In this document: positions 1 to 37,414 of the stretch, one piece after another
How positions within the stretch are numbered: the stretch's first letter is position 1
How the letters are laid out: the number at the start of each line of letters is the position of its first letter
DNA from: a virus
Virus record (IMG/VR): IMGVR_UViG_3300033553_000563
Coordinates: 1-37,414 of that record
Reading direction: 5' to 3' (one strand)
DNA: 37,414 nucleotides
The notes under the pieces: model-generated
The model's input: only the letters and a program-made list of their open reading frames with translations
Databases searched by the model: none
Told to the model about the DNA's origin: nothing
Program-made: the position numbers and the translations under genes

Positions 1-2
1 GC

Positions 3-113
3 CTTTTGGTGATATTTGCAATTGCTTTGGGCGTGGCCACTTTCATTGAAAATTCTTATGACACTATTACCGCCAAAATATTGGTTTATAACGCAATATG
101 GTTTGAAGTTTTA
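3..113 (+). CDS. Host cytochrome c biogenesis protein (CcsA/ResB type), N-terminal fragment, interrupted
   Basis: The frame reads LVIFAIALGVATFIEN, then a segment ending VYNAIWFEVL. This matches the first membrane helix and the following FIE-D-Y-T-A-YNA-WFE signature that I recall near the N-terminus of Bacteroidota CcsA/ResB cytochrome c biogenesis proteins. The start is off the left edge of the window. The expected hydrophobic continuation after WFEVL is replaced by phage-end sequence, and the frame runs on without meaning to a stop at 219-221. I read this as the host target gene cut by prophage insertion. The rest of the host gene is not present at the other end of the window. Confidence 0.6.
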
Positions 114-152
114 AATGATTCGGTTTTTTTGCTGAAACTATCATCGAAAAAA

Positions 153-185
153 CCAAATGCACACAAATTAAAAACCAAATGCACA
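153..185. promoter_or_regulatory. Left-end transposase-binding sites (two CCAAATGCACA copies)
   Basis: Exact copies of CCAAATGCACA lie at 153-163 and 175-185, 22 bp apart, the spacing of adjacent sites in MuA/TnsB-type transposon ends. The same 11-mer occurs in inverted orientation three times at the right end (36820, 36873, 37189) and I saw no internal copies. I infer that these are binding sites for the transposase encoded at 33347-35431. Confidence 0.7.
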
Positions 186-245
186 TTTTTTTACAAAGAT
201 AAGTCAACTTCATTATCGTGATTGCTCACATATTTAGCAATATTA

Positions 246-280
246 AAAACCCTGTTTAAATTAAGTTTAAACAGGGTTTT
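246..280 (-). terminator. Terminator closing the leftward late operon
   Basis: A perfect 15-bp inverted repeat (246-260 with 266-280, loop TTAAG) is followed on the minus strand by a T run. It sits directly after the stop of the methylase gene, the last leftward gene, and just inside the left-end sites. The T-flanked arms could also stop rightward transcription. Confidence 0.85.
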
Positions 281-288
281 ATCATCAT

Positions 289-1086
289 TTAAATAGTTAG
301 GGTATAATTTGATGTTAATGCCTCAGTCTTCCGTTTATCACTGTTACGTGAGGCAGACAAACACATATCCTTATCAGAGCTATACCAACCAAACTTCTTG
401 CGATAACCGTCCAAGGTTTCATTTGGGTAACTGCTCATTAGAAACTTTCCTTTAATGGTACTTAAAACATCTAACAATTCATTAAAGTGCTCCTGGGTAT
501 AACCACCATAATGCCCTTGGTTGGTTCCCACATAAGGCGGATCAACATAAAAGAACGTATCGGGTGTATCTATCCTTTTAATTAAATAAGCAGCATCTAC
601 GTGCTCCATTTGCACCAAGTTTAGCCTTAAGGAAAAATCATTAGTTAGCCCCAGTTTTTTATTACTGTTTAACAAGCTTTCTTTAACGCGTGGCTGGCCG
701 GCACGCCAAGAACCAATCTTATTACTGAATCCTTGTATGCAGCCCATCCAAAATGCCCAGGCGCGGTGTACCGGACTAAACAAATAAGGCGTATCATAAA
801 TAATAATGGCACGTTTATAAACTTCTCGTGAGTAAGGCGTGGCATCTATTAACGCTTTAAGTTCCTCAAAGTTAGTTTTTAACTGTTCGTAAAAATTAAT
901 TACGTTACCGTTGTAATCATTAATTACTTCGACATCGCTTTGTTCTTTGGCCCAAAATACAGCACCGCCACCAAAAAACGGCTCTACATAAATTTTGTGT
1001 TTTGGAATTAAAGGTAAAATGTGCTTCAACATAGCTTGCTTTCCTCCGTAATAGCTAATTGGTGTTTTTTGTGAAATTTTTGTCAT
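289..1086 (-). CDS. Dam-like DNA adenine N6-methyltransferase (D12 class)
   Basis: A D12-class SAM-dependent adenine methyltransferase. Visible motifs are an N-terminal SYYGGKQ, the SAM-binding motif EPFFGGGA (about residues 35-42 from this start) and the catalytic DPPY (about 182-185). Target specificity cannot be read from the sequence, although D12 enzymes often methylate GATC. No restriction endonuclease lies beside it, so it is an orphan enzyme, probably protecting phage DNA from host restriction or altering regulation. I chose the ATG at 1086 because residues upstream of it (from 1146) look non-homologous and overlap an RNA-like inverted repeat. It is the last gene before the left-end terminator, a usual cargo position. 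Confidence 0.88.
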   Translation of the reverse strand: MTKISQKTPISYYGGKQAMLKHILPLIPKHKIYVEPFFGGGAVFWAKEQSDVEVINDYNGNVINFYEQLKTNFEELKALIDATPYSREVYKRAIIIYDTPYLFSPVHRAWAFWMGCIQGFSNKIGSWRAGQPRVKESLLNSNKKLGLTNDFSLRLNLVQMEHVDAAYLIKRIDTPDTFFYVDPPYVGTNQGHYGGYTQEHFNELLDVLSTIKGKFLMSSYPNETLDGYRKKFGWYSSDKDMCLSASRNSDKRKTEALTSNYTLTI

Positions 1087-1115
1087 TTTTTTAAATTTTA
1101 GGTTATATTTGCGAA

Positions 1116-1230
1116 GTCCAAAACCAAGAAAAGCACCATATAACATCGTTAAGAGCTTGCCTCCAGTCGGTGCTATATAGTGCTTTAATTTTTATGGTTT
1201 TGGACGACCCTAAAATCTGGAGGCATTTTT
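1116..1230 (+). ncRNA. Candidate small structured RNA antisense to the start of the methylase gene
   Basis: On the plus strand, TTG at 1080-1082, 21 nt, then TATATTTG at 1104-1111 fits the Bacteroidota promoter. Four nt after the -7 box an 11-bp stem begins: GTCCAAAACCA (1116-1126) with TGGTTTTGGAC (1195-1205). Inside it AGCACC (1132-1137) can pair with GGTGCT (1169-1174). GCCTCCAG (1159-1166), in the loop, pairs with CTGGAGGC (1217-1224) beyond the stem, giving a pseudoknot or an alternative terminator hairpin followed by five T. No protein fits this stretch. Function is unknown; it would overlap the 5' end of the leftward methylase transcript. Confidence 0.4.
1163..1211. repeat. Block shared with 25307-25341 (copy 1)
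   Basis: CCAGTCGG at 1163-1170 and ATGGTTTTGGACGACCCT at 1194-1211 recur in the same order and orientation at 25307-25341, with 23 nt between the parts here and 9 nt there. On the minus strand each copy lies upstream of a likely cargo gene (methylase here, lipoprotein there). It is either a shared regulatory RNA part or a recombination footprint. Confidence 0.6.
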
Positions 1231-1260
1231 AACCTCCATACAATCCTTAATTATTTTTCA

Positions 1261-1689
1261 TTACCTCGGTATTTTTATTTGCCGGCTATAATAAAACCCA
1301 CCAATTAGCCTAATTACATAGTGGGTTAAATAGTTTTTAAACTTCTTGTTTGGGGCTAAGGCGTTGCGCCATTTTAAGCGCTCACCATCTGCAAATTTGC
1401 GCGCCTGGTATATGTCTCCAAAATAAGCGATTTCATCTAATTTTGATACCCACAAATGGTCGTGGATAAGGTCTGCGATAAAAGCTTTGTCTATGGGCTT
1501 TATGATACTCCACAGCCATTGCGGTATGCTTGCCAAATCTGTTTTAAAGCCTGCCGGGATAATAATTAAGCGGTTATCCGATAACAGCACCGCAATGTCT
1601 TCGCTCACCTCAAAGGCACGCTCGCCTTTTTCGTTTGGCAAATAGGCCAAGTGAATTTTTGTAGGTGAAATAAAATAGCTAGCCTCCAT
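1261..1689 (-). CDS. DUF1353-family phage protein
   Basis: 142 aa. The central stretch IIPAGFKTDLASIPQWLW followed by FIADLIHDHLW is the DUF1353 signature (F-x-TDLASIP ... A-LIHD-L). The family is common in tailed phages of this type near tail or lysis genes; its biochemical role is unresolved. The conserved His-Asp pair could bind metal, which is inference. The C-terminal RLIGGFYYSRQ is amphipathic to weakly hydrophobic. The start codon abuts the stop of the upstream gene (position 1689 is shared), so the two are translationally coupled. Confidence 0.75.
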   Translation of the reverse strand: MEASYFISPTKIHLAYLPNEKGERAFEVSEDIAVLLSDNRLIIIPAGFKTDLASIPQWLWSIIKPIDKAFIADLIHDHLWVSKLDEIAYFGDIYQARKFADGERLKWRNALAPNKKFKNYLTHYVIRLIGGFYYSRQIKIPR

Positions 1690-2342
1690 TACCCCTGCAA
1701 GTTCATTAAGATTAAATCTCTTGTGGTAATTGGATAGCCAAAAACTAAATTATCCAATTTGGCATTTATATCCGGATCAGTTTCTGCATTTATCGCAGTT
1801 ACCAAAGTTTCTTTCTTTCCAGTTGAAAGATAAAGTTCATATTGCGCTTTATATCTTTCAAACAGTAAAGCGTATAATTCAGGGTTTTTTGCCTGTAAGT
1901 AGTCATCAGCTCTATAGCGTTCTTCTTTTAAAGTCTTTCTTAGTTTAGGACTTGAAAAACCAATAATAGTTTCCGTTCCATCAGCTAAAAAAAACGGTTG
2001 TAAATCAAAATCATAGGGCTGCATATATTTTATGCGAGGCTGTACATCATCCCAACGTAGATAATGTATTTCATCTTGAAAGCCCAGCCAAGTATTAGGA
2101 TATTCTACGCCATTATGAGCGTGAGTTCCCATAGTTTTATTAAAAACTATTCTAACACATTCTTTGCCATTTGGCGCATACCAAGATTTACTAACCAATT
2201 CTCCTTTCATATTGGTAGTTGCTTCTTTGCTCTTTAGAAAGGGCAATTCATTAAAGGAAATATCATTAACTAAATTACCAGCTAATTCGTATTTGTCTAA
2301 AAAGTAGTCTAAGACTACTGCTGCTTTTGATTGTTCTTCCAT
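1689..2342 (-). CDS. Hypothetical protein after the tail fibre; possible fibre assembly chaperone
   Basis: 217 aa, soluble, rich in aromatic and acidic residues, with no signal peptide or membrane segment. I do not recognise a family. It starts 11 nt after the 887-aa tail-fibre gene, the slot that holds fibre assembly chaperones in Mu (gpU) and related phages; that role is inferred from position only. The C-terminal third (RYRADDYLQAKNPELYALLF onwards) looks helical. An alternative is a fibre-tip or adhesin accessory protein. Confidence 0.55.
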   Translation of the reverse strand: MEEQSKAAVVLDYFLDKYELAGNLVNDISFNELPFLKSKEATTNMKGELVSKSWYAPNGKECVRIVFNKTMGTHAHNGVEYPNTWLGFQDEIHYLRWDDVQPRIKYMQPYDFDLQPFFLADGTETIIGFSSPKLRKTLKEERYRADDYLQAKNPELYALLFERYKAQYELYLSTGKKETLVTAINAETDPDINAKLDNLVFGYPITTRDLILMNLQG

Positions 2343-2353
2343 AATTTTGTTTA

Positions 2354-5017
2354 TTACATTGCTAGTTCTATATATTTTATACTAAAAACATCAAATTGGC
2401 GAACATTAACCTCAACTTTTAAATTTTGTGTTTGAGCACCTAGATTTTCAAGTAATACATTATTTTTATAGAAATATAAAATACCAGCAACACATCTATA
2501 TTCATATTCATTATTATCAGTAAATGAAATAGCACCATTATTCACAAACGCACCATTATTATTAGACAGCATAAGATAAAGTCTTGTTGGTGTTTGTGTG
2601 TAGAAATTAATTGAATGTCTTTCAACATTAGAAATATTTCTTAATAATATATTTTCTTCTGTATAATTACTGCTATAAACATTGCCTAAAGGACTACTCT
2701 TAATTTTGCATCTAAAAGACCAATTAATTAAATAATTAAATTCTTTAGACCAAACAGCCTTACCAATAGAACTATAAGTTTGAACCATTACCGAATCATC
2801 TAATACTTCAACTGGCTCTGTCAAAGTCCATTCAGCAGTTAAAGGTTTGAACACAGTACCTAAAACAACCATATAAGCATTGGTGAATGTTTTGCTAAGT
2901 CCGTTATCTAAAGTAATACTAAACAATCCTTCACCTGCACCAGTAGTTACATTAACTGTTACCCAATTTGTTGTATGAAAAACTATATAATTTACAGTTT
3001 GCCCTGTAAAAACAGCGAGCATTGTTGGCGTAAAGAAAGAGCCATACAATTCAAAGTTACCAGTAGTTGAGGGCAATGTGCTGTCAGGAACAACTATGTC
3101 TATATAAGGTGCTGGAAACACTCCTTGTTTATAAAGTTTCATATTACCTAAAGTATCGGGTGCAAAAACCTTGTTTGTAGGATTAACTCCGTCATCTCTT
3201 GTACTTGGATAAGCTGGGAACCTTACTTCTCCATTCAAGTTATTGCCTTCAATAGTCCAGGTGTTGATAGCTGTCTTAACTAAATAAACTGTCTGCCCTT
3301 TAATTAAATATAGAGGTGAGGCACTTATAACTGTAAGTCCTGTGGTTACAAGTGAAACAACGCCGTTACCACTTTGTGTTACTCCTATTCTGCTACCTAT
3401 TGGAATGGCTGTTACTGCATTTGTTGGTATGGTAGCTGTTACAGCAGTTGCAGCTGTAAATGTTACATTTTTATTGGGGTCGGTCAACGCAAATGTGTAG
3501 GCGGTTGCAGCTGTTGTAACAATGCCAAGCGCATCTTGTTTACCATTTACTACCGTAGTTAAAGCATCAACCAACCCTTTTAAGGTTTTCCCCATTTCGG
3601 CAGTCAATGCTTTGGTGGTTCCTCCAGTGGTAAGGTCGTTTACTAATATAGTGCTAAGTGACATCTGCACAGTTTCAATAGCGTCCACTATTTCTTGCAC
3701 AGTGTCTAAATTGATATTGTCACTTCCAAGCAATACGTAAATGGCATCAATTTGAGATTTTAAAATAACTCCTTGTTGGGCTGATAAGCCTTTGCCAATG
3801 CCTCCAGTTACTAAATCGTTTATAATGTCAAGTTGGGTTATGAATGGGTTTACGCCATCCGAACCGTCATTTATTGGGATTTGGGAGGTGCGTTCTATCA
3901 GTTGCCCAGAAGGCACGCTCGTACTCCCTAATCCTTGCTGAAAACGAATATTGTCCACAAAAACAGTAGTTCCTGATTTATCATTTCCAACAAATAAGTC
4001 TTGATATTCTAAATTTCCCCAGCTTGCACCATCCATAAATGCACTTCCCGGAATGGTAATTGTTTGAGGCACGTCAATTAAAAAGGCATCAAAATTAAAC
4101 GTTCCGTGCGTTATGTAAACTTGCCCTAAACGCATTGTATTATTTATCCACAATTGCAACCATAAGCGGTTGTTTGTTGCGGTTTTACAAGTAACTTCCA
4201 TCACAACGTTAGATAAGTTCTTGCCTAAATATTTTTCAGTACTCTTTACCCATGCAGAAGCTTTATTTAACAATTTTATGGAGACACCGCCTGTAGAAGG
4301 AAAGTCCGCACTTGCCAATGTTGCAGTTCCGCTATTTATTGAAGTATTTTTTTCACCACCGGCTTCCTGTAAGTTTTCATTATACCATAAAACTTCACTC
4401 ACACCAATTGGTTCGGTTGTGCCTGCATCAACTCGTAAAAATGTGATGAATACCTGTGTGTCATAATCATATTCTTTTGGGTAAGGAAATGCTGAAGCAT
4501 CGCCTTTAATAATAATGATTTCTTCAAACTCATCAATCACAGGCGTATCAAATCTGTTAAAATTTGGATCTGCAGCTTCCAATGTGCGTTCAGCAACAAT
4601 GTTCACAATGTGCAACAATCCATTCAACGCATATTTGCGAACGGTAATCTCATATTTATAACCACCCAGCCATCTAAGCGAATAATCCAATACTTTATTT
4701 TCAGTACTATCATTAGCTGTATTAATCATCGCCACCAATTCATGCGTCAAATTGTTTTGGGAAAGCCCCATTCCTTCAACTTTATCCACTTTATTATTAA
4801 ACAATGCGCTATGTGCATCCGCAGCAATATTGTGAGCTGTCAAAGCTTCAGCATCGGCTTTGTCCAATAAAATTTGGGTGATGTTCTCAATGGAATCAAT
4901 AGGAATCTTTTCATCTTTATGAAAAAACGAATCCCAAGTGTCCCAAAATTGGGCTTGTGTTGGTTTTAAACCGGTGCGAAACCAATTTTTTATAGTTGCT
5001 AAGTTAACTTTTGCCAT
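2354..5017 (-). CDS. Tail fibre / receptor-binding protein
   Basis: 887 aa, the largest product. The N-terminus (MAKVNLATIKNWFRTGLKPT, then QAQFWDTWDSFFHKDE) is a module I recall from many flavobacterial phage fibres and probably attaches to the baseplate or tail tip. The middle holds low-complexity helical/beta stretches (VNDLTTGGTTKALTAEMGKT and ITQLDIINDLVTGGIGKGLS are related fibre repeats) and a beta-rich segment around GKQDALGIVTTAATAYTF. The C-terminal ~250 aa has different composition and probably forms the receptor-binding head. It lies between the collar-domain protein and the putative chaperone. No invertase or inverted repeat suggests fibre switching. Confidence 0.8.
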   Translation of the reverse strand: MAKVNLATIKNWFRTGLKPTQAQFWDTWDSFFHKDEKIPIDSIENITQILLDKADAEALTAHNIAADAHSALFNNKVDKVEGMGLSQNNLTHELVAMINTANDSTENKVLDYSLRWLGGYKYEITVRKYALNGLLHIVNIVAERTLEAADPNFNRFDTPVIDEFEEIIIIKGDASAFPYPKEYDYDTQVFITFLRVDAGTTEPIGVSEVLWYNENLQEAGGEKNTSINSGTATLASADFPSTGGVSIKLLNKASAWVKSTEKYLGKNLSNVVMEVTCKTATNNRLWLQLWINNTMRLGQVYITHGTFNFDAFLIDVPQTITIPGSAFMDGASWGNLEYQDLFVGNDKSGTTVFVDNIRFQQGLGSTSVPSGQLIERTSQIPINDGSDGVNPFITQLDIINDLVTGGIGKGLSAQQGVILKSQIDAIYVLLGSDNINLDTVQEIVDAIETVQMSLSTILVNDLTTGGTTKALTAEMGKTLKGLVDALTTVVNGKQDALGIVTTAATAYTFALTDPNKNVTFTAATAVTATIPTNAVTAIPIGSRIGVTQSGNGVVSLVTTGLTVISASPLYLIKGQTVYLVKTAINTWTIEGNNLNGEVRFPAYPSTRDDGVNPTNKVFAPDTLGNMKLYKQGVFPAPYIDIVVPDSTLPSTTGNFELYGSFFTPTMLAVFTGQTVNYIVFHTTNWVTVNVTTGAGEGLFSITLDNGLSKTFTNAYMVVLGTVFKPLTAEWTLTEPVEVLDDSVMVQTYSSIGKAVWSKEFNYLINWSFRCKIKSSPLGNVYSSNYTEENILLRNISNVERHSINFYTQTPTRLYLMLSNNNGAFVNNGAISFTDNNEYEYRCVAGILYFYKNNVLLENLGAQTQNLKVEVNVRQFDVFSIKYIELAM

Positions 5018-5019
5018 AA

Positions 5020-5877
5020 TTAAATACCTTTAAATTGTATGAATCCCAATGCCACAAATGGCGGTCTGTTTTCGTGAGCCTGCCCACCGCCTGTATTGGC
5101 GTTTGTAGTAAATTCGTGCGTGTGTGAAGCGGAAGCTTTTATCAAGTTTGCACCACTTACCCATGCACGTGCGCTGTCCTGACCAGATAAGTTTGGCGAT
5201 ACTCCACCGTTACCCAATACGCTATTTGTATTGTCACCACCTTGGCCATCTTTCACATCATGCGAGTGAATACCTCCTGAAGCTGTAGTTCCTGAATGCG
5301 TATGCGCAGGAATCTGTGCAGCCAATAAGGTTACTTCTTTTAAACCACCAACCTTACCAATGGCGTTATAATCAACATTGTCCGGGTTGTATGGTATCGG
5401 GAATTTATCGCGAATATCTAGGGTTCCGTTGGTTCCGTCCATTAAGTACCAACCCCAAGGGATGTCTGCGATTTCGCCAGAATACATCCTAACTTCATCA
5501 ACAAACAATGCCGATGTTAGCGGATAAGCACGTACAAAGTCGGCCCAATTTACCGCGCCAACACCTGCGCCAAAAGTGGCATATCGTGTGTAATAAATTG
5601 GCTTTACCAATCCGTCCTCAAATTCACCGCTTACTGCAGTTTCTATAACCACCACGGTTGCTTGTATCGCTCCGCCTACAAACTGCAGTAATTCGCCGTT
5701 TAAATAAACAACGCCGTCGCTCACGTTTACTCCTGCAACCACGCAACCTTTTATAATGGATTTTTCACCAACAATGTTACCCAATGCCTGAAAAATGCCA
5801 TAAGCATCCTGCATGTGCGCCAAGGTTTCCGTTTCTAAAGGAAAACCGCCTGTTTGGTCTAATTTTACTACGTTCAT
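5020..5877 (-). CDS. Tail-collar-domain fibre protein
   Basis: 285 aa. The segment PWGWYLMDGTNGTLDIRDKF followed by an IG-VGG...E-VTL..IPAHTHSG run is the phage tail-collar signature. Downstream come HSHD, HTHEF and a final RPPFVALGFIQFKG, typical of short-tail-fibre or collar C-termini where HxH pairs coordinate metal ions along a trimer axis, as in T4 gp12/gp37. The start overlaps the upstream gene by 4 nt, and 2 nt separate it from the large fibre gene. It is likely a structural fibre or adhesin at the baseplate rim. Confidence 0.8.
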   Translation of the reverse strand: MNVVKLDQTGGFPLETETLAHMQDAYGIFQALGNIVGEKSIIKGCVVAGVNVSDGVVYLNGELLQFVGGAIQATVVVIETAVSGEFEDGLVKPIYYTRYATFGAGVGAVNWADFVRAYPLTSALFVDEVRMYSGEIADIPWGWYLMDGTNGTLDIRDKFPIPYNPDNVDYNAIGKVGGLKEVTLLAAQIPAHTHSGTTASGGIHSHDVKDGQGGDNTNSVLGNGGVSPNLSGQDSARAWVSGANLIKASASHTHEFTTNANTGGGQAHENRPPFVALGFIQFKGI

Positions 5878-6338
5878 ATTTTTACTATTTTATATCTTTT
5901 TACGCCTTCTTTATAAAAATTAATGAGGGCTTTCAGTTCATATATTTGGGCATCAACTATGCTACCCGGCACAAACACAATAAAGTCCACTCCTGTGTCA
6001 GCATAGTCGTCACGGCTGTGCAAAAACATTGTTCCCAAAAATTTAGGCTTTTGCTCAACGTGGGTATAAATGTATTTTCGTATAAATCGGTTTCCGTCTC
6101 CAATATAAATGCGCCGCAAACTTGGGTCGAAGCGGTCATTCAATGCAGCCCTTAAATAAGCAATCTGTCCGTTGTGCGCCAATTTGTAAAGGTTTTCACT
6201 TCGCATTTTTAACCAGGAATCATAAATAGATCCTACAGGAGTTACCACTGCCTTTAAGAAAGAAAAAAAAGCGTTTTTTCTTAAAAACGTAGGCGTTAGC
6301 AATAACACCAATTTGTTAAAATCTACATTAAACCACAT
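5874..6338 (-). CDS. Baseplate-to-fibre linker protein (gp48-position)
   Basis: 154 aa, no recognised family. It overlaps the baseplate J-like gene by 11 nt and the collar gene by 4 nt, the slot of Mu gp48, which joins fibres to the baseplate wedge. The mixed alpha/beta sequence includes LRAALNDRFDPSLRRIYIGD and a C-terminal YELKALINFYKEGVKRYKIV. Function is inferred from gene order only. Confidence 0.55.
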   Translation of the reverse strand: MWFNVDFNKLVLLLTPTFLRKNAFFSFLKAVVTPVGSIYDSWLKMRSENLYKLAHNGQIAYLRAALNDRFDPSLRRIYIGDGNRFIRKYIYTHVEQKPKFLGTMFLHSRDDYADTGVDFIVFVPGSIVDAQIYELKALINFYKEGVKRYKIVKI

Positions 6339-7194
6339 ACGTTATATTGTCAAAATTTACCACTTCAAAATAGCCGCTTTCCGGCACTCGTTTTACATTT
6401 ATAACTGTTGCATTGCCATAATCATTGGTTGCAACATCTATCCAACTGGAACTTGCGGCCAATAAATGCGGAATTAAAACGCCTTCTGTCGATTGCAGTT
6501 TGTCAACCAGTTTTGCCAATATCAATTCGCCGTTAAAAGGCAACTCTTTCATAAATTCATTAATGGCCGTTTCAACAGGTTTACCGCCGTTTACAATACT
6601 GGTTCCGTTGCTGTCCAATACCAAAGGATCTCTATAAATTTGGATATTCAAAAACAAACGGTCGGGCAAAAAGTTGATCACATTGATACGTGAGCCTGCA
6701 TACTTAATTTCATTGAAATAGGCTTCAACACTTGTTTTTGCTTCGGCGGATATTGGCGCGAGCTTGCCGTCGGTTTCACCTGCAATTTTTACCACAATCA
6801 CGCCTTGCAAGTCGCCTTCATTCACTGCGGAATATTTTATGATTTTTGAAGCTGCAATTTGTGCTGCCGTAAATCCTGTATTGTCAAACTCGTCGCTGTC
6901 GGTAATTAAATCGAAGCCATATTGAAACTTCAAAGCCATATATCGATACCAAGGCAAACGGCCACTTTTTTGATTGTACAACTGCAAATCAACTTCCTTC
7001 TGATGTTGGTTAAACAATTGCTCCAGCAAGTAAATTGAATAGCTTAAAATGTCGAATAATATATTTTCAAAGCTTACCAGGCTAAATTCCTCCTCAAAGG
7101 TTCTGCCTTCAGTAAGGCCATACGCCGCAATCATATATTCATTTAAAATAAAGGATTGTGTAATCTGATTTTTTATGTCTTTTCGTGTTCTCAT
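6328..7194 (-). CDS. Baseplate J-like (Mu gp47-like) protein
   Basis: 288 aa. The N-terminal helical half ends in a region (GRLPWYRYMALKFQYGFDLI) seen in Bacteroidota baseplate J-like proteins, and the rest is beta-rich with VIVVKIAGETDGKLAPISAE and the NVINFLPDRLFLNIQIYRDP motif typical of J domains, where a nucleating strand is followed by a small wedge domain. The position after the gpW/gp25-like and LysM-like genes agrees. It would form the baseplate wedge with the 7465-7809 product. Confidence 0.75.
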   Translation of the reverse strand: MRTRKDIKNQITQSFILNEYMIAAYGLTEGRTFEEEFSLVSFENILFDILSYSIYLLEQLFNQHQKEVDLQLYNQKSGRLPWYRYMALKFQYGFDLITDSDEFDNTGFTAAQIAASKIIKYSAVNEGDLQGVIVVKIAGETDGKLAPISAEAKTSVEAYFNEIKYAGSRINVINFLPDRLFLNIQIYRDPLVLDSNGTSIVNGGKPVETAINEFMKELPFNGELILAKLVDKLQSTEGVLIPHLLAASSSWIDVATNDYGNATVINVKRVPESGYFEVVNFDNITYVV

Positions 7195-7490
7195 TATCTT
7201 ACTATAAATGTGCTTTCAATAATCATATAGCCAATTCCGTCAGGTTGAATAGTTTCAAGCTGCAGCGATTTAAGTGCTGTGGCAGGTTCATTGGTCGGAT
7301 TGAAAAAGGCGGTTACGTGTTTGTTTGAAATGGCTCCGTAATTTAATTTTTTGCCAATTGTAACATCGTCCGTAATACTTGCGTCATTCAATAGCGCTGC
7401 CTCAAGTGCATTTTCAAAACTCCCTGTAAACTGAGTAACTTTATCAAAAAAGGATTGCCCCTGTTTAATTATTTTCATAATTCGCTTCAA
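7194..7490 (-). CDS. LysM-like small tail/baseplate protein
   Basis: 98 aa. KIIKQGQSFFDKVTQFTGS followed by ALLNDASITDDVTIGKKLNY resembles the D-x-A-x-x-x-x-GS-x-x-x-x-x-LA-x-N...L-x-x-G-x-x-L pattern of LysM-like domains found in phage tail-hub or tail-X type proteins. It overlaps the gp25-like gene by 26 nt, indicating tight coupling within the baseplate operon. An internal ATG at 7478 is an alternative start. It probably acts in baseplate hub assembly rather than as an enzyme. Confidence 0.6.
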   Translation of the reverse strand: MKRIMKIIKQGQSFFDKVTQFTGSFENALEAALLNDASITDDVTIGKKLNYGAISNKHVTAFFNPTNEPATALKSLQLETIQPDGIGYMIIESTFIVR

Positions 7491-7809
7491 TTTTTATGCG
7501 TTCAATACTGTACAAATCCAACTCAGTAATAGTTAATCCATCCTGTGCAAAATGGGATCTTATTTTATGGCGATATTCCAACAAATCGCTGCTCAATAAC
7601 AAATCTTCAATGCCAACTCCTAAAGTTGGGTTGGCTTTAAAATCGTTGGGTTGGGCCAATAAAATGAAAGCTTTATTTTGCTGAAGCGTATTTCCAATGA
7701 CAACGCCACTCACTATTTTGCCGTCAATGTCTCGAATAGAATCAATTTTTAAATCTAAAATTGTCCCCTCGTCTGCATTGTCTATAAATTGTATGGCCCT
7801 GTCTTTCAT
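7465..7809 (-). CDS. gpW/gp25-like baseplate wedge protein
   Basis: 114 aa. The order (a beta strand with NKAFILLAQPNDFKANPTLG, then VGIEDLLLSSDLLEYRHKIR and HFAQDGLTITEL) matches the gpW/gp25 baseplate family: a G(V/I)G-x-x-x-L segment followed by a helix and a D-G-hydrophobic stretch. These proteins form the inner baseplate wedge and start sheath polymerisation in contractile tails. Neighbours on both sides are baseplate genes and the start abuts the upstream stop at 7809. Confidence 0.7.
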   Translation of the reverse strand: MKDRAIQFIDNADEGTILDLKIDSIRDIDGKIVSGVVIGNTLQQNKAFILLAQPNDFKANPTLGVGIEDLLLSSDLLEYRHKIRSHFAQDGLTITELDLYSIERIKIEANYENN

Positions 7810-8021
7810 TATTCTAAATTTCCTGCAAACGTTCCTGTAACAACGCCTCCTGTGGCGCTTGTCAATCCGCTTGTATATTTTATGGTTGCCGTTTTAACAT
7901 ACGTATCAACTGATGTCGACAAACGATCCGCAAACTCTTCTATGGAAGTATTTTCCCTAGTCAACATTTCTGTCAACAAATTCACGATGTCGGCTTTTAA
8001 GGCAACTTTGTTTAAACTCAT
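7809..8021 (-). CDS. Small hypothetical protein in the baseplate operon
   Basis: 70 aa. An N-terminal amphipathic helix (VALKADIVNLLTEMLTRENT, then SIEEFADRLS) is followed by a Gly/Thr-rich tail (TSGLTSATGGVVTGTFAGN). It is coupled by a 4-nt overlap to the spike gene and by a shared base to the gp25-like gene. I do not recognise it; the position suggests a baseplate or spike-associated structural protein. Confidence 0.65.
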   Translation of the reverse strand: MSLNKVALKADIVNLLTEMLTRENTSIEEFADRLSTSVDTYVKTATIKYTSGLTSATGGVVTGTFAGNLE

Positions 8022-8521
8022 TTTAATAGCTGTTTAAATTTTGTTTCAAATTGTTCAATTGCCAATATTGTTGGAGGCAATGGCAATCCACTTGGCCCTG
8101 TTGGCGTAAACACTTTAAACTGTTTTAACGTAGTGGCCAAATCGTTTAAAATTTCCAACAAACTCACCGTTTCATTTTTTACGGACACCTTGCCGTCGGT
8201 GCTGTCAACTATAAATTCAAGGCCGTTTTGTTTGTAGGCCAACTTTTCTATTTCATCAAACTTGATAATTGTCAGGTTGTCTAAATTGCCCGATAAACTA
8301 ATCAGTACCACAGTACTTCCTACTTTTGGCGTTGGCGTTAAATAGTTGGTTTCACCGCCAATGGTTGCTTTCAATTTTACGTCGGACAAGCGCAAACCGC
8401 TTTTAAGTTCCACAGTGCAACTGTCACCTTCCACACTTATCACAATAGCAGTAATGGGCAAATTTGGGTTTACGCCCACAATTTCCTTCAGTCTTTTTTT
8501 AACTTCGGCCAGTTTGTCCAT
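8018..8521 (-). CDS. Baseplate assembly protein V / tail spike-like (gp45 position)
   Basis: 167 aa. After an N-terminal helix the sequence becomes beta-rich: ITAIVISVEGDSCTVELKSG and KVGSTVVLISLSGNLDNLTI resemble the OB-fold of gpV/gp45 central spikes, followed by a short beta-helical stretch (LEFIVDSTDGKVSVKNETVS). It starts where the hub gene stops, matching the Mu P-to-gp45 order. No metal-binding HxH tip is visible, so the tip may come from another protein. Confidence 0.65.
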   Translation of the reverse strand: MDKLAEVKKRLKEIVGVNPNLPITAIVISVEGDSCTVELKSGLRLSDVKLKATIGGETNYLTPTPKVGSTVVLISLSGNLDNLTIIKFDEIEKLAYKQNGLEFIVDSTDGKVSVKNETVSLLEILNDLATTLKQFKVFTPTGPSGLPLPPTILAIEQFETKFKQLLK

Positions 8522-9492
8522 TAGCTTAATTTTATGCTTGGTGTTATCGTTCTTTTTCCTCCTGAAGCACTTAAATTGGTGGTAACACTTGCCACGTAAT
8601 ACATTGCGGTTCTTTCCGGATAATCTTCATCTTTTATGCGTGCCGAATAATTTGGCTTTACCATGGGCACAAGCCAGGCATCAAAACTGCCTTCATAACC
8701 TGCAGCACTCTTTTTAATCAATTCAGCATCCGCAATCTTTTGCATAGAAGCCTCGTCCATTGCGCCAACTTTTCGCGTTACTTTATCGCCGCCTGTGGTT
8801 CCTGCAGTAACTTTGTGAACGTTGCCTTTTATGTCGGTGCTTTCAATAGTGACTTCAACTTTAGCATCTAACTTATTGTTAAATTCTAAACTTGAAGCTT
8901 CAATGTTTTTTTGCATCGAATAATAAACTTCGCCTCCTTTGGTCACATAAGGTGGATGGATATGCAGGATTTCATTTTCAATATCAAAGTAGATGTCGGC
9001 CGTTGTTTCACTTTGTAGCTTCGACAACACATCGAAACCTGTTGCTTGGTGAATGGTGAACTTTTCGTAATTTATCTCATAATCACAATCCAATTTATAA
9101 GACGGATCTATCTGATCAATGACATATTGTGCAATTTTAGTGAGCGATGTCGGTTTCATTTCCACATCTTTCACATCAACGCGAAAAAGAAATAAATCAT
9201 CTTCGCACTCAATTTTTATGGAATGATCATTGGTTGTTATATTTTTAATGAAACCTTTAAATTCCGTCTCTAAATTACCGTCGTAACCCATTTTAATGAT
9301 AACACTCGTGCCTCTTCCTATATTTTTTAACTGCTCTACTAAAGGCGCGTTTTTATCACTTTCAGGCAATATAATTGTAGCAACATCTGCCAAATTCTCA
9401 ACAGAAGAAATCACCTCGCATTCTGCCAATAAAGCCAGATACATTAGTTTTCCTTCTTTTTCAAATTCTATGCTCCAATCGAGGTTATACAT
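8521..9492 (-). CDS. Baseplate hub / late-control-D-like protein (Mu gp44-like)
   Basis: About 323 aa from the ATG at 9492. Beta-rich sequence with a GFIKNITTNDHSIKIECEDD block followed by ADIYFDIENEILHIHPPYVT is like phage hub (gp27/gp44/late control D) proteins, and the TAGTTGGDKVTRKVGAMDEA to AMYYVASVTTNLSASGGKRT region fits their C-terminal half. An upstream in-frame GTG at 9519 lies inside a terminator hairpin, so I prefer 9492. The next gene is the spike. Confidence 0.7.
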   Translation of the reverse strand: MYNLDWSIEFEKEGKLMYLALLAECEVISSVENLADVATIILPESDKNAPLVEQLKNIGRGTSVIIKMGYDGNLETEFKGFIKNITTNDHSIKIECEDDLFLFRVDVKDVEMKPTSLTKIAQYVIDQIDPSYKLDCDYEINYEKFTIHQATGFDVLSKLQSETTADIYFDIENEILHIHPPYVTKGGEVYYSMQKNIEASSLEFNNKLDAKVEVTIESTDIKGNVHKVTAGTTGGDKVTRKVGAMDEASMQKIADAELIKKSAAGYEGSFDAWLVPMVKPNYSARIKDEDYPERTAMYYVASVTTNLSASGGKRTITPSIKLS

Positions 9493-9506
9493 TTGTTTTT
9501 TGTTTA

Positions 9507-9536
9507 AAAAACTGCCCACCTTAGCAGGCAGTTTTT
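9507..9536 (-). terminator. Hairpin terminator between the secreted-protein gene and the hub gene
   Basis: AAAAACTGCC (9507-9516) pairs perfectly with GGCAGTTTTT (9527-9536) around a 10-nt loop, with a T run on the minus strand. It ends 15 bases before the hub ATG, so leftward transcripts from the tail genes would be attenuated before the baseplate block. Confidence 0.75.
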
Positions 9537-9563
9537 ATATAGTTTAATTCCTTCTTTTATAGT

Positions 9564-9992
9564 TTATACATTGCCAATGCTATAATTTAAACCATCTCTG
9601 GCGCATCGGTAATTAAATTGAGTGACAGTTTTAATAAAATTCCCTTTATCGGGTAAGTAGTTATTAAACGCCTGTAAGTTTAGCTTCGAATTATGAATCG
9701 TTAGTGCCGTGTTGAGTCCTGGTCTAATCTCGATGGTGTAATTAGATGTAACATAAGACTGCATTGGTTTGGGCACATAAGCGTAAACCCCTTCGCGCAT
9801 TTGATGCTCGCGACACACTTGAAATTCATCATTCATTGTAAAATTTACCACACTTACCAAATCGGTTGACTGTGTAAAACAGACACTGGATTCAGCTTTT
9901 GAATTTGGGACTAGGTCGGGTGTAGTGTTCCCGAATCCTACCAAGCCTATCATACAGATAAACAAGGTTAAAATCCACGCTTTCGCTTTCAT
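9564..9992 (-). CDS. Secreted/periplasmic hypothetical protein inserted in the tail operon (possible moron)
   Basis: 142 aa from the ATG at 9992 (a TTG at 10004 is less likely). The N-terminus KAKAWILTLFICMIGLVGFG is a signal peptide with probable cleavage near GFG-NTTP. The mature part has two Cys (CFTQ, CREH), then NYRCARDG near the C-terminus, suggesting disulphides in the periplasm. I do not recognise a family. An exported protein between DUF6046 and the hub is out of place for a virion gene, and a terminator follows it directly. It may be a lysogenic-conversion or superinfection-exclusion gene, or may help lysis. Confidence 0.7.
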   Translation of the reverse strand: MKAKAWILTLFICMIGLVGFGNTTPDLVPNSKAESSVCFTQSTDLVSVVNFTMNDEFQVCREHQMREGVYAYVPKPMQSYVTSNYTIEIRPGLNTALTIHNSKLNLQAFNNYLPDKGNFIKTVTQFNYRCARDGLNYSIGNV

Positions 9993-10006
9993 ATTATTTT
10001 TCAATT

Positions 10007-10663
10007 TTATTTATCTTCTGTCAATAATTTATAATCAAAATCACTATATGCCTTAATCTCATAAGCCTGTACATTTTCGCCTTTTGTAAATGGGAAACTA
10101 AAATCTTCAATCACTATTTTTTCTATTCCCAACAATTGTAAAGGCTCGCAATAAACTCTCAGTTCCTTTTTTGCGGTCATAAAGCTTTTAAGTTTTTCAA
10201 AGTCTTCCTTTGGATAACAATCGGAGACAGAACCGGTCAGGATAGAACCAATCAACACCCCTGTAATGGTAATTTCCCAATCGGCCTGGTTCCAACGTTC
10301 TTTTATGGATCCAACAAAAGTTGAATTAATTGACGTTTTTGCAACATTCCTTTTTACGATGTTGTTTTTCCCTGTAATTGAAATCATTGGTTCGTAAGGC
10401 AACATATATTTTATGCCATCATCACCAACAAAATAGAAAGGAAAAAACTGCGCTTCTGCAGACAATGGCAAATCGGCCATCCGTAGATTTTCTTCAACCC
10501 TTGCATTTACATTCGCAATTTCAACGGTGTTTTTTAAGGGCAAAAACGGAATAGGTGGCAATACGTGTTTCATCAGTTCATTTTGAACTACCGTAAAGCG
10601 TGGTATGGATATTTTGGATCCAACCAGTGAAGCGAATAATATGTCGGTGTTATCGTATGCCAT
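10007..10663 (-). CDS. DUF6046-family tail protein
   Basis: 218 aa. The C-terminal half (WEITITGVLIG..., then the YCEPLQLLGIEKIVIEDFSF stretch and a PFTKGENVQAYEIKAYSD run) matches the pattern I recall for DUF6046 proteins of Bacteroidota phages. It lies between tape measure and hub, the Mu gp43 (N) position, so it probably belongs to the tail tip or baseplate hub and joins the tape measure to the hub. The start abuts the tape-measure stop at 10663. Confidence 0.65.
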   Translation of the reverse strand: MAYDNTDILFASLVGSKISIPRFTVVQNELMKHVLPPIPFLPLKNTVEIANVNARVEENLRMADLPLSAEAQFFPFYFVGDDGIKYMLPYEPMISITGKNNIVKRNVAKTSINSTFVGSIKERWNQADWEITITGVLIGSILTGSVSDCYPKEDFEKLKSFMTAKKELRVYCEPLQLLGIEKIVIEDFSFPFTKGENVQAYEIKAYSDFDYKLLTEDK

Positions 10664-12678
10664 TAATTTCCTGCGGTTGTAGCCATCGCCAAAGTGCGTA
10701 ACAAGGCATCTGTTGCCTGATCTTGCATTTGTTTAGAGCTGTCTTTAAAATCATTTGCCTTAATATTCAATACGCCAATTAATTCCTTTAAATTAATGGT
10801 GACGTATGTATGTTTTGTGCCACCGGTTGCAATGGCATTATTTGTTTTGGTTCCTGCGCCGCCTCCTGCTCCTTCAGTTCCTCCGCCTCCGGTTCCCACT
10901 CCTGGAATGCCAGGCGTTTTAATTCCTTCACCCGAAAGTTTTACTTCAGCATCTGTTTTCCAACTTAAAGAACCTCCTGCTTTTGCAAAGGCTTCTTTGG
11001 CTTTTAAAGCAGTATCACCCACTTTTTTAGCCTGGTCAACAATGGCCTTTTTACGCGCTTCAGTTTGCGCATCTATTTTGGCGATCATTGCTTGGTTCTC
11101 CGAGCTGTCACCAATGCCAACCGCTTCTTTAAATTCGTAGTACCCTTTTTTGATTTTGTCCAGGGCAATTAACAATACGTTTACCACTGTGGTAAACTCT
11201 AACTTTATGGTTTCGCCAAATAACTGAAACAGCAGTTTACCGCCTTCAACCGTATATTTCCAAGCTTGGCCCCAGCCTTCTGTTTTGGATATGACCCAAA
11301 CAATGGCCGCGCCCAATGCAATGATTACTGCAGGGATTAAAAAGATGGGAGACATTGCCACGTTTAACGCCCATTGTATGCCTGTCCAAACTGCCGTGGC
11401 TCCGGAAACAATGTTTGTCCATAAAACTTGCAATTTTGTGGCGCTGGTTACAAAGCCAATCACTTTTCCAAAACCGCCAAACAATGGTAATAAGTTTGAA
11501 ATGTCAAAGGCCATACCGCCCAAAACGGATGCGTAACCCATAACGCCATTAGTAGCATTGAAAAGGGTAATTTTAAAATCTTCTAGCCGCGCTTTTAAAC
11601 GTGCGTTTCTTTCTGCAGGTGCTTCCATTACAATAGCCGCCTGTTCGTAAGCGGTATTAGTTCCTACAATGGCCTTTGCCAAACGCTCTTGTTCATCTAT
11701 GCCTGCAACCAAGGCAATGGCCGCATTGTTGTTTTCTTTTCCAAATAGTTTTGTTACCAAGGCGCTGTCGTGCATAATGGCGCGCAATGGTTTCAACCTG
11801 TCGGTTAACGACAAACTTTTATCGCCTAAAACATTAATATTAACACCTGCAGCTTGCAATTCTTGAAGCACGTCTTTTGGTAAAAAACGGCCTTGTGATA
11901 AGGTTGCCAAGGTATTTCTTAAAGCCACACCGCCTTCAGCTCCTTTCTTTCCGGCTTTGTCTAAAACCTGAATTGCAGCGGCGTGTTGTTCAAATTCTAT
12001 CTTGGCTGCTTTTGCTGCCATACCGCTTTGCTCTAATGCCGCTTTTTGTTGTGGCAATTCCGCCGATCCTTCTTTTGCTGCCGCTGCCATAATGTTCATC
12101 ATTCGCGCCATTTCTGCGGATGCTTTTATGGGATCAGCTGTAGATACTTGGTATTGATTCATAGCTGTAGTCAACACTTCTGTTGCCGCCGCCGTATCGC
12201 CACCCATTGTTTTGGAAAGTATGTTTACATCTTTGCCCATTGCCTGCAAAGCTTTTGGAGCTTTGGCTAGTTCCGGCGTTAATTGTGATAAAATAAGTTT
12301 GTAGCTTTCAACTCCTGCAGCTGCGTCACCGCCAAAAGTTTTGGCACTTTGGCGCGCATAGCCTTCAATTTCTTTTAGCTTTTCTCCGGTAACGTCTGTA
12401 ATTGCCGATAAGTCGGCCAATGAAGAACTTAGTTTTAGTCCTGGCGCATTTAAGGAATCCAATCCTGTCGCAACAGATTGTACGTTTTGGATAAAAGAAG
12501 AAAGTCTTATGGTTGAAAGTTTGGAATTAATTTTGTCCATTGCTTTGGAAAAATTATTACCAAGTGTGCCAACGTGTGTGTTGACTTTGTTTACGCCCTC
12601 GTCAAGTTTATTGATGCCGGCAGTAACTTTGTCGGCATTTGACGTGAATTTCAGTATGTAATTTAGCGTTGAATCCAT
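10663..12678 (-). CDS. Tail tape measure protein (TP901 core)
   Basis: 671 aa. An N-terminal helical region (KFTSNADKVTAGINKLDEGV) is followed by the TP901 core: SAKTFGGDAAAGVESYKLIL, ILSKTMGGDTAAATEVLTTA and NQYQVSTADPIKASAEMARM. Hydrophobic segments follow near the middle (GGFGKVIGFVTSA; SPIFLIPAVIIALGAAIVWV) and a Gly-rich linker (GVGTGGGGTEGAGGGAG) precedes the C-terminal helix. It sets tail length and may assist DNA passage through the membrane. It comes directly after the frameshifting chaperone gene pair, the standard order. The length suggests a moderately short tail. Confidence 0.85.
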   Translation of the reverse strand: MDSTLNYILKFTSNADKVTAGINKLDEGVNKVNTHVGTLGNNFSKAMDKINSKLSTIRLSSFIQNVQSVATGLDSLNAPGLKLSSSLADLSAITDVTGEKLKEIEGYARQSAKTFGGDAAAGVESYKLILSQLTPELAKAPKALQAMGKDVNILSKTMGGDTAAATEVLTTAMNQYQVSTADPIKASAEMARMMNIMAAAAKEGSAELPQQKAALEQSGMAAKAAKIEFEQHAAAIQVLDKAGKKGAEGGVALRNTLATLSQGRFLPKDVLQELQAAGVNINVLGDKSLSLTDRLKPLRAIMHDSALVTKLFGKENNNAAIALVAGIDEQERLAKAIVGTNTAYEQAAIVMEAPAERNARLKARLEDFKITLFNATNGVMGYASVLGGMAFDISNLLPLFGGFGKVIGFVTSATKLQVLWTNIVSGATAVWTGIQWALNVAMSPIFLIPAVIIALGAAIVWVISKTEGWGQAWKYTVEGGKLLFQLFGETIKLEFTTVVNVLLIALDKIKKGYYEFKEAVGIGDSSENQAMIAKIDAQTEARKKAIVDQAKKVGDTALKAKEAFAKAGGSLSWKTDAEVKLSGEGIKTPGIPGVGTGGGGTEGAGGGAGTKTNNAIATGGTKHTYVTINLKELIGVLNIKANDFKDSSKQMQDQATDALLRTLAMATTAGN

Positions 12679-12721
12679 CTGAGGGTGTTAGTTGTTTTGG
12701 TTTGATAAAGCGAAAAAGGAA

Positions 12722-12901
12722 TTACCCTTTTTCGCTATTTCTTATGTATTCTAATTCTTTGTAGCGGAGAACCCAATCTTCATCACTTAGGCTGTCAGGA
12801 TCGGGTATGTGGAAATAGTAACGCATTTGTGCGTTTGCAATCCGCATCCAATCTGTAGGTTCAACTGCTGCAACCTCTAAAGCTTTTCCAAAGTAGTCTC
12901 T
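12722..12901 (-). CDS. Frameshift extension of the tail assembly chaperone (GT-like part)
   Basis: This 59-aa frame has no start codon at its upstream edge but continues the 0-frame chaperone after a -1 slip at T TTA AAA (12907 to 12901). After the shift it reads RDYFGKALEVAAVEPTDWMR, then IANAQMRYYFHIPDPD and DWVLRYKELEYIRNSEKG, ending TAA at 12722-12724, 43 nt before the tape-measure gene. The fused product would be about 150 aa. Tail chaperone pairs made by -1 frameshift just before the tape measure are known from lambda G/GT and Mu; the function here, holding the tape measure during tube assembly, follows from that. Confidence 0.82.
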   Translation of the reverse strand, partial: RDYFGKALEVAAVEPTDWMRIANAQMRYYFHIPDPDSLSDEDWVLRYKELEYIRNSEKG

Positions 12902-13173
12902 TTTAAATCTATGATTTTAGCCAGATCTCCGGATACACTCATAAACAAAGAGTCGTTTGTTTGGATCTCTTCATCGCCATCAAGCCAGCACGTTTTCAAC
13001 AAATATTCATTGAATTTCATTGCATCATTTTTGCCAACTTGTGCGGCATAACTCATTTCTTTACGATTCGGACTTCTTAAAAAAGCCGTTTTATCTTCAA
13101 CTGAAATTTTAAAAACACTTTCGTGTTGCTTTTTCCAAGCTTCAATTTGTTCCGGGGTGATTTCTTTACTCAT
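12877..13173 (-). CDS. Tail assembly chaperone (G-like, Mu gp41 position)
   Basis: 98 aa. Charged helical start (EQIEAWKKQHESVFKISVED) and the DEEIQTNDSLFMSVSGDLAK stretch fit the tail-chaperone family found between tube and tape measure. The 0-frame product ends KETTLEKL, stop at 12877. Before that stop lies a slippery T TTA AAA heptamer. The start abuts the tube stop at 13173. The short product should be the abundant form and the frameshifted one the minor form. Confidence 0.78.
   Translation of the reverse strand: MSKEITPEQIEAWKKQHESVFKISVEDKTAFLRSPNRKEMSYAAQVGKNDAMKFNEYLLKTCWLDGDEEIQTNDSLFMSVSGDLAKIIDLKETTLEKL
12901..12907 (-). other. Programmed -1 frameshift slippery site T TTA AAA (tail chaperone)
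   Basis: In the 0 frame the codons are GAT TTA AAA GAG, giving a canonical X XXY YYZ heptamer. The -1 frame stays open for 59 codons with credible protein; the 0 frame stops eight codons later. Confidence 0.85.
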
Positions 13174-13583
13174 TACGCTTGGTTTTTAATATTAATACAA
13201 ATAAATGGCAAGGGTATTTCTTGAAACTTGTCGCCTTGTTTAATGTCTTTTCCTGCTTCCAAAAATCGGATACCAACACATCTGTCAGTAACTAAAGCAT
13301 CACCTGCAGATGGATTTCCATAAGCGAACAAACCGTCTAAAACAAGTCCTAAAACAGAACCCTTCCCTGCTTTTACCAAAGCTTCGTACTCGCTTTGCAA
13401 CACCTTAATTTCTCCTTTGAAGCCAATATTTCCGCTTTGAACACCTACAGGATATCTCCCTTTAGCGTATAATAGTTCTCGCTCGATATTCTCTTTATAG
13501 CTTACAGCGCGAATGCCTGTAATGTCTCGGCCACCTAAGATTAGTGTTAAGTCGGCCCACTCGTATTGTCTTGAATCAAACAT
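13173..13583 (-). CDS. Tail tube protein
   Basis: 136 aa. FDSRQYEWADLTLILGGRDI, then GIRAVSYKENIERE and RYPVGVQSGNIGFKGEIKVL, has the pattern of contractile-phage tube subunits (a strand with a GRD-x-x-G turn and the RYPVG...G segment). It starts 5 nt after the sheath gene, the usual sheath-tube order (Mu L-M). The product forms the inner tube through which DNA passes. Confidence 0.78.
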   Translation of the reverse strand: MFDSRQYEWADLTLILGGRDITGIRAVSYKENIERELLYAKGRYPVGVQSGNIGFKGEIKVLQSEYEALVKAGKGSVLGLVLDGLFAYGNPSAGDALVTDRCVGIRFLEAGKDIKQGDKFQEIPLPFICINIKNQA

Positions 13584-13587
13584 TTAT

Positions 13588-14814
13588 TTAGTTGTTTAGC
13601 GTTACGTCATAGCCCAATAAGATGTCGAACCAACGTGCATAGCCTCTTGGTCTAACTTTTAGGCTTAATTCTATTCTATTGGTGGTAGATACGTCCATTG
13701 TGGTATTGAAAGTAGCTTTCACCCCTAAGTCGTCTTTATCTGTTGAACTTGCGCTCAACTCACCTTTAGCGGTCATTTGTTGAGAGATTTCTCTTTCAAT
13801 ATTTCCTTCCACAGTTTTCGCAAAAAATGGAGAGATCGTACCGTCATTGTTCAAATCAAAATCGGCTAAAATTTCATTGCTGGCAATGTTGTGTGCCAAA
13901 CGGAAAGCTTTGTCAATTACACGTCTGCGTGAGATGTAATGATAATCGTCTATCATTGCAGTCGCTAAAGGATCATCAGAAATGTAATAGCCTGCTTTGC
14001 GAACGTGTGTTCTAAAAGTCACAAAACCTTTGTCGTGCAAAGCAGCAACGTCATAACTTTCAACCGGTGTATCTAAAATAAAAGCGGTCAATGTTGCCAA
14101 AGCGCCTGCTTTTACCTTTCCGGCATTTTCGTGAACTTGGCTTTTTGCCAAACGGCCAGCCAACACAGCAACGGCAGAACCAATACTGGCAGTTACGCCT
14201 GTTCTGGTTTCGGTATCACCCACAAACACAGCAACGCGATTGTTGGCTTCCAACAATAAGTCCGGCAAGTCATTGGCAACGCCTGTAAAACCGTAAGCTT
14301 CTAACATTACAAATACCGGAGCAAAATTTGCTGCAGTATAATTCACCGCCAATAATTGCGCTTTTTGTTTTGCCAAAATCACATCGGCATCCATTGCAGT
14401 TTCAACAGTCAATACATAAGCACCATTAGGTGAAAATGCAGTGAACAAAGCGGTAATTTCACCGTTTGAAGCATCAAGCATTGTTTCAACAGGCGCTATG
14501 CCTGTAACAACATCTGCAGTAAACCAATCACTTACTTTTGTTGTTTTTGCAAAACCCATGATCCAAAGTTTTGTGCCCTCGCCTGCTTCTTCAAAAAACT
14601 CTTTTAAGGCTTTGTAAAGACGGTAATTGTCAACGTCTGGTAAAATACCCAACGCAGCCACATCTGCCATACCTTTTACGGTATAAGGCGTACCTAGCGC
14701 GAATTTGCCTGCAACTGCAACTGCAGAAGCAAGAAGTCCGAAAACACCATCGGCTGTAGCAACTACAGTTCCAATGTTTCCGTTGTCAAATTTTATGTCT
14801 ATTCCTGGTAACAT
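13588..14814 (-). CDS. Tail sheath protein (DUF2586 type)
   Basis: 408 aa. MLPGIDIKFDNGNIGTVVAT followed by a GVFGLLASAV stretch and GKFALGTPYTVKGMADVAAL is the N-terminal pattern of DUF2586 sheath proteins of Bacteroidota phages. The C-terminus (EIS-Q-MTAKGELSASSTD, then VRPRGYARWFDILLGYDVTL) resembles the sheath C-terminal handshake domain. It polymerises around the tube and contracts during infection. It lies between the small Ala-rich protein and the tube gene. Confidence 0.8.
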   Translation of the reverse strand: MLPGIDIKFDNGNIGTVVATADGVFGLLASAVAVAGKFALGTPYTVKGMADVAALGILPDVDNYRLYKALKEFFEEAGEGTKLWIMGFAKTTKVSDWFTADVVTGIAPVETMLDASNGEITALFTAFSPNGAYVLTVETAMDADVILAKQKAQLLAVNYTAANFAPVFVMLEAYGFTGVANDLPDLLLEANNRVAVFVGDTETRTGVTASIGSAVAVLAGRLAKSQVHENAGKVKAGALATLTAFILDTPVESYDVAALHDKGFVTFRTHVRKAGYYISDDPLATAMIDDYHYISRRRVIDKAFRLAHNIASNEILADFDLNNDGTISPFFAKTVEGNIEREISQQMTAKGELSASSTDKDDLGVKATFNTTMDVSTTNRIELSLKVRPRGYARWFDILLGYDVTLNN

Positions 14815-14816
14815 AA

Positions 14817-15203
14817 TTATTCAGGTGCGTTTTCTAATTTTTCAATTGCAGCCTGTGAAGCTTTGATTGCTTCAATTTTTGCTGCTGCAGCTTTCAATAC
14901 TGATTTTGCAGTAACGCCTTCAATGGCAGCTTCAACCGCTTCCACAGTTTCCATTGCTTCAATAGCTTCAACTTTTTGTTTCGCTTCCTGCATTGGGTTT
15001 GATTTTGCAGACGCAGTTGCTGGTTTATCAGCTGATTTTTCAGCTGCAGCTGAAGAAGTTTTTTTCACTTCTTTAACTGTTTTATCTTCTAAAGAGCGTG
15101 CATGATTGTTAGCATCATGCGCGTGAAAGAACGGCGTTCCGTCAGAAGTTTCGTGATAACTTTTTAAGTTTGGGTGTAGTTCAAATACGGTTTTTGTTTT
15201 CAT
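14817..15203 (-). CDS. Ala/Glu-rich small protein preceding the sheath
   Basis: 128 aa. The N-terminal 45 residues (FELHPNLKSYHETSDGTPFF, then HAHDANNHAR) form a compact His-rich motif that I recall from short proteins next to tails in Bacteroidota phages. The rest is a low-complexity Ala/Glu/Lys helical tail (EAIEAMETVEAVEAAIEGVT). It ends 2 nt before the sheath start. A metal-binding or virion-decorating role is possible but unsupported. Confidence 0.6.
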   Translation of the reverse strand: MKTKTVFELHPNLKSYHETSDGTPFFHAHDANNHARSLEDKTVKEVKKTSSAAAEKSADKPATASAKSNPMQEAKQKVEAIEAMETVEAVEAAIEGVTAKSVLKAAAAKIEAIKASQAAIEKLENAPE

Positions 15204-15225
15204 TATATTTCAATTTAAATTATGT

Positions 15226-15717
15226 TTAAATGATGTTGAATGTTTTGATTAAAAAGCCTGCGACCAAGCCGAATGATAAAATCATAATAGAAAAAAGTAA
15301 AAACGACACAAAGGGAACTCCGTTCTGTTTTATGACTTCCTTCATATCTTTTACATACTTGTCTGAAAATTCTTTGCGCACCTCATTTCTCATTTGGGCG
15401 CGTATTGCAAGGCTGTCACAATCGCAATTCGCAATCACTTCATTGTCTTTTATCTCAACTGTTACTTTTGCCTTTCCGTTATTGTTGCTAAATAACTTAG
15501 GTTTCAATACGTTATCGTTGATGTTGACATTTGTAAATTCACTCAACGGAACGCTTAGGGTTGTGCTTACTTTAGGCACGTAAATAGTGGTGTCCTTGTA
15601 GGTAACCACCAATTCTTTATTGGTTACTGTTGTAACTTCCTTTTCGTGAACAGCCTTTTTTGACTTACACGAGAATATTAAAAAGCTGAGTAACAGTAAT
15701 AAGATTATTTTTTTCAT
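15226..15717 (-). CDS. Putative unimolecular spanin (lipoprotein with C-terminal membrane helix)
   Basis: 163 aa. A lipoprotein signal (MKKIILLLLLSFLIFSC; lipobox Cys17) would anchor the N-terminus in the outer membrane, and a single C-terminal helix (VSFLLFSIMILSFGLVAGFL) would anchor the other end in the inner membrane, with a beta-rich periplasmic linker between. This is the topology of u-spanins such as T1 gp11, which fuse the two membranes in the last lysis step. It overlaps the amidase gene by 4 nt. The assignment rests on topology and context. Confidence 0.7.
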   Translation of the reverse strand: MKKIILLLLLSFLIFSCKSKKAVHEKEVTTVTNKELVVTYKDTTIYVPKVSTTLSVPLSEFTNVNINDNVLKPKLFSNNNGKAKVTVEIKDNEVIANCDCDSLAIRAQMRNEVRKEFSDKYVKDMKEVIKQNGVPFVSFLLFSIMILSFGLVAGFLIKTFNII

Positions 15718-16202
15718 GTCGTTTTTGGTTGTAAATATTGATACTCAGTAATTGCGTTAAAACTTGGACACTCTTTAATTCGCTCCCAACTTTCAATTAC
15801 GCCGTTGGCATTTTTATCGGGTGATAAATCCCGATGTCCTAAAATTTTAACTTTGGAAACATCACCGCCATTATTAGTGATCCACACTAAAGCTTCAATG
15901 ATGCAAGTGACAAGCATTGCTTTTTGCTGCATTGTCCTGGTGTCTTCGGCAATTTTGTAATTGTCTTTTTTGATGCCGCCTCGGTAACAAATATGTATGG
16001 CCTTATCATTATACCCTTTCACCCCATTTACCACGGTTTCAAAAGGATATAATTCCGTTATCTTTCCGTCGAAATCCACAAATCTATGATAGCCGCCAAT
16101 TGCCCATTTTAAAACATTGACCCAATACTTTATTATGGAATTTAAATCCCCATAACCGGCGGAACAATGGATGACAATGTATTTAACTGCGGATGCTTTC
16201 AT
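15714..16202 (-). CDS. Endolysin: N-acetylmuramoyl-L-alanine amidase (Amidase_2)
   Basis: 162 aa. Zinc ligands of the amidase_2/T7-lysozyme fold are visible: His12 in YIVIHCSAG, His123 in LGHRDLSPD and Cys145 in IKECPSF. The DLSPDKNANGVI stretch is typical of Bacteroidota amidases. There is no signal peptide, so it should need a holin to reach the wall. It cleaves the bond between muramic acid and L-Ala of peptidoglycan. It lies between a small membrane protein and the spanin candidate, with start/stop overlap on both sides. Confidence 0.88.
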   Translation of the reverse strand: MKASAVKYIVIHCSAGYGDLNSIIKYWVNVLKWAIGGYHRFVDFDGKITELYPFETVVNGVKGYNDKAIHICYRGGIKKDNYKIAEDTRTMQQKAMLVTCIIEALVWITNNGGDVSKVKILGHRDLSPDKNANGVIESWERIKECPSFNAITEYQYLQPKTT

Positions 16203-16492
16203 TATTCGGATTTACCGTTTAATTGTTTAAATTTTTGTAACTGATCTACCAATTCTCTGTTGATCTCCATCAGCTTGCGGTGACGCTCTTCAGAGAGCAT
16301 TAATTCGGAAATTGCTTTATCCAGGCGTTTGGACATATCGTCCAACAAATCTTGGTAATACTTTGCCGATTTAATTTCATTGTCGAGCTTCATTGACTGC
16401 AGCTCCTGACTGTTTTTTTTCCGGGCAAATAACCAAGTGATTAGTGCTGTGAAAAATGTAAGTAATGCCGGTATAACTAACTGATCAAACAT
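16202..16492 (-). CDS. Small membrane protein of the lysis cassette (holin candidate)
   Basis: 96 aa. One N-terminal membrane helix (LVIPALLTFFTALITWLFAR) is followed by a long charged coiled coil rich in Glu, Lys and Leu. It starts the lysis cassette. A single-helix holin with a cytoplasmic coil fits the position; an inner-membrane spanin-like part is less likely because a full u-spanin is present. Its stop codon shares base 16202 with the amidase start. Confidence 0.6.
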   Translation of the reverse strand: MFDQLVIPALLTFFTALITWLFARKKNSQELQSMKLDNEIKSAKYYQDLLDDMSKRLDKAISELMLSEERHRKLMEINRELVDQLQKFKQLNGKSE

Positions 16493-16509
16493 TTGGACGT
16501 TTTTTTAAA

Positions 16510-16540
16510 AAAACTGCTGCATACTGTATGCAGCAGTTTT
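16510..16540 (-). terminator. Terminator after the major capsid gene
   Basis: A perfect 15-bp inverted repeat (16510-16524 with 16526-16540, centred on 16525) is followed on the minus strand by a T run. It lies in the 56-nt gap between the capsid stop and the lysis cassette, so capsid can be made in excess of downstream genes. Confidence 0.85.
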
Positions 16541-16548
16541 AAAGTTAC

Positions 16549-17469
16549 TTACAGGATTGCGCCTATAAATTTATTTTGATACGGCATTACAACGAAGTAA
16601 TGACGGTATGCCAAATCGTTTGTTTGATTTGTAGGGTTGTTTTTCGCCTCCACAAAATATTGCTTTGTCAAGCCTGTTTTTTTGGCAATCGCCTCTTTAA
16701 CAAAAGCAACTGATGCAACAGTATCACCGGCAACAGAAACAGCGCCGTACGCTTTTTTCGCTTTTGTAGCAATGGTGTAAATTGGCAATGCAGGGTATTT
16801 GTGCAATTCAAAGTCAGAAATTACCGGAGACGGTTTTCCTTTGGCATAATCAACCAATTGATTCCCGAAGTTTTTACGATCTAACAACAAATCGTTCCAA
16901 TGCGCATTTTTCAAAACCAATCGTCTTCCTTCTTCCGGCCATCCGCCATCATCACAAAGGGCTTTAAAAGCAACAATGTCCTCGTAGGTTAAACGCAACC
17001 TTCCTGTTGCATCTGCCTCAGCTGTTGCTCCACCTGTGGCAGTCATTACCGGAGTGGCAACGGTATTGCCTGCAGGTGCAATGGCGTGAATGGCTTTTTT
17101 ATAACGGTTGGTTAAAAGCGCTCTTACGGCTGCTTTGGTAACCACGTCTATTTTGTCATAAGATGCACCGATAATTTGGTCATCTGTTAAAGTGATCACT
17201 TTAGTTTGGAATTTATCCAAAGTAATTTGGATGGTTCCGTCCGCATAAACCTGAACCGGGATAGGATAGGTTGTATTATTGATCAACACGTCCACTTCAA
17301 ATTCTGTGCTTGGCACAAAAATGATGTTTTGCTCAGAGATTTGCCCCTGGTTAATCTGCGTTACATCAGCTGAGATTTCTGACAATCCTTCCAAGAAGGT
17401 TGCTACGTCTGATTTGTCTAGGTTTTGGATGATTCTCCCCAACCATATTTCTGGAAAATTTGCTGGCAT
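16549..17469 (-). CDS. Major capsid protein (Mu gpT-like position)
   Basis: 306 aa. FPEIWLGRIIQNLDKSDVAT followed by a PVQVYADGTIQITLDKFQTK stretch and VVTKAAVRALLTNRYKKAIH fits the HK97-fold capsid proteins of Bacteroidota Mu-like phages. The C-terminus (NDLAYRHYFVVMPYQNKFIG) is typical of the family. It follows the protease/scaffold gene by 6 nt, matching the Mu I/Z-T order, and is followed by a strong terminator, as expected for the most abundant virion product. Confidence 0.8.
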   Translation of the reverse strand: MPANFPEIWLGRIIQNLDKSDVATFLEGLSEISADVTQINQGQISEQNIIFVPSTEFEVDVLINNTTYPIPVQVYADGTIQITLDKFQTKVITLTDDQIIGASYDKIDVVTKAAVRALLTNRYKKAIHAIAPAGNTVATPVMTATGGATAEADATGRLRLTYEDIVAFKALCDDGGWPEEGRRLVLKNAHWNDLLLDRKNFGNQLVDYAKGKPSPVISDFELHKYPALPIYTIATKAKKAYGAVSVAGDTVASVAFVKEAIAKKTGLTKQYFVEAKNNPTNQTNDLAYRHYFVVMPYQNKFIGAIL

Positions 17470-17475
17470 TTTTTT

Positions 17476-17928
17476 TTATTGTTTTGGTGTAAATAATTCC
17501 TTGTATTGTTCAGGGCTTTTTTGTTTAAAAGCCAATTGTGCTTCCAAGCCTAATTTTTGAAAGTCGTCGGCAGTTTTAACTTCGCCGCCTGTTGCAGCCA
17601 CAATTACAGCAGCCAAAGAAGCTTTTGCAGGAATAGAAGCCAATGTTGAAGTCAATAGATCTTCATTAGCAATTCCTAAGTTCACAAACTGATCTGTTTT
17701 ATCAGCTGTTATTTGGCCAGCGGTTACGGCTGCAGCAACCTGTAGGTTCATTTTTGCCAATTTCGCAGTTTCATCTGCTTCCAACCTTGCAGACAGTTTT
17801 AATTCTGCTGCAGTTTTCGAGGCATTTAAAGCAACAATCTTTGCGCTTAGTTCTGCCGACTCTAATTCTGTGTCAGCTGTAAAACCTAATACTAAGGCAG
17901 CAGCTGCGGTTAATTTAATTTTACTCAT
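17476..17928 (-). CDS. Possible internal-start scaffold protein (Mu gpZ-like)
   Basis: An in-frame ATG at 17928 begins MSKIKLTAAAALVLGFTADT and gives 150 aa covering only the helical scaffold region. The preceding linker (LELKLENQKNKNED) marks a domain boundary. In Mu, gpZ is made from an internal start within gene I, which makes a second product plausible. The two start contexts could not be compared quantitatively. Confidence 0.45.
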   Translation of the reverse strand: MSKIKLTAAAALVLGFTADTELESAELSAKIVALNASKTAAELKLSARLEADETAKLAKMNLQVAAAVTAGQITADKTDQFVNLGIANEDLLTSTLASIPAKASLAAVIVAATGGEVKTADDFQKLGLEAQLAFKQKSPEQYKELFTPKQ

Positions 17929-18459
17929 ATCTTCGTTTTTATTTTTTTGGTTTTCAAGTTTTAATTCCAAGCTTAAATCGACAGCCTCAATTACCGGCGT
18001 TAACGCCAGGCATAAATTTTGAACTTCTTCATCTTTTAACAATTCGCCAGTTTCTGCAGCATACAATCGTATGGAGTTGGCGTTGGAAGGAATGGCCACA
18101 ATGGACACTTCATACAGCTCGCATTTTTCAAGGATCAGTTGGCCGCCAACAATCTTTAAATCTTCACGGTGAAACGTAACCCCCATAGAACATGAGTTTA
18201 TAAAACCACGCTCAACTTTTCCTTCTATTTTAGCTGCGGCTTCATCTTCACTATCAAACACGGGCGTGCCGGTGAGTAATCCATTTTCTTTTTTGGTGTC
18301 TTCCCACTTTCCAAGAACACCGCTGGTGCTGTTGTAATGAGAATCTAACATCATAGGATTTTTGGCGAATCGCTTTAAGCTGATGCCGGCTGTAGGAATG
18401 ATGAAGCCGTAACTGTTCTTTATTTTTTCATCGTTAAAAACAAAAGGTTTTTTTGGCAT
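17476..18459 (-). CDS. Prohead serine protease with C-terminal scaffold (Mu gpI-like)
   Basis: About 327 aa from the ATG at 18459 (the frame is open to 18522 but the extra N-terminus looks spurious). An S78-type prohead protease domain is present: His41 in MLDSHYN and Ser91 in INSCSMGV, followed by ELYEVSIVAIPSNANSIRLY. The C-terminal part from MSKIKL (ATG at 17928) is Ala/Glu/Lys-rich helix, ending QKSPEQYKELFTPKQ, a scaffold. As in Mu I/Z, the internal ATG may give a separate 150-aa scaffold. The protease matures the prohead and degrades the scaffold. Confidence 0.85.
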   Translation of the reverse strand: MPKKPFVFNDEKIKNSYGFIIPTAGISLKRFAKNPMMLDSHYNSTSGVLGKWEDTKKENGLLTGTPVFDSEDEAAAKIEGKVERGFINSCSMGVTFHREDLKIVGGQLILEKCELYEVSIVAIPSNANSIRLYAAETGELLKDEEVQNLCLALTPVIEAVDLSLELKLENQKNKNEDMSKIKLTAAAALVLGFTADTELESAELSAKIVALNASKTAAELKLSARLEADETAKLAKMNLQVAAAVTAGQITADKTDQFVNLGIANEDLLTSTLASIPAKASLAAVIVAATGGEVKTADDFQKLGLEAQLAFKQKSPEQYKELFTPKQ

Positions 18460-18638
18460 TATTGCTGGCTTGTTTTGGACTTTTATGACTGCAAATATTT
18501 GTAAGAAAAAGGCAGCTTCCAAAAAACTGTAAAGCAGCTTTTCAAGGTTGTAAACACAGTAAACACAAGTGTTAAAAGGCTTTTCATTTTTTTTATTAAA
18601 GGTGTGGTTTGTGGTTATTTTGTCCTTAAAATAATCTC
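18460..18638. promoter_or_regulatory. Divergent late-promoter region with tandem GTAAACACA
   Basis: This gap separates the leftward protease-capsid-tail module from the rightward terminase-portal module. GTAAACACA occurs twice in exact tandem (18550-18558, 18559-18567) and is followed by AAGTGTT, giving AACAC...GTGTT symmetry. A partial -7 box, TATTTTG, is at about 18618 on the plus strand, and AATATTTG lies on the minus strand near 18500. I infer a shared binding site for a late activator; no activator gene is identified. Confidence 0.5.
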
Positions 18639-19196
18639 ATGGGATTGAAAAAATCGGAAGCAGAACAGTATGCTAAAATGTTATTTACTGACAATTCTCA
18701 AAAATTAACCCTTAAAGAAATTGCAGAACGTGTAGGAGTTAGACCAAATACCGTTACCGGATGGATAAAAAAAGGAAATTGGGAGAAGGTAAGATTGTCA
18801 TTAATGGTGAGTAGGCCAAAAATGATTACTGATTTGTATGAGCAACTGGATTTGTTAAACACTTCAATTAAAACCCGAAAAATAACCTATGATGTGCCTG
18901 ACAGGCTTACAAAGCCTATTAAATTAAAAGACAGTGAAGGTAACGAGTTTTTAAGTGTACCGGATTACACGCCTGAAGACTGGCCTATTCTTATTGGAAA
19001 CTTTGCAACTTCTAAAGAAGCCAATCAAATTGCGGTGCTTACACGCGCCATTAAAACTTTGGAAACTGAAACTTCCATCGCGGAAGTGTACGAAGTGGCT
19101 ACAGGGTTCCTGGACTACATTAAACCACAAGACTTCGATTTATACAAAAAATTGATCCCTTTGTTCGATGCTTTTATCAATTCAAAAAGTGAATAA
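18639..19196 (+). CDS. Terminase small subunit
   Basis: 185 aa. The N-terminal helix-turn-helix (TLKEIAERVGVRPNTVTGWI followed by KKGNWEKVR) is the DNA-binding module of terminase small subunits in Mu-like and related phages. The rest is helical, with a C-terminal segment (AEVYEVATGFLDYIKPQDFD) that should oligomerise or bind the large subunit. The stop codon overlaps the start of the large subunit at 19196. It recognises phage ends (pac-like) to begin headful packaging. Confidence 0.8.
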   Translation: MGLKKSEAEQYAKMLFTDNSQKLTLKEIAERVGVRPNTVTGWIKKGNWEKVRLSLMVSRPKMITDLYEQLDLLNTSIKTRKITYDVPDRLTKPIKLKDSEGNEFLSVPDYTPEDWPILIGNFATSKEANQIAVLTRAIKTLETETSIAEVYEVATGFLDYIKPQDFDLYKKLIPLFDAFINSKSE

Positions 19197-20725
19197 TGGC
19201 CAAAGCAATTGATAAAAAATATTTAAAACTTTGGAATCAATACAGGGAAAATACAGCGAAAGCAACACCTGTTGATTTAAATGAAACCCCTGTTGAAAAG
19301 CAGAACAGGATTGCTCATTTAGAAGCGCATCCCGAAAAGTGGTTTAAATATTATTTCCCAAACCATTACACTGCTGAACCTGCACCATTTCATATTGCAG
19401 CCACCAAGCGCGTGCTTAAAAATGCAGAATGGTATGAAGTGCGTTCCTGGTCGCGTGAGTTGGCAAAAAGTAGCCGTACACGTATGGAAGTGCTTTATTT
19501 GGTGCTTACAGGCAAAAAAAGAAACGTGTTGCTGGTATCCAGTACGGAAGACAATGCCAAACGATTATTATTACCTTATAAAGTACAGCTCGAAAGCAAT
19601 AACAGAATTATAAATGACTACGGCGACCAACAAAGCATAGGCAATTGGGAAGCCGGGGAGTTTATTACCAAAAAAGGAGCTTCATTTCGCGCATTGGGAG
19701 CAGGTCAAAGTCCTCGTGGAACCAACAATGATGCTGTAAGGCCAGACATTATTTTAATTGATGATATTGACACCGATGAAGAGTGCCGAAATGCAGAGCG
19801 AATTAAGTCAAAAGTAAAATGGATAAATGAAGCACTTTATCCTACAAGGTCAATTTCAGAACCATTACTTTGGATTGCCTGCGGAAACATTATTGCCAAA
19901 TATTGTTGTATTACCGAAATGGCGAAGTTGGCCGATGTTCACGAAGTGATCAATATTCGAGACAAACAAGGCAAAAGTACTTGGCCCACAAAAAATACGG
20001 AAGCTTTTATCGATATCGCATTAAGGCCAATACCATGGAGTTCCCAACAAAAAGAATATTACAACAATCCAATTTCTGAAGGTGATACTTTTAAAGAAAT
20101 AACCTACGGCCCCGTACCTAAGTTGTCAACTTGTGACCAAGTAATGGCTTATGCAGATCCTTCAACCTCAAACAGGGACAAAGGCCCTAATAAACAAGCT
20201 TCTTATAAAGGGGTTGTTATTGTTGGATCAAAGGGTCGCAGACGTTATTTGTACAAAGTTTGGCTCGAGCAAACAAGTAACTCAAAGTTTGTAGACTGGC
20301 TTTATGAAGCTTATTTGTTTATGAAAGACCATGGAGTTGATACCAGGCGTATTGAAATTGAAAACAATTCATTGCAAAATCCACATTATGAACAGGTATT
20401 ACTGCCGTTAATTTATCAACGTGCAGACGACTATGGATTTACCATTCCAATCACTGAAGACACTCGTCAAAAGCCTGATAAGTTTACAAGAATTGAAGGA
20501 ACATTAGAACCACTCAATCGTTTAGGCAACTTAATTTTTAATGAAAAAGAGAAGAAAGAGCCAAATATGGTGCGAATGCACGACCAGATGATTGGCGTTT
20601 CACCGCAGGCAGTTATGATGGATGGGCCTGATGCACTGGAAGGGGCTTGCTGGAAAATTCAAAACAGGGCAATTCAAAAAAACATGGGCTATTCTTTTGG
20701 CTCAATTAACTCACGTAAATTCTAA
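19196..20725 (+). CDS. Terminase large subunit (Mu gp28-like)
   Basis: 509 aa. An ATPase domain with a degenerate Walker A (SRELAKSSRT, about residues 86-95), Walker B DIILIDDID (184-192) and a coupling motif near WIACGNII. The C-terminal RNase H-like nuclease begins at MAYADPSTS with its first Asp at about 321; IEIENNSL and the PDKFTRIEGTLEPL stretch are its later motifs. It powers DNA packaging and cuts packaged DNA after a headful, including flanking host DNA in Mu-like phages. It is followed after 3 nt by the gp36-like gene. Confidence 0.88.
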   Translation: MAKAIDKKYLKLWNQYRENTAKATPVDLNETPVEKQNRIAHLEAHPEKWFKYYFPNHYTAEPAPFHIAATKRVLKNAEWYEVRSWSRELAKSSRTRMEVLYLVLTGKKRNVLLVSSTEDNAKRLLLPYKVQLESNNRIINDYGDQQSIGNWEAGEFITKKGASFRALGAGQSPRGTNNDAVRPDIILIDDIDTDEECRNAERIKSKVKWINEALYPTRSISEPLLWIACGNIIAKYCCITEMAKLADVHEVINIRDKQGKSTWPTKNTEAFIDIALRPIPWSSQQKEYYNNPISEGDTFKEITYGPVPKLSTCDQVMAYADPSTSNRDKGPNKQASYKGVVIVGSKGRRRYLYKVWLEQTSNSKFVDWLYEAYLFMKDHGVDTRRIEIENNSLQNPHYEQVLLPLIYQRADDYGFTIPITEDTRQKPDKFTRIEGTLEPLNRLGNLIFNEKEKKEPNMVRMHDQMIGVSPQAVMMDGPDALEGACWKIQNRAIQKNMGYSFGSINSRKF

Positions 20726-20728
20726 ATT

Positions 20729-21175
20729 ATGTTTTTAACGGATGCCGATTTAGGCTCAACAATGTACGGTTATCAAATTGACCAAATAACAGAAGGCGAC
20801 GCAACTATTGTGGACATTGCAATGGCAGCTGCAGAAGAGGAAGTGCGCAGTTATTTAACCGGAAACAACAAAAAAGACTGGCAAGATGGTCGGCTACAGT
20901 ATGATGTGAACGCCATTTTAACCGCCGTAGGCACAGAGCGAAATGCGTTAATTGTAAAAATGACCGTGGTTATTGCAAAATGGTGGATTGTAGATCTATG
21001 TAACGCCGATATTATTTATGAACAGGCAAAAGAACGCTACGACAGGGCAGTAAATTGGCTTAAAGACTTAGCCACAGGCAAAATAAACTTAAGCACATTG
21101 CCTTTAATTGATACCGAATTAAGCACTAAAGAACCGTTTAGCTTCGGCTCACGCAAAAAATTTACACACGAATAA
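20729..21175 (+). CDS. Mu gp36-like head-tail connector protein (DUF1320)
   Basis: 148 aa. The pattern FLTDADLGSTMYGYQIDQIT...A...AAAEEEVRSYLTG, followed by a helix with NALIVKMTVVIAKWWIVDLC and the YEQAKERYDRAVNWLKDLAT repeat-like segment, fits DUF1320/gp36, which I associate with head completion at the connector. In Mu this gene lies after the capsid; here it sits between terminase and portal, a rearranged order. It ends 2 nt before the portal ATG. Confidence 0.78.
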   Translation: MFLTDADLGSTMYGYQIDQITEGDATIVDIAMAAAEEEVRSYLTGNNKKDWQDGRLQYDVNAILTAVGTERNALIVKMTVVIAKWWIVDLCNADIIYEQAKERYDRAVNWLKDLATGKINLSTLPLIDTELSTKEPFSFGSRKKFTHE

Positions 21176-21177
21176 TC

Positions 21178-22419
21178 ATGACACGTAAAACAAAAAGATA
21201 CACCAGGGCGCAATCGCAAACTTTTGCGGCTGCAGGAACCAGTAAAACAAATGCAGTATTGCCAAAATATTCAGCTTCAATAGCGCCTAAAGCAGTGGCA
21301 CGAATTCGCCAAGACATTGCCAGCTGGAATACCGCTTTAAAAATGACAAAGATACTAGACAATCCTAAGTGGTTTTTGTTACAGCAATTGTATGATGAAG
21401 TGGCGTTGGACGCGTTGTTTACGTCGCAATATAAAAACAGGCAATTAAAAGCGTTGTCAGAAACCATTGTTTTGAAAAAGCCTAATGGTGAAGTTGATGA
21501 AGATCAGTCCAAAATGCTTAACAACGCCATTTTTACCAATGAAATAAATAGGCATATTCTTGAAAGCCGTTACAAAATTCATTCTTTGATTGAATTGTCT
21601 TTTAACGCTGAAAAAATACTTCAGGTAGATTTGATTCCTCGTGAAAATATAGATCCTGTTGGCGGCTTTTTATATCCGGACTATTCTGAAGACAAAAAGA
21701 TACCTTACAGGGAAGCTTCGGAATATGGAATTTGGCTGCTGGAGTTTGGCGAAAAAGGAGACTTAGGCTTAATAAACAATGCCGTACCGCACGTACTGTT
21801 TAAACGCTTTGCGCAAAGTTGCTGGAGCGAGTTGTGCGAAATTTACGGAATTCCGCCTCGGGTGATGAAAACAAACACGCAGGATCCTGTCGCTTTAAAA
21901 AGAGCTGAAACAATGATGCGCGATATGGGTGCGGCCGCTTGGTTTATTATCGATGAAAGCGAAAAGTTCGAGTGGGCTTCTGCAGCAACCACCAACGGCG
22001 ATGTTTACAAAAATTTAATAACGCTTTGCAATAATGAAATATCATTGTTGATCACCGGAGCGGTAATTGGCCAGGACACAAAAAACGGCAGCCGATCTAA
22101 AGACGAGAGCGGACAAGAAATGTTGCAAACTTTAATTGACAGCGATTTGCGTTTGTTGGAGCAACATTGGAATTCAACCGTTATTCCAGCCTTGGTAAAG
22201 TTGGGCGTGCTAAAAGGTGAATTGACTTACGGTTACGAACAAACTGAAGACTTAGCGCAATTGTGGACAATGACCAAAGAAGCTTTTCCGTTTTTTGATG
22301 TGAAGCCGGAGTGGGTTCAACAAAAGTTTGGAATTGAAGTGGCCGCTAAAAAAGTACCAACGCAACAAAACACGTTGAGCCTTATTGACGGAAAACTGCC
22401 TGAAGGTTTTTTCGACTAA
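21178..22419 (+). CDS. Portal protein (DUF935, Mu gp29-like)
   Basis: 413 aa in the 0 frame. DUF935 features: RIRQDIASWNTALKMTKILD, HSLIELSFNAEKILQVDLIP, WSELCEIYGIPPRVMKTNTQ and the region around GAVIGQDTKNGSRSKDESG. It forms the dodecameric DNA entry ring. The 0 frame ends LPEGFFD, stop at 22417-22419. The last codons contain T TTT TTC, and the -1 frame continues directly into the MuF domain, so some or all portal may carry a C-terminal MuF extension (fusion about 707 aa). Confidence 0.87.
   Translation: MTRKTKRYTRAQSQTFAAAGTSKTNAVLPKYSASIAPKAVARIRQDIASWNTALKMTKILDNPKWFLLQQLYDEVALDALFTSQYKNRQLKALSETIVLKKPNGEVDEDQSKMLNNAIFTNEINRHILESRYKIHSLIELSFNAEKILQVDLIPRENIDPVGGFLYPDYSEDKKIPYREASEYGIWLLEFGEKGDLGLINNAVPHVLFKRFAQSCWSELCEIYGIPPRVMKTNTQDPVALKRAETMMRDMGAAAWFIIDESEKFEWASAATTNGDVYKNLITLCNNEISLLITGAVIGQDTKNGSRSKDESGQEMLQTLIDSDLRLLEQHWNSTVIPALVKLGVLKGELTYGYEQTEDLAQLWTMTKEAFPFFDVKPEWVQQKFGIEVAAKKVPTQQNTLSLIDGKLPEGFFD
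22407..22413 (+). other. Slippery T TTT TTC heptamer joining portal and MuF frames
   Basis: The portal codons are GGT TTT TTC GAC TAA. The -1 frame is open only from 22404, after a TGA at 22401-22403, so the overlap before the portal stop is about 15 nt and contains this X XXY YYZ heptamer. After a slip, reading resumes CGA CTA AGC into the MuF frame. A one-base error in the T6 run would look the same. Confidence 0.6.
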
Positions 22420-23300
22420 GCCCTGAAGGTTACTTTGGGGCATTTCACAATAGATTAGAGTTTCTTTACGGCTGCAGCTGCAGTAATTGTAACGCGCAAA
22501 AAGAAACATTAAATCTTGCGCTGAAAGACAAGTTTAAACCGTTATTAACTGCTGTTGAAATTGCGTTTAAAAAATTGCACACAAAAGGAAGTTACAAGCC
22601 GAAAGATTTGGACACCGTGCCGGAATATAAAGCCATTATTTCCGAAACAAACAATATTTTAAGCAGTGTTTTTAAAGACAATGATTTGTCTGAAGGAATG
22701 CTGGAGAGTTTGGAAAACGATGTATTTCTGTTTTCATCCTTAAAAACACACGCACAATTGTTTGAGGCTTCTCGCCTATTGCTGACTGAAGACAAACAGA
22801 TAAAATCGTATGCCGTTTTTGAAAATGATGTAAAAAGCATCAAAAGCAATTACAACGAGAACTATTTGGAAGCCGAATATCAATTCGCGGTGGGAACCGT
22901 CCAAATGGCAGAACGTTGGGAAGGGTTTTCTGATTCTAAAAGATACAATTTAACCTATCGTACTGCAGGCGACAGCCAAGTAAGGCCTGAACACGTAGTT
23001 TTAAATGGCATTACCCTGCCAAAAAGCGATGTGTTTTGGGTTTACTACTATGCGCCAAACGGCTGGCGTTGTAGGTGTACCGTTGTGGAAACATTGGCAA
23101 GCGACGGTGAAGTAAGTGATTCGGCAACATCTATTGCCCTGGGCGAAAAAGCCACCACCAAATTGGATAAGGACGGCAATAATAAATTGGCAATTTTCCG
23201 CTTTAACCCGGCAAAGGAAAAAGTGGTGTTTCCACCTAAGCATCCGTACCACAAAGTTCAGGGAGCAGCACAGGTTAAAAAGCAAGTAAATGCTAAATAG
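22413..23300 (+). CDS. MuF-like head morphogenesis protein, apparently expressed by -1 frameshift from the portal
   Basis: 295 codons from the shift site. It reads RLSPEGYFGAFHNRLEFLYG, then a Cys cluster CSCSNCN, a helical region, and the MuF/SPP1-gp7 core near the C-terminus (YNLTYRTAGDSQVRPEHVVL; VFWVYYYAPNGWRCRCTV). There is no ATG, GTG or TTG between the frame opening at 22404 and a TTG at 22575, and the first ATG is well inside the domain. Normal initiation would therefore lose conserved sequence. MuF proteins act as minor head proteins near the portal. Frameshift, an indel, or a non-standard start are the options. Confidence 0.75.
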   Translation, partial: RLSPEGYFGAFHNRLEFLYGCSCSNCNAQKETLNLALKDKFKPLLTAVEIAFKKLHTKGSYKPKDLDTVPEYKAIISETNNILSSVFKDNDLSEGMLESLENDVFLFSSLKTHAQLFEASRLLLTEDKQIKSYAVFENDVKSIKSNYNENYLEAEYQFAVGTVQMAERWEGFSDSKRYNLTYRTAGDSQVRPEHVVLNGITLPKSDVFWVYYYAPNGWRCRCTVVETLASDGEVSDSATSIALGEKATTKLDKDGNNKLAIFRFNPAKEKVVFPPKHPYHKVQGAAQVKKQVNAK

Positions 23301-23766
23301 TGCACAATTTTTAAAAGAGCTCACCAAAGACGTTCAGGTTGATCTTACGCAGGCGTTTGACCGTAACTTTGAAAGTAAATCGTTCTTTAACCAAAAATGG
23401 CCTGCAGAAAAATACGCTAATAGCAGAGGCTCACTAATGAATCGTACAGGAAAGTTAAGACGAAGTATTAAAAGTACAAATGCTAACGGACAAATAAGCT
23501 GGAGCAGTAATGTACCTTATGCAAGCGTTCATAATGAAGGTTTACAAGTAAAGGGTCAACGAAAAATAAGACAATACACAAATAAAAATTTTATGGGTAA
23601 AGGAAAATCCGTAAAAATTAAAGCACATACCAGAAATGTTAATTTTGAAATGCCACAAAGGCAGTTTATTGGCTGGCATCCACAGGTTGACGTGCGCATA
23701 AAAAAGATTGTAAATACAAATTTAGACGTGTTAAACAAAGAAATAATTAAAACATTGAAGAAATGA
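23290..23766 (+). CDS. Virion morphogenesis protein, gpG/gp31-like
   Basis: 158 aa. LMNRTGKLRRSIKSTNANGQ, then ISWSSNVPYASVHNEG and a PQRQFIGWHPQVD motif, is the phage virion morphogenesis (Mu gpG / P2 gpS-like) signature: a basic stretch, YA-x-x-H-N-E-G, and R-x-FIG. Such proteins act in head completion or head-tail joining. It overlaps the MuF gene by 11 nt and the next gene by 4 nt. Confidence 0.8.
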   Translation: MLNSAQFLKELTKDVQVDLTQAFDRNFESKSFFNQKWPAEKYANSRGSLMNRTGKLRRSIKSTNANGQISWSSNVPYASVHNEGLQVKGQRKIRQYTNKNFMGKGKSVKIKAHTRNVNFEMPQRQFIGWHPQVDVRIKKIVNTNLDVLNKEIIKTLKK

Positions 23767-24215
23767 AGAATATTATACCAAGCATCCAAGCCTTATTGCT
23801 TACCATTCCCGAGATAAAATATGTTGATGAAGATTGGGGGCAATTGGATTATTACGGTCCGCATCCTCCTGTGCAATGGCCTTGCGTGCTTATTGACATT
23901 GCAGCCGCTAATTTTGACAATTTAGGGCAGGACAAAACCGCCACGCCAGTACACCGCCAAACTGCCGCTAGCAGCATAAGTTTAACCGTTGCCAATTTGA
24001 AGTTAACCAACACCAGCGGCAAAGCGCCGTTATTGCAAAAAACACAGGCACGAAGCATTTGGGAAATTATAGATTTGATACACGCTAAAATACAGGGTGT
24101 GAATGCCAATGAAACTTCTGGAAAGTTAGTGAGAACCGCTTTGCAACGCACTAAACGCGATGACGGTGTACAGGAATATACGGTAATTTACAGCTTGGCG
24201 CTGCATAATGTTTAA
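23763..24215 (+). CDS. Putative tail terminator / gp37-like connector protein
   Basis: 150 aa. Alpha/beta, with an N-terminal helix (NIIPSIQALLLTIPEIKYVD), WPCVLIDIAAANFDN, and a beta C-terminus (RDDGVQEYTVIYSLALHNV). This resembles the fold pattern of tail terminators (Mu gp37/K-like), and it is the last gene of the rightward head module, where such a gene is expected. The assignment depends on gene order and a weak pattern. Confidence 0.55.
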   Translation: MKNIIPSIQALLLTIPEIKYVDEDWGQLDYYGPHPPVQWPCVLIDIAAANFDNLGQDKTATPVHRQTAASSISLTVANLKLTNTSGKAPLLQKTQARSIWEIIDLIHAKIQGVNANETSGKLVRTALQRTKRDDGVQEYTVIYSLALHNV

Positions 24216-24457
24216 AATAAAGAAGTTTGTTGTGCCTGGGCGTGTTCAATTTGTTTGAGTTCCTTTACTACCGGCGTTCCTAAAATGGTATAAAGCGTGG
24301 TTCGGCTAACGTGAAACGTAGGGTAAATATGCTTGCGCCAAATTACAATGGCAGGAATATCCTCATTCTTTTTCTCGTTATACAAGTCAAGAATGTCTTT
24401 ATAACGCAATAGCTTATTTTTTTGGACGCCTATTTGTTGTTTCTGACACTTTGTCAT
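24212..24457 (-). CDS. Small HTH-like conserved hypothetical protein
   Basis: 81 aa, basic. ILDLYNEKKNEDIPAIVIWR, then KHIYPTFHVSRTTLYTILG, looks like a winged or simple helix-turn-helix (FHVSRTTLYTIL as turn plus recognition helix). I recall similar short proteins in Bacteroidota Mu-like prophages without known function. It converges on the head module with a 4-nt overlap. It could be a regulator, possibly of late genes, but there is no direct evidence. Confidence 0.6.
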   Translation of the reverse strand: MTKCQKQQIGVQKNKLLRYKDILDLYNEKKNEDIPAIVIWRKHIYPTFHVSRTTLYTILGTPVVKELKQIEHAQAQQTSLF

Positions 24458-24510
24458 ATAAACAAAAATAGCATTAAATTTGGAATGTGCAAGGAAAATG
24501 TTTTCATAAA

Positions 24511-24533
24511 AAAACCACTCATTGAGTGGTTTT
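24511..24533. terminator. Terminator after the lipoprotein gene
   Basis: AAAACCACTCA (24511-24521) pairs with TGAGTGGTTTT (24523-24533), flanked by A and T runs, so it can act on both strands. It lies 5 nt beyond the lipoprotein stop. Confidence 0.85.
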
Positions 24534-24537
24534 TTTA

Positions 24538-25233
24538 TTAAAGATTTAAAGTATATGGTTTTGGTGGCGATTGCATTCGAGTACCATCACTAAAAATTAC
24601 TAATTCAGGATACCATCTTTGTTTTATTTTACCAAAAGGCAATGCTTTTAATTCCATAAGATTATCCTCTTCAAAAATAACAGCGTTTGTTTGCGCTTCC
24701 ATTTCAAAATCAGATTTAATTTGTGCGGTTTCTTCAATAATATAGCTAAGTATTTGATCCTCATTTTCATTAAAAAGTAATATTTTACCTTTAAATCCTG
24801 TAATTACTTTTGAAGATTTATTTAAAACTTTCAAATCCATCAAATATCCATTAGGAAAGTCAGGAAGTTGATTTGTGTTATCAACATAAACGCCTTTTAA
24901 AACTAAAACGCTAAACATATCTCTAATTTTTTGCACTTCTTTATTAAAATTATCAATTTCTAACTGATTTTTTAAATTAATTTCTTTGGCTTTTTCCAAC
25001 AAATCCTTGTAAGTTATGTCTAATACATAGTTACCGGAACTCATTGCGCTAAAAGTGTATTTATCTAATTCTTTGTTGGCTGTTGAAAAATCCTTTTCAG
25101 AGTAATTAGAGTTTTGTTTTTTAATCTGTTCAATTTTAACTTGATATTCAGTTACATTTATTTTACTGTCAATTGTTGAACTACAAGAAAATAGAATAAA
25201 AGAAATACAAATTGATACTAATAATTTTTTCAT
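24538..25233 (-). CDS. Cargo lipoprotein of unknown function
   Basis: 231 aa. MKKLLVSICISFILFSC is a lipoprotein signal with the lipobox Cys at 17. A Lys/Glu-rich helical region follows, then a beta-rich domain (NGYLMDLKVLNKSSKVITGF, then KGKILLFNENEDQ) like FxLD/DUF-type immunoglobulin-like lipoprotein domains. It ends RMQSPPKPYTLNL. It is more AT-rich than the structural genes, bracketed by two terminators with the same AACCACT core, and stands alone between late and early regions: the layout of a moron. A role in lysogenic conversion or superinfection exclusion at the outer membrane is inferred. Confidence 0.75.
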   Translation of the reverse strand: MKKLLVSICISFILFSCSSTIDSKINVTEYQVKIEQIKKQNSNYSEKDFSTANKELDKYTFSAMSSGNYVLDITYKDLLEKAKEINLKNQLEIDNFNKEVQKIRDMFSVLVLKGVYVDNTNQLPDFPNGYLMDLKVLNKSSKVITGFKGKILLFNENEDQILSYIIEETAQIKSDFEMEAQTNAVIFEEDNLMELKALPFGKIKQRWYPELVIFSDGTRMQSPPKPYTLNL

Positions 25234-25277
25234 AATTTTTGATTTAATGGTTATAATTTTAAGTAAATATACAAAAA

Positions 25278-25301
25278 AACCACTCCAAAAATGAAGTGGT
25301 T
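25278..25301 (-). terminator. Terminator upstream of the lipoprotein gene
   Basis: AACCACT (25278-25284) pairs with AGTGGTT (25295-25301) and is followed on the minus strand by seven T. It ends the antirepressor/86-aa gene transcript before the lipoprotein gene. The stem core is the same as that of the terminator at 24511-24533. Confidence 0.75.
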
Positions 25302-25306
25302 AATTT

Positions 25307-25341
25307 CCAGTCGGTTTTATTAAATGGTTTTGGACGACCCT
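25307..25341. repeat. Block shared with 1163-1211 (copy 2)
   Basis: CCAGTCGG (25307-25314) and ATGGTTTTGGACGACCCT (25324-25341) repeat the block near the methylase gene. Here it covers the 3' end of the 86-aa gene, encoding its last residues GSSKTI. TCCAAAA (25284-25290) can still pair with TTTTGGA (25328-25334), a reduced version of the stem seen in copy 1. I see no plus-strand promoter in front of this copy. Confidence 0.6.
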
Positions 25342-25580
25342 TTTTTCGGTTCTTCAAATACTGGATCAATTTCTTCTAAAAATTGCGTTAACTGGTAATA
25401 ACCATCTTCTACATAATTTTTAAATGAAGAATCATCACTGTTTTGCATATACAACATTAATGCGCCGTGCATAAATTTACGCATATATTGCGCAAATTCT
25501 ATTGGACTCATTTGTTTTTCAAAAAATACTTCAATGTTGTTTAAAACAGTTTTACTTGGAAGCGCGGTTCGTGTACTCAT
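25320..25580 (-). CDS. Hypothetical protein coupled to the antirepressor
   Basis: 86 aa, mostly helical (SKTVLNNIEVFFEKQMSPIE; FAQYMRKFMHGALMLYM), no membrane segment. It overlaps the antirepressor stop by 4 nt and so is in its operon. I do not recognise a family. The last six codons fall within a sequence block repeated at 1194-1211, so the present C-terminus may result from recombination. Confidence 0.65.
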   Translation of the reverse strand: MSTRTALPSKTVLNNIEVFFEKQMSPIEFAQYMRKFMHGALMLYMQNSDDSSFKNYVEDGYYQLTQFLEEIDPVFEEPKKGSSKTI

Positions 25581-26269
25581 AGCGATAATTTTAATTGATT
25601 AGCGGTAAATATACGAGAACCGGAAGCTATTAGCTGCAAGCCAAGCTCGGTTGTAAACCAACTTGGGTTGGTTGCCCCAAATAACCATATTTTAGCAGCT
25701 AAGGGCTGCCTGTGATTTAGCTTTTTAGCAGTTTGGCCGCTTGATGTTCTGCTGCCAATGGAAGTATGGTAATCGTTCATAGAAAACCAGTTAATTTTTT
25801 CAAGTTCTATGCAACGTATCGGCTTTTCATTAATTAAAACTTGAATAAAAGGAATATCACGCGCATCAATATAATCTTGTTTGGCGTGGCTGGTGGCATA
25901 ATAACCTTTTTTGCGAACGGCAGGCAAAACTTCTTCCATTACCCAACGTTCAAACTTTTGGGCGGTTGGTAAAGTAGATTTCATAATTAAGCGATACACG
26001 TCGCTTTCAGGAATAACAGAAACTTGAAGTTTTTTAGCTTCTGATTGTGGATGCGGTATGTAACTATTTGTTACGTACCTACAATGATCTTTAATTGCTT
26101 TTCTTGAGTTTTTGTAACCCAACGCATTAGCAACATCTGAACCTATAAAGTGAGGCTCGTTGTTTACAAATACATTTCGGATTTCTGATTTACTTTCGGA
26201 GAAGTTGAAAGTCATCACTTGAGATTGCTCATTTTGAGACTGAACTGGTCTGTTGTTTTGTGCATTCAT
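25577..26269 (-). CDS. BRO-N domain phage antirepressor
   Basis: 230 aa. The Bro-N domain spans about residues 18-115: IRNVFVNNEPHFIGSDVANA, then LGYKNSRKAIKDHCR, ESDVYRLIMKSTLPTAQKFE and RWVMEEVLPAVRKKGYYAT. The C-terminal part (DYIDARDIPFIQVLINEKPI and the rest) is a separate domain I do not recognise. Such proteins bind or counter phage repressors to promote induction. It is expressed from its own promoter (26421-26428) through a structured leader, apart from the early operon, consistent with a switch function. Confidence 0.82.
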   Translation of the reverse strand: MNAQNNRPVQSQNEQSQVMTFNFSESKSEIRNVFVNNEPHFIGSDVANALGYKNSRKAIKDHCRYVTNSYIPHPQSEAKKLQVSVIPESDVYRLIMKSTLPTAQKFERWVMEEVLPAVRKKGYYATSHAKQDYIDARDIPFIQVLINEKPIRCIELEKINWFSMNDYHTSIGSRTSSGQTAKKLNHRQPLAAKIWLFGATNPSWFTTELGLQLIASGSRIFTANQLKLSL

Positions 26270-26293
26270 CTTATTTGAGAATTTAATGTATGC

Positions 26294-26417
26294 GGGCTTA
26301 CCTTTAGGTTTCTCAAACCGTTTTTAGACGGAATTACAGTCCTTTCGGAACTGCTAACCTTGGATAAGCCCTTATCGTAAAAAATTATTTTCAGATTTCT
26401 CCAAAAACGGTTTGAGA
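26294..26417 (-). ncRNA. Structured leader RNA of the antirepressor gene (candidate pseudoknot)
   Basis: On the minus strand a 15-bp perfect stem joins 26417-26403 with 26325-26311, starting 3 nt after the -7 box, so near the first transcribed base. Inside is a hairpin (26353-26337; CAGUUC, loop CGAAA, GGACUG). GGGCUUAUCC (26371-26362), in the main loop, can pair with GGUAAGCCC (26302-26294) outside the stem, a pseudoknot with one bulge. The antirepressor ATG is 25 nt further on. It may be a cis-regulatory RNA or a separate small RNA. I cannot match it to a known class. Confidence 0.6.
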
Positions 26418-26520
26418 CGACAAACATACAAAAAATATTTAAATGAACGTTAATTAAGTTTTTAGGTATTTTTTAAAATAGTAACATCGCCTATTTTAGT
26501 TTTTGGTGGTTTTATAATAC
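26413..26520. repeat. 108-bp direct repeat, internal copy
   Basis: Identical over 108 bases to 37307-37414, the last bases of the window. It contains the 3' part of the 48-aa gene, the promoter in front of the leader RNA and the first transcribed bases. Confidence 0.95.
26421..26428 (-). promoter_or_regulatory. Promoter -7 box for the antirepressor leader
   Basis: TATGTTTG on the minus strand matches the Bacteroidota TAnnTTTG -7 element. The -33 region is AT-rich without a clear TTG at the best distance. Transcription would begin at the first bases of the 15-bp stem. Confidence 0.55.
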
Positions 26521-26608
26521 CACTACAGATATTTACGGAATGAATCATTGTTTGCCCTATAAAAGGGTCGTACACTTGGCATCCACATTTTGGACAGGCT
26601 TTTTTCAT
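26462..26608 (-). CDS. 48-aa Cys-rich (zinc-ribbon-like) protein
   Basis: The protein begins MKKACPKCGCQVYDPFIGQT and continues MIHSVNICSG...TILKNT. CPKCGC plus the later HSVNIC gives a possible CxxC...C/H metal site, smaller than a full zinc ribbon. It lies between a long hairpin (26644-26711) and the antirepressor promoter. Its role is unknown; small phage zinc-ribbon proteins are often regulators or host-takeover factors. The 3' end of a second, identical copy appears at the window's right edge. Confidence 0.7.
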   Translation of the reverse strand: MKKACPKCGCQVYDPFIGQTMIHSVNICSGIIKPPKTKIGDVTILKNT

Positions 26609-26643
26609 ATTATTTCACTTTTAAGTTAATTTTTTCGAGAGCC

Positions 26644-26711
26644 GCACTGCAATTAACATCTGATAAAGCCACATTAAAAAACGTGGTTTATCAGCCAGTT
26701 AATTGCAATGC
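26644..26711 (-). ncRNA. Long RNA hairpin in the early transcript
   Basis: The arms 26698-26711 and 26644-26657 pair over 14 bp (one G-U or mismatch: GCATTGCAATTAAC against GTTAATTGCAGTGC). After a small internal loop CTGATAAA/TTTATCAG pairs over 8 bp, then CCAC/GTGG, with a 10-nt T-rich loop. It separates the 61-aa and 48-aa genes. It lacks a T run directly after the stem, so it may be an RNase III processing site or stability element rather than a simple terminator. Confidence 0.6.
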
Positions 26712-26716
26712 TTAAT

Positions 26717-26902
26717 TTAGGCCGTTTCTAGATTTTCATCAACGTAATCGCTTAGTAAATCTTTTGCCTCCAATAGCTTAATTAATGCCATAGTCAACTT
26801 TGGAGCAGCACCAACCTTTTCAACTTCATTAATAGCCTCAGTAATTGATAATTCAGCAGGTGTGTTTAAATCGAGCCTTGCTCGTCTTGGTATTGTATTC
26901 AT
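26717..26902 (-). CDS. Small conserved phage protein
   Basis: 61 aa. MNTIPRRARLDLNTPAELSI followed by a helical acidic half (TMALIKLLEAKDLLSDYVDE) matches a type of short protein I recall from Bacteroidota Mu-like prophages. Function unknown. It is the last gene of the early operon before the long hairpin, 48 nt after the previous gene. Confidence 0.65.
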   Translation of the reverse strand: MNTIPRRARLDLNTPAELSITEAINEVEKVGAAPKLTMALIKLLEAKDLLSDYVDENLETA

Positions 26903-26950
26903 TTTATTTTTTTATTAAATTTTAGAGAATTTCCCCCTCCTCTTTAAGGG

Positions 26951-27190
26951 TTATCTTGATGACAATATTAGTTCGCCTCGCTTTAAATCACGTGTGCGTA
27001 ATATTCTAACTCCCATAAATTTTGGTTCTTTTTGAAGAAGTTCAGCGCACGTATAAAGTGATCGTCTTAATTCTCCTTCGAAATCCACAAAATCATCCTC
27101 GTTTATATTTATAAATTCAGGATAATTACCATCGTTTATATGTCTATATTCATAAATTTTATTAGCTAAAGAAGCACTATCTATACTCAT
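26951..27190 (-). CDS. Hypothetical early protein
   Basis: 79 aa, acidic and soluble. SLANKIYEYRHINDGNYPEF is followed by FEGELRRSLYTCAELLQKEP and MGVRILRTRDLKRGELILSS. No family is recognised. It starts 3 nt after the membrane-protein gene's stop and is AT-rich compared with its neighbours, so it may be a recent insertion in the operon. Confidence 0.6.
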   Translation of the reverse strand: MSIDSASLANKIYEYRHINDGNYPEFININEDDFVDFEGELRRSLYTCAELLQKEPKFMGVRILRTRDLKRGELILSSR

Positions 27191-27193
27191 AAG

Positions 27194-27517
27194 TTACCAT
27201 TTAGTTTCATTAGGACAACCGCATCTATTCGCCAAACGCTCCATAAACTTCAACGCCTGGTTAAACTTTGCTTTAACTACCAAATGGTGACTGCCGTTAA
27301 AATAGCGGCGCAAACCGTAGCTTCTTAAAATACTGATCACAGTAAAAAACAAGGTGATTTGCAGGTTCTTTGAGGTTGTTGACTCAATGTCCATTATCGG
27401 AAAAATGATAATTGTCGCGATTAGCGAAATTCCGAAGCCAACGGCAACGTTAATAAAAGCTTCAACCATTGATTGCTTTTTTGTTTGGCCAATTACGGCA
27501 GTTTTAATTTCGCTCAT
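27194..27517 (-). CDS. DUF7220-type small membrane protein
   Basis: 107 aa with two membrane helices (AFINVAVGFGISLIATIIIF; LQITLFFTVISILRSYGLRR). KKQSMVEAFINVAVGFGISL and the TSKNLQITLFFTVISILRSY segment fit the DUF7220 pattern found in phages. The C-terminal tail has a Cys pair (NRCGCPNETKW). Its role is unknown, perhaps at the host inner membrane. The start shares base 27517 with the upstream stop. Confidence 0.7.
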   Translation of the reverse strand: MSEIKTAVIGQTKKQSMVEAFINVAVGFGISLIATIIIFPIMDIESTTSKNLQITLFFTVISILRSYGLRRYFNGSHHLVVKAKFNQALKFMERLANRCGCPNETKW

Positions 27518-27711
27518 TACTTTTTGATTTTTAAGAGTTGGTGTTTAGATTTATCGAAGCTGCTGCCTTCTTTGGCATTGTCCCAAACAAGATAGCCACT
27601 GTTTTTGCACCATTTTGGTGCTTTGTATTTTGGTTTTGGCGTTGGCGCTGGTGCCGGTGCATTGAATTCTACAGGTGTCACTGTTTCTAAGGCTAATTTT
27701 GCTGCGTTCAT
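27517..27711 (-). CDS. Small hypothetical protein, Pro/Ala-rich linker
   Basis: 64 aa. A PVEFNAPAPAPTPKPKYKAP low-complexity stretch precedes a WCKNSGYLVWDNAKEGSSFD segment and a basic C-terminus. No family is recognised. It overlaps the upstream gene by 4 nt and is part of the operon's small-gene train. Confidence 0.6.
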   Translation of the reverse strand: MNAAKLALETVTPVEFNAPAPAPTPKPKYKAPKWCKNSGYLVWDNAKEGSSFDKSKHQLLKIKK

Positions 27712-27923
27712 TTTTTTAAGGCTAATTTTATGGTTAATTCGGTAATGTCAAATTCATCGGCTTTGCGCCAGGCTAAACTTTCTCTTTTAAAGCTTTCATC
27801 AAAGATGCTTGGATAATACGTAGTTTTCTCTTGCACGTACAAAACCATTGATCCCCAAAAGTTCTTTTTAAATCGAAATTTTCCTGTTAGCGTCTCTTCA
27901 GTTAAGGATGGTGTTTCAGTCAT
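27708..27923 (-). CDS. Small hypothetical early protein
   Basis: 71 aa. GKFRFKKNFWGSMVLYVQEK and SLAWRKADEFDITELTIKLA suggest a small beta sheet plus C-terminal helix. No family is recognised. It overlaps the DUF3850 gene by 8 nt and the next gene by 4 nt. Confidence 0.6.
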   Translation of the reverse strand: MTETPSLTEETLTGKFRFKKNFWGSMVLYVQEKTTYYPSIFDESFKRESLAWRKADEFDITELTIKLALKK

Positions 27924-28188
27924 TTTCTTCTTTTTTAGGTGTTATTATATTAATTGTTCGAGTTCCCAATACACAAAAGCCTTCCGCGATGCCAAACTTA
28001 CCTTCGTTAATAAAGTAAGTAACGTAGCATTGTATTTCTCGGCCTGTGTAATTTTCACCGTTCCACTCTTTCATTTGCAAGGTGTCGCCAACTTGGTAGT
28101 TTCTGTCATTTTTGCGGATTTCAAAGGCTTTTTTTCCTGCAGCAGTTGGATTGAAATATTCAGGAAGTATTTTTATAGTGTGTGTCAT
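27916..28188 (-). CDS. DUF3850 / ASCH-like protein
   Basis: 90 aa. HTIKILPEYFNPTAAGKKAF, then EIRKNDRNYQVGDTLQMKEW and YTGREIQCYVTYFI, is the DUF3850 pattern (K-x-x-x-Y-F, K-FE-R-N-DR-Y-GD-L-L-EW, G-G). DUF3850 belongs to the ASCH/PUA-like superfamily, which binds RNA or modified nucleotides. It may act on host or phage RNA. The start follows directly after the stop of the 59-aa gene (TAAATG). Confidence 0.8.
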   Translation of the reverse strand: MTHTIKILPEYFNPTAAGKKAFEIRKNDRNYQVGDTLQMKEWNGENYTGREIQCYVTYFINEGKFGIAEGFCVLGTRTINIITPKKEEND

Positions 28189-28368
28189 TTACCAGCCTAT
28201 TTGTTTGGATATTTCGGGGGTAAATCCCCCAACTTCTATAAATCGTTCATGAAGCTTAATATTTACTTGAACTTCAGCTTCGGTTTCCGGGCTTCTTAAG
28301 AATCTGTGCCACTTACATATTTGATATCGGCCAGCGGCTTCAACTTCCTTTAGTGTTGGGTATTTCAT
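28189..28368 (-). CDS. 59-aa hypothetical protein
   Basis: The protein begins MKYPTLKEVEAAGRYQICKW and ends FTPEISKQIGW. TLKEVEAAGRYQICKWHRFL followed by RSPETEAEV resembles short phage proteins with a Trp-rich helix; no family name is known to me. It fits exactly between its neighbours (TAA/ATG adjacent at 28189/28188; 2 nt from the upstream gene), which supports it as a real gene. Confidence 0.65.
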   Translation of the reverse strand: MKYPTLKEVEAAGRYQICKWHRFLRSPETEAEVQVNIKLHERFIEVGGFTPEISKQIGW

Positions 28369-28370
28369 AA

Positions 28371-28571
28371 TTAATTTAGGTTTTCATTTATTTGTTGTTT
28401 AATCGCAGCACCATCATTATAACCTGCTATATATATTTCATTAATGTGGGATTCCAGTTCTTTATAAAAACCCAAAATAGCTGAAGGTGTTTGTGCGTAT
28501 TTATTTTTATTAATAATTTCAAAAAGGTTGTCGAGTTCCTCAACGCTACTAAATGTTTTTTTGAGTGCCAT
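28371..28571 (-). CDS. Small hypothetical early protein
   Basis: 66 aa, helical (SVEELDNLFEIINKNKYAQT; AILGFYKELESHINEIYIAG). No family is recognised. It lies in register with the operon, 2 nt before the 59-aa gene. Confidence 0.55.
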   Translation of the reverse strand: MALKKTFSSVEELDNLFEIINKNKYAQTPSAILGFYKELESHINEIYIAGYNDGAAIKQQINENLN

Positions 28572-28583
28572 TTTAAATTGTGT

Positions 28584-28673
28584 TTAAAAGATGTTTAGTT
28601 GATAAATTATTGCGATTAAAATACCTAATAGTACTGCCAAAATTTCAACTCCTAATTTCTGTTTGCTGTCCAT
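28584..28673 (-). CDS. 29-aa membrane peptide
   Basis: MDSKQKLGVEILAVLLGILI followed by AIIYQLNIF: a short charged start and a single membrane helix. Its ATG overlaps the stop of the upstream 186-aa gene (TAATG). This coupling favours translation. Possible roles are a small membrane regulator or a toxin-like peptide; none is shown. Confidence 0.5.
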   Translation of the reverse strand: MDSKQKLGVEILAVLLGILIAIIYQLNIF

Positions 28674-29233
28674 TACTCGTAGTATTTTCTTACCCGAAGC
28701 CTTCCTTTTACAACTTCTTCGTTGCTGCGGTCAATGTGGCGGATGCTGTTCATAATTCTTTTGTCGATATTGCTTTCGCCAAGTTGTGCTTTATGGTCTT
28801 GTGAGTTTGCAATGCTTATTTTTATGGCCAAATCTGAACGTTGCTGTGAGTACACTGCCACGTGTTTTAAAATGCGTGCCGGCGTTAACTTATAAATGTC
28901 AGATTCTTTTATTTCGATGCAAATGGCCAGGATATCTTCCAGCTTTAAATTTCGGTATTCATTGTTTGCCAATAATTCCTCTGCAATAACATCGGCTTTG
29001 TTTTGAGACAATACGCTGTCGAAGTACATTGAGGTACCAATTAACATATTGGTAACACAACGCTTTACGGTCACTTCATCAGTTTTTGACATAATCCCCA
29101 ACGAAGGCGTTTTTGAGGCCAATGCCGAACGCATATTCATACCGGCATAATAACGAACCACTTCACTGTTTTTATAAACTGACACTTCCGTGAGTGCTTG
29201 AAGCGTGGGTGTTGTTTTGCTTTTTAATTGCAT
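28673..29233 (-). CDS. Early replication-zone hypothetical protein
   Basis: 186 aa, mostly helical. NKADVIAEELLANNEYRNLK, then LEDILAICIEIKESDIYKLT and ARILKHVAVYSQQRSDLAIK, resembles a fold I recall from DUF6633-like proteins of Bacteroidota mobile elements, but I am unsure. The upstream gene overlaps it by 62 nt. The context (GemA, DUF3164, transposition genes) suggests a role in DNA transactions. Confidence 0.55.
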   Translation of the reverse strand: MQLKSKTTPTLQALTEVSVYKNSEVVRYYAGMNMRSALASKTPSLGIMSKTDEVTVKRCVTNMLIGTSMYFDSVLSQNKADVIAEELLANNEYRNLKLEDILAICIEIKESDIYKLTPARILKHVAVYSQQRSDLAIKISIANSQDHKAQLGESNIDKRIMNSIRHIDRSNEEVVKGRLRVRKYYE

Positions 29234-29708
29234 TGATTAAGATGTTAAGTTTTGAATTGATATATTTTAAATCGGCATTCGCTTGGTGAAATTCACTAAG
29301 CGTGTCCCACTTCTCCAGGATCACTTTCCAAAGTTCATAAGCTTCAGTTTCGTTTACGCTTACTTTGGTGAGATAGGCAATAATTCCTTTTAAACTTTTG
29401 CCTTCTGCAGCCGTAAATTTTGGCGGTAAGGCGAATTGCTTTTCATAGAACCTGTGCCACTCGTCATTAAAACTACTGTACAAGCTCTTTTCTTCTTCCA
29501 GCAAGGTGTAAGCAACTTTGTCTTTGAAAAACCGCACATACTCGTCAAAATTGGCTTCATTTGGCGGTATTAACCTGCCAATGGCTTTTACCATACCGGC
29601 ATTAAGAACGCCACGCAAATGCTCTAACTTTCTAAACTTTTTATCGCGGTAGGTCGCTTTTAAATGTGTGGAAGTTTCCAAAATTTCAATATTGTAGTGC
29701 CTGGTCAT
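29172..29708 (-). CDS. Early hypothetical protein, possible replication accessory factor
   Basis: 178 aa, helical and basic at the N-terminus (HYNIEILETSTHLKATYRDK). LPPKFTAAEGKSLKGIIAYL followed by an AYELWKVILEKWDTLSEFHQ stretch resembles replication-protein regions in some Bacteroidota phages. No motif is decisive. The 62-nt overlap with the next gene is long for this operon, so the downstream gene may start at an internal codon. Confidence 0.5.
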   Translation of the reverse strand: MTRHYNIEILETSTHLKATYRDKKFRKLEHLRGVLNAGMVKAIGRLIPPNEANFDEYVRFFKDKVAYTLLEEEKSLYSSFNDEWHRFYEKQFALPPKFTAAEGKSLKGIIAYLTKVSVNETEAYELWKVILEKWDTLSEFHQANADLKYINSKLNILINAIKKQNNTHASSTHGSVSL

Positions 29709-29709
29709 T

Positions 29710-29826
29710 TTATGCCAAATGAATTAAAGTGAAAATGCCATAAACAATTACGGCAATCCATAAATTGGTAATTCGTTTGCTGTAACGATCAAATTCCTTT
29801 TGTTTTTCTTCTGATAATTTTATCAT
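29710..29826 (-). CDS. 38-aa membrane peptide
   Basis: MIKLSEEKQKEFDRYSKRIT followed by NLWIAVIVYGIFTLIHLA: an N-terminal charged helix and one membrane segment. It ends immediately before the next ATG (stop then ATG overlap region at 29708-29710). Spacing and codon use fit a real gene. No function is known. Confidence 0.55.
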   Translation of the reverse strand: MIKLSEEKQKEFDRYSKRITNLWIAVIVYGIFTLIHLA

Positions 29827-29829
29827 AAC

Positions 29830-29979
29830 TTATAATTTAATAGGTTCAAAAGTTCCTTTATAACCGGATGGATAAATGATGGTGAACGACTTGCCTTCAC
29901 ATTTTAAGCTGAAACACAAAGGATGCAGCTGAAAACAGTTCACTTCACTTTCCACGCCGTCAACAATGACTTTATACAT
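29830..29979 (-). CDS. 49-aa hypothetical protein
   Basis: MYKVIVDGVESEVNCFQLHP, then LCFSLKCEGKSFTIIYPSGY and a short tail. A small beta sheet with three Cys. Its start overlaps the GemA-like stop by 8 nt and it is followed closely by the 38-aa gene. No family is recognised. Confidence 0.6.
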   Translation of the reverse strand: MYKVIVDGVESEVNCFQLHPLCFSLKCEGKSFTIIYPSGYKGTFEPIKL

Positions 29980-30415
29980 TGCTTATTTTTTTTGTAAGCA
30001 TCGATTCCAATGCTCCCAATATTTTAGAACACTCGGTTTTGCTCATTTCTTTCAATGGTTTTTGCACGGGTGATTTTTCGCTTTTCAACCATTCAGAAAA
30101 CCGGTATAAATCGGCAGTTACTTTTTGTTGTTGGTGATTGTAAAAACTCCAGTCCAATTGCATCAACAAACTCAACATATATCGGTGTTGTGTGTTTTTA
30201 AAATCGAAAAACGCCCAATTGTCATAGTGAAGTGCTTTACCACCATAGCGAACAATCAATTCATTCGCCTGGTCAAAGGTTAAGTCTTTAGTGCTTTTTA
30301 ATAAAGGAGAGTTGGTGTACTGGGTAACCAACATCTCTTTTTGATGTTGGTCGTTCTTTACGGCTGCAGGAAGTATCGCGTGAAGTTTTTGGATTTGGAA
30401 GGGTGTTGCTTTCAT
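29972..30415 (-). CDS. GemA / Mu gp16-like protein (DUF1018)
   Basis: 147 aa. IQKLHAILPAAVKNDQHQKE, then the TKDLTFDQANELIVRYGG region and a helical C-terminus with MSKTECSKILGALESMLTKK, match the gp16/GemA pattern (helix; T-x-x-A-x-x-L-I; QR-x-L...; C-terminal T/S-x-x-E/C...). Mu GemA modulates host gene expression and DNA supercoiling early in infection; this one may act similarly. Its start overlaps the preceding stop as ATGA. Confidence 0.75.
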   Translation of the reverse strand: MKATPFQIQKLHAILPAAVKNDQHQKEMLVTQYTNSPLLKSTKDLTFDQANELIVRYGGKALHYDNWAFFDFKNTQHRYMLSLLMQLDWSFYNHQQQKVTADLYRFSEWLKSEKSPVQKPLKEMSKTECSKILGALESMLTKKISNV

Positions 30416-30567
30416 AGTAAGCCAATGGTTTTGTCATTAATTCTTTTATAGGTTTTGCCTGACTTTAATTGAAGTGCTTCAAGTGCTTTGGCTTTTTCCA
30501 AGGCTTTAAGTGCGTGGCTTCGTTTGTAAGCAGGATTGCTTTCGAGGTGCGTGCTGTTGTTTATCAT
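30412..30567 (-). CDS. 51-aa basic hypothetical protein
   Basis: MINNSTHLESNPAYKRSHAL followed by a KALEKAKALEALQLKSGKTY helix and YKRINDKTIGLL. Lys-rich, so nucleic-acid binding is possible. The start overlaps the upstream gene by 4 nt and the stop overlaps GemA as ATGA, which supports translation. No family is recognised. Confidence 0.6.
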   Translation of the reverse strand: MINNSTHLESNPAYKRSHALKALEKAKALEALQLKSGKTYKRINDKTIGLL

Positions 30568-30731
30568 AATACTACATCGCAAGTGTTAATAATGTAATTG
30601 TTTACTGCAAGCTGCAGTTGGTTGTCGATAATGGGTGGCTTAGCCACCCAATTGTCGTTACTGTCTTTTGTCACCACGTGGTTGTTTACGTGGAACTGAT
30701 TGTCGTTGATGGTTTTAAATTTGAAAGCCAT
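30564..30731 (-). CDS. 55-aa hypothetical protein
   Basis: From the ATG at 30731 it reads MAFKFKTINDNQFHVNNHVV, then TKDSNDNWVAKPPIID and a C-terminal YIINTCDVVL. It is small and beta-rich. The longer frame from 30833 overlaps DUF3164 extensively and is unlikely. It starts 2 nt after the DUF3164 stop. No family is recognised. Confidence 0.6.
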   Translation of the reverse strand: MAFKFKTINDNQFHVNNHVVTKDSNDNWVAKPPIIDNQLQLAVNNYIINTCDVVL

Positions 30732-30733
30732 AA

Positions 30734-31375
30734 CTACAAGCTTGAAAATTGCACGTTGATATCCGCCCATTTTTGGTGTGCATCTTTTTCGTACACACGG
30801 CAGTACAATGATGAGCCAACCACACGTTGGCATTTTTCCAACTTTTCAAATTCAGAGATTAAAGCGATGTCGCCAAGCTCATTCACCTGCACACGCCCTT
30901 TCGCCAATAACTTAGGATCAAAGTCGCCGTTGGCATTTCGCATTAAAATACTTTCTAAAAAGTTGTAAAATCCTTTATTACGGTCGGCAAATTTTTCTTT
31001 AAAAATTTCCTTAATGGTTTGGATGTGTACAGCAGCTTCTTCTGTAAACTCAAAACGCTCCTGCATATCAACAGTGACTTTGTATTTATCGCTTTTCAAT
31101 GAAAATGTTTTGACATCTTTAGGCTCTTTGCCTTGGATGGTGTACATTTCTAAATTCAATTTATTAGCCTCAGTAATGGTGAAGTTTTTAAGGGCAGCAA
31201 GGTCATGTGACACGGCTGCAAACTTGCGAACGGTGGCTTCTAAGAAGTCTTCTTTATTTTGTTTTAAAGTTGCTTCAATTTTTTGTTGCTTTTTCTTGCC
31301 TTCTTGTTTTTTTTCGGCTAAAAATGCTTCCAGTTCCTCTGTCGTGAATTGACTTAAATCGATTGTTTTTTCCAT
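30734..31375 (-). CDS. DUF3164-family protein
   Basis: 213 aa. An N-terminal charged coiled coil (LEAFLAEKKQEGKKKQQKIE), then FAAVSHDLAALKNFTITEAN and the core YKVTVDMQERFEFTEEAAVH and FNFLESILMRN-like stretch (FYNFLESILMRNANGDFDPK). This matches DUF3164, sometimes mislabelled sulfate transporter, present in the early region of nearly all Mu-like phages next to A, B and gp16. Its function remains unclear; a role in transposition or replication is suggested by its constant position. Confidence 0.8.
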   Translation of the reverse strand: MEKTIDLSQFTTEELEAFLAEKKQEGKKKQQKIEATLKQNKEDFLEATVRKFAAVSHDLAALKNFTITEANKLNLEMYTIQGKEPKDVKTFSLKSDKYKVTVDMQERFEFTEEAAVHIQTIKEIFKEKFADRNKGFYNFLESILMRNANGDFDPKLLAKGRVQVNELGDIALISEFEKLEKCQRVVGSSLYCRVYEKDAHQKWADINVQFSSL

Positions 31376-31384
31376 TTGTGATAA

Positions 31385-31738
31385 TTAATTAAGATTAGTT
31401 TTTATTAAATTTTCTGCATTTTGCAAACCCGCTTTTTTGATTTTTTGAAGCAACTGGCGAGGCGGATAGTACTCTCCAATTTTTATGGTTGTTTCTCGGT
31501 ATATTTTTTCAATATGTTTGATTGGTAAGTTAGCAGCAACGCCAATTTTATCATAAAAGGCAAGTTCTAAATTGGCAAACTGGTTGATAAACCAATTATA
31601 CAATAGTTGGTTGCATAACATCGTTTGCATTTGTGCATTGTTATCAGAATGAAGCTCGCACCAAAAAGAATAAAATTCGAATACCATTAAGGTGTATTTC
31701 TCGTCGTTGATTTTTAAAATGTCGGCTATAATGTTCAT
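31385..31738 (-). CDS. Early hypothetical protein
   Basis: 117 aa. A mainly helical protein (EKYTLMVFEFYSFWCELHSD; NQLLYNWFINQFANLELAFY) with a basic C-terminus. No family is recognised. It lies between the second ATPase (12-nt gap) and DUF3164 (9-nt gap), so it may be part of the same DNA-transaction set. Confidence 0.6.
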   Translation of the reverse strand: MNIIADILKINDEKYTLMVFEFYSFWCELHSDNNAQMQTMLCNQLLYNWFINQFANLELAFYDKIGVAANLPIKHIEKIYRETTIKIGEYYPPRQLLQKIKKAGLQNAENLIKTNLN

Positions 31739-31750
31739 TTTGTATTGTTT

Positions 31751-32395
31751 TTAGTTTTGATTTGCTCCGTTTAATTTTTCGTAACCTTCTTGCCATATCA
31801 CATATTCGCCGCCGTTTGGCCCTATGGTTCGCCCTTTACAAATGGCGAGGTAACCGGATACGTATATTTTCATTTTGGCATTGTACATCACCGATTTTTC
31901 AAAGTCGGTTCTCGGGTTCTTACCTTCTGCGTGACCGCTGAATATGATTGTTTTTTTGGTTGCCCATTTCTTTTTAAAAGCCAAATAATCTTCCCATTTG
32001 GTCATAAAGTGAGGCAGCGAGTCAACAAACACTATGTCCGGACTATTGCGTTTGGATAGGTAAATATCCAATTGGCTGAGGCTATAACTTACTGTCAAAA
32101 AATTTAAGCTCACTTCATTCATTTGGCACAATTCGGTTCGTTCTATATAATCGCTGTCGTCAGGTTCCTCCTCCAGCAGGTTGTAAGCCACTTGTCTGGA
32201 TCTCGCAAACTCTTTTGCCAGCATCATTAAAAAAGTACTTTTACCGCTTCCGCTTCCGCCCCACACAAACCATATACCTCTATTTTGTGGCTGGCGAAAT
32301 GCCTGAAACCATTCACCCTCAAACGGTATTCTTTCAATGTTTTGGTTTTGGATATTAGCAACCGTTAAAGCTTTTTTTAACTTAATATCTTGCAT
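31751..32395 (-). CDS. RecA-like P-loop ATPase next to MuB
   Basis: 214 aa. Walker A GGSGSGKS (about residues 46-53) and Walker B DIVFVDS (120-126), with a later TIIFSGHAEG segment and AICKGRTIGPNGG, resemble RecA/RadA- or DnaB-like phage ATPases (AAA_24-like). It overlaps the MuB-like gene by 14 nt. Mu itself has no such second ATPase. It could work in strand exchange, target remodelling or replication restart after transposition; this is inference. Confidence 0.75.
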   Translation of the reverse strand: MQDIKLKKALTVANIQNQNIERIPFEGEWFQAFRQPQNRGIWFVWGGSGSGKSTFLMMLAKEFARSRQVAYNLLEEEPDDSDYIERTELCQMNEVSLNFLTVSYSLSQLDIYLSKRNSPDIVFVDSLPHFMTKWEDYLAFKKKWATKKTIIFSGHAEGKNPRTDFEKSVMYNAKMKIYVSGYLAICKGRTIGPNGGEYVIWQEGYEKLNGANQN

Positions 32396-33344
32396 TGAAA
32401 TTCATTGGAAGATTCAACACTTTTCTGATCAACTGTTCTGTAATTTCTTCCCCTGTTTTATCGGCTTCCCTGCGCACCGGAACCAACACATCATGCAGTT
32501 CGCCGTAATTGTCGCAAATGGTGCGCAGGAACTTTTTAACGTCGTTGGATTCGATGTCGGTTAAAAACAAATCAAAAGACTTGTCTATGTGAGGCAGTTG
32601 GCGAATTCCAAATTTAATGCGGCGATAAAACTGCGGAATCCCTTGTTTGTTCTTTTTTCGCATTATATCCAAGTTGGTCAACAATTGATCTGTGCCCACC
32701 AATACAATGCTGCAGTACTCATTTAAATAGTCGTGCAATTCTTTCATTGAGCACAAAGCCGGTTGTTTCATATATTCGGACTCGTCAAATATCATTTGTG
32801 GTTTAATTCCGCTGTCTTTTAGGCTTCGCAATTTTTGAGCGATGTCCCTTAATTTTTTAGATTTTGATTTACCAGTTGTTAGTTTAAGTTCATCGATAAT
32901 TTTATCAATTAAATCAGATAAATTGTCGGAGCTTCCAACGGTAACTATAAAGGTTCCGCTTGGATTTTTACGGCGAAATAAGTTAATGACATGAGATTTA
33001 CCGGATCCGGTTGCGCCAACAATAACATTTGTGGTACCGTGTTCTTTAGACTCCTGAAGGTTGGCAATTATTTGACCGAATTGAGGGGTTATTTGGTTGT
33101 CCCAATATGATTTTACATAAGAGTAGCCAATGAAGCTCGCAATTTTATCGAAGTATTTGTCGGCAATTACCACTGTTTTGTCTTTACCTACAGACACAGT
33201 GAAATCACTGTTGTACTGAAACATTTGCGACACGTACTCTTTTCTCACATCGGCTTTTACAGCCAAATCAGTTTGTGTAATGTTGTTTTCTTTGATGTAG
33301 ATTTTAGCCTCAAGGACTATTTGTTTTTTAATGCTTAATTCCAT
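32382..33344 (-). CDS. MuB-like transposition ATPase
   Basis: 320 aa. An N-terminal HTH (ITQTDLAVKADVRKEYVSQM), then an AAA+ domain with Walker A GATGSGKS (110-117) and Walker B QMIFDESE (183-190), followed by VGTDQLLTNLDIM. MuB forms ATP-dependent filaments on target DNA, selects targets and activates the transposase; all needed motifs are present. It starts 2 nt after the transposase stop, the Mu A-B order. Confidence 0.87.
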   Translation of the reverse strand: MELSIKKQIVLEAKIYIKENNITQTDLAVKADVRKEYVSQMFQYNSDFTVSVGKDKTVVIADKYFDKIASFIGYSYVKSYWDNQITPQFGQIIANLQESKEHGTTNVIVGATGSGKSHVINLFRRKNPSGTFIVTVGSSDNLSDLIDKIIDELKLTTGKSKSKKLRDIAQKLRSLKDSGIKPQMIFDESEYMKQPALCSMKELHDYLNEYCSIVLVGTDQLLTNLDIMRKKNKQGIPQFYRRIKFGIRQLPHIDKSFDLFLTDIESNDVKKFLRTICDNYGELHDVLVPVRREADKTGEEITEQLIRKVLNLPMNFNARY

Positions 33345-33346
33345 AA

Positions 33347-35431
33347 TTATAAATAATCTTCTGCGTTAACTTGGTTTGCGTAATATTCCTTTTGTTCTTC
33401 GGCAAAGGTTTTTGCCACTTTTTTAATTTCTTTGGTTTCGGCACGTTCGGCAATTCTTGCGGTGCTTTTTGCAACAGCCAAACGTTCTTGTGATTTGTGA
33501 TTTTTGTGTTGGCCCATACTGTCTGTCAATAAATGTTTGGCCAGTGTATCGTTTAAGCGTGGCTCGTTCATTAAAGGATCAAGAAGCAGTGAGTTGTTTA
33601 TGCGTTCGTCAACAATCATTTGAAGTGCGCCTTTATTGAATTCCCTTACACGTTGCAATTGCTCAACATCGCCTTCTTGCCTGTCGGCCAACGCCATCGG
33701 TTGTACAAATTTGCGTTCCAATAAAAAGCGTTCAGATCCGTCGGCACTAATGGCAAGCGCGTGGCTTAAATTGTTGGTATCAAATTGAAGCTTCCAATCT
33801 AAATGCAGTTTGTGACGGAAGTTGATGTCGAAACTATCAAAGAAGTGTTGTTGACCATCAATAACGATCCTTAAACCTTCGCCTTTTAATTTATTGGTTT
33901 CACCTGTGCTGGATCCAAAGGTTAACAAGTAGTTTTCCAAGGTCATTATAGATTTGTGCTTCTCGCTGGTGTTTATCCAGTTGGTTCTAAACGCTTCCAC
34001 TTTTGCGGAACGTTCTGCAGCAACAATGCCTTCAATTTGGCTAATGCAACCTAATTTATCAGGGAAAGAGTGTTTAATTTTTTGTAAATATTCGGTGTTT
34101 GGTTGGTTTTTTGAGCCTGAAACAATGTTATGTCCGCTCCAGTTATCCATTAATTTGCAGTACTTTTTGTTGATGGTGTTAAAATAAGGCTCTATTATTT
34201 TGGCTTTTGCGTTTCCAATGGCTGCAGGCGTATAATGTGAAGTAATTGATTCGTATAATGGTTTTAAAGCGCCACGACCGTAATTATCACTTTGCAACTC
34301 ATAAGGTTTGTAGAAATCTCCAAACAGTTCTTTTACGTGTTGCATTGCATTTTGTAAGGCGCGTTTTATCAACTCCGGACTTTCATTGGTTCCTATTGAA
34401 TAGCCAATTGGGTATTTATTGAAAGGATCCACAACCAATACAATGGTTAGGCGGTTGTGATAGGTTGTTAAACGCTTCCCTTCTTTATTTACAGCAGTAT
34501 CCTGGTATAATAGTTCTACATCCCAACCATCCAAAGTCCAGTATAACATTGGCGCACTTGGCGGACGACGTTTTACTTGCATCAAAATGTTTGATTTCAA
34601 TGATTTTGTGCCTTGTCGACCTGCGTGTGTTACCAAGTTTGATTTTTGTTTGCGGTTCCAAACGGTTGCTGAAGTGATTGTTTTCCAGTTCATTTTTTCG
34701 GCAACGATGTTGTACAAAGTGCAGATCAGTTCGTTGTCTAAATTGGTGTGTTTTGCAAGAAGCTCGTCCAACAAAGCCATTTGTTCTTTTTCTGAAACCT
34801 TGCGTGCATTTGAGTTTTGTAGACGTCCTGAAATTATTGAGGAATACCCTTTTTTGGAATATTCTGTGGCTTTACGGCGTAAACCGTCTTTATTGGCAGG
34901 CAAGTTGTGAGCCACTTCCCTGAATGCATTTACATCATTACTTAAACTGGCCCAAATATCAATAGATGTATCTCCCAACGCTTTTGCGTATGCTTTGCGG
35001 TTGGTTTTAACTTCAAGAACCGCATTTAACACAGAAGCGTTGTAGGTGTATTGCTCAACCAGTTTTAAATCTAGTTTTTTCTCTAAAGTCTCACCATATC
35101 TGTGACCTACAAAGAAATTGAAAGCTTCGCGGTCAGCTATATAGTGCTGTGAGAACCAGCTGCTTTTAATTTCTTGTTTTGGCAAGCCAAATTTGGTAGT
35201 AAGGTTATCTTTGAAATCGCGTGAAAGTGAACTGAAAAGGATTAAGGCGTCCATATTTAATGAAGCCCTTCGTAATTGTTGTTCGCAGCAGGTTTGGCTA
35301 TCCATTCTCTTTTTTAAAGTGCGGTAAGGAATTAATGCCAAACTATCCTTATGATTTGCGTTTGAAATAAGGTATTTCACCTTAACCCCAAGTTTGTTGT
35401 CGTAAAATTCGTAAGGTGTTTCTTTTTGCAT
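33347..35431 (-). CDS. MuA-like DDE transposase
   Basis: 694 aa, close to MuA length (663). The N-terminal part carries DNA-binding domains; the rve-type catalytic core shows YWTLDGWD (D301), LQSDNYGRG (D382) and KIIEPYFN (E414), the DDE triad in order. A beta-barrel and a helical, basic C-terminal tail (AEQKEYYANQV) follow; in MuA the C-terminus contacts MuB and ClpX. It should bind the CCAAATGCACA sites at both ends and join phage DNA to target. It lies 38 nt after the Ner-position gene's stop. Confidence 0.9.
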   Translation of the reverse strand: MQKETPYEFYDNKLGVKVKYLISNANHKDSLALIPYRTLKKRMDSQTCCEQQLRRASLNMDALILFSSLSRDFKDNLTTKFGLPKQEIKSSWFSQHYIADREAFNFFVGHRYGETLEKKLDLKLVEQYTYNASVLNAVLEVKTNRKAYAKALGDTSIDIWASLSNDVNAFREVAHNLPANKDGLRRKATEYSKKGYSSIISGRLQNSNARKVSEKEQMALLDELLAKHTNLDNELICTLYNIVAEKMNWKTITSATVWNRKQKSNLVTHAGRQGTKSLKSNILMQVKRRPPSAPMLYWTLDGWDVELLYQDTAVNKEGKRLTTYHNRLTIVLVVDPFNKYPIGYSIGTNESPELIKRALQNAMQHVKELFGDFYKPYELQSDNYGRGALKPLYESITSHYTPAAIGNAKAKIIEPYFNTINKKYCKLMDNWSGHNIVSGSKNQPNTEYLQKIKHSFPDKLGCISQIEGIVAAERSAKVEAFRTNWINTSEKHKSIMTLENYLLTFGSSTGETNKLKGEGLRIVIDGQQHFFDSFDINFRHKLHLDWKLQFDTNNLSHALAISADGSERFLLERKFVQPMALADRQEGDVEQLQRVREFNKGALQMIVDERINNSLLLDPLMNEPRLNDTLAKHLLTDSMGQHKNHKSQERLAVAKSTARIAERAETKEIKKVAKTFAEEQKEYYANQVNAEDYL

Positions 35432-35468
35432 TTTGGCTGGACGTTTTAGCTAGATAACTTATAGATTT

Positions 35469-35984
35469 CTATTTTTTTGAAGTTATTTTTATAACCATTG
35501 CCTCAACATTAGAAGATGAATGATGTTTAAAAGCTTGTTTAAACCCGAATTTTTGAAGTGTATCAATAACTTTTGGAAGGAATCCAATTGAGCAGTCTGT
35601 TACCGCTAATTTGATAGTAGAAGGAACATCTTTTAAAACATCCGATATAAATTCGGACACTCTGAAATTTAAAAGGTCAACAGTTGCATATAAATTATAA
35701 TGCACGTGGCCCTCATATTGAATTACAACTAAAAAAGTTAGATTACTTATAATAGCGCAGTCAATAATTACAGAGTTTTGTCGCAATTCATAATCTGCAA
35801 CAAAATTCTCGCGATTGTCTATAATTTCGCTCATTACTTTTATAGCTGGTTCAAAACCTCTATTGAATTGCATCCGCGCAGTATTCTGTTCAATTCCAAG
35901 TATTTTACCAAGTGTTATAAAATCACCTCTCTTTATTTTGCTCTTAAGTTGTTCTCTTACTCGCACGTCTTTAGTATTTTTCAT
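35469..35984 (-). CDS. HTH protein in the Ner position with a large C-terminal domain
   Basis: 172 aa from the ATG at 35984 (the frame is open to 36083 but would run through the operator). An N-terminal HTH-like region (RGDFITLGKILGIEQNTARM, then QFNRG) is followed by ~110 aa of alpha/beta sequence (NSVIIDCAIISNLTFLVVIQ; FIKQ-like C-terminus). Mu Ner is only ~75 aa and made of the HTH alone, so this protein has an unexplained extra domain. It is the first early gene and probably represses the repressor promoter or its own operon. Confidence 0.65.
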   Translation of the reverse strand: MKNTKDVRVREQLKSKIKRGDFITLGKILGIEQNTARMQFNRGFEPAIKVMSEIIDNRENFVADYELRQNSVIIDCAIISNLTFLVVIQYEGHVHYNLYATVDLLNFRVSEFISDVLKDVPSTIKLAVTDCSIGFLPKVIDTLQKFGFKQAFKHHSSSNVEAMVIKITSKK

Positions 35985-36009
35985 TATATTTGCTTTGCTT
36001 TTATACGCA

Positions 36010-36039
36010 CAAATATATACAGTTTTCTGTATATAACAA
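36010..36039 (-). promoter_or_regulatory. Early operon promoter (Pe-like)
   Basis: On the minus strand TTG (36039-36037), exactly 19 nt, then TATATTTG (36017-36010). This is a perfect Bacteroidota TTG-N19-TAnnTTTG promoter. The palindromic operator at 36014-36035 fills the spacer, so a bound repressor would block the polymerase. Confidence 0.75.
36014..36035. promoter_or_regulatory. Operator O1 (palindrome)
   Basis: TATATACAG-TTTT-CTGTATATA: perfect 9-bp arms around TTTT, between the -33 and -7 boxes of the early promoter. It is probably bound by the repressor (36073-36768) or the Ner-position protein. Confidence 0.75.
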
Positions 36040-36047
36040 ATATAAAA

Positions 36048-36061
36048 TACAATTTTCTGTA
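36048..36061. promoter_or_regulatory. Operator O2 (imperfect copy)
   Basis: TACAATTTTCTGTA matches TACAG-TTTT-CTGTA except one base. Its centre is 30 bp from that of O1, about three helical turns, allowing cooperative binding. It lies just upstream of the repressor ATG and could give autoregulation. Confidence 0.65.
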
Positions 36062-36072
36062 CATTTATTTTT

Positions 36073-36768
36073 ATGAACGACATAACTGAAAGGTTTTTAA
36101 TAGTTTATGAGTACCTACTTGGTCAATCAATAGTAGGCTCTCAAGCTGAATTTGCTAGAGAAATAGAAGTAAGTAATTCAACTATTACAGAAATCTGTAA
36201 AAGACGAACAAATGCAGGGATAACGCCTATCAAAAACATAGTAAAAAGGTTTTCGCAAATAAATTCTAGCTGGCTTTTAATAGGTGAAGGAGATATGTTG
36301 AATAAAATAAATGATAATTTACAGGAGCCAAATAATATTTATACGCTAAAAACTGATAATAATTTAAAGGATCAGTTAATTCCGTTAATATCTACAGAAG
36401 CTTACGCAGGATATGGTGCCGGAGAAGTTTCTATTAAAGATGAAGATATTCAAGATAGGTACATTATCTCTGAATTCTCAAATGTAGATTTTATGATTAA
36501 AATACAAGGTTCCTCTATGTATCCAAAGTTCAGCAGTGGCGATGTGGTCGCCTGCAAGATAATTACAGATTCTAAATTTATTCAAGGGAACAAGGTGCAC
36601 ATATTTTCAACCCGGGAACAGGGCGTATTGATTAAACGCCTAAAAAAGAGCGAAAACCCTGAATGTTTCTTAGTAGTGAGCGATAATCTAAACTATGATC
36701 CTTTTGACATCCCTAAGGAAGAAATACTAAATTTAGCCATAGTTACCGGCGTTATTAGATTAGAATAA
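36073..36768 (+). CDS. LexA/CI-like prophage repressor (HTH plus S24 peptidase)
   Basis: 231 aa. An N-terminal HTH (QAEFAREIEVSNSTITEICK, then RRTNAG) is followed by a linker and an S24 domain: cleavage pair Ala112-Gly113 (AYAGYG), catalytic Ser148 in GSSMYPKF and Lys188 in VLIKRLKK. Self-cleavage stimulated by RecA is expected for this family, so the prophage should be SOS-inducible, with the BRO antirepressor as a second route. It is transcribed rightward, opposite to the early operon. No -33/-7 pair is clear for it; TACATTTA lies just upstream. Confidence 0.88.
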   Translation: MNDITERFLIVYEYLLGQSIVGSQAEFAREIEVSNSTITEICKRRTNAGITPIKNIVKRFSQINSSWLLIGEGDMLNKINDNLQEPNNIYTLKTDNNLKDQLIPLISTEAYAGYGAGEVSIKDEDIQDRYIISEFSNVDFMIKIQGSSMYPKFSSGDVVACKIITDSKFIQGNKVHIFSTREQGVLIKRLKKSENPECFLVVSDNLNYDPFDIPKEEILNLAIVTGVIRLE

Positions 36769-36788
36769 CACTTAAATACTTAATTTTC

Positions 36789-36820
36789 AATACCTTAATT
36801 AGTTTTGAGGTATTTTTTTT
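36789..36820 (+). terminator. Terminator of the repressor gene
   Basis: AATACCT (36789-36795) pairs with AGGTATT (36808-36814), followed by T run to 36820, 20 nt after the repressor stop. Confidence 0.75.
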
Positions 36821-36908
36821 GTGCATTTGGGGGGTGCGTTCAGTATGTTTTTATGCTTTTTTATGCATTATTTGTGCATTTGGGGGTTGCGTTCAATATG
36901 TTTTTATG
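36819..36908. repeat. Two 37-bp direct repeats at the right end
   Basis: 36819-36855 and 36872-36908 differ at two positions and are offset by 53 bp. Each begins with an end-type TGTGCATTTGG and continues with TGCGTTCA-TATGTTTTTATG. A third, shorter TGGTTGCGTTCA follows at about 36911. These extended sites may bind transposase in a different way from the bare 11-mers. Confidence 0.85.
36820..36883. promoter_or_regulatory. Right-end transposase-binding sites (inner pair)
   Basis: TGTGCATTTGG at 36820-36830 and 36873-36883, inverted with respect to the left-end sites. A partial copy TGTGCATTTT lies at 36971-36980. Confidence 0.65.
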
Positions 36909-36920
36909 TATGGTTGCGTT

Positions 36921-36956
36921 CACCCATTAGTACACCCATAGGTACACCCATTGTTA
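36921..36956. repeat. Three 12-bp tandem iterons
   Basis: CACCCATTAGTA, CACCCATAGGTA and CACCCATTGTTA lie head to tail. The exact 12-bp period places them on roughly one face of the helix. A protein-binding array is likely (repressor, IHF-like factor or transposase enhancer), which is inference. Confidence 0.75.
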
Positions 36957-37188
36957 AAAATCGCAAGTGTTGTGCATTTTAATTTTCTTAAATTTTTAGG
37001 TTTAAATAGTGTTTAAAAAGGCGTTAAAAACGTGAGTGATCTATCTTGTGCAATACCATTGTTTGCGCGTTTTACGTGGTTTTATTGGGGTTTCTGTGGT
37101 TGGTTATTAATAGAAGTGCTGTATTGTGTTTAAACTTGATTTAAATACAGTTTAAAACGGCGGTATAATAACGGTATAATTGGTTAAT

Positions 37189-37199
37189 TGTGCATTTGG
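37189..37199. promoter_or_regulatory. Right-end outer transposase-binding site
   Basis: TGTGCATTTGG, inverted relative to 153-163. The nearest outward CA (37218-37219) is 20 nt away, equal to the TG distance at the left end. Confidence 0.65.
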
Positions 37200-37223
37200 T
37201 TGGGTAACCTATAAAAGCAGAAA

Positions 37224-37239
37224 AACGCCCGTAGGCGTT
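37224..37239 (-). terminator. Hairpin next to the right end
   Basis: AACGCC (37224-37229) and GGCGTT (37234-37239) around CGTA; on the minus strand it is followed by five T, so it would stop leftward transcription coming from the flank. GGGCGTTT at 37283-37290 can pair with AAACGCCC at 37223-37230 as an alternative. Confidence 0.6.
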
Positions 37240-37306
37240 GTGTTTATTGGACGTGTGCGGTTTTTGTTACGCTTTTGTTTTTGGGCGTTTTGTTTTTAGG
37301 GGGGTA

Positions 37307-37414
37307 TGAGACGACAAACATACAAAAAATATTTAAATGAACGTTAATTAAGTTTTTAGGTATTTTTTAAAATAGTAACATCGCCTATTTTAGTTTTTGG
37401 TGGTTTTATAATAC
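37307..37414. repeat. 108-bp direct repeat, terminal copy
   Basis: Identical to 26413-26520 and cut by the window edge, so the true repeat may be longer. It carries the leftward promoter TATGTTTG (37315-37322) and the 3' end of a second copy of the 48-aa gene. Confidence 0.95.
37356..37414 (-). CDS. 3' end of a second copy of the 48-aa Cys-rich gene (partial)
   Basis: Encodes the same C-terminal ~19 residues (IIKPPKTKIGDVTILKNT, stop at 37356-37358) as the gene at 26462-26608. The start is beyond the window. It is either a real paralogue in the flank, a tandem or nested prophage, or an assembly overlap. Confidence 0.5.
   Translation of the reverse strand, partial: IIKPPKTKIGDVTILKNT

Follow-up and report, generated by a model that had tools for sequence, protein, structure and literature searches.

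The portal gene of a Mu-like phage very probably ends in a programmed -1 ribosomal frameshift signal, by which a single message would give two forms of the portal protein; the slippage itself, its rate, the co-assembly of both forms in the portal ring and the resulting MuF dosage are inferred from the sequence. The fusion of portal to MuF by -1 frameshifting, as put forward in the original prediction, is strongly supported by a conserved slippery heptamer, reading frame, spacing and covarying hairpin across more than 100 divergent phages. The DNA analysed here (the window, a stretch of 37,414 nt from the IMG/VR virus record IMGVR_UViG_3300033553_000563) belongs to a Mu-like transposable phage with a contractile tail, including genes for a transposase (33347-35431), a transposition protein (32382-33344) and a tail sheath (13588-14814).

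Portal and MuF frames in the window

The portal gene (21178..22419, plus strand) has a 0-frame product of 413 aa and belongs to the Portal_Mu family, matching PF06074 across positions 1-336 of its 336-position profile (221.8 bits against a Pfam cut-off of 23.9, E = 1.9e-65) as well as phrog_113 (portal). Directly 3′ of it, an open frame on the same strand (22404..23300), which is -1 relative to the portal and shares 16 nt with it, carries the MuF minor head domain (PF04233, 40.2 bits against a cut-off of 29.6, E = 6.5e-10; phrog_220, minor head protein); both frames therefore pass the test for their family. Further, the PHROG family phrog_35074 (890 positions) is matched by the portal at 16-364 and by MuF at 497-674, in that order, so the fusion exists elsewhere as a protein, and it is a single ORF in 51 relatives. 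AlphaFold models of the portal and of MuF, each built on a thin alignment, had mean pLDDT values of 47.8 and 44.5 and were too poor for a fold search; a sequence search of the PDB returned weak matches of the portal to the solved portals 9khx and 8rka and no match for MuF.

The 3′ end of the portal ORF reads GGT TTT TTC GAC TAA. Within the overlap and in the 0 frame, where the original prediction had located it, is the heptamer T TTT TTC (22407..22413, plus strand, with six T at 22407-22412 and C at 22413), which meets the first criterion for a frameshift signal, namely an X XXY YYZ heptamer at such a position. After a -1 slip, TTT in the P site would re-pair with TTT, and TTC in the A site with TTT. 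In-frame TTTTTTC occurs once in the 10,346 codons of the window's ORFs, at the portal end only. A 6-nt spacer (22414..22419, plus strand), holding the portal stop codon TAA (22417-22419), is followed by a GC-rich, putative stimulatory hairpin, GCCCUGAAG-GUUA-CUUUGGGGC (22420..22441, plus strand), which starts exactly 6 nt after the heptamer and has 9 bp, a folding free energy of -14.5 kcal/mol and a z-score of -3.69. The original prediction had proposed folding the downstream sequence as a check, and this hairpin, which it did not contain, is the outcome; Rfam gave no match in the window at the gathering score.

At this site, the window's 0 frame halts at once and the -1 frame runs on for 295 codons (22413-23297, plus strand), the productive part of MuF that would be reached by slippage. 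A -1 slip would join 412 residues of the portal to these 295, creating a predicted portal-MuF fusion of 707 aa (21178..23300, plus strand) with the junction ..LPEGFF-RLSPEGYF.., in agreement with the junction and the 413- and 707-aa forms first proposed. The MuF frame contains no ATG, GTG or TTG from 22404 to 22575; the earliest such codon is TTG at 22575 (codon 58), which is preceded by the conserved residues F2, F3, R4, P7, Y10, F11, A13, R17, L18, Y22, C26 and C29. Conservation of this frame begins at the slip site itself. The expectation that no usable start codon precedes the conserved sequence was correct, and the third criterion, a conserved -1 coding region that has no start of its own, is met. 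A duplication of CCTGAAGGTT around the site (22399-22408 and 22422-22431), also pointed out in the original prediction, is present, but it is absent from the nearest relative (L010) and was dropped as a functional element; because its second copy overlaps the 5′ arm of the hairpin, the duplication looks incidental.

Conservation of the slip site and covariation of the hairpin

A census of 208 distinct portal-MuF pairs contains 150 in which MuF is in the -1 frame (layout A); 145 of the 150 have a canonical slippery heptamer, which is TTTTTTC in 109. The alignment of homologues, another check proposed at the outset, thus finds the T6-C and two-frame layout conserved. When 137 distinct -1 junctions were compared, 132 had an overlap containing an X XXY YYZ heptamer (100 TTTTTTC, 12 AAATTTT, 12 A-runs and a few others), and the portal stop codon is exactly one codon (3 nt) past the heptamer in 107 of these 132. 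The type of slip site varies (TTTTTTC, AAATTTT, AAAAAAG or GGGTTTT), with slip plus stop retained. In particular, all 12 close IMG/VR relatives (MuF identity 54-81%) retain TTTTTTCG, the stop codon and the -1 frame; slip site, stop and -1 frame are also present in gut phage contigs, Hankyphage and Bacteroidota genomes, and the -1 layout with its slip site is conserved down to approximately 22-30% portal identity. An ATG before the conserved C26 is absent in 128 of 146 sequences, and TTG or GTG codons, attributable to chance, precede C26 in 85 of the 146 MuF frames.

Five layout-A pairs have no X XXY YYZ site. Their junctions read C TTT TTC or C TTT TTA in L082, L090 and L130, and G GTT TTT in L153; in L179, an ATG overlaps the portal stop. 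Two contigs (L079 and L106) have T6C, stop and hairpin at the portal end and a MuF frame that opens farther downstream, a displacement that is taken as a second indel in those contigs and is unresolved. Prevalence was sampled by drawing 296 genomes evenly from one relative's phylum, and 37 of them had a Portal_Mu match. Where MuF lies beside the portal, most had the -1 layout and a slip site (for example, L206, L208, L210, L215 and L216); one genome (L218) combines a single ORF and a slip site, and members of a deep Mu-type group (e.g. L201) start MuF separately. A separate MuF gene with its own ATG, named in the original prediction as potential refutation, does exist in homologues, but it was seen only in distant relatives (FPSV-S1, L007, and Mu-type gp29 portals such as L201). 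An identity-based search with the L173 fusion as its query found no relatives.

The downstream structure is kept by compensatory change. A 6-bp stem starts exactly 6 nt downstream in 99 of 103 T6C junctions, with 25 distinct arm pairs that are fully paired (for example, GCCCCA/TGGGGC, GGGCTG/CAGCCC, GCCACG/CGTGGC and CCCCCG/CGGGGG). The mean stem score was 19.66 with a phage's own downstream sequence, compared to 13.00 (sd 0.32) with that of another phage. Across 20 distinct, gap-free sequences, the covariation score was 0.254, compared to 0.151 for shuffled sequences (0 of 500 as high), and slid partners scored at most 0.092. A fixed geometry (6-nt spacer and 22-nt hairpin) is found in 26 of 100 sequences, with a median of 0 for other geometries. 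The spacer measures 6 nt in 72 of 129 stems; in 51, whose stem is lengthened outward, it measures 4-5 nt. Between groups, the protein encoded under the stem differs completely, yet the pairing persists. The second criterion, an RNA structure 5-9 nt downstream that is maintained through compensatory changes, is thus met. As the loops are variable in length and often only 3-4 nt, the stimulator is inferred to be a simple hairpin, which is likely, and not a pseudoknot; the A-run class (e.g. L005, L174 and L186) has no clear hairpin.

The motif also leads back to the gene pair. A scan of the viral collection with TTTTTTCGNNTAAGCCCC (slip, stop and 5′ arm), which was blind to proteins, located the bare motif at at least 80 loci. 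Among the matches listed, 76 of 80 are the end of a Portal_Mu ORF, and 72 of those 76 are also in an identified MuF frame.

The signal can be followed in named phages. Elizabethkingia phage TCUEAP3 (L236, OK632026.1), which is an isolated phage and a good experimental model, has T TTT TTC, the spacer GGGGAC and an 8-bp hairpin (GCTCCTCA/TGAGGAGC); its annotated minor head protein begins approximately 90 codons too late. Hankyphage p00 (L006, BK010646.1) has T TTT TTC and a GCCCCG/CGGGGC hairpin around 2001-2049. Because both elements sit upstream of the annotated MuF ATG at 2043 and the portal 0 frame reaches its stop only approximately 14 codons later, slippage is possible in this phage, and so is separate initiation. 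In Winogradskyella phage Peternella_1 (L005), portal and MuF are in the -1 relation at an A-run site (A AAA AAA) without a clear hairpin, and its annotation places the MuF start downstream. The AAATTTT site of L034 (887-2100) is accompanied by a variant hairpin, GACCCGAAA/TTTCGGGTC, that holds the 0-frame stop in its loop, a geometry common to the L097-L109 group.

Reversed polarity in single-ORF relatives

Portal and MuF form one fused ORF in 51 of the 208 pairs (layout B), for example in Porphyromonas gingivalis phages, where it is annotated as an 853-aa 'portal'. In 49 of the 51, the boundary nonetheless has a slip site after which the -1 frame stops within 0-30 codons; a strong stem is present in 41. 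In the P. gingivalis-type phages, TTTTTTC is separated by 6 nt from a stem of the GCCCCG or GCCCCC type, and the -1 frame stops after 16-26 codons. In the L279-L296 family, AAATTTT (or GGGTTTT) is followed by AA, so that the -1 frame reads AAA TTT TAA and stops immediately; most members have a strong stem approximately 5 nt downstream. As a control, the 19,785 portal-body codons of the single-ORF genes contain in-frame TTTTTTC 0 times and AAATTTT once. Because -1 slippage in these phages meets an early stop, the portal-only form would be their frameshift product. This reversed polarity was not visible to the original prediction.

The two layouts require at least 9 changes on a tree of the 208 portals (FastTree; its deep branches are unsure). 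The layout-A phages L236 and L215 adjoin the P. gingivalis-type layout-B clade on this tree, which points, by inference, to an exchange of frames through an indel 3′ of the hairpin. In L032 and L035, the run is T7 and the 0 frame is fused; the hairpin is kept in L032, where it was examined. As judged from these comparisons, what looks conserved is the making of both products. It is likely, on the whole, that selection on Bacteroidota Mu-like phages favours production of the portal both alone and fused to MuF from a single message, and that they have switched repeatedly between slipping to extend and slipping to truncate while keeping the slip-plus-hairpin element; mixed portal rings, with a MuF dosage set by the ribosome, would then be general among them. 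Flips in polarity with the signal retained are a rare natural experiment, suggesting that the ratio of the two products is selected and not merely their fusion.

Alternative explanations, known systems and proposed mechanism

The two frames meet in a homopolymer, and a sequencing error or natural single-base indel in the T run could have broken, or could be about to permanently fuse, one gene; L032 and L035, read as one ORF with T7 at this position, fit such an event, and the original prediction had itself kept this possibility in reserve. However, the T6C -1 layout recurs in more than 100 distinct phages, drawn from independent metagenome assemblies and isolate genomes, with the downstream stop codon and covarying hairpin kept, and AAATTTT or A-run sites elsewhere have the same frame relation; a chance error or indel is excluded for the window, and the explanation is extremely improbable. 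Another possibility is that the frames are joined by RNA polymerase slipping on T6 instead of by the ribosome, as homopolymers such as T6 and the A-runs can cause. Six T are short for a polymerase, though, and a hairpin that is not yet transcribed cannot act on it; where the site is AAATTTT or GGGTTTT and the hairpin is the same, the ribosomal tandem-slip rule fits and a homopolymer rule does not, and most of these sites have a stop codon in the spacer, which leaves transcriptional slippage very unlikely. Practically no weight can be given to the T run and hairpin being a terminator of transcription, or else a protein or DNA site with no role in translation: a hairpin does stand beside a T run, but in the wrong order for a terminator (T6 before it on the coding strand, A6 after it on the complementary strand), and the site, which lies within a compact operon of head genes, keeps a fixed register to the portal frame and stop codon.

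MuF might instead be a separate protein, translated from a non-standard start codon or by re-initiation past the portal stop, which is close to the MuF frame. Mu-type portals in the census (L201) have separate MuF genes, MuF in the annotated Hankyphage record begins at an ATG that overlaps the portal end, and separate initiation is not excluded for the Hankyphage clade (L006 and L008), whose ATG is just downstream of the slip site. Against this, the window offers no start before 22575, 128 of 146 relatives have no conserved ATG and the conserved residues start at the slip site; moreover, the heptamer, the fixed spacing, the hairpin and the slip sites of single-ORF phages would all remain unexplained. 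Separate synthesis of MuF is considered highly doubtful, and programmed -1 frameshifting by the ribosome is the preferred explanation.

Such frameshifting is of a known kind. The tail assembly chaperone G/GT -1 frameshift of dsDNA phages was reportedly described by Xu, Hendrix and Duda in 2004; like it, the portal site is near the end of a structural-module gene, and a -1 slip would add a C-terminal domain to a fraction of the product. Unlike G/GT, the genes are portal and MuF, the added part is a domain of a virion head protein, a regular hairpin lies 6 nt downstream and versions of opposite polarity exist. The location test for G/GT, a gene pair before the tape measure, fails, since the site belongs to the portal gene; the tape measure gene (10663-12678) is on the opposite strand to the portal. 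In E. coli dnaX (tau/gamma), the short form arises from premature termination after -1 slippage. The single-ORF relatives are similar, with a 0 frame that encodes the long form, an early stop in the -1 frame, a slip site and a hairpin; the window has the opposite polarity, and a dnaX-type test fails there, whereas it is met in 49 of the 51 single-ORF relatives. Bacteroidota rarely use Shine-Dalgarno signals.

Capsid-protein frameshifting is known from T7 gene 10A/10B. It is also reported for the major head protein of Lactobacillus phage A2 (cited in PMC5009743). As in both systems, a head protein would be made in short and long forms by -1 slippage and mixed in one shell; unlike in either, the subject is the portal, and the addition is a separate known gene family (MuF), not a small extension. 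The SPP1 17.5/17.5* frameshift, which is of the tail chaperone G/GT kind, uses the same heptamer as the portal site, UUUUUUC (PMC6316719). Further, SPP1 gp7, a MuF homologue, binds the portal and enters the procapsid in few copies (PMC6316719, PMC5576092). Mu and SPP1 (gp6 and gp7) share the gene order and protein families seen here, and low-copy MuF goes to the portal; unlike their separate genes, low-copy MuF is here predicted to be a covalent extension of the portal created by recoding.

Under the proposed mechanism, most ribosomes would halt after 413 aa and release the portal, while some, at an inferred moderate rate, would slip one base back on the tRNA-Phe codons of T TTT TTC, bypass the stop and go on to translate the MuF domain (707 aa), giving a portal with MuF at its C-terminus. 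As the two forms share the portal body, both should co-assemble in the portal ring, and the slip frequency would then set the number of MuF domains at the portal inside the capsid, a proposal that agrees with the stoichiometry idea of the original prediction. Approximately 1-3 MuF copies per dodecamer would need approximately 10-25% fusion in the window's layout; the same fusion ratio in the reversed layout would need very efficient slippage, and the layouts may differ in dosage. The usual description of a portal ring is of twelve identical subunits, and, to our knowledge, there is no agreed account of how low-copy MuF proteins enter it in the correct number; a conserved recoding signal by which some portal subunits would gain MuF offers a direct and testable answer across a large phage group.

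This group includes Hankyphage of gut Bacteroides and phage TCUEAP3, and on this reading MuF genes in such phages are often mis-annotated, with a late start or a missing N-terminus. Bxa is a MuF toxin of Bacteroides prophages (PMC11699363); such toxins might, speculatively, travel as portal fusions. No description of portal-MuF recoding was found in the open full-text literature searched, which did not cover the frameshift gene-cluster surveys of Sharma 2011 and Antonov 2013, where an unnamed cluster is possible, and the accessible part of a broad frameshifting review does not mention the portal. As far as checked, the gene pair, the conservation in both polarities and the implied mixed portal are new.

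The window also has a probable G/GT-type -1 frameshift of its own (12705-13173, minus strand). A 98-aa ORF (12877-13173, minus strand) contains T TTA AAA at 12907-12901 and is overlapped by a -1 frame (..FGKALEVAAVEPTDWMRIANAQMRYYF..) whose end lies immediately ahead of the tape measure gene.

Follow-up and report, generated by a model that had tools for sequence, protein, structure and literature searches.

How might an antirepressor gene be governed by a long, structured leader carried on its own transcript? The question is raised by a locus in the IMG/VR virus record IMGVR_UViG_3300033553_000563, positions 1 to 37,414 of which are considered here (hereafter, the window). Among its genes are those for a transposase, a Mu-type portal and an S24-type repressor, and the record is therefore that of a Mu-like phage. 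On its minus strand, the gene for a Bro-N antirepressor (25577-26269; Pfam Bro-N, 1.9e-22; PHROG anti-repressor Ant, 5.2e-41) is preceded by a segment in which a pseudoknot-like leader had been predicted. That layout was regarded as typical of riboswitches, RNA thermometers or small RNAs, and as a control point of a kind unfamiliar from Mu-like phages. In this paper, we report a comparative analysis from which the segment is very probably (probability of about 0.88) a c4-type antisense RNA, accompanied by an upstream segment named a1, which silences the Bro-N antirepressor in trans.

Methods

Details of c4 RNAs were taken from the phage P1 record, from Rfam and from a published account that covers the role of c4 and its processing by RNase P in phage P1 (PMC5320573). 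Relatives of the window leader were collected by a search with the antirepressor (31-68% identity) and by searching Bacteroidota genomes with c4-2 and with a model, and 19 leaders, one per lineage and including that of the window, were compared. The search model, named R1, was built from eight relatives with the window left out.

Three segments are distinguished throughout: the 5' leader segment (a1), the antisense segment (a') and the target at the start of the antirepressor gene (a2). Alignment of all leaders with MAFFT misplaced the variable parts; the pairings of a1 with a' and of a' with a2 were therefore assessed by exchanging partners among lineages, and an alignable subset served for the core.

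Structure of the leader RNA

The perfect 15-bp stem that had been predicted close to the start site is present on the minus strand, where 26417-26403 pair with 26325-26311. Counting one G-U, it reaches 18 bp (26417-26400 with 26328-26311) and joins a1, UCUCAAACCGUUUUUGGA (26400-26417), to a', UCUAAAAACGGUUUGAGA (26311-26328). The helix begins 3 nt past a putative promoter -7 box, TATGTTTG (26421-26428), that fits TAnnTTTG, the Bacteroidota-type consensus for this element. Such a box lies 2-5 nt 5' of a1 in 16 of the 19 lineages, consistent with a transcription start site at, or directly before, the a1:a' stem. The folding energy of the segment is -41.0 kcal/mol, against a mean of -25.9 for shuffled sequences (z -4.27; 0/200 shuffles).

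Within the stem lies the expected hairpin, P3, GCAGUUCCGAAAGGACUGU (26336-26354), formed by 26354-26348 and 26342-26336, and in a shorter helix, P2, GGUU (26356-26359) pairs with AACC (26307-26310). The arm that had been said to pair outside the stem, ahead of the ATG, corresponds to P1, in which GGGCUUAUC (26371-26363) and GGUAAGCCC (26302-26294) form 9 bp, with the 3' strand outside the a1:a' stem and 25-33 nt 5' of the ATG at 26269. P1 crosses the a1:a' stem and the fold is therefore a pseudoknot, the topology originally predicted. A third pairing had gone unseen: through GUUUGAGAA (26318-26310), a' also pairs with a2, UUCUCAAAU (26281-26273), just 5' of the ATG. This helix has 9 bp, 8 of them Watson-Crick; a2 lies 4-12 nt 5' of the ATG in the window, while in most relatives the pairing covers the start codon itself. 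In the window sequence a' can pair with a1 or with a2, and the two pairings are mutually exclusive. When the leader is removed, the window RNA (core 26291-26372) folds as a c4 RNA at -29.1 kcal/mol, with UUUGAGA unpaired.

The GGW processing motif at the 5' end of P1 is not conserved in sequence among the window-type lineages. A conserved A(C)(G/A)AUA is found immediately 5' of P1 in most lineages (26379-26373 in the window) and could perhaps be a candidate processing site.

Covariation across relatives

The upstream sequences of the relatives are very different, and three helices head a listing of all helices, namely a1:a', the crossing P1 and the helix between a' and the start region. The a1:a' helix averaged -26.8 kcal/mol with matched partners and -11.7 with swapped ones over the 19 leaders, a segment's own partner being the best in 19/19. 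Both P1 and the a':start-region pairing are lineage-specific (0/20000 permutations for each, 19 lineages). The latter is less specific than the leader pairing, with the own partner best in 6/19 by duplex energy and 11/19 by longest helix, as would be expected if the start codon is shared. The covariation score of the c4 core was reached by 0/500 shuffles, with 23 double-changed cells, and slid controls were far lower; P2 covaries in relatives (GAUG/CAUC in L004), as does the P3 helix in A5. Every helix covaries, and the predicted structure is thereby strongly supported across homologues.

Single differences between close leaders follow the same pattern. L043 and L044 are set apart in a1 by an AC/CU difference, which has its counterpart both in a' and in the first protein codons. 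Between the window and L011, a C/G difference recurs at the equivalent position of a1, a' and a2. The three segments have evidently evolved in concert. One relative, L009, lacks the structure. A divergent form occurs in L020, L022 and L053, in which the leader holds two distinct segments and the target ahead of the ATG is split (by eye for L053), a layout that is nearer to the a/b pairs of phage P1. A plus-strand ribozyme, suggested by the order of the helices, was considered and dropped, the promoter box, the covariation and the start-codon pairing all being on the minus strand.

Assignment to the c4 RNAs

At the gathering score, Rfam gives zero matches on the window. Below that score, the window matches c4-2 at 28.5 bits (E 0.001; gathering threshold 41), and sub-threshold c4-2 matches occur at the same position before the antirepressor in three relatives (L019, L021 and L010). 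An Rfam hit had been expected to settle the identity of the RNA; the search does point to c4-2, by a match placed as in the relatives but lying under the gathering score. No match to Rfam C4 is listed at E 10 in 26000-26700, in a listing that keeps a single match, the best, for each clan; c4-2 and C4 share a clan. Matches to eukaryotic miRNA families were set aside as chance matches to the long inverted repeat.

Model R1, from which the window had been left out, locates the core of the window on the correct strand (22.9 bits, E 2.5e-5 in 1 kb, 26290-26375), and recovers 14 loci in 9 of 395 Bacteroidota genomes. Four of these loci score 43.5-53.6 against c4-2, above its gathering score, and the relatives thus bridge the window type to loci above the c4-2 threshold. 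In the phage P1 record, which served as a control and gave the matching Rfam C4 (68.8) and c4-a1b1 matches, the annotated order is promoter, a1, b1, c4, a2, b2, icd and ant. The window has the c4 core fold, a same-strand position upstream of the antirepressor, antisense to the start region and an upstream a1, and the constant b' of ordinary c4-2, with its UAGGA/UCCUA pair, is replaced in the window type by the variable a'.

On these comparisons, the proposal of a control RNA for the antirepressor is supported in the form of a probable c4-type antisense RNA. Of the three classes suggested for it, the small RNA stands, while riboswitch and thermometer fall away, no Rfam family of either kind matching the window. 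The supposed unfamiliarity does not hold either: this kind of control is already known from phages P1 and P7 and from the Rfam c4 clan, and Mu-like phages of Bacteroidota carry it repeatedly. What is new is the long leader helix, as an elaboration of a known kind.

Small-protein loci in Bacteroidota

Ordinary c4-2 RNAs (L110-L139) gave 36 matches in 10/395 Bacteroidota genomes, 35 of them above the cut-off and up to 6 per genome. They nearly always precede a 77-aa protein, each with its own match of loop, leader and start codon. This triple match is present although the ordinary c4-2 loci were not used in forming the c4 idea. Window-type c4 RNAs are also found before a second family of small proteins (89-94 aa, beginning M-x-K-E-N-Q), at 13 loci in 8 genomes (L140-L153). 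At the small-protein loci found with R1, residue 2 varies (Q, T, S or L) in an otherwise fixed M-x-K-E-N, as would be expected if codon 2 follows a'; codon 2 of the 89-94-aa family appears to track the antisense sequence. None of the small proteins matches a family in Pfam, NCBIfam or PADLOC at a meaningful score.

Phage and gene context

In the window, the antirepressor is followed by an 86-aa protein (25320-25580, minus strand). It is a relative of the 77-aa protein encoded behind ordinary c4-2 RNAs in Bacteroidota (E 9e-6 by BLASTP for a single pair; profile match E 1.9e-5). All relatives from named or grouped genomes are from Bacteroidota. A Mu-type portal was found in 12/12 tested virus records carrying the window-type RNA, and a related transposase in 7/12 of them. 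The antirepressors of L005 and L011 are nearly identical in their C-terminal halves and unlike in their N-terminal halves and leaders, which suggests that leader and N-terminal part may be swapped as one block.

The end of the record (37307-37414) is an exact 108-bp copy of the c4 promoter region (26413-26520), joined directly to the apparent phage end. On the left, the record ends instead within a host gene that reads, by eye, like ResB. The duplication may reflect insertion of the phage into the c4 leader of a sibling, or a chimeric assembly. This copy had been considered as a target in trans and was dropped, being an exact duplication at the end of the record, after the phage end.

Proposed mechanism and alternatives

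A single promoter would give a transcript comprising a1, the c4 core (P1, P2, P3 and a'), a2 at the start of the antirepressor and the antirepressor gene. The c4 RNA would be freed from the leader, probably through cleavage near the 5' end of P1, by analogy with the action of RNase P in phage P1. Freed c4 RNA would then pair in trans with a2 and block translation, keeping the prophage quiet and giving the host an immunity limited to phages that share this a2. With less confidence, a1 is proposed to pair with a' in the uncut transcript and so mask the antisense; a phage that has just entered a cell lacking c4 RNA would still make its antirepressor.

The masking step is suggested by the strengths of the two pairings. 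In the 19 window-type lineages the leader pairing averages 12.9 bp and -26.8 kcal/mol and the target pairing 8.3 bp and -12.6 kcal/mol, these and the following values being bare duplex energies in which the cost of opening the core is ignored, and the leader pairing is the stronger by at least 3 kcal/mol in 19/19. In phage P1 the two are equal (-27.0 for the leader and -26.7 for the target), and in ordinary c4-2 they are -17.2 and -14.4, with 7.4 bp each. Judged by these pairing energies, it is possible, at something near even odds, that the long a1:a' helix masks a' in the uncut transcript and that only leaderless RNA represses. Somewhat more tentatively, a1 would be a built-in anti-antisense, with repression exerted only in trans by cut c4 RNA made earlier.

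Under a different account of the same c4-type RNA, a1 does no masking and is simply a second target, through which free c4 RNA represses or destabilises its own precursor in a feedback. The P1 record does annotate a1 and b1 as putative C4 RNA target sites, and the equal pairings of phage P1 would suit this account. We regard it as rather unlikely for the window type, as a plain duplicate target would not need a leader pairing so much longer than the target pairing, and as a1 shares its transcript with a', which favours pairing in cis.

A leader acting only in cis, as a riboswitch, thermometer or protein-binding element in which a ligand, heat or a protein moves a' between a1 and a2 with no free antisense, would be well served by two mutually exclusive pairings of a', of which a1:a' is the stronger in 19/19. 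It is nevertheless improbable: besides the lack of an Rfam match to such families, the RNA varies most where it pairs, whereas a ligand pocket would be conserved, and sequence, structure and gene order indicate c4 RNAs, which act in trans.

The inverted repeat could otherwise be a DNA element, such as an operator or a transposase site, or a product of chance. The final 108 bp of the record do repeat the stretch from a1 outward, next to the phage end. This explanation is highly improbable, given that 0/200 shuffles reach the fold and that it recurs in 19 lineages, that lineages differ completely in sequence while the repeat, unlike an operator, tracks the start region of the antirepressor, and that concerted changes in a1, a' and a2 are observed between lineages. 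Least probable of all is control of the antirepressor by a leader peptide translated through the structure, for although a 53-aa ORF is present (26266-26427), its ATG lies inside the promoter box and the L005 frame ends after 11 codons.

The preferred reading as a c4-type antisense RNA would extend c4-type RNA immunity to Mu-like phages of Bacteroidota and provide the c4-2 motif with a supported role and a supported target there. The code of a1, a' and a2 is legible from sequence and predicts which of these phages should be mutually exclusive. The long leader raises the question of how an antisense on the transcript of its own target avoids immediate shut-off. If the mask is real, a phage could sense at the level of RNA whether a cell is empty or already houses a prophage of its own specificity, and a module with many specificities would also govern two families of small proteins, in several copies per genome, in Bacteroidota. 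Searches of the non-subscription literature gave no description of a long dominating leader, of the small-protein modules or of a Bro-N antirepressor targeted directly in Mu-like phages.

Comparison with known systems

The sar RNA of phage P22 has its own promoter and does not lie in the leader of its target. It acts as an antisense RNA that prevents translation of an antirepressor (PMC12197685), which is the action proposed for the window RNA, and differs in having no c4 fold. The Group 1 C4-like sRNAs of Acinetobacter baumannii (PMC5320573) resemble the window type in their many c4 copies per genome and variable a', but unlike the window RNA they are C4 proper and belong to Gammaproteobacteria.

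The C4 and c4-a1b1 RNAs of phages P1 and P7 (RF01695, RF03163) share with the window the operon order of promoter, a1, c4, a2 and antirepressor, the core of P1, P2 and P3, variable antisense parts and a target at the translation start. The two differ in that the match Rfam lists for the window, as the best of the clan, is to c4-2, and that the window has a promoter box of the Bacteroidota type. Phage P1 has two short separate pairs (a and b), whereas the window type pairs through a single long a1 (9-18 bp) and has just one target, which is weaker; the target is icd in phage P1 and the antirepressor itself in the window.

From ordinary c4-2 RNAs (RF02944), with a leader and target pairing of about 7.4 bp and the constant UAGGA/UCCUA pair, the window differs in lacking that pair, in scoring below the gathering threshold and in preceding Bro-N in place of the usual 77-aa protein. 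It shares with them the core fold, the motifs AAGG, GAAA loop and ACCUAAA, the occurrence in Bacteroidota, the promoter box, the triple match of a1, a' and a2, and the family of the downstream protein.
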